NCBI GenBank assembly: GCA_010645155.1
Contig: CM021320.1
Location: 5,100,676-5,164,675, forward strand
Direction of reading: 5' to 3'
DNA length: 64,000 nt
Origin: Tigriopus japonicus
Lineage: Eukaryota > Arthropoda > Copepoda > Harpacticoida > Harpacticidae
The translations under genes were made by a program, and so were the position numbers. Of the stretch, positions 1-64,000 are shown one piece after another (within the stretch, counting starts at the first letter, position 1; each line of letters opens with the position of its first letter). The notes beneath the pieces are model-generated. The model ran no database searches and was not told the DNA's origin. It worked only from the letters and a program-made list of their open reading frames with translations.

Positions 1-585
1 GAGCGGAACATCTAATTTTGACGCCCCATACGTCATTGTGCGGAATTTCATCCCGTTCAATGCCATGTTACTCTCGCCAACCCAAGAGTAGACCTTCTCC
101 AAGTCCTCAACTAAACATTTCGAGTCCTACCCATTCCTTCCACAAACTAATTTCGTGTCATCAGCATATGAAGAAATACTGGCTTTTGTTCTAAAATTCT
201 GGAGAGGAGCAATAAAGAGAATAAACAAGAGCGGACCTAAAATTGAACCTTGCGGAACACTTGACTTGACATCATACATGCCGCTAAAAGATCCTTCGAC
301 TTTAACTATTTGCTTCCTTTCGCTTATGAAACTATCAATCCAAGTCAGGACCTTACCCTGGACCCCTAACTCTTTGAGTTGATCGAGCAAAAGACCATGA
401 TCTACCTTATCAAAGGCCTTGGCAAAGTCAAGATAGACTACATCAACTGACTCATGACTTTCGAGCCCTTCAATGATTTGCTCAATATGATCAACCAATT
501 GGGTTACTGTACTAAAATGAGCTCGAAACCCATGCTGTCCATTTCAATTCAATTTGGCCAGATTTTTGTTCAATGGGTTACTTCA
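1..585 (-). mobile_element. LINE (non-LTR retrotransposon) reverse transcriptase fragment, degenerate
   Basis: Read on the minus strand this is the palm and finger part of a non-LTR retrotransposon reverse transcriptase. Visible motifs are NGQHGFR near 545-525, YLDFAKAFDKVDH (about 440-400), SVPQGSILGPLLFILF (about 255-210) and the catalytic SYADDTKL (about 155-130). Reading continues in the same frame through a TAG just after the YADD region (DLEKVYSWV follows it) to the window edge, and a TGA lies just before NGQHGFR. At least two in-frame stops therefore break it, and the copy is dead. The 5' half of ORF2 and the endonuclease are not recognisable beyond about 585. The element type is Jockey/CR1/RTE-like by motif only; the clade cannot be fixed by eye. 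It continues off the left edge. Confidence 0.9.
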
Positions 586-3140
586 AGATGGGACAATTCA
601 GTGGACTAACTCTGTATGATCCAGTATGTGATTAAACTTATAAACATAATCTTCAACACATACACTTTCTTGTTGAGAGGGAATTGAAATACACATTGAC
701 TCTCCAATAAAAAATTGCTTCCTGATTGGCTCTTTGACTCTTTCTTGGGTAACAATCAATGCATAAGTTGAGCCACGCACTTCCAGATTATTTTAAACGC
801 CCATGGGTGGTACTGTGGGACACATGTCTGATTTGAAACGCCCGTAACCTCAACCTTAGGAATCAAGAAAACAAATGAACACGAACGCAGTCAAACAGCT
901 CAAATTGGGTGCAGGCATCTTCATCCAATTCAAAAGCGTCGCCCATGGTTAGTGGTACTTGTGGAACACAGCATTTATTTTCAACCAAAAGATGGCACTT
1001 CACGCTCACAAAAGGAATGAGAAACATCATATAGGGTTAAGGGACATCTACCGTAAGCGAAAAGAAATTTAGAATGCACGTGGAACAAAAAAAGAACTCA
1101 TAGTCATTCATGTCTTAGCTTAGTAATCGGTGTCCTCGTGGTCGTTGACCCATTGGTCGTTGTCTTCGTCGTTCTCTTACCGACGGTTGTCTCAAAAAAG
1201 TCAAATGACAACAGTTTCGAAGAGGACGCCCATGGTTGAATCCACCCAAGATACCAAGATTTTCCGGCAGTCGGGCTAAAGCTCGGATAATGTGGTAGTT
1301 ATTTCAAACACGAAAGTATATTTGAAGTATTCGGACGTTTACGCAGGTTTGTTTACTGGGATTCGGGCGACTGTACTTGCCATCCAGCGTCAAACCCATA
1401 GAGGTCTATTCGTGAATTGACTTTGCATTAGCTGATCAAGCGACAATATCAAAACAAAGAGAAAAACTGCTCAAGCAGCTTGCGACAAATAAGGGTTCGA
1501 GTTTTCGGCTCTTGAACAAACTTGTTTCATCAAGCCCGTCTTGACCTACGATAGAGAGGAGGCAGATTTCAATGCATGATGTCACTCTATGGAAATCAAA
1601 ACAAGAAAAAGATGTTCACAGCTTACAGCTGACGAACCTCAAAATTTTGTAAGCTGTTTTGCGTTTGTCAATAGTACTGATGTGTTTCGAGTTGGATTTT
1701 TGGCCAAGTTTTGCCATTTTGGTTTTTAGGGTCTAAAATCTCACCACTACTATACTTGTCAACAGGCAGTAAACCTTTTCTACCATAAAATATGGCAGCA
1801 CTGCCACCTCGAAATCCATTTTTATAACCTTTGATGGAACTCGAAATCGAACTAGTTCCAGTGTTGCCAAATTGGTCCCTGTTTAGGTCTTTTCAAAAAG
1901 TTCAAAACAACCTGCCCTTTTAAACAGTACTAAACTTCAAGTGAAAAAATGGTAGCACTCCTGGTTCGAAACACATCACAAGTCTATAACGTGAAGTTAT
2001 TAAAGCAGGCCAGTCCTGAAATTTCATTGTGGGCAGCAAGCGCCATTTTTTATCAGCGACTAGTTGAAACTTGCCCCAACAAAAGTATTCCTAGATGGCA
2101 AATTTTTGATTATTCTTTTGGCATGTGGCCTACTGATTACGATTTGCTTCTCACAAATTATCCCGAAGTGCTCATTGTAGTTGATTTTCTACAATTTGCA
2201 ACCATTTATTTCCACATCTGTAGGATTTGGCATTGAGAATATGTATTCCGTACTTTCGTTTTTACCATGATCTTTTGGACTGAGTAACTTTGGCCAGTAT
2301 CAGCTGCAAACAAGGCAGACAAAATGACGATTATGGCTCAAGTAGTGTTGCCAAGGCCCTTGAGTAAATAAATGCCAGAATCCCTTCAAAACTAGGGCAA
2401 ACGGGGCAAAAATATGACAAATTACCGACACAAAACATGACTCTTACCACATAAGTCGTTCTAAAGTCCAAAAAATAAGCCCATTCGGCATATTGTCCTT
2501 TAACAGTATATTTACAAAAAATAAAGCATGAATAGTCGAAGAAAACAAATATATTGGATATCTTTTGCAAACTCAAACAAAGGTTTCAAATTTCATCGAT
2601 TTAAAATACTGCAGAGACGATGAAAATTTCAAAACAGTTTGCATTTGAGATTTTAAATCTTTGGTGGTAGCTTTAGATACCCTAAGCTTTCCACCCTTGA
2701 TATCGAGTAAAATTTCGGCATTCACCTCCTCACCACTTCATCTAGTTTATGCTTACGTTTCTTTTGATTTTTCAGTGCAAACAAAATTTCCACAACTACT
2801 TCAATAAAGTAATGTAAGTATAAGTTCTTGATAAAATTACAAGAAACCATGTCAAAGAGGAAATTAAAAAAATATGAAACACTTGATAAAAAGTCAACCA
2901 TGAATAAAAAAAGTACTTTTTGTCATCATGTTTGGTAAATAACTTAAATCTTAAATTGACTCAGTCTTATTCCTACCAATTAAGTTCCTATTAAGGAAAC
3001 TATATTCGTGAGTACTATAAGAGTTGTAAACAATTACATCATTGCAGCTAAAGTAGTTCCAATGATCTACCGTAAATATCTTGGAGGAGTTACATCCAAT
3101 TCCAGCATTTTTAGTCGTACAACGGCATCTTTTTTTTTTT
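586..3140. other. Intergenic, no gene seen; degenerate dispersed repeats
   Basis: No open reading frame here has recognisable domain content. The stretch holds two spaced copies of a roughly 30-bp phrase beginning CGCCCATGG (about 797-825 and 938-970), one copy of a repeat found again at 3543-3644, and a degenerate block at 1670-1990 that resembles sequence at 5060-5215 and 6225-6360. AT-rich sequence dominates from 2.2 to 3.1 kb. Confidence 0.5.
958..1066 (+). repeat. Dispersed repeat, copy A
   Basis: About 105 bp matching 3543-3644 in the same orientation. Shared blocks include CCAAAAGATG, CACTT(TT)CACGC, GGAACATC-like sequence and a strongly conserved GAGACATCTACCGTAAGC-like end (GGGACATCTACCGTAAGC here). 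No coding content is visible. It may be part of a non-autonomous transposon, since the flanks diverge. Confidence 0.6.
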
Positions 3141-3155
3141 GGGGGGGGGGGGATT
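3129..3155 (+). repeat. Poly-T/poly-G homopolymer junction
   Basis: A run of T is followed directly by a run of about a dozen G. On the minus strand this is a poly-C then poly-A stretch immediately beyond the 3' end of the LINE remnant at 3156-3345, so it may be the element's tail or an assembly or expansion artefact. Confidence 0.7.
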
Positions 3156-3345
3156 TTTTAATACCGCTTCAAGGAATGGGATTCCCTGTAAAGAGAGTTA
3201 ATGATTAATATAGTTTATAAAATTTGATCTACCAATGAGTTACTGTTGGCAGATCTGTACTTGAATAGTGGGTTGGTCAGGAATAGTATTCAAAAATTTG
3301 TCCAATGCTGTTAGATTATCAGCTCTTACATATTCCTGACGAAAA
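3145..3345 (-). mobile_element. LINE 3' end remnant, copy 1
   Basis: On the minus strand this matches the better-preserved copy at 10598-10870 over most of its length. The better copy encodes a LINE ORF2 C-terminus (TTFKAGLDKFLNTIP, then a stop) followed by a short 3' UTR. This copy lacks about 5 bp and about 12 bp inside the coding part and 13 bp after the stop, so the frame is broken. It ends at the homopolymer tract at 3129-3155. Confidence 0.75.
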
Positions 3346-3542
3346 TTTCCCGACTTTTGTACTCTTTTGAAAAATTGCAACTAATAAACCTTTAGGGAGG
3401 AAAGTAAATGTTGTGGCATTGCGTTTTTCTTTCATAATTTATGTCACAATTTTTTTAAAAAACACCAGGAAAGTGCTCGAGACTCCTCCAAACTAGCACT
3501 CTACTCCAAACAGGCATTGCACTCGTACAGATTTATGGAAAC

Positions 3543-3644
3543 AGGTGGAACAAAATGTTTATATTAAGCCAAAAGATGACACTTTTCACGCACAGGATTG
3601 TGGAACATCCTATCGAGTTGAGAGACATCTACCGTAAGCAAAAC
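3543..3644 (+). repeat. Dispersed repeat, copy B
   Basis: Second copy of the repeat at 958-1066, same orientation, about 75-80 percent identical by eye. It abuts the 3' flank of the peritrophin gene, and the polyadenylation signal used by that gene may lie at its edge. Confidence 0.6.
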
Positions 3645-3646
3645 AA

Positions 3647-3652
3647 TTTATT
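3647..3652 (-). terminator. Polyadenylation signal AATAAA for the chitin-binding gene
   Basis: AATAAA on the minus strand, 141 bp past the stop codon of the gene at 3793-4275. It is the first canonical signal downstream. Confidence 0.5.
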
Positions 3653-3792
3653 TTAACTAACGGAACACAAATATTTTGTATTTGTGAAAAATAATAGCAT
3701 GGCTTTAAGAATCAAATAGTATCAATCAGTCTGGCATTTTTTTCACAAGCAAAGATAAGTAAGGAGTTAGATTAAGCACAATTGTAGTCCAT

Positions 3793-4275
3793 TTAGATTG
3801 AATAAGCGAATTCAGGAGTTCCTTCGTCATAACAGTCCTCTCGATTAACCAAGTTTTGGTGGTTACACGTGCCCTGATCAGGGTCAAACCAGAGATCTGG
3901 GATGCATTTCATCCGGTAGCGAATATTCTCAACACATCGGAAGTAATCCACACAGTCGCCTTCGATTATTTGGACTTCATTTCTTCTTTGACAAGTGATG
4001 CCATTGCCTTTAGGCTTTAGAAGCTCGGGGCGGTCTTTACAAATATCTCCATAAGGAATAGTACACGATGAGCCGTCGAATACCAAACCATCTTGGCAAA
4101 GGTACGTATTGGCAATGAAACCATTGACACAGGTGTGAATGCGGTCACAGAATTTTGAGTCAGGAAGGTCAACGGGTTGGTTATCTTCCATCAAAGGACA
4201 CGGAATTTGATTTGCCATTGCTAAAGGCAGAATAACGTAACACAAGGAAGGTATACACACATTTTGGACAAACAT
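3793..4275 (-). CDS. Secreted two-domain chitin-binding (peritrophin-A/CBM14) protein
   Basis: A 160-residue protein with a signal peptide (MFVQNVCIPSLCYVILPLAMA) followed by two six-cysteine CBM14/ChtBD2 domains. Domain 1 runs from CPLMEDNQP to GDIC, and domain 2 from CQRRNEVQ to NREDC. The aromatic pattern (DYFRCVENI...WFDPDQGTC) fits the chitin-binding fold. Known members bind chitin in the peritrophic matrix or cuticle, and a two-domain secreted form fits that extracellular role. The frame is also open from an ATG at 4368, but those 31 extra residues would bury the signal peptide, so I prefer the ATG at 4275. If transcription starts just below the TATA-like site at 4425, the upstream ATG would lie in the mRNA, so the start is not certain. 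The gene is unspliced as far as can be seen. Neighbours are repeats on both sides. Confidence 0.85.
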   Translation of the reverse strand: MFVQNVCIPSLCYVILPLAMANQIPCPLMEDNQPVDLPDSKFCDRIHTCVNGFIANTYLCQDGLVFDGSSCTIPYGDICKDRPELLKPKGNGITCQRRNEVQIIEGDCVDYFRCVENIRYRMKCIPDLWFDPDQGTCNHQNLVNREDCYDEGTPEFAYSI

Positions 4276-4424
4276 GTTGGCAAAAGGAACCTTCAAAAAC
4301 GAGTGATGAAGTTTTGCATGGTTAAATGTACTTATATGAGAGAGAGACTGCGTTCGTGATTTGGTCATTTCAAATCCCTAGAGATGGTAAAAACGTGCTC
4401 GGTTTTTACTCTCCATCCTTGGGG

Positions 4425-4431
4425 TTATAAA
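4425..4431 (-). promoter_or_regulatory. TATA-like element upstream of the chitin-binding gene
   Basis: The palindrome-like TTATAAA lies 150 bp upstream of the chosen start. On the minus strand it reads TTTATAA, placing a start near 4400. The canonical TATAAA orientation is the plus strand, but no plausible gene follows on that side. Confidence 0.35.
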
Positions 4432-4456
4432 GGTGGTTGGCTTTGGCTAATGGATT

Positions 4457-7400
4457 TTGAAAGAGCTCCTAGATTCTGCAACTATTCCTTTTTGCAAAAT
4501 TCGCCGAGAGCCAATAATTGGTTTTGATGTGGACCATGAGAGTACGTGGTCCAGACTGGAATCACTTCGGATTATCGTTAAATGGTTCAAACTTCCTAAT
4601 CCAAGGAAAACGTTCAAATATCGATATTGTGGCCTTCGAAAGCTGGATTATGCACTATACTGCCTCATAATGCATTATGTGCACGTACATAACTTTGCAT
4701 TATATTGCCACATTTTTGAAAGGTCCAAACTTGGCCGTAGAAATCATTTAGCACTGTCAAAAGATGCTCTACCTTTCGTTGTCATGCAAGAACAACATCC
4801 GGCATCTAATTTTCAAAATGGATTGAAAATAAGCGATCAAAAAAAGTCAAAAATTATACCCCTTTTGACCATACTTCTTGAATTATTGCAAGATTCAATT
4901 GAAACGCAACGTGAGACCCAATTTTTTGACCCATCATGAAATTTCAGTCACGAAAAGTTTCAGAAACAACATCTTAAGTACCTTAACAAACTTCGGTCAA
5001 CAAAACGTATTCATTGTGTTCCGACGATTTTTCAAATAGTAATCAAAGGGTCTATTTGCATTCCTTGTTTTTTGTGATGTGTTTCCAGTTGGATTTTTGC
5101 ATTAATTTTTAACAAATTGGTCCTTATTGATGTTACCGAAACCAATATCTTCAAAAGGTCTGTGATAGAAACTCCGAGTCAAAAATGGTAACAGTGTCAA
5201 CCCATAACAAATCAGTAGGCCCCGGAAAACTATTTGCAAAAAATGTGTCAAAATATCCAATGTATATTTTATTCAAAAGCCCCAGATATTTGCTAAATAT
5301 TAAGAAGAAACCATACATTTAAGAAATATTTTTTTGACGAATTTGTTTTTGGTGATGTGGGATGCAGCCCACATGTGGGCCCAAGGGGGATTGGTCGTAG
5401 ATCCACGAGCAATGAGGAAGGTCCGAAATAATGGGCCCAAGAAACATCCATAGCACTGTACTTGTGGGCCCAGAGGTCTTTGATCGTTTATTTGTTTGCC
5501 CATGAACCTGTCACCATCTTTATGGCAGATGGGGCCCGACTTCACCAAACGAAATTTGATGGGCCTTGACACAAAACAGTTGCCGATCCCTGGTTTGTAA
5601 TGTGGCATGCAATCGGTTTAAACCAAGAACCATTATCCATAAGAGCAGATTTTAAAAAATATAACTCCTGTCTTTTCATTGCTGAAAAGAGGTTAATGGT
5701 ATCAAGAATTAATTGTTCCGTTGGTTTTTCATCGTGCCAATTGACCTTAAGATTTTTTATATTCTTCTAATTTACTGTACATTTCTTTTTGAGCTGTGCT
5801 TGAAGAAAAAATATGATGATCCTTGGCTTGCAAACATGTTGATGCTTAAGCGTTAAATTCCATTGGTTGTCCCTTGTACGATCATCTTCATTTTTCTCAA
5901 CCGAGATATTGCCTTAATATTCAGCATTTCGGCCGTAGCAATATTCATTGAAATGCCTTCAAAAAAAATAGTTCGGTGCGCAATTTGGCAACACCTCAAA
6001 AGGGACACTTTAAAACTTCAATTTTTGGGGCATGCAAAGTTGAAGGAATGCACTTTATTTGTCGCTGCAACAAATTGAGCTTGTTTTGCAACTTTTTGCC
6101 ACTTTGAATAAAGAAGGCCCGCCCAATATGAATGGAAAAGTTGCCATCACTTTTTTTAGGAACCACGCCATTTCTGAACCAAAATCGGCGACTTCGCAAC
6201 TAGTGCCTGACAACAAACTGAATTTTAGCCTGGTATTGCCATGTTGGTCCTGATTTAAGAAAAAAAGCTGAAAATAACCTGGTTTTTGCAATATCAAGAG
6301 TTATGTACTCTGAGGCAAATATGGCAGCATTCCTGGTTTGATTCCCATCACTTCAAGTAAACTCACGATTGTTGAGAATAAGAAGATTCTTTCGATATAT
6401 GATTAGGTGTTTTTGCGACATTTTTCGCATCGAACCCTTCAGAAATCAAATTTGCTCCCACTGCACGACAAAAAAAAAACCTCCTTTTACGTCATTCCAA
6501 TGGGTACGAATTCATTGAAATGTTAGAACGAAGACTTTCATCCTGTCTCAGCACCCATCCGGCTACTTCAACTTGAAATTCTAATTTTCTTTGGAATGCA
6601 GATTAAATCAGGGGAATGGGAATTGGAATGGAATGTTCCTTCACATAGGATTTATTTCTGAATGTATGTAGCCACACCTAAGACGAAATGGACGGCAAAC
6701 CAAATATTTGCATTGAGCCATAACCTTAACACAAACATCCATATTATCCCAAGAGTCTCTGTCGTGATTTTCAAAAGGGCATCCAGATCTTCAACAAAGA
6801 TTGAACCACTTCTAGTGGTTGGTTGGTTGGATCATACCTCTTCAGTGAGTTGTATGAAAACCGTAAAAGAGCTCGATGAGAAGACACCAACAAACTTTTG
6901 GAAGAGGCGAACTTTGTTCCAGGGCAATCAACAAGATATCATCATGGTCGTCATTGGAGTGGAGTAGAAATGGATGGAACCAAATCCCTGAGAGCGTAAT
7001 GTATCGTAGTGTTAGCATCTTCCCGGGATTCTTTGTTCCCTCGCTCTTCATTTCCTGCAGATTCAAACCACGAAGACGATGATGAGTCTGAGTGGTATTC
7101 TCCAAGTTACTTTTTGCATCACAAGAGACATGCCAGACTTCAGTACAAGGATGCCGCATTTCGGGAGATTTCTAAGTCCCACATGGAAAACTCAATGTTC
7201 ACAATCAAATGGAATTTGGAAGTCACACTCTTGGGTCCAACAAAGTATGTTTTCCATGGTTTGGCAATGGTTGAGTTCAAAAGAATTTGGCATAAGATGG
7301 TGTGGTTGGTTGGGTGCCTTCCACGCGTTTGGAAGGCTTTGGAACACTTATGTAAATGCTCCAAACAAGACATTAACCAACCAACCAGTTCTGTAGAACT

Positions 7401-10400
7401 TGGGTCGATTCTGACTCAAGAAAACAAATCCCAAGGCCCAAACAGAGACAATGAAAATGCCTATCCATGATGATTTGCGCCACAACAGTCCGGAAAACTT
7501 GGGAAAGTTTCCAGCGAAAGAACTACTTCTTTCAAGTTTGTTTGATTGTGGTTTGTAAAATGTGCTAGAAAGTTAATCTATCAAACATTCAGTTTAGCTA
7601 TTGTTGAATTAATTAGTTTCAGAACCTGTCTGAAAGGGAAAGAATTGAGTAACTCGAGTTTTTGGGAGGTATTGAGTATTAATATTCAAACTGAATGAAA
7701 ATCAAAATGTGTCTCAAGAACCATGACTTATTAATTAAGTGGCGGAGTTGTTTGTTGGGAGAGTTTACCCTAGTGGAGATCAACTAATGGGGGAAATGTG
7801 CTGGAACCCATTTTTGAGAAACCCCATTTTCCGTGATTGAAATCATTAAAATACCCCTGTTACCTGAGTAGAGATGATTTAAGGTGTGCCACGTGTCTTT
7901 TTAAGGTAAATATTAGGTGATTTTTTTTTTCAACTTAATATAGTAAAAAAACGTGGAAAACATCCTGCTTGCGAATCAGAATTCCCGCAATGCCTAAATA
8001 TAACAAAATGAGAGATGACGAAGGGATCTAAAAGATAAAATGGTTGAAATTGGTTAAAGATTAGAATTCGAAAATTGTCGAACACCTCCCTCTGTGACAA
8101 AAGAAAATATTACATAATCTTTAGAAGTAATGGAGATACTCAGATGAAAAGTACAAATTAATTTCAGTTAAATTCTGCGGGTCATGAATAAATTCAAAAA
8201 TAGCTACATGTTATGTCCTGAACAGACGAATTAATTAAGCTTTTTTCCAGATCTTATCAAGCAAGTAAGTGGTTCTCAATATGAGCCCTTTCCCACGATA
8301 CGTGAAATTGCCGCATTAATTTGCAGCTTGGTTGGAGTACGAGGTCAAAAGATAAGGGTCTCCATTACGCTATTTCATACCACGCAGTCCATTCTGTCGA
8401 AAAGACATGTTATTCACTGAATAGCTTTTTAAACGCTGCACATGCTGAAACAAATTAGCCCTTGTCTGAAGAACTCCCCAAATAAATATTACATCACAGC
8501 AGAAAATGAACTGAATGAAGACATTTTCTTTAACATTATCATGATTGCCACACACGTACCAAATTCACGAACAAATCGTCCAGCTTTTTTGACGGCGTCA
8601 CTTTCTCAGACTTGATTGATAAGTGAAAAGGCCTTCCGAGTTACCTTGGGTTAGGTTAGGGTAACCGAAGGAAACCGTAGATTAAGGATTAAGGCCAACG
8701 TTATTGCGTGATCATGAAAAAGTCTCTGGAGTTTTATGGGAACTACCACTATCTAAGTCTCATATCCGATATCAATCGACCACTAAGTCTTTGAGTGCAT
8801 CCGGGGAATGAAGCGAATAAATCCGTGAGTACAAAATGCTGTTGTGCTCGACCTCCGTAAATAACGTCGACAAGTCCCACGAACATATAACTCACTCTTG
8901 CTAGTGGTCACCAATTGGTTGGTTGCTTGGTTGGTTTGGGCTCATTGGATCGATGGTTGGGAACTTAGGGCCCTACGGAGTTACACGCTACCATGCTTTT
9001 GCATACAAAGAGGTTCAATTAAAAAACTTTTTTCCGGAGCAACACTCGAGCATATCAGCTTCTGCGATCTTGCGAGCCCTTTCACATATTCAATATTGCT
9101 GTCTGTGAAGAAAAAAGAGAGGGAAGATTCAATCAAAATGACGCAGGGTTAAATTAAACTTTCCCATCCAATGACATCAGCTGTTGGCTGTGAAACCCAA
9201 ATCTAGAGGTCCCTAAAAGGCTCGAGTTGGGTCTTTTTACAAGGCTAATTGGACCTCGCATGCGAAATTTAATGAATTAATGGACCGTCAATGAGTGCCT
9301 CAATCATTCATAATGTAACTGAGCGCGTTCGTCGTGCTTGAGCCCTTTAATTGCGTTGAACGAGTTCCATTTCATCTGGATTCAGAGAAAAGGTTGGGGA
9401 ATTCTCTGGATGAGCCTTGGGTTCCATCGAGTTCCACGCATGTTCCTCCCATGAATCTTCGTGCACTTCTCAGTTTTGCACTTGATACTAAATCCGCACT
9501 TGCTCTCTAGGTACGAAAATGGATGGCTTCTATCATAGAGGAAATTATCCAGTCATCTTGTTTACGAGGATCTTACCACACAAGACCGAAAACCCTGAGC
9601 CTTATGAAGGGGCCCTTGACACAAAGTGCAGGGTATGCAAATCCACGCCTGGAATTCTAATGGATGAAAGACTAGGGACAATGAAAACTAGAGAGCTCGA
9701 TAGGGAGAAGAACCACTTTCATCTCGATTTGACATGACATCGTAACAAAAAGGAGATTTTACAATGTCTTGGAAATTTGAAGGATAGTTAAATGTTCTTC
9801 GGAAATACTAAAAGAGCGAGTTATATATACTCTAGATCGAGAGTTTCTACTTTATGTTCCCATGAGCATTGGACAATTTCTTTTAGGATGCAAGTAGTCT
9901 TCTACTTTTCCAAAAGAGTACAAAACCTGGTCAGAATACCTAAATTCTAAATACAGTCCAAATACTGCGGACAAGAAGAGCTGGAAATGGAGGCAAACAA
10001 ATGTAACAAGGTCAAAAAGGTCGAATGTTCGATTTTCCTGAGAAATACAACCTGACAGTAAAATAGAAAAAAAAGTAATGAACCTACTGCAAGTTCATCG
10101 ACAGTTTAAAGATAGTTCATGACTTTGAATTGCAGTTTTTTTCTGGAATTTACCATTCTCCATGTACGTACGTAGATGCCCCACATGTACAAAATACAGG
10201 TGATTTTGAATTTATCAACAACACATCATCATAAAATCGTTTAAACCCTTGCAGGAGGGATCATCTCTGGTACTTTCATATTCATAATTTGGAATTTAAT
10301 GTAACATCCCTTTGTGAATCGACACGAGGAAAGAGACTTGATCATCTGCGAAGAGCCAACACTTAACGAACTTAATTACTTTAACAACCCTTTTATCCTT

Positions 10401-10590
10401 ATAAATGGAGCAGAAATTGTTCAAAGATTCAACCAATAGAGACTAATCTGTCACTTCTGAACTATTGAGTTCTTTTTCGAATTTTCATTTAACTCTACGA
10501 GCTCGAAATAAAACCAAAATGAACCGGAAAAGTCGATGAGGGAGTTGTCATGGTCGTCCAAGAGTCCAAGATGTCTGGTTGACCTTGATT
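4457..10590. other. Long intergenic region without recognisable genes
   Basis: Several reading frames of 60-160 codons exist, but none shows a conserved domain, codon-bias continuity or splice context. The longest, 4457-4939 on the plus strand, starts with TTG and contains a low-complexity TGCATTAT/GCACGTACATAA stretch. The region carries degenerate copies of a local repeat (5060-5215, 6225-6360), tetranucleotide GGTT runs (6817-6830, 7304-7313, 8917-8940) and a short TTAGG-like telomeric motif near 8645. Confidence 0.5.
6817..6830 (+). repeat. (GGTT)n run, potential two-tier G-quadruplex
   Basis: GGTTGGTTGGTTGG gives four GG tracts with TT loops. Comparable runs occur at 8917-8940 (+), 29074-29100 (+) and 46167-46180 (C-rich strand). 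Confidence 0.6.
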
Positions 10591-10597
10591 TTCAATT

Positions 10598-10870
10598 TTT
10601 TAATACCGGATTTTTTAATTACCGCTACAAGGAATGGGATTACCTGTAAAGAGAGTTAATGATTAATATAGTTTATAAAATTACGGTTTTTATGAAATTT
10701 GATCTACCAATGAGTTACTGTTGGCAGATCTGTACAACCCTTGAATAGTGGGTTGGTCAGGAATGGTATTCAAAAATTTGTCCAATCCTGCCTTAAATGT
10801 TGTTAGAGGATCAGCTCCTACATATTCCCGACGAAGACTAATGGGTAAGAGGCACCAATATGTTGGAATT
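10598..10870 (-). mobile_element. LINE 3' end remnant, copy 2 (ORF2 C-terminus plus 3' UTR)
   Basis: The minus strand translates without interruption as an ORF2 tail: PTYWCLLPISLRREYVG, then PLTTFKAGLDKFLNTIPDQP, then YRSANSNSLVDQIS and a TAA. The TFK..LD.FL...P signature is the typical end of the ORF2 protein of CR1/Jockey-like LINEs, just after the reverse transcriptase. About 85 bp of 3' UTR follows, ending in an AT-rich TTAAAAAAT stretch. Coding similarity is lost above about 10870, so this is a 5'-truncated insertion, the normal outcome of target-primed reverse transcription. The copy at 3145-3345 is a more decayed relative. It may belong to the same family as the fragment at 1-585, but the two do not overlap. 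Confidence 0.8.
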
Positions 10871-11586
10871 GAAACCTGAATTGAACAACCAAAAGGCTCA
10901 AATTTGATGATGAAGAAGGTCTTAAAAGTGAAAGAGAAACGATTATTCTCTCATCGCAAATTCAATTTGTAACTCGTCGATTGCAGGACACCTATAAATT
11001 TGGAAATGGATATCCCTGAAATTTAAAACCTTTATTTACCTAATTTCCTTATTATTTACCTAATTTACTTCTTTAAAAACCTAATTTTAACATTTAAAAC
11101 TTTCTACACCCTGCAAAAGTCCACTCACCTGAGCCAACATGCCAAGAAATGCTGCGTCATGCACATGAATAAGATTCCTTTTAAGGTAGCGCCCGTTTTC
11201 AGGATGCTTTTTGCTCCGTTCTAGCCTCGACGATATTTTGCCAAATCGATTTTTGGCAAAGTGGATCAGTATTTTCTTTATGGTAATATTGATAAATCGA
11301 TCGGAAATGCAAACGAGATTCCTTTCGCAAGGCAAAGAGGTTTGTGCAGGGTTTTAATAGCTTGGAAATATGTTTTCATCGAGATCGTTAAAATCTAGGC
11401 TGAGCGGATGTCAAATTGGCGGTCATGGTGAATTTAAAAACGTCAATTGTGTGTGTTTGTGTGTTGTTTTGCGTCCTTCATCCCCAAGGTCGGGATAAAT
11501 ACATGATATTAGAGGATCTATTGTGCGGGTTACATGCATGTAGGTTATTCAATAATTAGCGGCGGTGTCAGCGATCCTGGAGGTTA
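10871..11586. other. 3' flank of the channel gene, no other gene seen
   Basis: AT-rich sequence with no recognisable coding content. It probably includes the 3' UTR of the channel gene; an AATAAA on the minus strand occurs near 11030, about 550 bp past its stop. Confidence 0.4.
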
Positions 11587-14500
11587 TCAGTATTCCACAT
11601 TATAGATTGGCTTGGTATCATCGTCACTAGTGCAATGCGAGCACGGTCCGTAAAGAAATCCCAGCCAATAGATCAAGTTAAAGATGAGAAAGAACAGAGG
11701 GAAGAGCAAGAGGAACAAAATGTCTAATCGGGCATGGGAAATGTCCTCCCGCTGTTTGCGTCTCGAGATTCCCCGCAGCCACTTCTTCTCATCTGGCATC
11801 TTTCCATTGAGAAGCAACGAGTTCTCCCGACTGGTGCCTTTGCAAGGCCGGGTAGCGGCCAATTTCATCTTCAGCAAAAGGCCGGCATACTCAATGAGAG
11901 CCCCGAACACGAACAGAACACAGACTATGACCCAAGCCTCAATGGCGGTCAAGCCTTCGGCCTTGGGAATGTTGGTGGTGATCGTGTTGAAGATGTTGAC
12001 TAAGACCAGAAAGACAGTGACGAGAAGGGTCATTCGACCGGGCACGATGTCGGGCGGAACGAGGAAACTGATCCACGACACGATGACGAACATGCCCGAT
12101 GGCAGGTAGTAAGTGATTATATAATGCGAGACTTTTCTCCGTAAGGTCAGCTCAAAGCCGGCGACGGAATAATTGCCTAGAATGAAGAGAGATAAAAGGC
12201 CATTATTATGCACCCAACACCCGCCAAAGACAAGGCAACCATGACGCTCAGAGCGTCTTCGGTCGTGTTGATATGAACGAACGAGAGGCAAAGAAAGAGC
12301 CCACCAACCAGCTTTCTGCCAGTTACGTGTAGTAGTCTGTGGTGGCCCAAGATGACTCAAGAGATAATAATGAGAGCCTCATTTAGCTTAATGAGTGCTT
12401 AGCATAATGCCACGATACCCGAGAAACGCTTGGAAGTCGAAAACCAAAATGGGAAGAAGGAGCCAATAATGCTGGAGGCTGCCGAAGCTTCCATCGCGTT
12501 TTAAGCGTGAGAACCTGGAGGGAACGGGAACGCAGGTTCCCTATTGGAATTCTCATGTGTTTTTTTCCACGCTCTCGAGTCGATGATCCTTTTCCAAATA
12601 GCGATTGGCTTGTCGGTCATATTTGTGATGGGGAAATAAACAAACGAACTGCCCTTACATTCCCACTCTTCGTGTGAAGAGAGCGTGCGTAGTGCACTTG
12701 AGGAATATTGAACATGTTTACGAGGCCATCAATTGAGTGAGCTAAATGGAGGTGGATTTACTCCAAATAAAAGCCAGGATCAAAAGTGAGCGAGTGAGCT
12801 TTAGCTGGTATTCGAACAAATGCCTAAAGACGATGTCTTTGACCCGAAAATGAGCTTTCCAGGGACAGGAGTCTTGATCCGAGGTTAACAATGGACTTAT
12901 TTCTTCGGAGGGGATAGATGGGTGTCATGTTCCCACTCTTAGTCGAAAGATTTCATTTCTACCCAAAAGAAACCTTAACAGTGGAAAAGATAGAAAAATA
13001 AGGAATCTCAAATATTGTGACAGACTTGGCACCCTTGGTATCTTATAATTAGATTATACCAGATCTGGGGTAGCTCTTGGAACAAATTATCCCCTATGGT
13101 AGGTTTCAGAGGACGACTTTTGACTGTCTCTCCAGGGCTTTCATGACATTAATCCTGTTCCTTCTCTTTCCATCTCTTTCTCTCTTTTCCTCTTACACAC
13201 TCTCAAATGAGTTTTGCTTGCTTTTCTACTTAAAAATGAATTAATGGAGCCTTTCAAGGCTCTTCACAAGCTTCAGAAGTGATCCATTTTTGTCTTGCAT
13301 TGCTTATTTCTCACGAGCCTAACTTGGGGTTCGTTTTTAGTCAAAAATTTTCAAAATAAACCGCCCCAAACCGACGATCTTTGGTCCTGGTCCAGCTTTT
13401 GTTATTACTCGCATGCTGTTAGTTGGCTTGATAAATTAGTTCAGCTTGGATGCTTTGCCAGATTGGTAGACCACGGGCAACAAAAAGATGATAAATTAGC
13501 CTCAACCATAATGTCCTCGAGTGGTCTAGTTATGAAACATTTCTTCCATTTCCCCACTTCCATGGACTCCCCCAAACTTGATGGGTTCTTACTTCGGACC
13601 TGAAAATTGCGATCTGGTGCTGATTGAGCCACTAACGCTTGAATGAAGGTCCTCAAGTCCTCTCTCTCTTCAATTGATTACATTGCATTTTCTCTCTTGA
13701 AACGACAAGTTGCAGGATGATGCCAAAAACTTAAAAAAAGGGACCCACTTTCCTTCGACAGACCGGTCGTTATCGTCGTTTTCGACTCACTCATCCTGCC
13801 TCCCATCTTTGCTGGCCTCTTTGAGTCGTCCTCTCTCGTTCTCGATGTAAGTGCATCACTATCTCACACCCAAGAGAGCCAAGGCTTCCTGAGTGACAAA
13901 GAACACTGAAAATTGGGAATGGTCACCTTTCGTTCGTTCCGCCCTGACAACTTCGGCCTTTTGCCCTAAAGTATGAGCTCTCGGAATTCTAATCCGAATG
14001 AACTGCCCTCATCCAAGGTTGAATAAAACATCACTTAAGCTCCAAGAGAGCTCCTTCCCGAGGCAAGTTTTGATATCAATTTTTGCTCGTCATATGAAGA
14101 CGTGTGGTGCAAGTTTTGTCAGATAAAAAGACATCAAACCCAAGTGTCTAAATAAGTGAATTCCCCCAAGACCAAACTTTTCTATTAAGAAGATGTTCTT
14201 TTGTAATTTGAACCAACTTGAATCTCTTTCACGGGAAGTGATCATCCTTGAAGAAGGGCACTCCAAAGAAATATGTCCATTAAGGTTTTACTGATCGTTT
14301 CGCGAGGCTCTGGGCAAAAAATCTGATAAAGATTGTTCTAGTCAGCTTGTTCTCACCTGTTAGGGCAAAGTAGGTTTGGTCCTTCTCACTCAATTTGTTG
14401 ATATCAATGAAGTAGTCTAAGACGGAGCGGATCTGTTTTTCATCGGCAATGAACTCGTCCTTAAAGATCATTTTCGTCACGTCATAATTGAAGCTTCCGA

Positions 14501-15140
14501 CTTGGAAGCGGCAAACTTGAATGTCCAGCGGGAACGAGTTGAATGTCATTGGACAGATGAAGGTGATTCGGGTGGCTACAGCGTACATGATCTCAAAGTT
14601 CCGATTCAGCCAGAGACCCTCGAGTTTGGACAATACATCCAGTGTTTTGAACTCTTTCAGGTTGAGAATTTCTGCGTCTGGGAGCCAGAACTCCTTGATG
14701 AAGCTCACATCGACCGGGATCCAAGAATCCGCGCTCTCGCCACGTTTGAGGATTTGATCCATCTTCTCTTGGTCGATGATCATTCTCTGGTCTGTCCATC
14801 GGACCACGAAAAATGCATTCAGGGTAATACTATACTCTTGGTCATCGATCTTGGGTATGTCCTTGATATCGATACCCACGTTCACCACTGTCCTCGTCTC
14901 GTTTGGCAAATCAAACTTTGAGTAATTGGCCGGGATACAGATTGCATCGCCTTTGGCGCACACTTTTCTCAAGGGAGCCACGGGACAGCAAGCGTTCAAA
15001 TTAAGGCTGTCCTCACTGCCATCGTCCCTGACTGCTCTGGGATATCGGGAGGATCTGCCCGATAACGTGTGGCTTCGATGATGTTCACTGGCTGTTAAGG
15101 TTGTCAGTCCGATTAGTATCAAAAGTTGCCCACTGTTCAT
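11587..15140 (-). CDS. Cys-loop ligand-gated ion channel subunit, pHCl-2/Hodor-like (anion type)
   Basis: Two exons, 15140-14357 and 12176-11587, joined in phase 1 across a 2180-bp GT-AG intron (donor GTGAG, acceptor TTCTAG), give a 457-residue subunit. Residues 1-18 look like a signal peptide. The extracellular domain has the loop A-like WLPDAEILN (about 152-160) and the defining Cys loop C196-C210 with exactly 13 residues between. Four membrane segments lie at about 281-301, 309-328, 341-361 and 413-436. The M1-M2 junction PDIVPGR followed by MTLLVTVFLVLVN carries the -2' proline and 0' arginine of anion-selective receptors. The TM2-TM3 block closely resembles the insect orphan group containing pHCl-2 (Hodor), reported as pH- or zinc-gated. 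The M3-M4 loop is short (about 50 residues). An extra cysteine cluster (CC at 51-52, C61, C68) precedes the domain. A 5' UTR intron is possible because TTCTTGACAG lies just before the ATG. Ligand unknown. Confidence 0.88.
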
Positions 15141-18100
15141 GATGATTGTCTGTCAAGAAAGGTTGGAAAGGAAGGAGGGAAGAAGATTGGTCCAGGCAAG
15201 AGTGGAACCACTCGGCAATAAACCGTCTTGTACGGAGTGTGTAATAGAATAAGGGCTGAGGAGAATCACCACAACGAGGAGAAGGAAAGGGAAAAGGAAG
15301 AGGTGAAGAAAAGATTTTGCTTTTCTTCAGAGAATGGCCAATGGAGGTGAAGCTTTTAGCCGAGCAGACGGAGTCCGGAAAAGTTTCGGTCCATTTACAG
15401 TAGTAGTCAAGGAAAAAGATGCGTGTGCTTAGTTGAGAAGTTTCACATCCTTTCACCTTCTCGTTTTCACATATTTCTTCCCCAATCTGCTTTTTCTTCT
15501 CGTCCTTCAATCGAAAATGTCAAGCCGTTCGCCAACGAGAGATCCCAGGGGTTCCCTCAATCAAGACCACCACTGACCTTGGTCGAAGATCTCACGGACT
15601 CTGGAATGTAGTACTCGCGCCGTATTTTGAGCCTCTGCCGAGGTTTCAAGAAGTGTTATGTGTTCTATTGCGTTCCACTGAGTTATGAGGTGAACGTTGG
15701 ACCGTCCACTCACTTTGGAATGAGAATGGATGACCCAGACGCGTCTTGATGGATTTTGGTTGCCTTAAGATATATATATGCCAATGGACTCTCCAGAAAT
15801 GACCCTCTTTTGTATTGGCTCAACAACGTGTGGGTGCACTGTTAAAAACTTTCGTCCATATAGATGATTTGCTTTCTCAAAATTTTACAAAGCTTTCAGA
15901 CAATCCTGGAGCTAAAGATTCATCGCGTTGGTCACTCTCGACCTGTACGGTTCTCCCATCAGAAAGTGGAAGCGAACTTTTCGTCAAAGTTTATCGCTTG
16001 GGCCTACCAATTCTCATAACAGTTTTTGCTTCTTCCGGGTAAACGCGGTCCCCTGCTCGTCTTCCTATTATTCTTTGGGCTTTGGTTGTCCTTTGTTGGT
16101 CCTATTCTTGTTTGTTTAGTTTGTGTCACCTTGGGCAAACTTTCGTTAGTTGGTTGGCTAGCTGGCTCATATCACACGGATAGACATTATGTCAATGGCC
16201 TTTGATACGTTTCTTCACAAGGCGAATGAATATCCACCTTGGGATCGTGAATGGGAAAAGGGTCCCGGAGAGAACCGTAATGGAACGTGAGCTCCTAAAT
16301 GAGGCTGGCAAGTTTCTTTTCTTCTGTGTATCTTGGTGCATGTACGTAGTACGGTTAGATGAAACAACTTCTCCACTCTTGACGGCAATGGAACACACGC
16401 GGTAATTGTCCCAAGTGTGTGTTTTGTTTTTGCGGGGCGGAGAAAAATGTTGTACTAATGTGAGGAGAGTAAAAAAGGCCGCCCTTCTTCACTTCACATC
16501 CGTTCAAGTTGAGAAGGCGCTCACGAAGGAAGGATCCTCTGGACTTGCCTAAAAGAAAAAGAGACAAAAAGATGAGCCTAGGCACCATTTATCAACCCAA
16601 TGATAACTGAGATTTTGTGCATATTTTCGTGCCATATCATTTTGGCCCGAGGCAAACATTCGTGCCTAGTCTTAGTCTTGCTGAAAGGTCCAGATGGCAC
16701 CAGTCTTGCGGATTCCCCAACGAACATGTTCCTCTTTGCTCGGAGAACACTGATTTCCCACAAATACTGGTTTTATTCGGTCACGGAGACAATAAAATCA
16801 AAGTTTGCCGATCACTTTCTAATGCATTTTTGATGTGCTCTGACCGTGAAATGTTTTCGAGCATCTTTCTTTTTAGAAAGTGAAATCAAAGGAACTTCTC
16901 TTGTTTCACCTAATTTGAGCTAGGTTTTCCACGCATTTTTGACAATATCATTCGCCCAAACTATAGATTTTGTTTATCAAGAGATCATCAGATCTATAAA
17001 ACAGGCCCCAAGTACAATCATCATAATAATTGAGAAAATAATTTGTCCGTGAAAATCAGTATATGCAGGGACCCCTGAAGTATCACTAGTGTTATATAGG
17101 TTTTCCCTAGTTAATGTGACGTGGTTTTGGTATATGTAATTTCTCATTTTCTATACGTTAAAATACAACACATGGTGTCATAATTACAAACTTGGTATAT
17201 CGCAATTAATCATTCCGGAAATGTAATAATCAGGGTTTGACATCAAATTAGATCTTTGGAAATACTTCTGAAGGGGCTGTCGTGACAGAAATATAATACG
17301 CTGATCTTCGTGATGAAAGTACAAAAGAAGGTGAAATAGATTGCTTAGAAACATTCAAAACATGTTTGTGGATATTTTAACTTTTAAACTGAAGAAAACC
17401 TTCTCGTTTTGAAATTCAATTGGAACTATTTGCAGATTCGTTTTGGGGAGCAGATGAACTTTTTCAAGCGTCGTTCATCTTATATCAAGATTCTTCATCG
17501 CTTTAATTCATCCAAAAAAAAGAATGGTTTCCATTCAAGACGGTCTCCGAAGGTACGAGCCGTCAAAATTGTCAATATGAGAAGCCATCTTCTAAAACTC
17601 ATTACTATGATGCCATTTACGTATATGTTCCCACCATAGTTGTCCACAAAAACTGAAGGGAGGCGTCGGTCCCAAGAGGGGATATAAATTGCCAATGCCA
17701 ATGATATTAAGACACTTTAGGGCCACACTGTCAGTTTCATCCTCTCGCTTAGTGGAATATTTTTCCTTGAGAGAGAGAAAGAAAGAGCCGAGCACATTGT
17801 GAAACTCCTCTCAAAAGCTCGGCGCATTGCTTAGACTACCAATTCAATTTCCATCTTCCACCAAAAGTGAAAAGAGCGTGATTTGGAGATCCATTTTCTG
17901 CATTCCACAATGTATCAGAACTTGAAGATAACCCGGTAACTATGGAGTATTCATCCGTCAAACCTAAGGAAACTTGATCTCACGTTCAAGAGATGCAAGG
18001 AGCTTGTCTGGGCTAATAACAGGACTACTTTTGAGCCCTTGTTATTACAGAACAGTAGAAGCAACAAGGCTTTCTCGAACTGACCATTTGGCCGGTTCCA

Positions 18101-18438
18101 TTTCCTTTCGACTCTCCAACGGAGGTTTCATCCCTACTGAATGTGAAAATAATAAGATGGATCAACGTTAGTACTTTTTTGCCTTGGGACTTTTGCCAAA
18201 GGTCTGGGAACACGAGACGCAGGAATGGAACACACGGAAATGCATTTAATGGCTGAAGATCCACAGTTTTGGGAGAAAGAGAGTGTTTTCTCAGGGTGAC
18301 CAAAACTCACACGCCGAAAATTGGTGAACCCTACGCTTAAGAAAACTTTTGAAGTGCGATAAATAGGATTAGCAAAAGAAAGCCTCTTTCGTCTCTTTGG
18401 TATCCACTTAACTTAGATGGGCTTGAACGGGACAACTT
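15141..18438. other. Upstream region of the channel gene, no gene seen
   Basis: Only short overlapping frames without domain signals. A TATATATAT run near 15770 and purine-rich GAGAGAGAAAGAAAG near 17770 are the visible landmarks. Part of it may be regulatory DNA or 5' UTR of the channel gene. Confidence 0.4.
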
Positions 18439-18439
18439 T

Positions 18440-18634
18440 TGTTATTTAGCAAATCGAGCTCAACCTTAACCAAATTTGCACCCATCTTCCCGTCCATGTG
18501 GTTTAGGAACAATTTTCAGCCAGGCACAGGTAAATTCGTCCCTGGAGGCTTTTGCCTGGACGACATGATACAACTCACCGCACAATCCTCACCTCCAATT
18601 GTGCGTTCTTCTCAACTCCCTCAGCCTGCCATTT
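18440..18634 (-). mobile_element. Inverted Ty3/gypsy leader and gag-start fragment
   Basis: Positions 18566-18634 are the reverse complement of 19798-19866, essentially perfect over about 66 bp. On the minus strand the sequence runs on into a short frame beginning MSSRQKPPG, in the position where a gag protein would start, before a stop. It therefore looks like the 5' leader and gag start of the retroelement at 18661-19866, present in opposite orientation. Confidence 0.6.
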
Positions 18635-18660
18635 CACATTCCTCGAGAATTCTGTCTGCG

Positions 18661-18779
18661 TGTAAGAGCATACAAACCGACAAAGGCTGAGGGTAAGTGT
18701 AATCAACATTATGCAATATCTATATTCTGATACTTCTTATCCTGAAATAAATAGGTCCAAAACCCCTGAACTCAAGTTA
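18661..18779 (+). repeat. Left LTR-like segment of the gypsy fragment
   Basis: Begins with TGT, contains AATAAA (about 18745), and its last 70 bp (18710-18779) recur identically at 19708-19777. In the right copy this block is followed by TTTTACTGGCGACGAGGATG, typical of the LTR/primer-binding-site junction of Ty3/gypsy elements. The left copy instead runs straight into pol. Confidence 0.6.
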
Positions 18780-19748
18780 GTTTTGGGCGTCCCTTTCATC
18801 GCAAGGGGGACGCCTAATCTCCGGCAACTTACCACAAAGAGTGCCAGATTCATATGGACGGACGTGCATCAAAAGGAGTTTGAGGATCTAAAGCACTCCC
18901 TCCACGAACAGGCCTGTCTAACGTACTTCGACACTACGAAGGCCACCTTCCTCTTTACGGACGCCCACCGAGACGGACTTTGTGCTGTCTTGTGCCAAGG
19001 TGACGATATCGATCATCTAAAGACGGTGGCCATCTCATCTCGAGCCACAACATCAACAGAAAAGAGGTACCCCCAGATCGATTTGGAGGCCATGGCCATC
19101 GACCATGGTCTTCGAAAAATGAAGATCTACTTGGTGGGCAATCCTAACGTCACCATCATAACTGATCATAAGCCACTCCTCCCAATCTTCCGTGGGACAC
19201 GACCAGGCTCGGTCCGTACCGACCGAATCATCTTGCGACATCAAGACGTGGGCTACAAGATTATTTGGCGAGCGGGTAAAGCCAACCCCGCCGACTTCTT
19301 CAGTCGTAACCCTACACCACTGAACCAGATCTCCTCGGAGGATCTTCAATCAACGCAGGAACTCGAGAAATTGATCTACGCCACCCTGAACGGAGACGTG
19401 CTACAAAATCTCACACCAAGTATTGTTTGTAAACACACCGACATGGACGTAGAACTTCAACATTTGAAGAAAGCGATCCGGGATGGAAAATTACCCAAAA
19501 TAAGAACGTTGCTAAAGTACAAAAAAGTATTCTCTGAGCTTACCTTGTCTGAGGGTGGGAACATCCTTAGAGGTCATCGGATCCTGCTGCCAAAAGGACT
19601 ACATCAGAAAACAATAGCATTAGCCCATGGGGGCTCGCATCTGGGAATATCCTCCATGAAAAGGCGACTTCGGACTGTTGTATGGTTCCCGGGGATGGAT
19701 CGAGGAGTATGCAATATCTATATTCTGATACTTCTTATCCTGAAATAA
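18711..19748 (+). pseudogene. Ty3/gypsy pol fragment: RT thumb, RNase H, integrase zinc finger
   Basis: An open frame whose first 22 codons are LTR sequence and the remainder is pol. It starts in the RT connection (FIWTDVHQKEFEDLKHSL) and contains a complete RNase H (FLFTDAHRDGLCAVLCQ with the first Asp, DLEAMAIDHGLRKMKIYL with the Glu, ITDHKPLLPIF with the second Asp, and a final ADFFSRNP), then a linker and the beginning of the integrase H2C2 finger (AHGGSHLG...VVWFPGMD). The frame then reads into LTR sequence at 19708, truncating integrase before its CxxC and catalytic core. Gag, protease and the RT catalytic palm are missing, so the copy cannot be autonomous although the remaining frame is intact. 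Intactness over about 930 bp suggests recent insertion. Confidence 0.88.
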
Positions 19749-19866
19749 ATAGGTCCAAAACCCCTGAACTCAAGTTATTTTACTGGCGACGAGGATGGGA
19801 TATGGCAGGCTGAGGGAGTTGAGAAGAACGCACAATTGGAGGTGAGGATTGTGCGGTGAGTTGTAT
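19708..19866 (+). mobile_element. Right LTR tail, primer-binding region and leader
   Basis: The first 70 bp repeat 18710-18779. Then comes TTTTACTGGCGACGAGGATG and a leader that is the reverse complement of 18566-18634. Similarity ends at 19866. The 5' part of this LTR is missing, so both LTRs are partial. Confidence 0.65.
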
Positions 19867-22800
19867 CACGACAAGGCCATAATGAGAAAACTTTTTGTGC
19901 CTCCATAAACCAGACGGAATGCTGTTTGGGGAATTAGTGTATTAGTCACTTTGGAAACTAACTCCCTGTAGACATGCATGCAGGCGTTCGATGCATAAGA
20001 AGGTGAAGAAACCAGAGGACCTCAAAACCTCTGGATTAGTCTGAGTGCCCTCTCTCACAGAATTAAAAGTTGCTAATAGCAATTACTTACTTAGAGATAT
20101 TAATGGAAAGAGGCCTTACACATGTCTTGACTAGCCGTGGGCAAAACTGATTATGAGTGGCATTTTTAAGCCAATTGATTAATGCCATAAAATGACTTGG
20201 TTACCTTGGAGTGGCACTTCAAGGCACCAATTGAAATGTTGTTTCATTCAAGGACCTTTGATTTATTTGATTTTTTCTCTCATTCATTGATTATTGTCTT
20301 TTAGGACGTCAAGTTGATTTGAAAACCATGAGTGGTGTTTCGAAATTAGCATTATTATTTCCACAATAAAAACATAAAAGTTACTTGGCTAAACTTTTGG
20401 TCCATATCTTGACATGTCGGGTAAAGTGTGTCTTATGTGCTTCTAAGATCCACTTGACATCCATGGGAAGAGAGCAGTTGTCGTTTGTGGTCCTTGCTTT
20501 ATCTCGCCATCCATCTCCTAATCCGTTCACACATCTTTTTCGTTCGAGCTCCATATCTGCTTCTTACCCTGCTTCAAACCCTTTCACGGCATTGTCGGAA
20601 ATACCTTTTCATCTTTTCTCATCCCATTTATGGCCACCCTCACTTGTCTTAATCTCGAATGGCGGGAGACTACGTAATATCTGGTTGGAATATTGCAAGA
20701 TAGAGGACAGATAACAATGATACATAGCTAAAAGCTTGGTGTAATCCTCGCATCCCAGTCTTAGCAAGATAGAGGTAAAAGAAACTTAAGCTGCGTTCTC
20801 ATCCATTATTGGGACATACGAGAGGCTTTCCGAAATTTACATATTCTTTGTACTTGAGGAACCCTCCACGTTTAAAAGTTACCTTTGTTGTGTCATTAAT
20901 ATAAAGCTAATGGTCTTGATTTTTAAAGGGTTTAAAGCACACACGAATCTTTGCTGTTCCCATGATTCGAGCAAAAAAAAGTTGCATGTTGGAGCCAATC
21001 GATTGCAAAGAATGAGGCCAATTTCAGATCAAACACCAATTGGTTTGTGCATTTCTGCCAACTTTTGCAGCATTCAAGCAGTCCGCAAACTGTTGGCAAA
21101 TGACAGCCTGAAGAGGAAAGATAAGATTGCCTCCCTTCACACACTTTTCTAAAAGGTCTTTCCGGTATCTGCGATGGATATTGGACCACAGTTTCCCTGC
21201 ATTGACTCGATGGCAACGACAGAGTAGACTTTTTGAAAGCCCACGCAAGGCAATTTTGACGCAAGTTGATCTCTGTGCGTACCTTCACCATTTACTCAAA
21301 GCAAAGCCCCCTGCTGAGTCAATGTCTTCGCTTCTGATCAAACCACTCATTTGTCCCACTGATGAAGAGGTTGCTCTTGATGTGAAACGGAGCATACAAA
21401 AGTGATCTTGTATCTGCAGTCCTTCACGTTTCTCCAAGGAATCGGTTGTACGTAGAGTTGGATCAAACCTTTCTTCTTCCTTTCACCACTTAGGTTTTCG
21501 ATAGAATCATGGATTACAAGTGAATAAACGTGTTTTTGCATTCAATAACATTTTTTGAGATTTAGCTGTTTTTGCAAAAAGTATCCCACATGATCAATCG
21601 GCACCAATGCTGAAACTAAAATATCGGTGTCATCCATCCCTACTCCTACATCATTGGAACCATTGAGGGGAAAGAAAATATGCTAGATCACACTCGGCTC
21701 AATGGTTTCACTGGGAGTGTTCCAAAACTTGGGAGGATTATGTCTTAGCGAGCAAAATGAAACTGGTTTGAAAAAAAAATAATTAGACAATTTAATTTGA
21801 CAAAAATCCATTACTTGAAAAGTTAACGAAATGGACTCTTTAAAAGAGTACCTTGTTTTATTGCAACATAAATGTCTATCGATCATAGGGCAAACATCAT
21901 GTGAGTCTGCATATGGACTGCGCCATCATGCCCGGAGACAAAATAGCTTCAAAGGCTCATTCATATTAGGGTGGAGTTCCATGGCTGAATGAATGTTCCT
22001 TTGAGGAACCACCATCAAGTCTAAACTGTACTTGGAACATTCTAAACACCCGTAGGCCTGGAGACACATTCTCATTAAGTAAGAAATATCAAACGATGTT
22101 TGATGTATGACGTATTTCCCCATATTTGAAAGGTTATCTTGAATTGACATCCGTATCACTGAAGCCTCTTTTTTCAGACAGATCCATCCACGAATATTAG
22201 CTTTCAAAAAGTGAAACCAACTGTAAATTTGAAACAAAGCATGTTGCGTTGTCAGAGTGTAAAGAGAACCCATTGTAAAACAAAGAAAGGGTTTATTCGC
22301 TCTACCTTGAAACCCAAATGAGGCAAGAGCACATGCACACGAAACCCCGAGGATTACCCGACGTTCCACATCGTACATCTGAGAACATTGAATGTACCAA
22401 AGCGAGGGATCAAGTCATCCGTGGTAAATAGTGGTGGATCCAAACACAACCGACACTTATGAGGATGAATGAATCCGGCTTATATTCTTCCGTTGCTTCA
22501 ATTAAGAAACGATAAGATGGCTTTATTGGCATTACATATTCTCTCCGGAGACGATGAGTGCTCTTTAAGCTCTTTTTCCGTTGGCTGGAACACATTCATG
22601 ATACGGTTGTCCAACTTGGTCTCCCATCAATAGAGAGCAAGACTAGTCTGAGAAGTGATATCTAAACACAACAGAGACTGTACACTACACCCACTATTTA
22701 CAGTGTGGATGAAACGAGATAAGGCGCATGATTTTGAAGGCTCATGGTTCACAACATGGTGTGTGGTAGAAGAGTCAGTGAATCACAAAAATACGGGCAG

Positions 22801-25800
22801 ACTTGCATTTCCCTTTTGAAAGGTTCTCATACATACGCAATGGTAAAGAACATCCACCACGTGGGGCTTTCAGACAAGCACATTGTTTTGCTTCGCCTTT
22901 TTAGCTCCCGCATTTTGGATCTAACAACAGGATGTTAAAGCAAGGAAAAACCTTGCTTGAAAACTAGATAGAAGAAGTTTGAATTAAAATTGTCATTGAT
23001 TTAAAATCAGTTGTGGTAAAATTTGTCAAAACTTTAGAGCTGCAGGGTGTAGTTATATGTTGTTATTCAATTTGTAATAATAATTTTTCAGCGGTTCAAG
23101 CAAAAATACAAATCTGCAGGATTTCAAGGTTAGAATGTTGTGGAGCTCTTTAAATTAATGTCTCAAGCGCGTAAATGAAAGTGCCTTGTCAAATCACAAA
23201 AAGTGTTTGTTTGGACTTTTTGTGAATCATTCACTTTATTGGCACTCAACATGAGAGAAGAATTGTAGTTTTTTACCATCGTTTTTCAAACATTGTTCCC
23301 TTGATTATGCTGAAACATGAAACGATTCCTCTATTTCTTGGGCCGAAAATAAGTGTGTGTATTACTCATGCTCCCATCAATAACTCGTGCGTTGACGCAC
23401 ACTTCATCACGTTAAGTGCACGGTGAAGGCCTGAAAGGAGTCTTGAAGGCTAAGTCCTTCACTTACGGGATATGATTCAAATTCACGAGGAGTGTGAGGA
23501 TTGTAGTACTGTATATTCAGGGTGCGATGTGGAACCGTGGATTAGTGGTGAATCATTTTTCATGAATCAAGGGGAATTGATACGTTCTATTAGAAAGGAT
23601 TCTTGTGGGAAGTTTGTGATTCGAATCACAGACATATAAAGCGGAAATGTTCCAGATTGAATGGATGCTTTGCTGGAGGTGAACGGAGAGTGATATGTCA
23701 TGCTGAATAGACTCTTAAATCTTTTACAATGGGACTACTTTTCTTTGAGGAAAAAAAGTTTTCATACACGATGAAATATCTCACGGAACCAAAAGAACAT
23801 TATCCATTTTTATGGGAGGGAACTTCAGGATTGAGAATTGTCCGAAATTGCTCGTACACTTGTGACCTTGGGTTCACCAAAGCCCTTCACTGACTTTTTT
23901 TCTAAATATCTGTTCGTACTCATTATTTACTTTCAAACCTGTGTTTGTGAACGTTCCTTCAATGTGTTTTTAGAGCTTTCCTAAAGAGTACAGGAGAAAA
24001 ATGATTTATTCATCAATGTCCGCCTTGAAAGGAGTATGATCCATCCTTCCCAAGGAAACAAAAGAGACTAGAAGATCATTAGGAGCCACAGATCATCAAC
24101 ATAATGTGTATGTTCCCGCATGATGTCCCTCAAATTGAGCAAGATAACTCAAGGAGGCAAGCTTTATTTGGACTTCCAGCCAATTCTGCGAGTAAACTGC
24201 CCGCTGGCACCAACCATGTGAATCAACTTTCTCCGATGGGTCCATAATGGATGGATCAAATGTGTATTGAATTATCCTCCGTCCACTTCCCTTTTCCTTA
24301 CTGCCATTGGTACATCGACTGGTCTTCTGACCCTGAAGAAGGCCGTCCACAAATTACATTGATTATCGAGCTCAGGCCCAGCAAAGCCAGTGTTGGTGAC
24401 GCGGAGTTTGGAAAGCTCTACGGAAAGTTTGTTCATGATGGACCCCATGCATAGCTCTTCTATTGGTGTAGAACTCTAATTGGATCGATGTCGCTAACGG
24501 GCAAGTTCTGAAAGGTTTGGAATACGATGTTCTCTATCATGAATTTGGCAGTCAAATAAGAATGAAACGTATCTGCCATCACTCAAATTCGAACTCATTT
24601 GTAGCAATTCCATTGAAATGCAAATCATCTTCCAGAAAACTTGATGGATGAATGACTGAAGAACCATCAGCTCTTCTTCCATTCCATCCCTCTTCTCTCT
24701 TCTGTTGATCTCTCTTTCTCTTTCTACCTTTGTAAAGTAAACACCCACAAACACAAAGTTTTAGTAATGTGTTCCAGCTTTCATGGATATTTTGGTCTCT
24801 CTTTCAAATTGGAATACCTGACACGACTCAAATGGAGGTATTTCCTAATTCATCGTTACCCAATCCAAAATTGCCTGGAGGGGTGTTGAAGGTCTACTGT
24901 GTGGTTCCAAGGCCTCAGTTTTGAATCAATAGGAAACAGAATAGACGAAGAGTGAACCCAGCATTATTTGAGCTCTATCTACGCCGCATTTCCTTTCGAA
25001 TATGAACCCATCTTGTCTACTATATATTGAAGCTTAGAGGTCTTAGAGAGCTGAGGATTGCCTGGGGTGCTTTTGTTCCTTCTAATGCAAGTCAACGAAA
25101 ATACTCCCAAATGGAATAGAGAAACATTCGACGATTTATTCTTCTTCATCATCGTCGTCATCATCATCATAGACCTCGCTTATGTTCAAGATTGATTATT
25201 TTCAAGCAATCAGCGCTGTCCTATCGTCACTTTGCAAAACAAACTTTCGTTAGGTGTTCCAACATATTCCAGTCAAGTAGGCAAAGGAAATGAGTCATAA
25301 ATCACAAGACCATATTTTTATCTCGACACTATCTCAAACTAAAATTTATTCACACGTGGCGCCGAAAGTAGATGAAGGTCGTGCCCAAATGACGCTTTAA
25401 TATCTACTTCTGGTTCTGTTGTTATTTCAAGAGAATGGCGTGAGCCATCTCGTTCAAATCTAAAGACTTTTTTGGCCTTGGCTCCGTGAAGAACAAAAAG
25501 GCCAGAAAAAAGAAGAGAAAAGACGACGAGGAAGACGGAAACTGCATGAGCAGGAAACTAAGAAGAAAGAGCCCGTTCCATCTGAGCACAAAAGGTGCTG
25601 AAATACCTAAGGGAAACGCTTTCAGTGGGCACAACGCTCTGCTCTTGTCCACTCTCTTTGGCTTTCCCCTTTAGACTTCTTTTTCTCATCCGAAATTCAA
25701 GTCATTCCAAGAAAAGTAATTTCACGGAGGATAATATATCGTATCATATCAAACGGGGACAAAGGATGAAACTGGCTGGCAAACAAACCCGAGGAACCGA

Positions 25801-28800
25801 GAAAGAAACATGGAACAAGAACCAAGTGCGAGAAGCTGATTGAACTGAGCGAGAAAGGGACAAGCAAAGGGAGGATATTCCATGTGTGTGTGGATGGTCC
25901 TCGAATGCATTAATCTATCAAAATGGCTTCCACAAGAGGTCAGAACTCTGAAGAGATCAAGGGATACAACAGAAGGCCGAGGATAACGACTTTCATTTTG
26001 ATGTAGTATGCATCCAGTAAGAAAGAAAGATTCATGGGAGAAGGAGAGGAGTCAAGACTATCATTCACGATACTGTTGCATCGTATGCCAGATGATAACA
26101 AAAACAGGAACTGATGATGAAATTGCTTTAGATGCTTTATATGAAAAGTGACAGGAATACACAGTCCTTGTTGAACGAGTAGGTTGCATCAATTACTTCA
26201 AGTGGAACAGCCTTACTGCTCTTTGTCAATGCCTTGTATATGTTCCATAAAAAGGGATTTCTGATGATAAAGTTGAGATGGCATCAACACCAGAAAATTC
26301 CTACGTTTGGGAGCCGTGAGGTCAAAAGTTTGTCCAAAAGCAATCATAGAGCCATTCTCAGAACTATTCAGCATGGGAGCAAAAAATGCTTATTTTTTTA
26401 GGGGTGGAAGTGTGGATTTGGCAAACTCGTAAATCTTACTACATCGCGTATTTTCCCAAGATCAAACTCATGTTCCAAACTTGTCTGGATTTGCGGTCGA
26501 AATAGGGCTCGGAATTTTCAATTTTCCAAATGTAAATCCCACACGTAATTCATGATGTAAATTCTTCGTACTCTCATGAAGCGGAGGGTTGTCGATGAAA
26601 AATTTATGTTCTTGTACATGCCCAAAAGGGGAAATGGACTTTTTGGTAACAGCCTTGTTTCGCCATTCAACCAGATCTGAACCTCGAACGAAGATAAATG
26701 AGCAAAACGACTGGCTAGATCCAGTTCCAATTCTTTCCATTTAGTATTTTGTTTCAAAGGTGGATATCCTCGTATTTTGAAGGCCAATCTGTTGATTGAA
26801 TTAGGGGAAGAAAAAGTTTTCTCACAAAGTATGATAAGGAACAAAATCCAATCAACAAAAAAAGTTACTCGTGTCAAAAGAGAAAAAAAGAGCAAGCATT
26901 TTTCACTATAAGGTCTCCATTGGGACGTCAAAGAAGCAAAAAGGTCTGCCTCAAGATGATTCTAAATTCGTTTATGGCGTCACTGATTTTGAAAATATGG
27001 GTCAAGGTGTTCGAGTAATGTTGTAGTGGCTGATTTAATTCTAGACAACTTCAAACATTTCTAAATCTACTAGCCCCTTCATTGAATCTTGACAATGGTA
27101 TCTTCCATTCGTTTTCTTTAAATGTTGTTAAATGGCAAGAAATAAACGGGTATAATAAATTAGTTTCTCATTCTTAAGGGTCAAAATGATGTTTGGTTAG
27201 TTTTGGTCGACAATTTTCAAGGTTACATTTCACAAGAAACTGGCTAGTTAAGCTTCTGAAAAAGTAAAATCTCTGAAAACATAAAACAAAGTTTGGAGCA
27301 AAGCCAAGAAAAAAACGTCAAAGGGTGTCAAAGGGGATGTCAAAAATGGGAACGACAAACATTAAAACCTATTCAGTTGTGCCAAATTTGTGATGTCTCA
27401 AGTTAAAGATTTACTCTGGTCTTAATCGACAAAACTCATGATATTTACCTTTCCCTTTAGAAGGGAACATTCCATGTACTATCGAGATGGAACACAGAAA
27501 CCCTGCCGTAATTGAAGCTTCGGTCAATGTTAAGGAATGTTGGCAATACACGTTCATACACCATCAATATACGTACGTAGAGTTCCCCACAATCCACAAT
27601 TACTGAACATAGGCTTTGGTTGTATCCTGTTGGTAAAACATCAGAGATAACCTACGTTTGATGCTCTTATTTGTGGCAAATTACGTTAGAAATACATTAA
27701 TGCATTTACATTTACATGGTGATAAACTTGTGCTTTTATAAATTTTTCAAGCATTGACAAATGAATAGAGCCTTTGATAAATGACCAATCATTGAAAACT
27801 GCGATGCTGGCATTTTCCAAAATTAAGACGTTGGTTAATATATTTTTATACTCACGACCAAGTGCCCCTATCAATCATAAAAACAAGGTCGATCTCCCAC
27901 AATGACATTTCTTTTTCTTTTTTCTTGACGATCTTATATCAATAGCATCATCTCCTAGAGTGCCTGTGTATTTTCGCTCATCTTCAATCACATCTTTCCA
28001 AGTCTTTGTCCGCGTCATTTGGCAGCCGAAACCGGATTCGGAAGTGAAATCATACCCCTCAATGATTTAGTGGGCAACCTCGGACAAATTCTCTCTGACT
28101 AAGCTCTTTTCTGCGTCTCACGAGGGGTGATAAATTGAATCCATTTCTGAATGTATATCCGTGATTGAACTTGCTCGCAATCGAGTGGGAGTCAACTTCC
28201 TTGAGTGGATGATGTGATCCTCATCATCCAGGGATGAAGGAAAGTCTGTCTGTCTGGCTTACTAACTCATCAGAGGATGAGAGCAAATCCACCATTTGAA
28301 TGGGATGGCCTTATCAAGGGCCTTCTGCCTGAGTGGACTTTGGCCAATATCGTCCAATTTCTCTCTCTTGGTTGAAGATTATTTGCGACTGGTTCCAACC
28401 AGAAAACCGCACGGTCCAAACTATTAATCGGCGGATTAGACTGTCAAAATCAGCTATTCAAGGACAATGATGCTGGTCTTTGGGTCTTGATTTTGGCAAG
28501 GCCGAAATTGGCATACCTTTTGGAACGGATTTGTTTTCAAAACCACACAGACATGTTCTATTGTCCCCTGACGAAGAGTAACTTTGAATGGGGAATTTCT
28601 GGAAGCGAATGCAGGGTGACTCACTCAATTTTGCCGTGAGCATCTCATGAAAAAATATGTTTACCCTCTTGTCTTTTTAGAGGATGATCTCATCATTTGT
28701 CACAAGCCCTCTTTTGGCGTGAAAATACAGCCTTTTTGCACCCATAAGATGCACTTAATTAACCATAACTTTCAAGCTCAGGCGTGCAAATCTGATACAG

Positions 28801-29860
28801 ACATCTGGAAGATCCTCAATCCTCATTTGCTTTCAAGCTAGCTTCTCTTGGGTTTGACGTCAGGTTTACCACCCACTGAAGTAATGTAACAGGGCGACTC
28901 AAATAACAATTCCTATTTGTCTTCATGGCCAAAACAATCTTTTCAGGTCCTCTCCTTCTGACAAAAGTATGGTTTCTAAGACAATCATATATTCTTTTCT
29001 TCTGCCTTTTCCTTGACCATCTCCGTCTCTGTGGTTTTCTTTGGCCGTTTCTACCTCGTCTTTCTTGGGCGACTGGTTGGTCAGTTGGTTGAATGGTTGG
29101 CCTCTTCAAAAAGCTGTCCTTGCTAAGCTTTGTTCCATTAAATGATGAATGGATTTCGCCTCAGAATATAGAGATTGATGGAATAGTTTCTGTTATGTTG
29201 TGCAATGTACTGTGTCTATAGATAAGTTTGTGATGGTCTTACGAGATATAATTGTTGATTCTGATGGATGAATGAACTCATTGAAGGCGGTAAATGGGTG
29301 CTTTGACGTAGCTAAGAATGTTGGGTAACTTTTCAAAGTACGACCGGTAAAAACTGCGAAGGAAACTGACTCCATCATTGGGGATGATTTGGAAGGTTGA
29401 AAAGATCTTTTAAACCGAGCTCTAGGGAAGTAAAAGTGAAATACTAGATTTTTTACTTCCTGAAGAAAGGCATCGGGTGCCATTTTCTCAGTGATATGCC
29501 TTTTATGTTGCCCTGCAGAGCAACTAGCCCAATGGGTTCCTTGCATACAGTCCCTGAATTTACAAGTTACCTTTCCTTTCTTTTGCCATCTTGTCGCCCT
29601 AGGGAACCCAAACGTTCCACATTCAAAGCACACTTTTTTTTATATTACGTGTCTAAACTTTTGCTGTAATTGATAACTATCAAACGTGGTGTCTCAAGGG
29701 ATCGCAGATAAACAACAACAGTTAAAGTGCCAGTTGTTTTGTTACTAAAATATCAAGAGGAACCAAATGTTTGAAATTGCAAGCAGTATTTGAGCACACT
29801 TATCATTAGCTAGCATGATGTTTTGAACATTAGCTTCTTATCAAATAGTGGCTAACCCTC
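19867..29860. other. Gene-poor region, nothing recognised
   Basis: About 10 kb with no reading frame showing a known domain. The longest (21926-22378 minus, 150 codons) has no family resemblance and no flanking splice context. A short GAT/CAT trinucleotide run lies at 25141-25170. It could be intergenic DNA or an intron of a gene whose exons lie outside the window. Confidence 0.4.
25141..25170 (+). repeat. Trinucleotide microsatellite (TCA/TCG)n
   Basis: CTTCTTCATCATCGTCGTC followed by ATCATCATCAT, a short imperfect trinucleotide run with no coding context. Confidence 0.7.
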
Positions 29861-29864
29861 AACC

Positions 29865-30075
29865 ACATTGCAGTTGCGGTAAAGGCATGAATCATTCACC
29901 AGCTATGCACAACAGGGATCGTTGGTTCGGATCCCGGCCTTGGCGAGTCAAAGTGACCGGTGATTACCATCACACAATAATCAAGGCTTTGGTTTAACAA
30001 CTTAAATGGATGAACGTGCGTTCATTCTTGAGTGTGCGGCAAATATTACGTAATACTTATTGGCGAGGCAATATG
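29865..30075 (+). mobile_element. tRNA-derived SINE-like element
   Basis: An RNA polymerase III type 2 internal promoter is visible: an A-box-like TTGCGGTAAAGG at 29874-29885 and a near-perfect B box GGTTCGGATCC at 29924-29934, about 39 bp apart. The sequence around them (GGATCGTTGG before the B box and CGGCCTTGGCGAGTC after it) cannot be folded into a good cloverleaf by eye, so a decayed tRNA-derived SINE is more likely than a functional tRNA. The 3' part carries an A-rich end near 30070. Borders are approximate. Confidence 0.5.
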
Positions 30076-33000
30076 AGGAAAAAACAAAGATATCTCTCAG
30101 CTTGTGTCAATCTTTAGAAAATGTTATAAACATGTTAGAAGAAACCTCTTTTTTGAATTATTGTTATTTCATTGTAAACTATCAATTTCAAAAATAAATC
30201 AACAAAGACTGCACATCCTCTTGATGGCAAAACTGACGAAGGCATTTCAAAATAAGCCTTGTTCCCAAGATGCCTACTTCTCGTGACGTACTGGAGGCAG
30301 AATAAAGCCGAAAGAAGAGGAACTGAAGAAAAGAACCAAAATAGACGGGACTTTTGTATTTACTTGATAAAAAGAAGCTTGCTACCTAACGAAAATAATA
30401 GTGTCTATTTTCAAGGTGCAGTACGGCAGCAGTACGTCAGCGATTGGCAAGTAGTTATTACCATAATCACAAAGAATGAGAAAGCCAAATAACGTCTCAA
30501 GAGAGTTACCAGCACACGTATTTAACTAATTGATTGATCCAACTTCATAATTGATTGAGAACTGTTCTTGATGTCAAGCAATAAAGTAGACGCTATGTAT
30601 GCCAAACGAGTTGGTTATCATACTTAGATATGGAGACAATTTGATTCGATTTGAGTGTATTTAAATTGGTCATTAAGTCGATGTTACAGTTTCTATTATC
30701 ACTTTCATTTCATCAAATCTTCTTGATCTAAGAACAAATAGGATCTTGAGCCGACATAAATGTTATACCTTGACTCAAAAAGCTATTTCATTATAAGTTG
30801 TGAGCGCTGGGTGTCTAATTGAGGCAGCCTTCCTTATTAGACCTAAATGAACATGCACCCATCATTTCACATAAAGTGTGCCACTGAAGAGCAATTGGAG
30901 CCTGGCCCTTGATGAACGAGTATAATTCAACTTGGATGAGTTGAATGTTCACTCGAGTGATTCATTATTCTCTTAATGGTTCCAGCCACGATTAAGCGCG
31001 GAAGAAGTCCCTTGGGTCACATTTTTGCACCCGAGAACCCCAAATGGATCGTTGAGAACCTCTCCAACGACGCCAGCCTAACCAAAACCCACACGAGTAT
31101 CTCCCTTAATAAATTGAACCAAAGATGTTATTCCAAAAAGTGGCATTGTGGAAACGAATCTTTTGATGCTATAATCAATATTAACTTAGGTGTGGTCCTA
31201 TCTTCAAGATGAATCCAAGGTGGCTTTTGAAAGCTCTAAATATGGACTTTCATTTGCTCAGGCATAACACATATTGTTTCTTTGGTGTACAGGATCATTT
31301 ATATTCATGTGTCTGTTCATATAGATTCTTATGATGCGAGACAGATACCAAGACATCTGGATATCCGAAAGAAGCAGCTTTGATTAAGAAGCGTGGCGTG
31401 GAAAAACAGATCAATTTTTTCTAATACATACACAGTAATACAGGCACTGTGAACACATCATTAAAAGGAAAGAACAGAGCGATATAATTATAAGAGCACG
31501 CGCGTACGTACACGTATTAAGTGTTTCCACAAAAGATCAGTGTCGCCAAAAGATTTGAGAAGAAAAAGGAAAGCGAAAGAAGAGGCGCAAGAATACCTCT
31601 ACAAAAATCCATACAATAATTGTATCCAAATTGTACTTGAAATGTGCCTTATCAACTCAAACCATAACTTACAACTTCAACAAAATTATTCAACTTGCAT
31701 TATTTGGGAATGTTCTTGATATGAACATGCCTTGTCTACCTCATAAATATGGACGTACACCTTTTTTGGGGCTTTTCTTGTTCTTCTCAAATCATGTGGA
31801 ACCACTCATCTCAAGTCAGATCAATCAGAATTCTGCGCGTACTCTTTTAATTATAGTGTTCTAGGAAAGAAGATAGAAATGATGTGAGCCATAACTCATT
31901 CTAAACAAACATTACTGCCATAACTCTTCGACTGTGCCAAATATTGCCTTATGGAACGAAACAGCTTGTAAAAGGATGTTGTTTGGGGAACGAGACGATA
32001 GTGAACAAAAGAAAATACAAGACTAATACAGGAGAAATTGCTGCTCTAAAAAGTGGTTTGTAGTTTATTTTAGCCAGTACTTGAGGGTGTTTATTCATTT
32101 TCTTATTTTATCACACTTCGAAACGCTCACAATCCTTGCAAAAGCTTCTATTAAAGATCACCATCATAGATCATTCACGGTTTAATGTCGAATACGAAGT
32201 GTGCAGCAGCACAAAATTTTGTAACACCTTTTTTACTTTTCCTTGCCTGAGATAAAGTGCACGAAATTATCGTTTTGAAGCAACGCCTTCAAGCTAGTTA
32301 AATACTGAGGTAAAATTAATTTCTCAAAGGAAAAATGAACACCGCTCTTTTTCTAGTTGGCACCATTTACCCTAATTCGCTGGAAGGAAATCATTCTACA
32401 TTTGAAGTTTGTTCATAAATTTGTACAATTGAAAGCCAAAGAATGAAAATTAAATGTTAAATACGACCCTCCAAATCGAAAGGCAATTTGTTTCAAGTGC
32501 ATTTTAACGTCATCTCGTTAATCAACAATCATAATTGGATTTCATTTTGAAGATGAAACATCCAACACACAATTTTTGATCAAATCTAAGCATAAACAGG
32601 TCAAAAACTTTTAAAAACCTCTATCAATCAAAAAAGGTCGTTTCTCCTCAGCTCAAGACAACCAAAAATTCATCAAAAAACTGTATTCTTCGCCAGACTC
32701 AACCAGTTTATTTGTTGCGGTTTCATTGAGTCTCTGAGTGGCCTCTTCCGGCCTCACAAGGAGGACAGAGGGTCGGAAATTTATTCCATCCATCTGAAAG
32801 CCCATTTCCAAGTAATACCAGGTTTAAAATGGCCATTCCCAACAAGTGTGTGGGTTATCCGTCTCAAGGCAACGAGAATGAAACAGACCAAGAATGGAAG
32901 AACGAAGAGGCGATCTTCCTTCGAATGTGGATCCAAATCCTTTTTGGCTAGACTCGAGCTTGCTTAGCTTTGCATTGGTTTTCAATCGACTGGCCAAAGA

Positions 33001-36000
33001 CAACCTCATTTTCTTTACATACTGTACGATTGAACGTACGAATGAATGTTCAGGAAGGAAGAAGGCAATCGCCAAAAAATCCTCGGACCAACTCTGTACG
33101 TAGTTTACGACTGACAAGCGACATTCGCGTCGATAAAATGGGGTCGAGAAACCCGTTTCTCGTAATGTTGGATTTGTAAAGGAGGCCCTGACAGCATGAT
33201 AACAAACCCCCGAGGGAAATGGGACATGGACCATGTTGTGCCCAGATCAAAAGACCTTTCGTAAGCGGGAGACTCATACGATATGGGGGAGGTATTTTTG
33301 GTGAAATACTCCAATCAATCTGGGCAATCTAAATTCCTTAAATATTCATGAGGCATCCATCTTCTTTTCTTGATTCATGATTACAACTAAGTCGCAAATT
33401 GGACCGATCAAACGAATTGAGAGCGTCCCTCTCATTAAGGGTAATGTGGATTTAAGACGTCATTTGCCAAGAATTCGAGAACAATAACAAGGGTATTTCA
33501 CATTTCGTTTGAAATCATGGCATAAACTTGCGAAAAGAGTGGTCTTTAACCAAATTATCAACGTAATGACTTGATGTTTTTCTTAGACGTCTTTTCGAGT
33601 GCCAAAACTTAATTTTTTTGCACTCGCAGACCGGTTTTCATTTGCTTCTTCAAATCAAAACATGGACCATTTCGAAGCCCTTCCTTCCGTTTGATTTTCC
33701 TTTCTTTTCCGGCCTAGTGACTCAATAATGTTTCCACACTTTGCATAAAACCGTCTGTGAAAACATGAACGTCCATTTCAGGTCCTGGCAAACCAATGGA
33801 AGTTTGGAACTGCAATAATCGTTACCTAGGGATTTTCCGATTCAAGTGAACAAACCCAAAATCCAAACCACGTCTAACAAACATATGAGCGAAGCAAAAA
33901 TGCATAGGGGAGACAAATAATGGCAAATCCATGTCCCATAAACTTGTTCAAAAGAAATAACATCTATTTTAGTTGTTCCTGCAAACTACAATTAGATAGT
34001 AAGGTCACGGCTTAGAAATGAAATTACTTACTGTCAGGTAGAAATGATGAGAGGTGCACTAAAATTACATTTCTCGGGTCCCAAGTTCATTTTATGGGGT
34101 AACAAAATGAGTTTTAAGGTGCGCCCCAAACTTAATTAGTTGGTTAAGAACTTGGCTTACCTTCATTTTTGGGATCACCTTCATAAAATGAATTCAACGA
34201 TCCCCGAACTCCTTGAGTTTGGTTCGTTCCTCGTTTTCTTGTTTGAAGTTCCTCACAGAAAGGAGGTGAGTAGCCGTTCTAATACTGCTCACAGCAGCAA
34301 ACTTTGGGCATATTAAGTTTCAGAACACATATTCCAGCTCGTCTTTCTTCCTTTTCAATATCACTCGGTCTTCTTTTTTTTCATTTTCCCGGTCACTATC
34401 ATCGTGGAAACCTTTTGTGCCAGGCCCGAAGGTATCATGTCCCTGGGACCAACAGGTCCTTTCCTCCAAACATGTCTTTTAGTCTTCCGGAAAAAATGAG
34501 ATTGGCGAAGATGCCATCAAAATGGCCTTGCTCTTAATGAAGACCAATGCCGAGAAATAAGAAACTTGGTGGTGGTTTCAAGCACTTAAAAGTTGACTCT
34601 TTCCCCCTCAACGCTGGAGACAAGTTTAAAAAAGGACTGCCGAGGGACTGTTGCTTGAAAATTCTTGCTTTGATCTGGTCTCGTAATATGGGTGGATGGG
34701 AGGTGGTAAGAGTGGGAGTGGAGCCTCACTTCTTTTCACTTCCAACTTCCACAAAAGCAAAGGCAGACGAAGATGTACTCGGGCATTTGCCTTTAGAAGC
34801 TGATCTCTTGTGTATAGTGCACGCTCACACAATACATATTCGACTACGAGTAGAAGAAGAAGAGCTCTATTGCGATCCCATATTGGTCCATAGGTCTCGA
34901 GGCCGGGAGGAACAGTGAATGCTCAGATCCTTCACCAAGGCATCCGGGAGAAGTATTCCTTCCACATTTATTCCACCGATCGGTGAACAGTGAGCAACAC
35001 ACGAGGAGGGAACGCGAGAGGCATTCCCCAATCTTCCGTGGGCTCTTACTATATAGTAGGCCTTCAAACGGAGAATGGGTACCACCAACGCCGCCAATGG
35101 AACGCAAAGAAGCAAAAGAGGAGCAAAGAAGCAAGCCAGCATAGGGAAAAAGGAGAAGCAAGGCTTTCGTCTCTTTGGATCTCCGTTATGGCTTGAGGGG
35201 AAAACACAGCTCCAATGAAGGGAGAAGCGACGCAAGAGTTCCAACCGCGAACGAACGAACGCCAGCTTGGATGGAACGCTTCCAACGAGGCAGAATTCTC
35301 GAACCCGAGGAATTTCACACAGTTAATGGGATAATCAAGGTGTTGAAAATGAGATGGAAGTCCCCTAAGGTCCTTGGGGCTTTCGAGGAAGATGAGGAAA
35401 ACTCATTTAGACTTCCCGACTCCTCTGTGGTGGTGCTGGCTCCTCAGATTGAGAAATGACAAGGGAAGAAGGTAATCTCAGTACTATTTCCAAGGGTTCC
35501 TTGTCTATGAAGATGCCGTTTGTTCGCATGCATCTAATTGGTCGATGCCCATGTGTTTGTAGAAGGGCAACTTTTGGGGAGGAAAGGTAATCGGTGATAA
35601 TTACTCAGAGGCGGGTGTAAAAGAAGGCAGAGTACGTAACAATGGAACCATTAATTACACGTCGGACCGGAAACTACCGTAACAACGTACCGATGTCAAA
35701 GGTTGACGGGATACCTTATCTAATGGGAAATGATGCGAATGGGAAAAATGCTCCGATTCATCCGAAAAGATCCTCATTTTCTCATTATCGTGTGTGTGAA
35801 TGGTGTCGTAACTCCCTAAGCGGCAACCGAGGCAAAAATGCTAAATATCCTAGGGAACAATTGTTCCTGACGGATTGGAAGTCATCTCGGATGACAAGTT
35901 TTTGTGTTCCTAGACCTGCCCTGAAGATGGATTATTCACTTCCTGAGGGATCAAAGGCCAATTTATCACCAAGAAGAATCGGCCTTCTCCCTTTCCAAGA

Positions 36001-39000
36001 GAATGAATACATGCATGCACCTTCTCCGCTTTGGTTTATGACCTTCGGTAAAGTATCATACAATTGAGCCAAACAATGGATGGTTTTCTCGGAAATTTGG
36101 AAGAAAACTTGATGTGAAATAAGTGGATAAAGCGTTCCATGACCTTTGTTTTGATACATTTCCATGTCATTGGCATTTCCATTTCTTATGATCAGGTGTT
36201 TAAACTACATCCTAATAATGTGTTTACGGAGGCTTTGACTTTTGAGAGGGCCATATGTGTTGCTAATGGCAGCTCTTAGAAACCTAATTGAAGAGAAGTG
36301 ACAAGTGAAGGCATTGCAATGATGTTTGATTTGCCCGTGCTCTCAGAAGCTCAGTTTTTTTACTCAAAACTCCATTGTACTCCACTTGAGCGTTTGCTTT
36401 TTCGTACATACTTGGATGGAGTGGAAATTGATGGTGGGGCCTATTGATAGATGGGTGTGACCTCAAGGGATAATTGTATCAAGATGCCAATGTCTGACAG
36501 AAAGAAATGGCTTTCTATCCACCTCCTGTCAAGGGAACAACCCCATCAGTTTTGGTTCGATTGTGGAGCACTCAGACAACAAGGCAAGGAACCACTTTGT
36601 GCCCAATCTGCTCGAATGTCCAAATCATCGCTCTTAACCGAAGACCAGAGTTAGTTCGAGTTCTTTTCGAGGTTCCGAAAAGAAATTCAACCAGTTTTTG
36701 AGAAGATAAATCATGAAATTTTTTGAGCTTGAAAAAAATAACTCTTTTGATGAAGAAAGGCATATGAATCAATGAAAAGTAAAGGCAGGTGTAACAGTGG
36801 TCGCCATCTTAAACGAGAAACAAATTGGTGTTGTGATATCAATATTTCAATGCAAACCTAGGATCCGATATGGTACAACTAGTGTACGATATTAAATGTC
36901 AGGGAAACTAATAACTGATGAATGAGACGCGCACGATCGGTGAGTTCAGATGTCTGCAATACTCCGTTCATGAGCAAATGGATTAAAATGGGGAAGAACC
37001 GGTGGTTTATCAGCAATTGTATCATTTGTAATGCGATTCATCTTCTAAACCTTATTTTTTCTAATGTTAGAAGTAGTCAATATACAATTCGAATAGCAAG
37101 AGGTTCAAACCTTTGGACACGATTTCGATCTCCATTAGTATTGGACTGGCATTGAAAAATCCTTCTAATACCTCTGCAACGTTTGAATATTTTATTAGCT
37201 AAAGGTATGACTATTGTTGGCTTTCTCCAAGCTTAGCTTAGTAAGTTCGCTCTCTCCAGTTCGGTTATGTATTAAGACTTAGTAGAAGCGTGTGTCTGAA
37301 AACCTTGACATTGTTCCTCAGACTTCAATTCAAGTTACTAAACTGTCAAGAATTGTCTCCCAATTCAAATAGCGTCTGTAGTGTGGTGAAGTTGAAATGG
37401 CAAATTGATGGAAACTAACATGGATCATTGGGTAAGAGACTCATGCTTATACAAATAGCCATAAGTTCATTCAAGGTTACTAAAAGGATCAAGGTTAAAA
37501 GATAGCAGCCCAAACTTATGGAATGACTTTGACGTGAACGTTCTCGAAAACCATCAAACCCATATTTCTTTCACAACGTATCTTTTCACTGGAAAAGTTT
37601 TTTCCCACGCTTTACGGTTTCGATGAACAATAATTGTTTTGATAAAGAACCGTGAAAAACTAGGCCATCATTAAGAACTTCAGAAGAAAGGATATGACAT
37701 GGACAGCAACCTCAGAAACTGGACCACTAAAAGCTTTCAGTCTTCACATTTGACTCACTTCATTTTTCTGCGAGTCTTCTTCCTCTCTTCATCAATAATA
37801 ATCTTGAAGATCTTGGCTGGAAATACCCAAAGCTGTATTTGGCTTTGAAAAATAGCTTTTACGTGAGTTTATGCGGGTTGCCAACGAATCTGTCAAGAAA
37901 ATCCCGTGCCAAACTGAGCGGATCACTTTTTGATCTCACGTTCAAATAGATGAAAAGAGCCCGTTTTGGTTCACCGAAGGCGCTTCTTCAAAATTCAATC
38001 TCATTTTGTCAATCCAAACGTCGTCAAAAACAACGTCAGCTCTTAGAAAACGACAAATTAATTTGATTTTTCCAAAGCTATTGCAGCTGCTGGAAGTTAA
38101 AACCCCATTTGTCATTTCAAAACGCTTCGCAAACATGTCAAAGGCTCAAATTGCGTCCCCATTTCCAGCTAATGCTTATATAAACACGGTCTCTTTCCTA
38201 GAATTGTGAGTAAATGTTAATAAATAATCATAGCAAATTGGTAATGTTTCACTAAGAAAGTTTCCCATCCTTGGTTTCGTCATTTCCACCTCAAGGTTGG
38301 AAGGAAACGAGTCCAATATGGATAGAATGATGGCAAAACAGCAGGGCCACTTTTGTAAAGCAAGAACCAGTTGGGAACCCAGAGGGCAATCTGCTCATTC
38401 GGCTCAAGTTCAACCTAGCATGGCTTAAAACACTGCGCTTCAAAGGCAGGTTTTTATCGACAATGTGAAGCCCACCCACTGCAGAGAATCGACGTGCGGA
38501 TCTCTAATGCTTTACCAAACTGTATAGAAGTGGAACAACAACCACAACAGGCCACTTCAACATGGTGTTCTGTTTTTGTGACGAGACATTGGTGGGATGG
38601 TTCTTTGTTAATTATGCTTCAGCTCAGTTGTAGATAAACGGAGAATTGCCTCAAAGTAGCTTGTAAACACTTCAACAGTCCACTTTTTTGGGTGTACATA
38701 AATATCAATTCCACTACGCTGTAGCTGTGCTGCATGGTGGTTGGTGATTGGTGGTAAGGTATTTGTTTATGATGGAAAAGTAGGCTGAGCACATATCTTG
38801 TAGACTCACTTTTCAATGATTTCGGAAACTTGTAAATAAAGCTAATTGACCAAAGCCAACAGAGTTCATATTGCTATTGTGGACATCAAATAGTTCACGT
38901 CATCAAGCTTCAAAAACATTTGGTTAATACCATTTTCTCCTTGCTAATACATAACCAAGAATAACTCTCTGGTTCATTGTAAGCAGAATAACGAAAGATA

Positions 39001-40707
39001 GCAATCTGATGATTAACTCCCCAGAGGTCTTAACATCTAAAACCAGATGCAGAAGAAACAAGGTAGAGCATATTAATGGATGAGCCAGAAAATAAGCATG
39101 GTAATTGTGAAGTGATCTGTTATTCTATTCTTACCGATAATGAGATTGTATGAACAGCCACTGTATCCAAGGTCTCTAAGCTCCTCAAATAGATTGCAGT
39201 CCGTGTTCTTATTGCATCTTAAATTAACTTTTAAGTCTGAAATATTTGATATCAATGATTGAAAAAAATCGGTGTTGTAGCAACTTGGTCGCAAGATTTT
39301 GAGAAAAAGACACCATGACTTCCTTTTTTCTATAGATCATCGAATTGATTTCAAAGGATTTTACCAATCTTACAATGTTAAAACTTTTCATTTCAATAAA
39401 TCCACATTCATTTGTGGATTTATTGGTTACACCAAAAGTCGTATGTGCTCTAATTTCCACTACATAATTTTGTTGTATGTAAACTAGTTGCTACAGAGTG
39501 CCTGGATTGCAATTTCTCATTACGAATTCAACAAGTAAAATGAGTTAAATGTTTAACCATGCTTTCAGCTCTCATTTTCTTGCCATGTTTGATTTTCTTG
39601 CATAAAAGTTAGTCTTTTCGCCTCTGATATTTGATTGAGCGTAAAAAAAAAAATATTTTTTGGGCTTAACTCGGTTTCCAGACATTGCTGTCTGAAAGTC
39701 AATGATGCTTATTCGCCATGACGCACTCAAAGCGTTTTGGTCGTTACGTAGTCTTTTTTAAAAGAATGTTGCAGTAGTTCCAAAGTTGTCTCCATGCACT
39801 TTCTTGAGATGCACGTCATAACAGATACTGACATACCCTGGAATAATCCGGCTATTTTGACTAAATGTTTTGAAAGGTTTTCTGAATGGATTGTTCAATG
39901 AGGATCAACATTCGCTGCCTTGTCAAATAAAGGTAAATCTAGATTGGTGGTAATGCTAATTAAACCAACAGATTAAAATTCATAATACCTGTCATTAAAT
40001 CAAGTATCGTCTAACCATTCCGACAGTTCCGACCTCTGGCAAATTTCTACTTGGTTGCAGGTTCATAAAATCGATTCCTCTTTAATATGGTTGGTAAACC
40101 GTTATAACCCTATCTTAATGTTGAGATAAGATGTACAGTTCGCAACAACATTCAGGAAGTCTGCGACCAACTGCTTCAATCCAATTTATCATTCCAATCC
40201 ATAAATGGCATGATGCCTTGTGTTACGTGGAAAGGAGAAATTTATCGATATTATTCGACATTTCAGTTAGTTATCAAAGCGGCTTCGCTCTTTACGGATC
40301 ATTATCTCTGTACAACTTTTGTTTTGTAATGCGGTGGCATTCAAAGTGCAGACTTCGCCTTAAAGTCATTTTCGAAACTGGTTTCATGAACACTTGTTTA
40401 TTCACAAGCAAAACGAAGAAACTTCATTTTATCTCCCAGGAATTGTTCTATTATCTCAGAGATCTCTCCTGTTCCTAGTGTGGACCTCACACACTCAAAT
40501 GGAACATAGCTGTCGGCCGGGTTGCAGAAATTGAATTTCATTTTCTTTGCAGGTCCCGTTTTTCCGTCCCAGGCCTGAATCCTCCATCGCATCTGTCAAT
40601 TTGATGAATTTCTCCCGTCAAAAAACCGCTGGAGAAGAATGCCCTTCTCCTTTCTAAGCACTGGAGCTTAGAAATCTGATGAAAATTGGTTCCATTTGAT
40701 TGATGAA
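30076..40707. other. Gene-poor region, nothing recognised
   Basis: About 10.6 kb with only short unrelated frames. An alternating purine-pyrimidine stretch GCACGCGCGTACGTACACG occurs near 31497-31515. The frames at 34547-34918, 35175-35459 and 35642-36067 were inspected and show no domain, no signal peptide and no splice partners. Confidence 0.4.
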
Positions 40708-41163
40708 ATGTTCTCGGGGTCCTCAAGTACGTCGGAGGATGTGGCTGTCTTGTGTTTGATATTCTTCGGACTTTCCGTTTTGGTCGGGGGTCTGATATAT
40801 TTGCTCTGCCGAATATTCTGTTATGACTTTTGGGCCTCATGTTGCTCTCGGTTCAAGGAAAAAGTGACACCCTCCCCATTGGGTTCTGCCTCCCAAATCT
40901 TCGAGAAAGGTGCCACTCACAAGAGCTTGGTCAAGAAGATGATCCTGAATGCCCAGCATAATGACAAGAGCAGATGGGCCAAACGGAGGTTGAGTGAGGA
41001 CTTCTTGGCTGGTCAAGAGGACGATCAGATTATATATTCCACCGATCCCGTGGTGACAATGTCGAAGAGGGATTCGATTTTCAGCCAAACCTTGGCCTTG
41101 CCGGACACATATGGCCGACAGAATCCATGGGGAGCCAGACCGAAAGAGGGCCCCTACTTTTGA
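40708..41163 (+). CDS. Small single-pass membrane protein, unknown function
   Basis: A 151-residue protein starting at the first ATG of the frame (MFSGSSSTSEDVA). Upstream the frame is closed by a TAG at 40669. One strong membrane segment at about residues 11-35 (VAVLCLIFFGLSVLVGGLIYLLC) is followed by a cysteine-rich juxtamembrane stretch (CRIFCYD, ASCCSRF) that could be palmitoylated. A hydrophilic tail with many Ser/Thr and basic residues ends in a proline/glycine-rich GPYF. The short uncharged N-terminus without a cleavable signal suggests a signal-anchor protein with the tail in the cytosol. I recognise no family. A good AATAAA lies 117 bp downstream, which supports a real transcript. 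The gene faces the carboxypeptidase tail-to-tail. Upstream coding exons cannot be excluded. Confidence 0.6.
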   Translation: MFSGSSSTSEDVAVLCLIFFGLSVLVGGLIYLLCRIFCYDFWASCCSRFKEKVTPSPLGSASQIFEKGATHKSLVKKMILNAQHNDKSRWAKRRLSEDFLAGQEDDQIIYSTDPVVTMSKRDSIFSQTLALPDTYGRQNPWGARPKEGPYF

Positions 41164-41279
41164 AGATTGTTCAATTTTGATATTTTTGAAATGTTAACGT
41201 GACAAGCCATGTTTTATGAATATTGACGAGCTGTTGTAAACTGGGCTCGAGGAAGGAATCGTTTTCGATTCCCAAAGTG

Positions 41280-41285
41280 AATAAA
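41280..41285 (+). terminator. Polyadenylation signal AATAAA of the small membrane protein gene
   Basis: Canonical AATAAA 117 bp after the stop codon at 41163, followed about 20 bp later by an A-rich run. Confidence 0.6.
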
Positions 41286-41385
41286 CCAATCAACGGGAAC
41301 AAAAAAAAAGACTCAATTGGGAACACGTCTGGACAGATGGAATTGGCTTAATCTTGACGGGCTTTTCTTGAAGTGAGAACGGCCT

Positions 41386-42574
41386 TCAATCTCCTTTCCC
41401 ATCAATTTCTAGAATTGTCCCGGTCATCGCCTCGATTCCTGCCAAAGTGGCTTGAAGAGTCGCCAACAAATTGGGTTCGTCGACGAGGAATCGCTGAACT
41501 CCGTCCGGACCGCGTTGTCTCATTTCGAAAGCAAAAGCAAATTTGATATTTTTTTCCAAGTAAACCCAATCTAGCACTCCTCCTCTCTTGGGGCCAAACA
41601 AAGTACTCGTGGGGCCAAATTTGTAACGTAGACCCTCTTGATTGGCTTCGATGGCATTTTTTGCTGCCTCAAGAACTGTCATCTGATCCTCATAATGGGC
41701 GGGCATCTCTTTCCGAAATCCAAATGGAGACAAGAGTACGGTGGCGCAACAATGGACCGTCAAATACCCGATCATTTGGAAGCCCTGATTGATGGCGGCG
41801 TTCAATCCTTTTTGAATGGCCATGGACTCAGGCTCAGAGAAAGGGTGGTCTCCCTCATATTCTTGAGAACAAGGATTTGGTGTCCTAGATGTAGGCCCTA
41901 GTGAATTCAGAGCTACGGGGTCCAAGGGGAAGTTCCGATTTGGATCGACCCCAAAACAAGTCCGATTTCCTGCAAGGAATATATAATGAGTTGGTCTGCA
42001 TAGTCCGGGGGAAAACCCTTCGCTTACTCTACTCAAGATTACCTGTTTGAAATTTCCGTCGGTTCTTTCGCCACAGCCGGTCTACACTGTGAGAATATTC
42101 ATAACCATCTGGATTGATCACCGGGGCCACGAAAAATGTAACACGACTGGTGAGGAATTTCAAATTTCCCGCCACGAGTCGTTGAATGAAGTAAACACAG
42201 AATGCATGGGAAATCCACTCGCGGCCGTGCATCCCACAATCAATCCAGATTGCCTTCCTTTGAATATGCACAGATGGCAAATTTGAGGGCCTTTTGTTGT
42301 GTGCACGCTCCCGTTTTGGCCTTTGAGCCCCAGTGTTGACAGAATTTACACTATCTTGAGTAATTTTGAACACTTTGATGGGCCGGCCTTCGCCACTTTT
42401 CAACAAAATTTGATGCGTCAAAGACGGGTAACTGTGCTCCAAGTTGTCCAAAAACTCGTATATTTCGGTAAGGTTATGAATTTTTCCATGATCATATCCT
42501 TTCACTTGCACTAAAACCGTGACCATTAGGTAAAGGACGAGCATGTTGCACAACATGTTCGTACTATGAACCAT
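41386..42574 (-). CDS. Secreted M14 zinc metallocarboxypeptidase (CPA/CPB type) without propeptide
   Basis: Exons 42574-42043 and 41969-41386 join in phase 1 over a 73-bp intron to give 371 residues. A signal peptide (about residues 1-26) is followed at once by the mature catalytic fold (YDHGKIHNLTEIYEFLDNL). Zinc ligands are H116 and E119 in GMHGREW and H250 in YLTVHCC. The substrate arginines are in HGREW and DPNRNF (N188, R189), and the general base is E326 in FAFEMRQRG. C182 and C211 match the usual disulphide. The family removes C-terminal residues from peptides, normally in digestion. Odd points: no inhibitory propeptide between signal and enzyme, a roughly 25-residue basic insertion (GAQRPKRERAHNKRP) before the first zinc motif, HCCAT replacing the usual HSYSQ-like motif after the third ligand, and no clear equivalent of the catalytic Tyr248 (segment STLFGPKRGGVLDW). 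It may therefore have altered specificity or low activity. Only 153 bp separates its start from the SmydA stop. Confidence 0.87.
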
Positions 42575-42680
42575 TTGGTCGATCTACGGGAATATATCTA
42601 TCCATCTACCTGTCGATGTTTCAATTTGATAGTTGGATGGAAGAGTCGCTTTAGTTCGAACCAGATTGAACTGGCACAAC

Positions 42681-42686
42681 TTTATT
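42681..42686 (-). terminator. Polyadenylation signal AATAAA of the SmydA-like gene
   Basis: AATAAA on the minus strand, 42 bp past the stop at 42728. It lies inside the 153 bp that separate this stop from the downstream carboxypeptidase start. Confidence 0.6.
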
Positions 42687-42727
42687 GAAATGGCTTTACA
42701 TGCTTGCTTGATTCCAATGGTCAAGCT

Positions 42728-45700
42728 TTACTGGTGTTCAAACTTACACGCTTCAGATTTGATGGCAAAAGAATTCACAAGTCGATATCTCCCAATCATG
42801 TTCTTGGCCTGAGTCTCAGTTCTAGCTCCTTCAGCCAACATTTTCAAGTATTCTTTTCGACTCGAGATTCCTTCGTCGAAGTTGAGTTTTGCCAATCGCA
42901 TTTTGGGTCGGTTCATCTCAAGGAGGAAAACCCCCAACTTCTTGGTCTGACCATTGTCCACATGATACAGGTATTTGATGATGGACTGACAGAGCTCGAT
43001 CCTTCTCTCTAAAATGGGCCTGTTTATGAGCGTTTCATCCGATTCTCTCACAGTGTAGAGGACGGCCAGATGAGATTTTATTTTGATGAGAAAGTGGTTG
43101 AATTTGGGCAGTGATTGGCTCTCGACTTTTTTAATGAAATCCTCACATTGCTTGATATTGGCACGGTCCATGGACTCATTTTCCCATTCTTTGGCTACTT
43201 CGACTTCCCTGTCCTTTGCGTAGTTGGCAGGATATTGGAACTGGCAACCCTGGCAAATCCATGTGGTGATTGGGTTCAGTTGGTCTTGTGGTAAAACTCG
43301 ATCGAAGCATTTTTGACAAAGAACCGCATGCGAGAATATACCACCGTCACTCATATCTTTGCATCTTGCGCAAGAGCAGTCAAAGAACCATTGCTCTTTT
43401 AATGTTTGACGTCGTTCAAGAGGACCTACAATGAGATGGAAAGAAATATTTCACCGAAGGAACAAGGTTGCCGGGGCTAATATTTTTTTTTTTGCCGTCA
43501 CACCTTCAAAACAAGGCATTATTCATTCATTGAAGATCCATGTTGAGAAGATATTGTGGGTTTTAAGTCTTTTACGAGACACCAAAGTAACCTTTCAAGA
43601 GCCAGCAGGAGGAAACTCTGTGGGCAAAAACTAATGAGAGAAGCAATCAGGTTCGACTAACTAAGCTTTCCTGGTCAAAAATGGTCATGCTCCACGCACA
43701 TCCTCCACGCATCCTTTTTTGTTGTGTCCTTTAAAGACTGTTTTCTCAGGGAGTCGAGTTGTTTACAGTATTTAGCCAGAGTGTGGGTTTGCCAGATTAG
43801 GGCGATTCTGGTGCGGTCTCGCCGTTATTAAAACCTTTGTCCATCCTCTTACGGTTCCCTAGAATCTATTTCTGCCGACTAAACAAAGCAAAGTGGTCCC
43901 CAAACACAAGAAAAGAAATTTAAACCTTCAAAAAGCATCAAAGTACAAAATAAACAGAACACCAAACCAGTCATAACCAACGTGGGCATGTGAACACTTC
44001 TATTTGTGGCCACTTTTTGAGTACATGACCCCTATGTTGCTCTCGGCCTTCATATTTCATGTACGTATATGGTCAATTAGTTTTGATGAAACCATAAAAC
44101 CAGTTGAAACTGCGGGGGAAAATACAAAGTTTCAACTTGAATGTGTGTTTCAACAAGTTTGATCAACAAATTATGAGCTTAGTTCAAAATAGAGGGCTAC
44201 CCATTGAGTTCTATTAAGTACTAGAGGGAGTGTACCCACAAAAATGTATCACTAGCCGGCAGTTGAGTGGACAAAAGTGTGGGAACATTTGAAATGTGTG
44301 ACCAGGCAAATATAAACCCTGACATTGAATGTGTGTTTCAACGAGTTTAATCAACGGGCTCTATAGTTCAAAATACAGGGCTACCCATTGAGTTCTATTA
44401 AATACTAGAAGGAGTGTGTACCCATAAACATGTGTCACTAGTCGTCAGCTGTTGAGCAGACAAAGGTGTGGGAACATTTGACATGTGTGACCAAGCAAAT
44501 TTAAACCTTGGCATTGATCGATTTTGCTCAAAGCCTATGAATGCAGTGTTGCAAATCAAAATTAGGCTGTACGTGTTCATTTCTAGGACACAAAACTCTG
44601 TTCATCATTAGGGTTTTGAAATTTGGGTGACGTTTATTGAAACACTTTGAATTGAAAGAGTTTGCAAGTTATATACCAACCCCAGTATGAGTTTTTTGTT
44701 TTCTTAGAGCAAAATCAAGAAATGAACATTTTTGAAGCCCACCCAAAAACGACAAAGACCTATCCAATGCAAGTTTGGCCACTCTGACTGTCTGCACAAT
44801 AACAGTGAGAGTGACATTTTTTCAGGGAAAAATGCAACTAGCCCTGCCTCCTATTGGGCAGATTGGATGCTATCTAGTGATTAACAAACGATCTATGGGG
44901 CTACCAGAGAATCACCGCTCCCATTATTTCATGTTTCAATGTGCTTTGAGTATTGGGATGAGATTTGATTTAGATATCAATGATAAAAGAAGTTGTTTTT
45001 GTGGCTCGTTTGTCTGCACAACCAGTTCAAAAATTGTCAAATTTCTGCCCGGATAGTCGAGCTACGAGAAGGACATTTTCAGTCGGGCGCCTTGCCCAAC
45101 TCCATGCTATCAAAGCCAAACCATTTTTTCATTCAAGCGGCTGAATAATAGTGTTTTTTTCTATCCGTTTAGCCCTTTGGTTCAAAGTACACATCTTTTT
45201 TATTGTGACAAAAATGTTTTTCCTGCGAGAACTCAGAAACATTTCCACGGTGAAGGTTAAAAGCCGAACAACCCCTACTAAGCTTTACAAATGTGGAAAG
45301 ATTATTGCTTGTCCGAGATGCAGGGGTGGAACAAGATGGTCCAGGTCACTTCCAATAACCGTGAGGTTTGTCTTGGTCGAAGCCAGATTTTCCTTCAGAT
45401 TGGGCAAATACAAAAGACAAAGGGACCTCCAGTAGACTTTCAATGTTCAGAGCTCTTCACGCTAAAGTCAAGCAAGACCAAAAGACTCGGTCCTTACAAT
45501 CATACACCTCTTCAGATGAATGGAACGGAAGACATATGCGGTATAGTTCAAGATTCTAAAGGGGTTTGACAAAAGAGATCGATCAAGTCTCCCATTTCTG
45601 GAATAGAGGACCATTTCCTTGATAGACTTGTTCTAGTTTGGCTGCAGATTTAAGGACTATGGGCCATTCATCCGTTCGTTTGTTTGTCGACCATGCAAAC

Positions 45701-48700
45701 ATGTCAGAAAAGACGTTGAATATATGGGATGACGAAAAAACAAAAAAAAGTCGCCTTAACTAATCTCGTGCCATGGGGTTTGGAGTACGATCACTTATTT
45801 TATTAATAACTAAAGGAAAAGAGTGAAATACTGTATTGAAATACAGGGAGCGTGCAATTTTGCTCACGCACCACCAGATCAGTTGCTTCAAATCAGTGAA
45901 CACGGAAAGCCAATTTAAACAGCGTTGCCTTCATCTTGACACACGCAAATGCACTTTTCTGATCCAGTCAACCTCGGGTCTACTTCAAGCTTTAAATTTC
46001 TTTCTCAACTTTTAATTAATAGGTGTCAAGAAGCTGCAAAAGTCGGGACAAGTGATGTGCGTCTCTCGGTGCGGAAAGAAGCAAAATATATTGTTGTCTG
46101 AGTGCTGTCAAACCAAACCCCATGTTTATAGCGGTGGTCCTCCGTTCGATTTCGTGGCTGCAAAAGCCAACCAACCAACCACCAGCTGGTCCAAAGAGGC
46201 TACCATGTTCTACGAGTGATGCAGTAAAACAAAGAGTTTTGCGGTGATGCTTCCTTCTGAAAATGCCTGGCTCTCTCATTCTCTTTTGGCGCTTGTCGAG
46301 CCAACTCTGGAGCGAACTCTCGGAAAAATTGAATATAGTCCACAAAAATGCAAGTGGACTTAGCGTGGGTAGACTTTTGCCAATGCCTGTACATTTGATA
46401 AAGACCAGGACCATCAGGCCTTTGCTTATGACATGTGTCGCATATCTAAGGAGCCAGACATTTACATGCAATGAGTCCTGAATAACCGATCACAATGTAT
46501 AACTAGACGTGATCTCGATTGTTGGAAGTACATGAAGAAACAAAGACTTCCACCGACCTTATCTTTTATTTGGCACGGTATTGAGAGAAAAAGAAGCAAG
46601 AGTCACATCCTTACTTGGAAGAGAAAGGGATCTAGCGTTTATACCTTCCAATAAAATCCAGTTTATCTCCGAGAAGGAAAGGCAAGTGCAAGAGTGGGCC
46701 AACCATTGCTGGACCAAATTCAATTGTGGGCCTTGCTCGTTCCCACAATCGCACATGTTGTTTCCGAATAAATGTGCTCTAGCATGTTGTTTGAATGACA
46801 GGCGACATGTTGATAAAAAAAGAATATATCCGTCTTGATACTAGATCCTTTTTTATTGAACTCAACTCAGCCGGGACCAACTTATCCTTCTATTAATGTC
46901 GTCTCTAAGCCGGAGAAATCACACGTTTAATTCCGAATGAACTAACCTTGGAAGGTGTTGATGTAGCTTATGGTCATTTCCTCGCCTGGCTTGATCAATC
47001 GTTGAGCCACCAATTTCACTCGACCGTCACTTCCACTTTGAACATGCTGAACATTGGGTTGGCAGGAGTGAGACATCAAAGCCACTAAAGGATACAGAGC
47101 TCGACCTTCACCACCTTGTGAAGTAGTGAAGCCGAACGAGTTGACCCGCAAGATCCCATAGGCACGTTCCACCCGTTGAGGCGAAAAGACCCCGGATAAG
47201 AATTGGACAATTTCCTCGAGGTATTGGCAATGACTTGGATCAACTTTAATGTCCGGGATATGATCCATTAAACGAAGCAACCAATCCCTCTGAATGGGAA
47301 CAAATGAAGATAAGAGGGACACACACACAACGGGTCACTTGATTGATAATGGACGGAAAGTAAATAGAAAAGAGAGCCCTTTCCTGTTTATGGGGACTTA
47401 AACCGTACTTGAGACCAAAGCCAGGCTACAAGATGCACTTTCTTGCATCATGAAGGGATGCCAGTGCCAAAATCTGATTTGATGCATTATTTTGCTTTGG
47501 TGGTCCACCTGGCCTTCAAAACAGAAAGTCGTGACCGAGCAATTTCCGACAAATACAAAAAGGGGATAACAACAACAGGATCAAATTAGGCTTTGTTTTT
47601 GAGAGATGCATTTCACTCAAGTGACCCTGTGCGTAGGATTTTTGGCGGTGTCGTTGTTATCATTGTTGAGGGTATGTTTGGGATCGTTGGGTTCGGCGAT
47701 GAAATCCAAAAAGCGAATTACTCCCACACTAGCATAAGCAATCGAGGACTGGTTTAAATCATCCTCGCATTTGGGAGCAGACCCTGGTTTTTGGCTCAAA
47801 ATTGCACACTCGGGCAGGTTTTGATGCGATGGAACACACTCTTTGGAACACGTGGGAAATCCACACTGGAGACAAGGAAATTCCAAATTTCTGGCCTTTC
47901 TCAAGCACACAAGGCAAACTGGTTGGCTCTGAGGGGCAATTACAACGGGAAGATCTTCCAGAACCGTTTCGAGGGGTCGGACCTCTTTTGAGGCCACCAT
48001 AAAACGGCCTACGGTTGAATTTTCGGCCACGGCAAAAGCCACACAACAGATGGGTTTCTCAACGGATGGACTCAACGAGCTGAAACCGAACGGGAACAAA
48101 CTTCATTCCCTTCACAAGGTGAGTTTATAACTTACAAAGACATCCAAAAAAAAGAACAAAAGTCGGTCCATTTGAAAAAAACGTTTCTAGTTTTGAAAAC
48201 AAAGTTTGTCAGATTTTTATGATGCACTATAATTTTTACTTTTATAAACAATCATTCCCTAATTATTTTTCGTAGATGGGTACTCCGGTTTCCTCTCTAA
48301 ACCATCGATCAAGAACTTCGAGCTTTTATCCCAATGGATTGTTTATCCTTCGCCTTATTGAGATAACTATTAGAGATATTCCTTCCTCAGAGGGCCAACA
48401 AGAAAAGGTTCGAGACACTTTCAAGCGGTAACAAATATGATTATGATCGTGACTCAAGATTGCAAAGAAACATAACTTCAATGAAGTACAAACGCTGAAC
48501 TGCCATTGCAAATGACTAGAGGGGTTAAAAATGCAAAACCTCTTATTTGCATTTTTTGGCCTTGTTAGCATATTTTTTTCATTTTTGCTAATTTTAACAA
48601 AAACGACGAAACGATTGGTGCTTGCGTGGAAATTAAATTTTATTTAACAATTTATACCTCAGTTAAACCTGAAATATGTTGCATTTATCATCTCTTTTTT

Positions 48701-50434
48701 CAAGTTTTACTTGCATTTTTTGGCTTCTACTTTTATTTTTTTCTGCCCTACATATTGTTGCAATATGGTGATGGGTCCAATTTGGCCATGAGCGGTGTGG
48801 TTCACTGTGGAAGTGTGGCGAAATAAGAGTTAAGTCATTTAACTTAAGTAAATGGTACTTGAAAGCTCAATAAAACGAATGTCGAGATGTTAGAAATCTT
48901 TCAAGAAGACCCTATTTGAGTCTTATACAATTCGATCTGATGCGAATTTGCACCGATCTGGATCAAAGCCGGCTTAAAAATTATGATTTCAGTTCGGAAC
49001 CAAACCAGTTCAATTTGAAAAGTCACTAAACTGATTTTGACCCAGAACCCAAAAAATCTTGGCGTGACCCATTTATACCAACATGTTTTGTATTTTTCCC
49101 ATTCTTTTACCATATTTTTCCACTTTTATTTGCATTTTTTACTTTTTCATTTTTTTTACATTTTTCACCTTTTTCATGTGCATTTTATTTACCACTCTAC
49201 AAATGACACTTAAAAATCGACTGCATTGGTATATCAAGCTTTTTTCCTGCTAGCCCAATTAGAGATCTATCTCTGCATTCTACAGTACTAATCGTCAAAA
49301 AACGTTGAACATATGCATGGGAATGAGAGGAGGGAGCCTCACAAATGGTGCAAGTATTTTTTCCCGGATCTTCGGAGTTCACTTGACTTGTAGCTAGATG
49401 AAAAAGGACTTGCACCCCACCCCTCCTTATAAATGTTAGAACAAAGAAAATTGGTCTCCCTTTCTGTGCCGTAAAAAGCTCTCGAAATATGACTCCATCA
49501 CGGGATCAAACTTTTAGCTTGTTAAGAATTCAGCACAAAGCCGATGGGAGTTGTGTTACGCACCTTTGAACACCCTCGCCTCTTTGTCATTTGCCTGAAC
49601 ATTGTGTAATTTTGTATTTTTGCGGTCATTGACGGACTTTTTATGATACAAAAAATTGGTCCGCAAAATATTTTGCAAGGTGGTTGAGCCTGGAAATTGA
49701 TTCTCAACTTTCAAGTCAGCGATTCGACGCAGTGCACTCTGGTCCTCCAAAACAGCGATCACGTGCTTTGAATTAACAATGTCTCAAAAGTACACTTTAG
49801 CCATCTACTTAGGGCAAATTAGGAGGAAAAAATGGGCACCAGATTAACTGATTCATTAAGACGGATCATTTCCCTTCTCTTAGCTGCAACCTTCGTGAAC
49901 CACTCTAAAGCAATTTGCAACACGTTAAGCTCTTGGTGTTAATGGGTGCCGAAAACAATTGGGGGAATTCCCCGCATTCTTTCTCTCTGGCATGCCTCAA
50001 GCCAGCTTGGCCGCCAAAGTACAGTTCACTCACCATTCTGGATTCTTTTGACCCTCACTCGGTCCTTGAGAGTCCTTGAAGTTTGAATTGGATTTGCCCT
50101 CATCTTGGTGGATCAAGCGACAAGGCTCACTGCAAAAGTAGATACGTGGAATAGACACTACAGAGGAGTCTTCGGATCCAGACGAAGACCAGGAAGAGCA
50201 TGCGGGATGCTGACAAAATGAGAAATGTCCTGTCTTCGGAGTCTCCACGAGGGCATTTGCTGGGGTCATGGCTGTTGGATTCTGGCCTTTCCATGGGCTT
50301 GTCTCATCTCGTTGGCAAATGAGGCAATTGGTGCCACATAAAAAACATGGGAAGCATCTTCTCTCCATAGGCACTAAATCGTCCAGGCTTCCACGTCTTT
50401 TGGGATCAATGTTCGTGAGGACAACGTCAGCCAT
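42728..50434 (-). CDS. SmydA-like SET/MYND-domain protein (putative lysine methyltransferase)
   Basis: Four exons with matching phases (2, 0, 1): 50434-50034, 48079-47626, 47289-46947 and 43425-42728, giving 631 residues. Exon 1 encodes a cysteine-rich N-terminus (C27, C30, C33, C37, C40, C74, C79, C101, C105, H109) like a stretched MYND finger. Exon 2 has the SET start (GRFMVASKEVRPLE) and a regular MYND finger (C189, C192, C203, C206, C211, C215, H219, C225). Exon 3 has the SET core SHSCQPN (358-364) and GEEMTISY (387-394). Exon 4 has the post-SET CSCARC (416-421) and a helical C-terminal region. SMYD proteins transfer methyl groups from S-adenosylmethionine to protein lysines; in arthropods the SmydA group is expanded and its substrates are mostly unknown. 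Exon 2 cannot start on its own, because a stop lies just upstream of its frame and no early ATG exists, which supports exon 1. The exon 2 donor (AGG|GTCACT) is weak. The gene diverges from the STAND gene. Confidence 0.85.
43426..46946 (-). other. Intron 3 of the SmydA-like gene
   Basis: A 3.5-kb intron with a good donor (CAAG|GTTAGT) and acceptor (TTGTAG|GT). No gene is recognised inside. It contains the tandem duplication at 44137-44515 and a CCAACCAACCAACC run at 46167-46180. Confidence 0.7.
44137..44515 (+). repeat. Tandem duplication, two units of about 188 bp
   Basis: Unit 1 starts at TTGAATGTGTGTTTCAAC near 44137, unit 2 at the same phrase near 44325. The spacing is 188 bp at the start and 189 bp near the end (CCAGGCAAAT at 44302, CCAAGCAAAT at 44491). 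Identity is roughly 85 percent, with small indels. No coding content. Confidence 0.8.
48080..50033 (-). other. Intron 1 of the SmydA-like gene
   Basis: About 1.95 kb with donor TG|GTGAGT and acceptor TTTCAG. Between 48.5 and 49.2 kb it is AT-rich, with repeated GCATTTTTT-type words. No gene recognised. Confidence 0.6.
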
Positions 50435-51027
50435 GATTGAGGATCTATGGCCTAGAAGTAAAAAGAGATTAAGGTTACTTGGTGTTTTTTTATGAGAACG
50501 AGAATTGGGCTTTTGGATTGAGGGTCTTGTTGAGGGAACGATGCAGTCGTTAGATGAAACATTTCGTTTAACTCAACTTTCAAATGGAACCTAATGCCAC
50601 TGTACCTTCCAGTTCCCAAAGACTTTGAGCGATTTTGCCCTTGACATCAAACTTTTCTGCTCTACAATTCACTTACCTTTTTTTTCTTGACTGACAGGTT
50701 CGTCTAAGCCAAAAAGAGTTTTCAGTTTGTCTTTTTACCAACATGCACTGACTTTCTCCAAGTTTGGGTTGTTTACCTCGTGTGCCTCTGAAAATCCGAA
50801 AATATCTCTTGCATCCTGTTGGCAAAACTTCTTCGAACTTTCACGTTCTAAAATTGGGGTTGCGTGAGTTTGAACGACCTTTAGCGCTCATCATGCCTAA
50901 CAAACAACCAAAAGCGGGAGAAAGTCTATCCCAAAATGCAACGTGGTTTTTAACCTTTCGACGGCCAATCTGGAGTCCTTGAACCTTTCTTCTTTGTAAC
51001 TTAGTAATCGATAATACACAATGCAAA
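50435..51027. promoter_or_regulatory. Shared divergent promoter region (SmydA-like / STAND)
   Basis: 593 bp separate the two divergent start codons, so both promoters and 5' UTRs must lie here or be interleaved. No canonical TATA box is obvious on either side. TTTCTTCTTTGTAACTTAG just upstream of the STAND start looks like a splice acceptor, so a 5' UTR intron is possible. Confidence 0.4.
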
Positions 51028-51035
51028 ATGACTGA
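51021..51035 (+). promoter_or_regulatory. Four-codon upstream ORF overlapping the STAND start codon
   Basis: ATGCAAAATGACTGA encodes M-Q-N-D-stop in the +2 frame. The main ATG at 51028 lies inside it. If this leader is retained in the mRNA, scanning ribosomes meet the short ORF first, a layout that usually lowers or conditions translation of the main frame. Confidence 0.5.
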
Positions 51036-54000
51036 AGATAGTTTGGAGACAAGGGCAAAAGTGTTCTGCAGAGTGTTTGTAAAGGATCTCTTGGAAGCAA
51101 TCAGGGCCTTTTATCTTGATGCTACAAAAAAGCAGAAACTTAAGGGCAACTTGGCCCAAAATAATAACCATGTGGTTAAGATATTAGCCAAAGGTGTTGG
51201 TGCCGGTCTTGGAGCTGGAGCTGGCATCCTTTGTGGGCTTTTCGGTGCTTTCAGTGGTGTCAAGGCTGGAACCTTAATGGGTGGAACAGTGGCCAATATG
51301 ATAAACGAGAAGCAAAATCACACTGTCTCAAAACAAATCAACTCTGTATTTGGCGCTCAAATGTCATTAAACGAAGCTAAAGGAGCTCTCAAAGAGTCAT
51401 TGAGCGAAGTGGCCTTGCAGATATTTCAGAACTTTGAGTGGCAATTCATGGTTGTATCAACCAAAGAAGGTTGGAGTTTAGGCATGGAAAGGTTGGCCTC
51501 CGAGGCTGTTTACCGAGTGATTGCTTACTTAAAGACGAATTACTCGAATTTTGACTCGGATTCTCTGCTCAAAGGAGTCCTTTATGGCGAATCCAAGGGG
51601 ATTTTGAAGAAAGGTCAGTCCCTCATTGGAATAAATGGACAAGATTGGAACACAGACAGCTTCTTCTCCAAACCCCTTGTGTTCTCAAGCCCGGATGTTT
51701 CTTTCGAAGAGAGCTCTGCCAGTATTAATTTTGACTACGGTTTCCGCCTACCCTTCCGATTTGAACTCAACGACATGGAACATGATCCAGAAGGATACGA
51801 TAATGCTTTACACGAGTACGTCATCGCTGGGATGAGTGAGGAGGAACGAAACAATCTGAAATCGGCCATCGTGGAAGAACTGAAAGACACAAATGAGTTA
51901 ATTGGTGATCTGCATGATAACTTTGAAACTCTGCGGAATGAAGTCTTAAAAGGTCAAGAGAAGATCCAATTACAATTGAAGGACATGGAACAAACCAATG
52001 CCCTTCGATTTCAAGAGGGAGCTAACCGAGATGAGATAACCCATAATTTGATTCGTCAGCAGCAATTTGATTTGAAGTCAATTTTAAGATCTGTTCACCA
52101 GAGCCCAGGAAGTGGAGCAATTCATCTGGGAAGGTACTGGCCTAGACTAATGGACGTGTCCCCTTCAATCATATTAAGTGAAAATGCTTACAACTCGATA
52201 GTGTCGTCCATCAATTCAAAGCTATCACAAGATAGAGTTCTAGTTTTGAATGGCATGAGAGGCATAGGAAAAACCACCGCTTGCAAATGGTTCATTGCCC
52301 ATTCAAATGACAAATATGAGCACATACTATGGATAGACTCTGAACGCACCGTACTCGAGAGCAACATAAAAGCATTGGCGGACAAAATGCTAATCTCACT
52401 CCTGCTGAACGACGGATCCACTTTGAAACCTTATTCAAGTCTATTGGAAGAAGTGTATGAGCAACTTCAATCGAAGACCTGTCTCTTCGTTCTTGCCAAT
52501 GTGGAGAGCCCCAATGATATTAAAGACTGTCTGAGCTATGAGAAAACTCACCATTTCATCATTACCACAAAGCATCACAACTGGACCGTTCTTAACGGGA
52601 GAAATGTCTCCAAGTTGGAAATTGGCCTTCCATCTGAAGAAGAGACGGTTGAGTACATTTGCAAAGAAACTGGCCAATCTAGGCTTGAAGCCAAGGAAAT
52701 GGCTCAAAAGCTAGGTAATTTGCCTCTGGCCATATGTCAATCCATAAGTGCCATCAAAACACTAAATATATCCATAAAGGATTACTTGGAAGAGTTCCAA
52801 GCTGAAGCGGAAAAGATCCTTCAACAAGGTTCCACTGATTCCGTCCTTACCACGTGGTCTTTGTCTGTGAAGCGTCTGAAGGAACAGTATGGCCAAGAAA
52901 GTGACTTGGCAATTCAGATCTTTAATATGATTAGCTTTTTACATTCCCATGAGATTCAAGTCAGTCTCTTTCAATCTCTGGGACATCGAAAAGTCGAGGT
53001 GATGAAATCTCTAGACATGTTGATGTCGTACGCTCTTATATTTTGGAAGGTTGAAGGGAAATCAATCACAATCCACAATCTCATTCAAGAAACGAATCGA
53101 ATCCAAATCAACAGAGGAGATGAGACGGAAAAGTTTTTGGAAATGGCGATTAAGGGAATGGAATGTTGTATCCAAAAGGAATATTTCACCCAAGGATATG
53201 CGTCGCATCTTAAAGAAATCGACAATTTCATCAACGATTCTCCGCAACTTGAGCTCATGATTTCCAGGCTCAAAGTAATGGAAGCCATTCAAAAAAATAA
53301 CTTTAAAGAAGCCCAAATTTTGCAAAGTAACCTTGTGTTCCAAGTCGAAAAAGATCCCGAGAACAAGTTGACCATTATCAAGGAGAAAGCCGTTCTCTCA
53401 AAAATCTCATGCTATTTCAAGGAACACATGTCGGCTCTCAGGGGACTTCAAGAGTGCTTTAAATCCCTGAAGGATGATTTTGGAGAACTGGACAAAAACA
53501 CGCTAGAACTGCAACTCCTTTTGGGCTTGGAAGAGCTTCATGAGTACTTGGTTAAGAAGAAGAACTTCAGGGCCAGAAAGACCTTGGAAGGTTTAATCCC
53601 TAAACTCATCAATCATCCTGACTTTGGGATAACTTCACCCTTGACTTTGCTCGCCAAGTTCAGTCTTGGGACAACTAATCTCGTTCATGGGGAAGATCTG
53701 ATTGGATGTAAGATGCTTGAAGAATTCAATTTGGAACGTCAAGCTTTGAGTGAGTTCAAACCTTTTTTGGGCTCTCCAATCCCGAAATTACCCGATGACA
53801 TGATGGATTGGTTATCTAAGTGGTATCAATCGTTGATCTTGTGGAATCTATCAAATAAGGGGTCATCGCATATTTGTGAATTCGAACTCCTTGGTTCTAA
53901 ACATGTGATCATTTCGAAGTATCTGGAAATATTTGGCGAGCATCCAGATCTTGTGGGATGGAATTTCCTTGAGGTTTTGCACGATATTTTCCAAATACTT

Positions 54001-56523
54001 CTTCCATACGAAGATAAATATGACGAATGTCTGGAGATCTATGAGATCGTTCTCGATCAAAGACAGAAATATCTTGGACAAAATCATGAACAGACTCTTA
54101 TGGCTGAGGCTGAATTAATCATGCTTCTAGCCATAAAAGGTCAGAGGAAGGACGCTAACAAAATGTTGGAGAAAAACAACATCACCGAACTAATGTTTGA
54201 AGATCGATTGAACCCAGTAATCCTGTTGAAAGATCTTGCCCGTGTGCAATTGGAGACTGATATTATCAAGAAGCTTGAGATTGTTCAAGGCATTCTAGAT
54301 AAACAAGAAGAAGCTTTGGGGCCTGAACATAACATGTGCAAGCTAACTCTTCAGTATATGAGGTCGTTGGATTCGTCCTCCATTACTAACGAAGAATATT
54401 GTTCCCTATTTCCATCGCCGTTTGCTGCCATCAATTTTGCTATGATGACCAATAATTCCAACCTCTTCCAACATGTCTTGGCCACATTCAGCCACAAACT
54501 TGAAAACTTTCATCCCTTCTTAGTTAATCAAATTGCCTCTCAGGGCAACGGGGAGCACTGTCAATATCTTTTGGAACATCTCAAATCCCGTTGCAGTTCC
54601 ACTGATATTAGGACAACATTGAACAATTTGGAACGGGTTGGCAACCCTCCATTGGTCCAAGCTATCCTGAGCAGAAGAGATTTAGAATTGGTGCAATTAC
54701 TTATCTCGAATGGTGCCAATTTAGAGTTCACCAATAACACCGGATGGCGTCCATTGCAATTTGCTGTGCTCAGGGAAAGAGTGGATCTGGTGGAACTGTT
54801 ATTGGCAAAGGGTTGTCAAATGATAACTAGAACCAACCAAGGGAACAATTGTCTAAATGTGGCCGCCAAAAAGAACCAAGGGACTGAAGTTGTCGAGTTG
54901 ATCATAAAAAAGGCCAAAGAAACCATGTCCTTGGAGATGCTGAGGAAATTCGTCAATGACCGTAATGAAATTGGTGACACTCCCATATTGACAGCTGCTC
55001 TTCATGACAATCTCCCTTTGCTCAAAATTTTGCAAATTAATTCAGGGGACATTTTCGTTGTGAATGAAAAGTCCTGGGGCATAATGCATTGCGCAGCCTT
55101 ACGTTCGAACCCAAAAATGATTGAGTTTGGACTAGAAAATGGAATGGACATCAATGCAATTGGATCTGAAGGGCGAAGACCTATCGAACTGGCTGCTTCA
55201 ACATCAAATGTGGAATTCATAGAGTTTCTTCTAAAGAAAGGTGCAGATTATTGGACCTCCTCGTCGAGTGTTCTACAAAAAAGCTTAAATAATACCTTTG
55301 ATGAAGACTTGTTTCCATTCTTATTGAAGGCTCTGAAACTCAAATTTGACCAACAAGAAGAGGAGTTTAAAGCTTGCGTGAATCAGCAGGATAAAGATGG
55401 CGACACTGCTTTCATGATGGCGGCATATCTGAAGAAAAATGAATTCGCTAATCTAATGATCAAAGACTATTCAGTAGATCATCAAGTGAAAAACTTCAAA
55501 GGCCAAACAGTATTCCATTGGGCTGCTTCATCTGGAAACTTGGATATGATTCCCGTACTGACAACCGATCTAAAGATGAGACCTCAAGAACAAGATTTTC
55601 GAGGTCATGATGCTTTGAATACGGCCATCAATTTCGATCAGACAGAGTTTGCCCTTCAGTTACTTGAAATCTACTCAAATGAAGACTTGATGATCGCTTC
55701 CAAATTAAGCCAAACATGTCTGCATTTATCTTGTATACGTTTCAACAACAGGATGGTGGAAGCAATTCTGAAAAAGTTTCAAACCAATGACCAAATGTTC
55801 AAGTTTCTTCATCTAACGGATACTTATGGTCTTAACGCCCTTCATTATGCGGTTTCTGGGGATAGCGCAAAAATTCAAGAGCACCTCATCTCACATGGAG
55901 CTGACCCAAAATTCCAAAACTGGGGCGATCTTCATTGGACAGCCCTGCGAGATGACACAGATGAAATTGAAAAGATTTTGGAAGCTGATCCAGCACAATT
56001 GGAATTAAGAACCTTGGATCAAAAGACACCATTGTTCATAGCCGTTCAAGTGGGACACATTTCAGCAATGTCCCACTTCAACGAGAAAAGATCTGATTGG
56101 ACTGCAAAATCCAGCACCAAGGAAACCATTCTCCATGCTTCTGTCCGTACCATGAAACTAAAAGTGGTTCAATTTTGTTGGAACAAGATCCAGAATCATC
56201 CCCAAGCCAAATCGTTGTTGGACTTTCCATCTGAGAATGGGACAACCGCTTTTCTCTTGGCAGTTTCTTTGGGACAGGTTGACATCATGGATTATTTGCA
56301 TGAACAAGGTTGCAATTTGTTTGCTAGGGACAAATCGGACCAAGGACCAATGGAACTTGCCATGAGATTGCAACCCCAGGTGGAAGAACTGATCCCATGG
56401 CTACTCGATCATGGTTTCAAACCATTAGAAACCAAGTCCAATTTGTTCACGGCCATGTTCGATATCTCATCCATGGATCCACCTAAGAAAAAAGTCAGAA
56501 GCAAGACTTGCATTATGTTATGA
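51028..56523 (+). CDS. Giant STAND/NB-ARC NTPase with glycine zipper, TPR-like and ankyrin repeats and CaaX box
   Basis: One uninterrupted frame of 1831 residues. In order: a helical N-terminus; a glycine-zipper hydrophobic stretch at about 55-92 with many GxxxG/GxGxG spacings; an unassigned region to about 265; a coiled coil at about 270-355; and an NB-ARC-type NTPase at about 380-600 with P-loop GMRGIGKTT (409-417), sensor-like IITTKHH (511-517) and GNLPLAI (563-569). A winged-helix-like part carries IHNLIQE (682-688). TPR-like helices span about 745-1110 (YLGQNHEQTLMAEAELI fits the kinesin-light-chain type). At least ten degenerate ankyrin repeats span about 1205-1800 (NGANLEF, KGADYW, HGADPKF). 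The C-terminus is polybasic and ends CIML. STAND proteins are ATP-switched sensors in immunity and cell death; here the zipper could be the membrane-acting effector and the repeats the sensor (inference). Where Walker B should have acidic residues the sequence reads LFVLANVE (486-493). The ADAM10-like gene converges from the right, 192 bp between stops. Not a named family that I recognise. Confidence 0.93.
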   Translation: MTEDSLETRAKVFCRVFVKDLLEAIRAFYLDATKKQKLKGNLAQNNNHVVKILAKGVGAGLGAGAGILCGLFGAFSGVKAGTLMGGTVANMINEKQNHTVSKQINSVFGAQMSLNEAKGALKESLSEVALQIFQNFEWQFMVVSTKEGWSLGMERLASEAVYRVIAYLKTNYSNFDSDSLLKGVLYGESKGILKKGQSLIGINGQDWNTDSFFSKPLVFSSPDVSFEESSASINFDYGFRLPFRFELNDMEHDPEGYDNALHEYVIAGMSEEERNNLKSAIVEELKDTNELIGDLHDNFETLRNEVLKGQEKIQLQLKDMEQTNALRFQEGANRDEITHNLIRQQQFDLKSILRSVHQSPGSGAIHLGRYWPRLMDVSPSIILSENAYNSIVSSINSKLSQDRVLVLNGMRGIGKTTACKWFIAHSNDKYEHILWIDSERTVLESNIKALADKMLISLLLNDGSTLKPYSSLLEEVYEQLQSKTCLFVLANVESPNDIKDCLSYEKTHHFIITTKHHNWTVLNGRNVSKLEIGLPSEEETVEYICKETGQSRLEAKEMAQKLGNLPLAICQSISAIKTLNISIKDYLEEFQAEAEKILQQGSTDSVLTTWSLSVKRLKEQYGQESDLAIQIFNMISFLHSHEIQVSLFQSLGHRKVEVMKSLDMLMSYALIFWKVEGKSITIHNLIQETNRIQINRGDETEKFLEMAIKGMECCIQKEYFTQGYASHLKEIDNFINDSPQLELMISRLKVMEAIQKNNFKEAQILQSNLVFQVEKDPENKLTIIKEKAVLSKISCYFKEHMSALRGLQECFKSLKDDFGELDKNTLELQLLLGLEELHEYLVKKKNFRARKTLEGLIPKLINHPDFGITSPLTLLAKFSLGTTNLVHGEDLIGCKMLEEFNLERQALSEFKPFLGSPIPKLPDDMMDWLSKWYQSLILWNLSNKGSSHICEFELLGSKHVIISKYLEIFGEHPDLVGWNFLEVLHDIFQILLPYEDKYDECLEIYEIVLDQRQKYLGQNHEQTLMAEAELIMLLAIKGQRKDANKMLEKNNITELMFEDRLNPVILLKDLARVQLETDIIKKLEIVQGILDKQEEALGPEHNMCKLTLQYMRSLDSSSITNEEYCSLFPSPFAAINFAMMTNNSNLFQHVLATFSHKLENFHPFLVNQIASQGNGEHCQYLLEHLKSRCSSTDIRTTLNNLERVGNPPLVQAILSRRDLELVQLLISNGANLEFTNNTGWRPLQFAVLRERVDLVELLLAKGCQMITRTNQGNNCLNVAAKKNQGTEVVELIIKKAKETMSLEMLRKFVNDRNEIGDTPILTAALHDNLPLLKILQINSGDIFVVNEKSWGIMHCAALRSNPKMIEFGLENGMDINAIGSEGRRPIELAASTSNVEFIEFLLKKGADYWTSSSSVLQKSLNNTFDEDLFPFLLKALKLKFDQQEEEFKACVNQQDKDGDTAFMMAAYLKKNEFANLMIKDYSVDHQVKNFKGQTVFHWAASSGNLDMIPVLTTDLKMRPQEQDFRGHDALNTAINFDQTEFALQLLEIYSNEDLMIASKLSQTCLHLSCIRFNNRMVEAILKKFQTNDQMFKFLHLTDTYGLNALHYAVSGDSAKIQEHLISHGADPKFQNWGDLHWTALRDDTDEIEKILEADPAQLELRTLDQKTPLFIAVQVGHISAMSHFNEKRSDWTAKSSTKETILHASVRTMKLKVVQFCWNKIQNHPQAKSLLDFPSENGTTAFLLAVSLGQVDIMDYLHEQGCNLFARDKSDQGPMELAMRLQPQVEELIPWLLDHGFKPLETKSNLFTAMFDISSMDPPKKKVRSKTCIML

Positions 56524-56715
56524 GCCAAAACCCACTCCGTAGAATATTGAGAGGTATATTTTTTGGTACGTGATGAGTGTGAAGCCGGTGAAAGAACTGA
56601 TGAAACAAAAAAAAATATAAAACCTTGCTTACAAGAATGCAAAGCTGATCGATCTATCACAGATAATGTATAAAACAAGTACTTTAAAGCACAACAATTG
56701 CATTTTGACCGTCTT

Positions 56716-58133
56716 TCATCTTTTCTCCAGTTGACTCTTCATTTGTTTTACGATCCCCGGTTGAGGCGCTTCAGGCACGCCGTTTCCATTTGGGATCGTG
56801 TTTCCATTTGAAACTCCAGTAGGGGACTTGATCACGTATATCTTTTCACCTCGAATACTTTGTCTTTTGAGTCGTCTGGCCATTTGTTCCTCGGTTTCTG
56901 AACGAATCAACTCTCGAGGCTTGGTGATGTGATCGAAACAGATTTTCTTGTTCTTCCAGTCGTACCAAAGCCCAATGGCGCTCGCAACCGTCACGAATAG
57001 AAGAAAGAGCCATGGAGCCACAAATCCAAATTGCCAAAGACTGTCCCAAGGATGCAAGCAAATGTGCTTGAGATTGGTTCGGCAAGGAACGGCCGATTCA
57101 TTGTAATAGAGGTCGATGGGATCGATTCGAGCGGCATAGCAACATGGATCCTTGCATGTTAAGTAACTTAGACCGCAATCGCACTCTTCATCGCCTTCCA
57201 CAATGCCATTTCCACAGAGGGAATAATCTTCGGGTTCATACTCAGGGATTTGCTTCAAACAGTTCCTCCGAGGATTGCCTAATGTCTTGGTGAGCGTTTC
57301 GTAGATCTTGTCTCGGGAACAATCTGAAAAGTCTCTTTTCAAATTCGACGATCCCGACTCCGACATAATGTAGTCGGACGTGCAGTGAATATCCTCGTCG
57401 TGGGGAGATCCAAAATTGTGCCCAATCTCATGGGCAAACGTCACGGACGAATCGGGAACTTTGGCTTGAACCTAGAAAGAGACGAGTCAGATTTGTTGAA
57501 AACAAAGGCCAAGAAAAAACAGGGTGTGTTCATCTGTCCTACCCCATGATTCAGAAGCGTGGTGAAGCCCGTGTTCCACGAGTTATGACAAACTGTTCCA
57601 CGCCAAGCTAATCCTTGAACACCAGCTGGGAAATCTCGATACGTAAACACATGGGCCAGACAAAAATCTGAGAAATCCATCTTGGAGAACTCTCTGAGGT
57701 AACCGTGCTGAGTTTGATTGCACTCAGTGCAAAAGTCGAACAAGATACGAATTTCTTTCACACGAAAATAAAGCGAATTGAAGTGGTCTCGCAAAACTGT
57801 GGATTGGTAAATATCGTTGAGGCGTTGGACCAGATCCTTGACTAGATTTGTCACATTGGCCATGTCTCTTTGGTAATGATTATACAGAGGTTCATCTACG
57901 GCAATTAGCATTTCACACGCTTGATCCCGATTTCCAGAGCGCTTGAACCGAGGATGTGATAGCGAGTTTAAAAGCTTAGGAAGTAGCACTGTATTCGAAC
58001 CCTTTTCACCGAATTCACTGAACAAGGGATCTAGGTCATAGTCAAGGAATTCAGCCGAGCAAACTAAGACGGCCAAGTTCCACGTCAAGATTGCGACAAA
58101 AGCATCCTTGATCAACGTCCGATGTTTTGCCAT
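56716..58133 (-). CDS. Miniature ADAM10/Kuzbanian-like membrane metalloprotease
   Basis: Exons 58133-57543 and 57471-56716 join in phase 0 over a 71-bp intron to give 448 residues. Signal peptide about 1-26; a propeptide of only about 40 residues ending in the furin-type site RFKR (62-65); a reprolysin domain with HEIGHNFGSPHD (211-222), the three histidines and glutamate of the zinc site intact. The segment around FCLAHVFTYRDFPAGVQGLAW matches the ADAM10 branch rather than other ADAMs. Then CGNGIVEGDEECDCG opens a disintegrin domain that stops almost at once and passes through CKDPCC...C...C into a membrane segment (about 344-367) and a basic cytoplasmic tail of about 80 residues. Normal ADAM10 is about 750 residues with a long prodomain and complete disintegrin and cysteine-rich domains. 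ADAM10 sheds Notch and other type I proteins; this short form may have other substrates. I found no missing exons, but the intron is too small to hide them. Confidence 0.85.
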
Positions 58134-59773
58134 GATGCCTTTTCTTACTCTATTTTCTCTATCTTCAAGGCAGAATTGGCTATCGAATCATGTTGATTTA
58201 GGTAAGAAAAATATGGTGTGCGTTAACTTTCGATGGAGCATGCCAGATGGCCCATGTCAATCGCAATTACCTTAATGGGCAAAAGCCCATCTAGAACTAG
58301 TGTCAAGATCATTATCACATGTGAATGTGGGCGCCCCTCCCATAGAGTTGATGTGGAATTTATTAAGTGGTTGGAGTCACTCACATTGAAAAATCACTTT
58401 GGATAAGCCGTATGCGTCTCACTCACTCACTCGCCCTTTGTTTTTTTACTATTGTGATAAATACAAGCTCACAATCAGAACTTGTTTTTGCAATTTAAAA
58501 CATTGGTTGTCTCCGTGTCAACTGAGTAGAGCTCGTTGAAAATCATCCTATTTCTGTTGAATCTGTCTCACAATCACATCTTGAAACCAGAGCTTGGTCT
58601 GGGAATCGGAGCACAGGTATTGAACCAACAAGAAACAACACATTTCGTTCTCTTGGCAGGCCATTGCCATCAAACAAAAGCCTTGCTTGCACCTTTTTCA
58701 ACTACCACTGCACCTTCCTTACATTCGTGGAGAACTCTAGGGTGAATAAAGTGAGAACGAAGGCGGACAAAAGCTAAAGCAAAGTAAGCTAGTAGTATAG
58801 TAGGGTCTGCCATCAGCTGACTTGGAAGTACAGTATTTTGAAGAGAGGGGGAGAGAGACAACTTTTCTCAGAGGACCAAGTGCGGAGAGCTTGTCTCCGA
58901 GCCTAGTAGTTTGCGGCGTTTGACAAGGGCTGGGCCAGGCCTCTTTGTGCCGATTTGCTTTTGGAAGATTCAGCTAGGTTTGGGAGGCTTACTACTTCAA
59001 GTTGCGTGGAGTAATGACGATTATTTTTGCTCTGGCAAAGGTCCTGGTACAGTTCTTAAGTTCGTGAAGTGCTCGAACGATTTCACTTTGATTGCACTTT
59101 GCGACTTTTGTTTTGGGTTAACAGAGTTATCCTACATTGTTTTTGAGCCTTCATCATTTGAGTTGAATTCATAGTTGGTTTTCTCAAATTTCAATGGTCG
59201 ATTTGATTATCACTCAGACCTCTGGCAGTTACTTTCAAAAGATTAAATTTATATTTCCTTCAAAATTAAGTGAGTGCAATTACTACAGCTTTATTGATAA
59301 CCATGCATTAATTTCAAATTGCAATTGAATCAATTCAAAAGGCAACCTAAACTTCGGAACTTTCATCGGAAAGAGGACATTGAAGCAACTTGTTTGAATT
59401 GTTCTTTTTTGAGATAGAATAATTAAGATGAAATTGGTTCCCAAGTAAAAAATTTAGCACATTAAATTTCACAAGATGAAATGTGTCAATTGCACTTTTA
59501 AAATATGTTTGATTACAATCACATTTATAGTGGTTTCAACAGGAAAAAAGACGTTTTCAAATACATTTTGTTCAAAAATATGTCAATTATATATTTTTTC
59601 GAAACCAACTTGTACACTTTTCGCTTTTGAGAGTAGAATGCAAGAGAAGCGCACAAGGGTGTTTATTTGGGTTTCATCAATTTATACATCAAGTATTATT
59701 AGTATTCAGATCTGTGATGTATTTTTAAGAGAATTTAGAATTACGTAATTCCAATTACATTTCCAAGTAATTA
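58134..59773. other. Upstream region of the ADAM-like gene, no gene seen
   Basis: 1.6 kb with only short unrelated frames. CACTCACTCACTCGC near 58425 is a short simple repeat. AT-rich toward the inverted-repeat element. Confidence 0.4.
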
Positions 59774-60421
59774 GACATGCACAAGGTTGCTCCAAGTGAG
59801 CGTTTTAAATCATTCCGCGGGCGGCAAAACAGGGCCGTTGGCTGTGCTGTGCTGCTCAGCCCATTTTGGCGAATCCAAGTTTTTCCCATTTTGACGAGCA
59901 TTTGATGATTCTAGGTCCTTGGAAACGATCGGTATATCACTTAAGGATACCTTGGCTGGAATTGGGTCAATAATATGCAAAAAATATTATTAGGGTGATT
60001 GATATAAAAGCAAGTAAGCAAGCCTTGTGCTATTGCAAAAATAGGACTTAACATTGATCCAAACACTAATATAAAGATGCTGATTTATTCAGTGGGTTCC
60101 AAAGAATCATTTAAATATTTCAAAGTACTTAACATACAGAGAAATGCATTATTTTTTAATGCTTCTTTCTTTTAAGATCTAATCTTTTCTGTATCATTTT
60201 CTAGCAAACAAATTGGGCATATTTTCAACCAAGTGAATGCAGAGGGATCAAAACGTAAAATCTAGATCGTTTCCAGGGACCTAGAATCATCAAATGCACG
60301 TTAAAATGGGAAAAACTTGGATTCGCCAAAATGGGCTGAGCAGCACAGCACAGCCAACGGCCCTGTTTTGCCGCCCGCGGAATGATTTAAAACGCTCACT
60401 TGAAGCAACCTTACACATGTC
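59774..60421. mobile_element. 648-bp inverted-repeat element (MITE/foldback type)
   Basis: The arms 59783-59930 and 60265-60412 are both 148 bp and are near-identical reverse complements (only a few mismatches). The imperfect match extends outward to GACATG at 59774 and CATGTC at 60421. Each arm contains a GC-rich core (CCGCGGGCGGCAAAACAGGGCC) that includes the direct words GTGCTGTGCTGCT. The 334-bp spacer is AT-rich and non-coding. No clear target-site duplication is visible, and no transposase frame. Such a structure fits a non-autonomous terminal-inverted-repeat transposon; as RNA it would form a long hairpin. Confidence 0.8.
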
Positions 60422-60508
60422 CTATTGCAAATAATTACATTTGTGATCAAAATAATCGTAAATTATTACATTTTAACCAATGTAATTGACATTTCTTAAT
60501 TCAGGGGG

Positions 60509-60957
60509 CAGCGAACTTTTAGCGCGGGATTTCTTAGACCGCGAACTTTCGTCGCCGAATTTTCATCGCCACGTCTTTTTAGAGCCACAACTTTTTTGCA
60601 GCCGACTTCTTTGAGTGGAAAACTTATTTTGTGCACCTGTTTGCCCGATACAATAGAATGAAATGTGTTAATGAATTTGGAATTAGTTTCATTACAAAGA
60701 TTTATGCAATCATCTTGTGGCAATGTATAATCAAATTAATTTAGAGACAGTGCATTATGACAAAATAGTCTATTCAAGATGGGGAAGTAGTTTGTCAGTT
60801 AATAAGTGATCGCGTTTCAGAACTGACATCACATTTAGAAAAAAAATCGTGGAAAAGGAAAATTGTGGTGTGACAGATATTTTTATATGATAACTTTTCG
60901 AAAGTAAAAGTTAACCCGACGGCTAAAAGTTCGCGCTCTAAAAAGACGCGCGAGTGG
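60509..60957. mobile_element. Possible second non-autonomous element with phased GCGAACTTTT subrepeats
   Basis: The left end (60509-60618) is a chain of degenerate 14-20-bp units of the form GCGAACTTTnnnGCGCC (GCGAACTTTTAGCGCGG, GCGAACTTTCGTCGCC, GAATTTTCATCGCC, ACGTCTTTTTAGAGCC, ACAACTTTTTTGCAGCC). The right end (60916-60957) has the same words in reverse complement (GGCTAAAAGTTCGCGC, TCTAAAAAGACGCG). The two ends thus form an inverted, subrepeated terminus around a 300-bp AT-rich middle. It starts 88 bp after the inverted-repeat element. Confidence 0.5.
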
Positions 60958-61293
60958 CACATATTTTTCATAGATTTGGACAATTTCGGAGCAAAGGTAA
61001 ATAAACTAAGAATGAAGACGTTAACAGCTAGGTTTGAACTGACAAATACTGGTGACTTTTCTTGTAAAAGTCGAAAAATGAGTCATACGAAAGGTGGAGT
61101 ATAAACTTCGATTGATCTCGCCAGCCAACAATCTATCTGAAAGCGATTTTTTCACATGTTATCTGTGACAAACTACAATAAAATAAATCTACTATTCCAT
61201 GTTCTTTGCTTTGAGCAATAGACTTAGAGAATCGGTAATTCATATTAGGCTATTCGTTTTATGCTATTCGTTTTATCAACATTGGAAAAAACC

Positions 61294-61299
61294 TTTATT
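61294..61299 (-). terminator. Polyadenylation signal AATAAA of the coiled-coil ciliary-like gene
   Basis: AATAAA on the minus strand, 49 bp past the stop codon at 61348. Confidence 0.6.
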
Positions 61300-61347
61300 G
61301 ATTCATTGTCAATGTATTGTCAACGTCTGAGTGGAACAATTTATGGG

Positions 61348-63966
61348 TTATTCCACTTTCTCCACCACAATGGACACCACCGAACCGGGAGACCCTTGAT
61401 TAGAGTCCCATAAATCATGGTCTTGATCAGTTTCTTCACAAGACGAGGTAGAAGAACCTTGTCGGTTCAATTTCACTTTGGCTGTGGCAATAATTTTCTT
61501 TTTGGTCTCCTTGTCTGGAGGGGACAATGGGATTCGGGACACGTGGATGCCCTTGGTCATAAATTGGGCTAGTTTATGGTGCATCTCTCCCAATTCGTTT
61601 TGCTGAGAATGATAGAGCTTCAGAAGATCCTTGATCTCCTCCGAGGCCTCTGCTTCTTTTGGTTCCATTTTTAATTCCTAAGATTGAATAAGTTGAGTAC
61701 AAACATTATTAAGAGGGTAGATGAGATACTTATAGCAACTCAAACACTCCTTATGACACATTCGGCAATGGAATCGATAATATTGAGTGAAAAACAAAAG
61801 ACTAGTCCAATTTGTATAACCATTCCTTTTGCTAACGAGCACAGGTGCCCTCACCATATCACAAGAATCGTTGAGCAAAGATTAACGGTTTATGTCAGAT
61901 CCCCGAAAAGGAGTCTATTCAAGCTCTTTAAAGCCTCATTGTTAAAGCCATGTTAGTAAGCGTCATAGGTTTGTTTGTTTCCAACGAGTACGTCTCTTTT
62001 TTTCAATACCAACCTTGGACAGCGTCTGCTCATTAGAAACTTTCAGGCTCTCTAATTTGGTCCGTTCCCTCAGTAATTGAGTCTTCTTCTCCACTAATTT
62101 GGTATTATTCCGGATGGCCTCCGTTAGAGCTTGCTTGTCTCGTTTTATCTGCTCCTGGGAACGAGAGGAAGTGAATAGGAATATGAGTCAACATGATACC
62201 TCGTCGCACTCTCAGGTCCTTCCTCGTTCAATGGGTCCCATGGAAGTGCTTGGGACATTAGATACCTTTCAGAATGTGATATGCTCATTGTTATTGCGTT
62301 GTTTAGTGATAGGCCAAACTTTCTTTTTAGATTAATAATTCAAAAAACAGCTTTGGTCAGGTATGACAATTGAAAACTTCTGCAGAATTTGAGACCTTGA
62401 TTGTCAAATTTTTTAAACGTTACAAGAAAAAACACGTAACTTGATTCTAAGGCTGGATAGAAAGACTCAGTATTTCTTCTCATAAAATTAGTTCAAGAGA
62501 AAAAAAACGGTACCGACATTTTAACTGGCTGACTTACCCATCCATCACTACTATCTTGTGATGACTTTGTGTCTATATCTGTTCAGTACAATACATGGAG
62601 GGTCTTTTCTACATCTTCATTGCGTGTTTTGTTCATACTTTTGTATGGCTGCAGGATTTAGGACCACGAGGAAAACGTCCTAAAAATCAGGTGGAACCAA
62701 AACACTGCATAGTTCCTAATTAAAAGAAATGTCTTTAACTATTTCGTGATTGAGTTGAAATCAAAGGCTCTTTGAGATATTTGGATTTTTGTCTCTATAG
62801 TTTGAAAATGTTCATTACTATGGGATAACATGAGTTAGCTACCCTGAATTGCAAGTGCTTGTACTTGCTTAATTCAGAGTAAAAATAGATTAAACAATGG
62901 TAAACTTTCAAGAATACTATTTGGGTCTGGAAATCATTAACAAAGAGTTGTCAGAACAAAAATGATTTCTTAAATGCAAGTTTCATAAGTGCATAAATTT
63001 CTTTTTCAGTCAATCTGGCATTTTCAGTAATTCCGTTGTCGTTAAAAACAAATGCTTCAATATCCTAACAACATGACATCTGTGATTGGTACCTTGCATG
63101 ATGGTGTACATTGCTAAGCATTGGTCTATCATCTCTTCGTAGACTCAATCAACGACACCAAATCCTCATCGTTCGTTATGCAACTAACCTGTTTGAGTTC
63201 GATTTCTCGATATCTTTGCTCCTCTTGCCTTTTGGCACCTTCTCGCATCTCCTCCAAAGTGCGATTGGTCGAAAACTCCTCGATATCTTCCATAGAGATC
63301 CCGCTGCCAAACCTCTTGGCCATTTCTACCGAGCATTGCGTTTCCAACAACTGGATTTGCTGGGTCAACGATTTGCATTCCTCTTGAAGGTTCACATATT
63401 CTTGTTTTTCTTCCCTACAAATAAAATAACAACCCATCTGTTGACGTGTTTCCCCCGGATTTAGCCGGGCTCATACTTGAATTTCTTTTTGAACGAGCTT
63501 CGTTCCAATTTGAGCTCCTCGCTCTTAGTTTGAAGTTGTTGCCAATGTTGCCATGGATACACCAGTAAGGCATCGTTTTTTTCGTCAGGGTTGCCACAGG
63601 GATGATGATGATGATGAGGTTGATCTGCAGAGCCTCTTGAGACCACCAAGGCGGATGAGGGCAAGTTGGCTTGATCATACTCTTCTTGAGGAAGAATCAA
63701 CTGACTTTTTCTTAGACCCACAACCACCTTCAATTGGTTGATTTGGGATTGCTTCCGAGTCTGAAAAGAACGTTTTGAGATATAACAAAGGCCACGTTTA
63801 GCTTTCCCATGTGTGTCTAGAACTAACTCGGAAGGCGTGTAATGCGGATTTGCCATCTTGGAACATGGTGTTCTTATAATTTTGCCTGGATTGCAATCGC
63901 GACAAGTTGGTCTCCATCTTTTTCAGGACTTTCTCCTGACTTCTAATGGCCGACTCGACAAGATCT
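61348..63966 (-). CDS. Coiled-coil protein, C-terminal part, CFAP44-like (partial, 5' end outside window)
   Basis: Five exons with consistent phases: 63966-63828, 63760-63477, 63414-63189, 62154-62014 and 61677-61348. Introns are 67, 62, 1034 and 336 bp. The assembled frame (about 373 residues) is almost wholly charged heptad-rich helix: SQEKVLKKMETNLSRLQ, REEKQEYVNLQEECKSL, then METs such as VEMAKRFGSGISMEDIEEF followed by NRTLEEMRE, then EQIKRDKQALTEAIRNNTKL, and finally EIKDLLKLYHSQQNELGEMHHKLAQF with a Ser/Gly-rich tail ending SIVVEKVE. The KRFG..I..EDIEE....TLEEMR block and the C-terminal E....QQNEL..... block resemble the C-terminus of CFAP44-type axonemal proteins that tether inner-arm dynein in motile cilia; this name is tentative, from memory of the family pattern. 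A run of five histidines (GAT/ATC repeat at 63602-63616) sits in exon 2. The gene extends beyond 64000, so the N-terminal WD-repeat part, if present, is not visible. The precise acceptor of the first visible exon is uncertain. Confidence 0.72.
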
Positions 63967-64000
63967 CTGTGAAAGACACAACTTTGGGTCTAGTCCATTA

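Follow-up and report, generated by a model that had tools for sequence, protein, structure and literature searches.

The window, by which we mean the whole 64,000-nucleotide stretch of Tigriopus japonicus DNA that was analyzed, hosts one single open frame of 1831 amino acids plus the stop at 51028..56523 on the forward strand. The reading of this frame as one gene relies on the ORF listing of the window and on a full-length relative, TCAL_06630. Only one other ORF of at least 300 aa is present, a 345-aa retroelement ORF (18711-19748, forward strand), which according to Pfam carries RNase H-like reverse-transcriptase domains and an integrase zinc-binding domain.

We compared ten other ORFs of the window with Pfam and found that seven match a family and three match none. 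The matched families comprise two pieces of a reprolysin-type metalloprotease, a SET domain, an M14 carboxypeptidase, two pieces of a ligand-gated ion channel and the retroelement. The metalloprotease (ADAM-like) consists of two overlapping ORFs on the reverse strand (56716-58187) and is convergent with the 1831-aa gene. The channel pieces, with ligand-binding and membrane domains, also lie on the reverse strand (11587-15152). By eye we read a further reverse-transcriptase-like fragment with a YADD motif at 127-543 on the same strand. On these matches, the window is animal DNA. Rfam returned no match within it.

The coding sequence and its full-length relative

A pyrimidine-rich run lies just upstream of the ATG and is followed by an AG at 51004. 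Together they resemble a 3' splice site (50983..51004, forward strand, by consensus only), and an intron in the 5' UTR that ends at 51004 is possible. The original prediction of a single intronless gene thus stands for the coding sequence, which has no intron, and is put in question for the 5' UTR. A four-codon upstream ORF (ATG CAA AAT GAC TGA; 51021-51035, forward strand) overlaps the main ATG in a different frame.

The codon use of the gene correlates with that of the flanking ORFs (r 0.89; GC3 0.45 versus 0.52). The reference here is a set of nine stop-to-stop ORF pieces from the flanks, which overlap in part and whose ends may be non-coding. The observed/expected ratio of CpG at 51028-56520 is 0.57, compared to 0.89 in the flanking ORFs and 0.73 in the whole window. 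When both Tigriopus proteins were searched with tblastn against the rest of the window, with the gene masked, only chance matches were returned (best E 5.7), and no paralog was detected there. We also looked for a flanking direct repeat that could mark the border of a retrogene or of a mobile element, and found no clear one among 20 of the 42 families of a repeat scan of 50300-57000.

TCAL_06630 from Tigriopus californicus (1837 aa) shares 83% identity over residues 1-720 in a word-based protein search, and is the sole close relative among the protein-search matches. This would place the window in Tigriopus or a near kin, in agreement with a copepod source. Aligned over their full length, the two proteins are colinear and share 79% identity; the ankyrin part contains a single gap of six residues. 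Their predicted parts follow each other in the same order. A chance fusion of separate transcripts or an assembly join, which had been named as what would overturn the prediction, did not emerge, as the full-length homolog is colinear. Identity reaches 86% in the NB-ARC domain and 88% in the winged helix, ranges from 75% to 86% in the N-terminal parts, and is 82%, 72% and 66% in the first, middle and last ankyrin stretches, respectively. The least conserved segment is residues 701-800 (53128-53427), with 60% identity, below every ankyrin stretch; the last ankyrin stretch comes next. Residues 701-800 sit directly after the winged helix.

The N-terminal region

All parts of the protein are encoded on the forward strand. 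Residues 46-95 (51163..51312) form a hydrophobic stretch with 12 glycines, and the top hydrophobic 19-residue windows of the whole protein start at residues 52-61. Eight of the 12 GxxxG patterns of the protein start at residues 56-81, and TCAL_06630 has six in the matching stretch. The glycine zipper that had been read at the N-terminus is therefore borne out by a glycine-rich, GxxxG-patterned segment.

The rest of the region (residues 96-280, 51313..51867) has no known relatives according to protein search and Pfam. A single word-based search with residues 1-392, which needs shared 5-residue words, matched TCAL_06630 alone among 6602 candidates, and no Pfam family exceeded its cut-off over the same residues. 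No effector domain of known type is present among the Pfam matches. Comparison with helical bundles of the HeLo or plant CC type gave an E of 0.39 for Rx_N, and the N-terminal model, built from two sequences, has a pLDDT of 33.6 and is worthless.

A coiled coil is possible at residues 281-322 (51868..51993), where the heptad score is the highest of the protein (1.58). This value is borderline, as 200 shuffles have their 95% point at 1.53 and their maximum at 1.65. The helical-arm stretch from residue 789 also exceeds the 95% point and is the best-scoring one in TCAL_06630, unlike 281-322. The coiled coil is thus weaker than the original prediction suggested.

An NB-ARC core without the Walker B aspartate

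The NB-ARC domain spans residues 395-615 (52210..52872) according to Pfam profile, model and fold searches. The Pfam match scores 37.3 bits (E 2.3e-9) and that of TCAL_06630 (P0002) 27.5 bits, both above the cut-off of 23.5. The assignment to the NB-ARC-type NTPases is confirmed, and a P-loop region failing to match any STAND model, the outcome considered fatal to it, did not occur. The winged helix, also predicted, is present in the model at residues about 645-696 (52960..53115).

We aligned the motifs with those of 21 relatives, six of which are less than 60% identical to each other. The Walker A P-loop GMRGIGKTT (residues 409-417, 52252..52278), the GLPL-type motif GNLPLAI (residues 563-569, 52714..52734) and the histidine at the MHD position (His683) are all kept in the Tigriopus proteins. 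The P-loop is common to both of them, and His683 aligns with histidine in 23 out of 23 rows. Sensor 1 is lysine in the Tigriopus proteins and arginine (6) or threonine (14) in the relatives, and says little since the relatives themselves vary.

The Walker B motif LFVLANVE (residues 486-493, 52483..52506) is degenerate, with alanine (Ala490) at the aspartate position in both Tigriopus proteins. All 20 relatives with a residue at this position have aspartate and one has a gap; 14 of these 20 form one close group, and about five are independent. The missing aspartate was absent from the first reading of the sequence and, as far as the motif alignment indicates, is new here. The core may bind ATP and cut it poorly. 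We did not file the protein as a canonical STAND ATPase, given Ala490 in the predicted Walker B motif, and the plain reading as an ATPase switch is weakened because the aspartate is missing. According to the available text of one study, NLRP3 D302A retains 19% of turnover, E306Q increases specks and other Walker B variants are unable to assemble the inflammasome (PMC9633759). Since these variants differ in outcome, the sequence does not tell what such a change will do.

A protein-only RNase P match at residues 691-812 was rejected (18 bits versus a cut-off of 39.1; PDB E 0.03 at best).

Repeats and C-terminal end

Residues about 718-1110 (53179..54357) form a TPR-like helical arm according to model and fold search. 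TPR_12 scores 17.0-21.4 bits, under the cut-off of 30.1, and Pfam does not place the arm among TPRs. The model returns helical pairs, with confidence that is low in part. The TPR-like helices therefore stand as helical pairs, in a weaker form than first worded.

The ankyrin array is long, as predicted, and covers residues 1205-1769 (54640..56334), with an Ank_2 match of E 4.7e-53. A consensus scan detected 12 units, and 13 in TCAL_06630, whereas 50 shuffles gave 0.28 on average and never more than two. Several other matches were set aside as their best stretches fall within this part: four PDB rows suggesting latrotoxin kinship, each with its best stretch inside residues 1199-1723; NCBIfam models of a type IV effector and of MzaA, far under their cut-offs; and PADLOC models, of which the strong one lies here.

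The protein ends in KKKVRSKTCIML and TCAL_06630 in KKKVRSKTCVLT. Alignment of the two shows a basic stretch, KKKVRSK (residues 1820-1826, 56485..56505), that is identical in both. The last four residues differ, CIML here (residues 1828-1831, 56509..56520) and CVLT in TCAL_06630, and both fit the Cys-aliphatic-aliphatic-X pattern, in agreement with the CaaX box that had been proposed. From composition alone, this pattern is expected at about 0.16% of ends. A lipid anchor at the C-terminus, through putative prenylation, is probable.

Possible role and origin of the protein

Sequence matches and model together point to a core of NB-ARC and winged helix with an intact P-loop, followed by a TPR-like arm, an ankyrin array and a CaaX-type end. 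This layout resembles that of the switches for cell death and immunity in animals, plants and fungi. In our opinion the best explanation, for which we find the case evenly balanced, is a membrane-tethered NB-ARC-type STAND switch. Binding of a ligand or partner by the ankyrin array, possibly aided by the arm, would open a closed core, which would then bind ATP and oligomerize. Once clustered, the N-termini, which bear the glycine zipper, would act at the membrane, and the prenylated C-terminus would hold the protein at that same membrane. With weak hydrolysis, the state of the protein would be set by nucleotide binding or exchange and by the repeats, and reset would be slow or would never occur. 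A slow-reset or one-way switch may be expected because the Walker B aspartate is gone, leaving binding with poor hydrolysis. The likeliest output class would be defence or cell death. Within it, the immune reading is disfavoured, since the available text of a placozoan study judges NB-ARC/NACHT proteins without LRRs unlikely to recognize pathogens (PMC6321704). The boldest version, a lipid-tethered and hydrolysis-impaired NB-ARC sensor with a new membrane-acting N-terminal domain that fires once and is never reset, seems to us improbable. If true, such a one-way copepod switch would be found in a phylum that has been described as lacking NLRs.

The main rival to the switch is an idle scaffold or modulator, in which the core has ceased to switch and partners are gathered at the membrane through the repeats, the coiled coil and the lipid anchor. 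We consider it rather unlikely, although it would fit the change from aspartate to alanine in both Tigriopus proteins and the lack of an effector domain among the Pfam matches. It also has a precedent in NARY, a plant NLR whose Walker B and MHD motifs are both degenerate and which shows no autoactivity; it is termed a modulator and not an executor (PMC12405136). However, the retained P-loop, GLPL-type motif and MHD-position histidine argue against a pseudo-NTPase, and the 86-88% identity of NB-ARC and winged helix between the Tigriopus proteins is above the expectation for an idle core. The precedent of NARY and the NLRP3 variants (PMC12405136, PMC9633759) count against the membrane-tethered switch, and so do the N-terminal model, the missing effector domain and the location of the lowest identity at residues 701-800 and not in the ankyrin part. 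A protein that acts in the nucleus or cytosol, with a PKKKVRSK-type end as nuclear signal and the CaaX box unused, has in our view a low probability. The basic stretch resembles a monopartite nuclear signal, and its identity in both Tigriopus proteins would agree with such a use. However, the CaaX pattern is retained while the last four residues differ, and membrane-bound small GTPases commonly carry a basic stretch next to their CaaX box.

A separate explanation, compatible with the others, concerns the origin of the NB-ARC-TPR core, which a fungus or bacterium could have passed to copepods by horizontal transfer. This would also account for the coding sequence without introns, and we see it as a slim prospect. 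Our protein searches need shared 5-residue words, and those with residues 1-720 and with the NB-ARC-TPR part scored about 8000 candidates sharing most words. They returned two matches for residues 1-720, one for residues 1-392 and 20 for NB-ARC-TPR (7996 candidates scored). Of the last, 14 fall into one group with lengths of 850-909 aa; the remaining six are 21-30% identical, and two of these are named fungal. One match (P0018) shares 23% identity across nearly all of core and arm. The name-bearing matches outside Tigriopus are fungal (P0020, P0023) or actinobacterial (P0003), no animal-named protein occurs among the NB-ARC-TPR matches to the 7996 candidates, few of which matches carry an organism name, and the bacterial NCBIfam model FxSxx_TPR scores 131.4 bits, under its equivalog cut-off of 300. 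These matches would favor a transfer. However, identity to the fungal and bacterial relatives is only about 20-30%, codon use resembles that of the flanking ORFs, and a scan of prokaryote genomes, which reaches close relatives only, returned no relative. A scan of viral contigs with the same reach was likewise negative. The word-based search may also have passed over animal NB-ARC-TPR proteins, and closer animal kin may exist among NB-ARC proteins.

Comparison with known STAND proteins

The matches of the fold search (query residues 368-1195) include Drosophila Dark, which is an NB-ARC protein; arthropod NB-ARC proteins are thus not new in themselves. Compared to Apaf-1, CED-4 and Dark, the copepod protein has a TPR-like arm and an ankyrin array, a CaaX end and no Walker B aspartate. 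The N-terminal CARD and C-terminal WD40 expected of an Apaf-1 ortholog are both absent from its Pfam matches.

With animal NLRs of the NACHT-LRR type, such as shrimp LvNLRC, it shares the STAND plan with C-terminal repeats (PMC12370184, available text). Unlike LvNLRC, it has NB-ARC in place of NACHT and no LRR was found; neither NACHT nor LRR, which define a bona fide animal NLR, is among its 21 Pfam matches with E up to 0.5. The shrimp protein described in that text is evidence that crustaceans do have NLRs, which lowers the surprise (PMC12370184). The coral NACHT/NB-ARC proteins are also animal STAND proteins, with repeats of the TPR, ankyrin or WD40 type; they are cnidarian, and the accessible part of the study mentions neither a single chain that combines TPR with ankyrin nor a CaaX end (PMC4083563). 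A placozoan has 39 NB-ARC genes, according to the part of the study available (PMC6321704).

Outside Tigriopus, the nearest proteins by sequence in the searches made are the fungal and bacterial NB-ARC-TPR STAND proteins (TPR proteins of FxSxx-COOH systems, AfsR), in which TPR repeats follow NB-ARC as here. These relatives, about 20-30% identical, keep the Walker B aspartate in 20 out of 20 cases with a residue, and no ankyrin family is listed for those found, whereas the copepod protein has an ankyrin array. Fungi and corals are already known to have STAND proteins that carry TPR or ankyrin repeats (for corals, PMC4083563). The open-licence PMC literature returned no paper on Tigriopus with NB-ARC and none with TCAL_06630, and NB-ARC, TPR-like helices, ankyrin and CaaX in one chain were not found in the texts available there. 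The predicted order of parts is unusual within a known kind of STAND protein. With the Walker B aspartate lost from an otherwise kept core, the question arises how a switch would work without normal hydrolysis. As its plan recurs in two Tigriopus proteins, the locus offers, in a copepod kept in laboratories, a single testable gene for whether arthropods kept or rebuilt STAND switches without LRRs.
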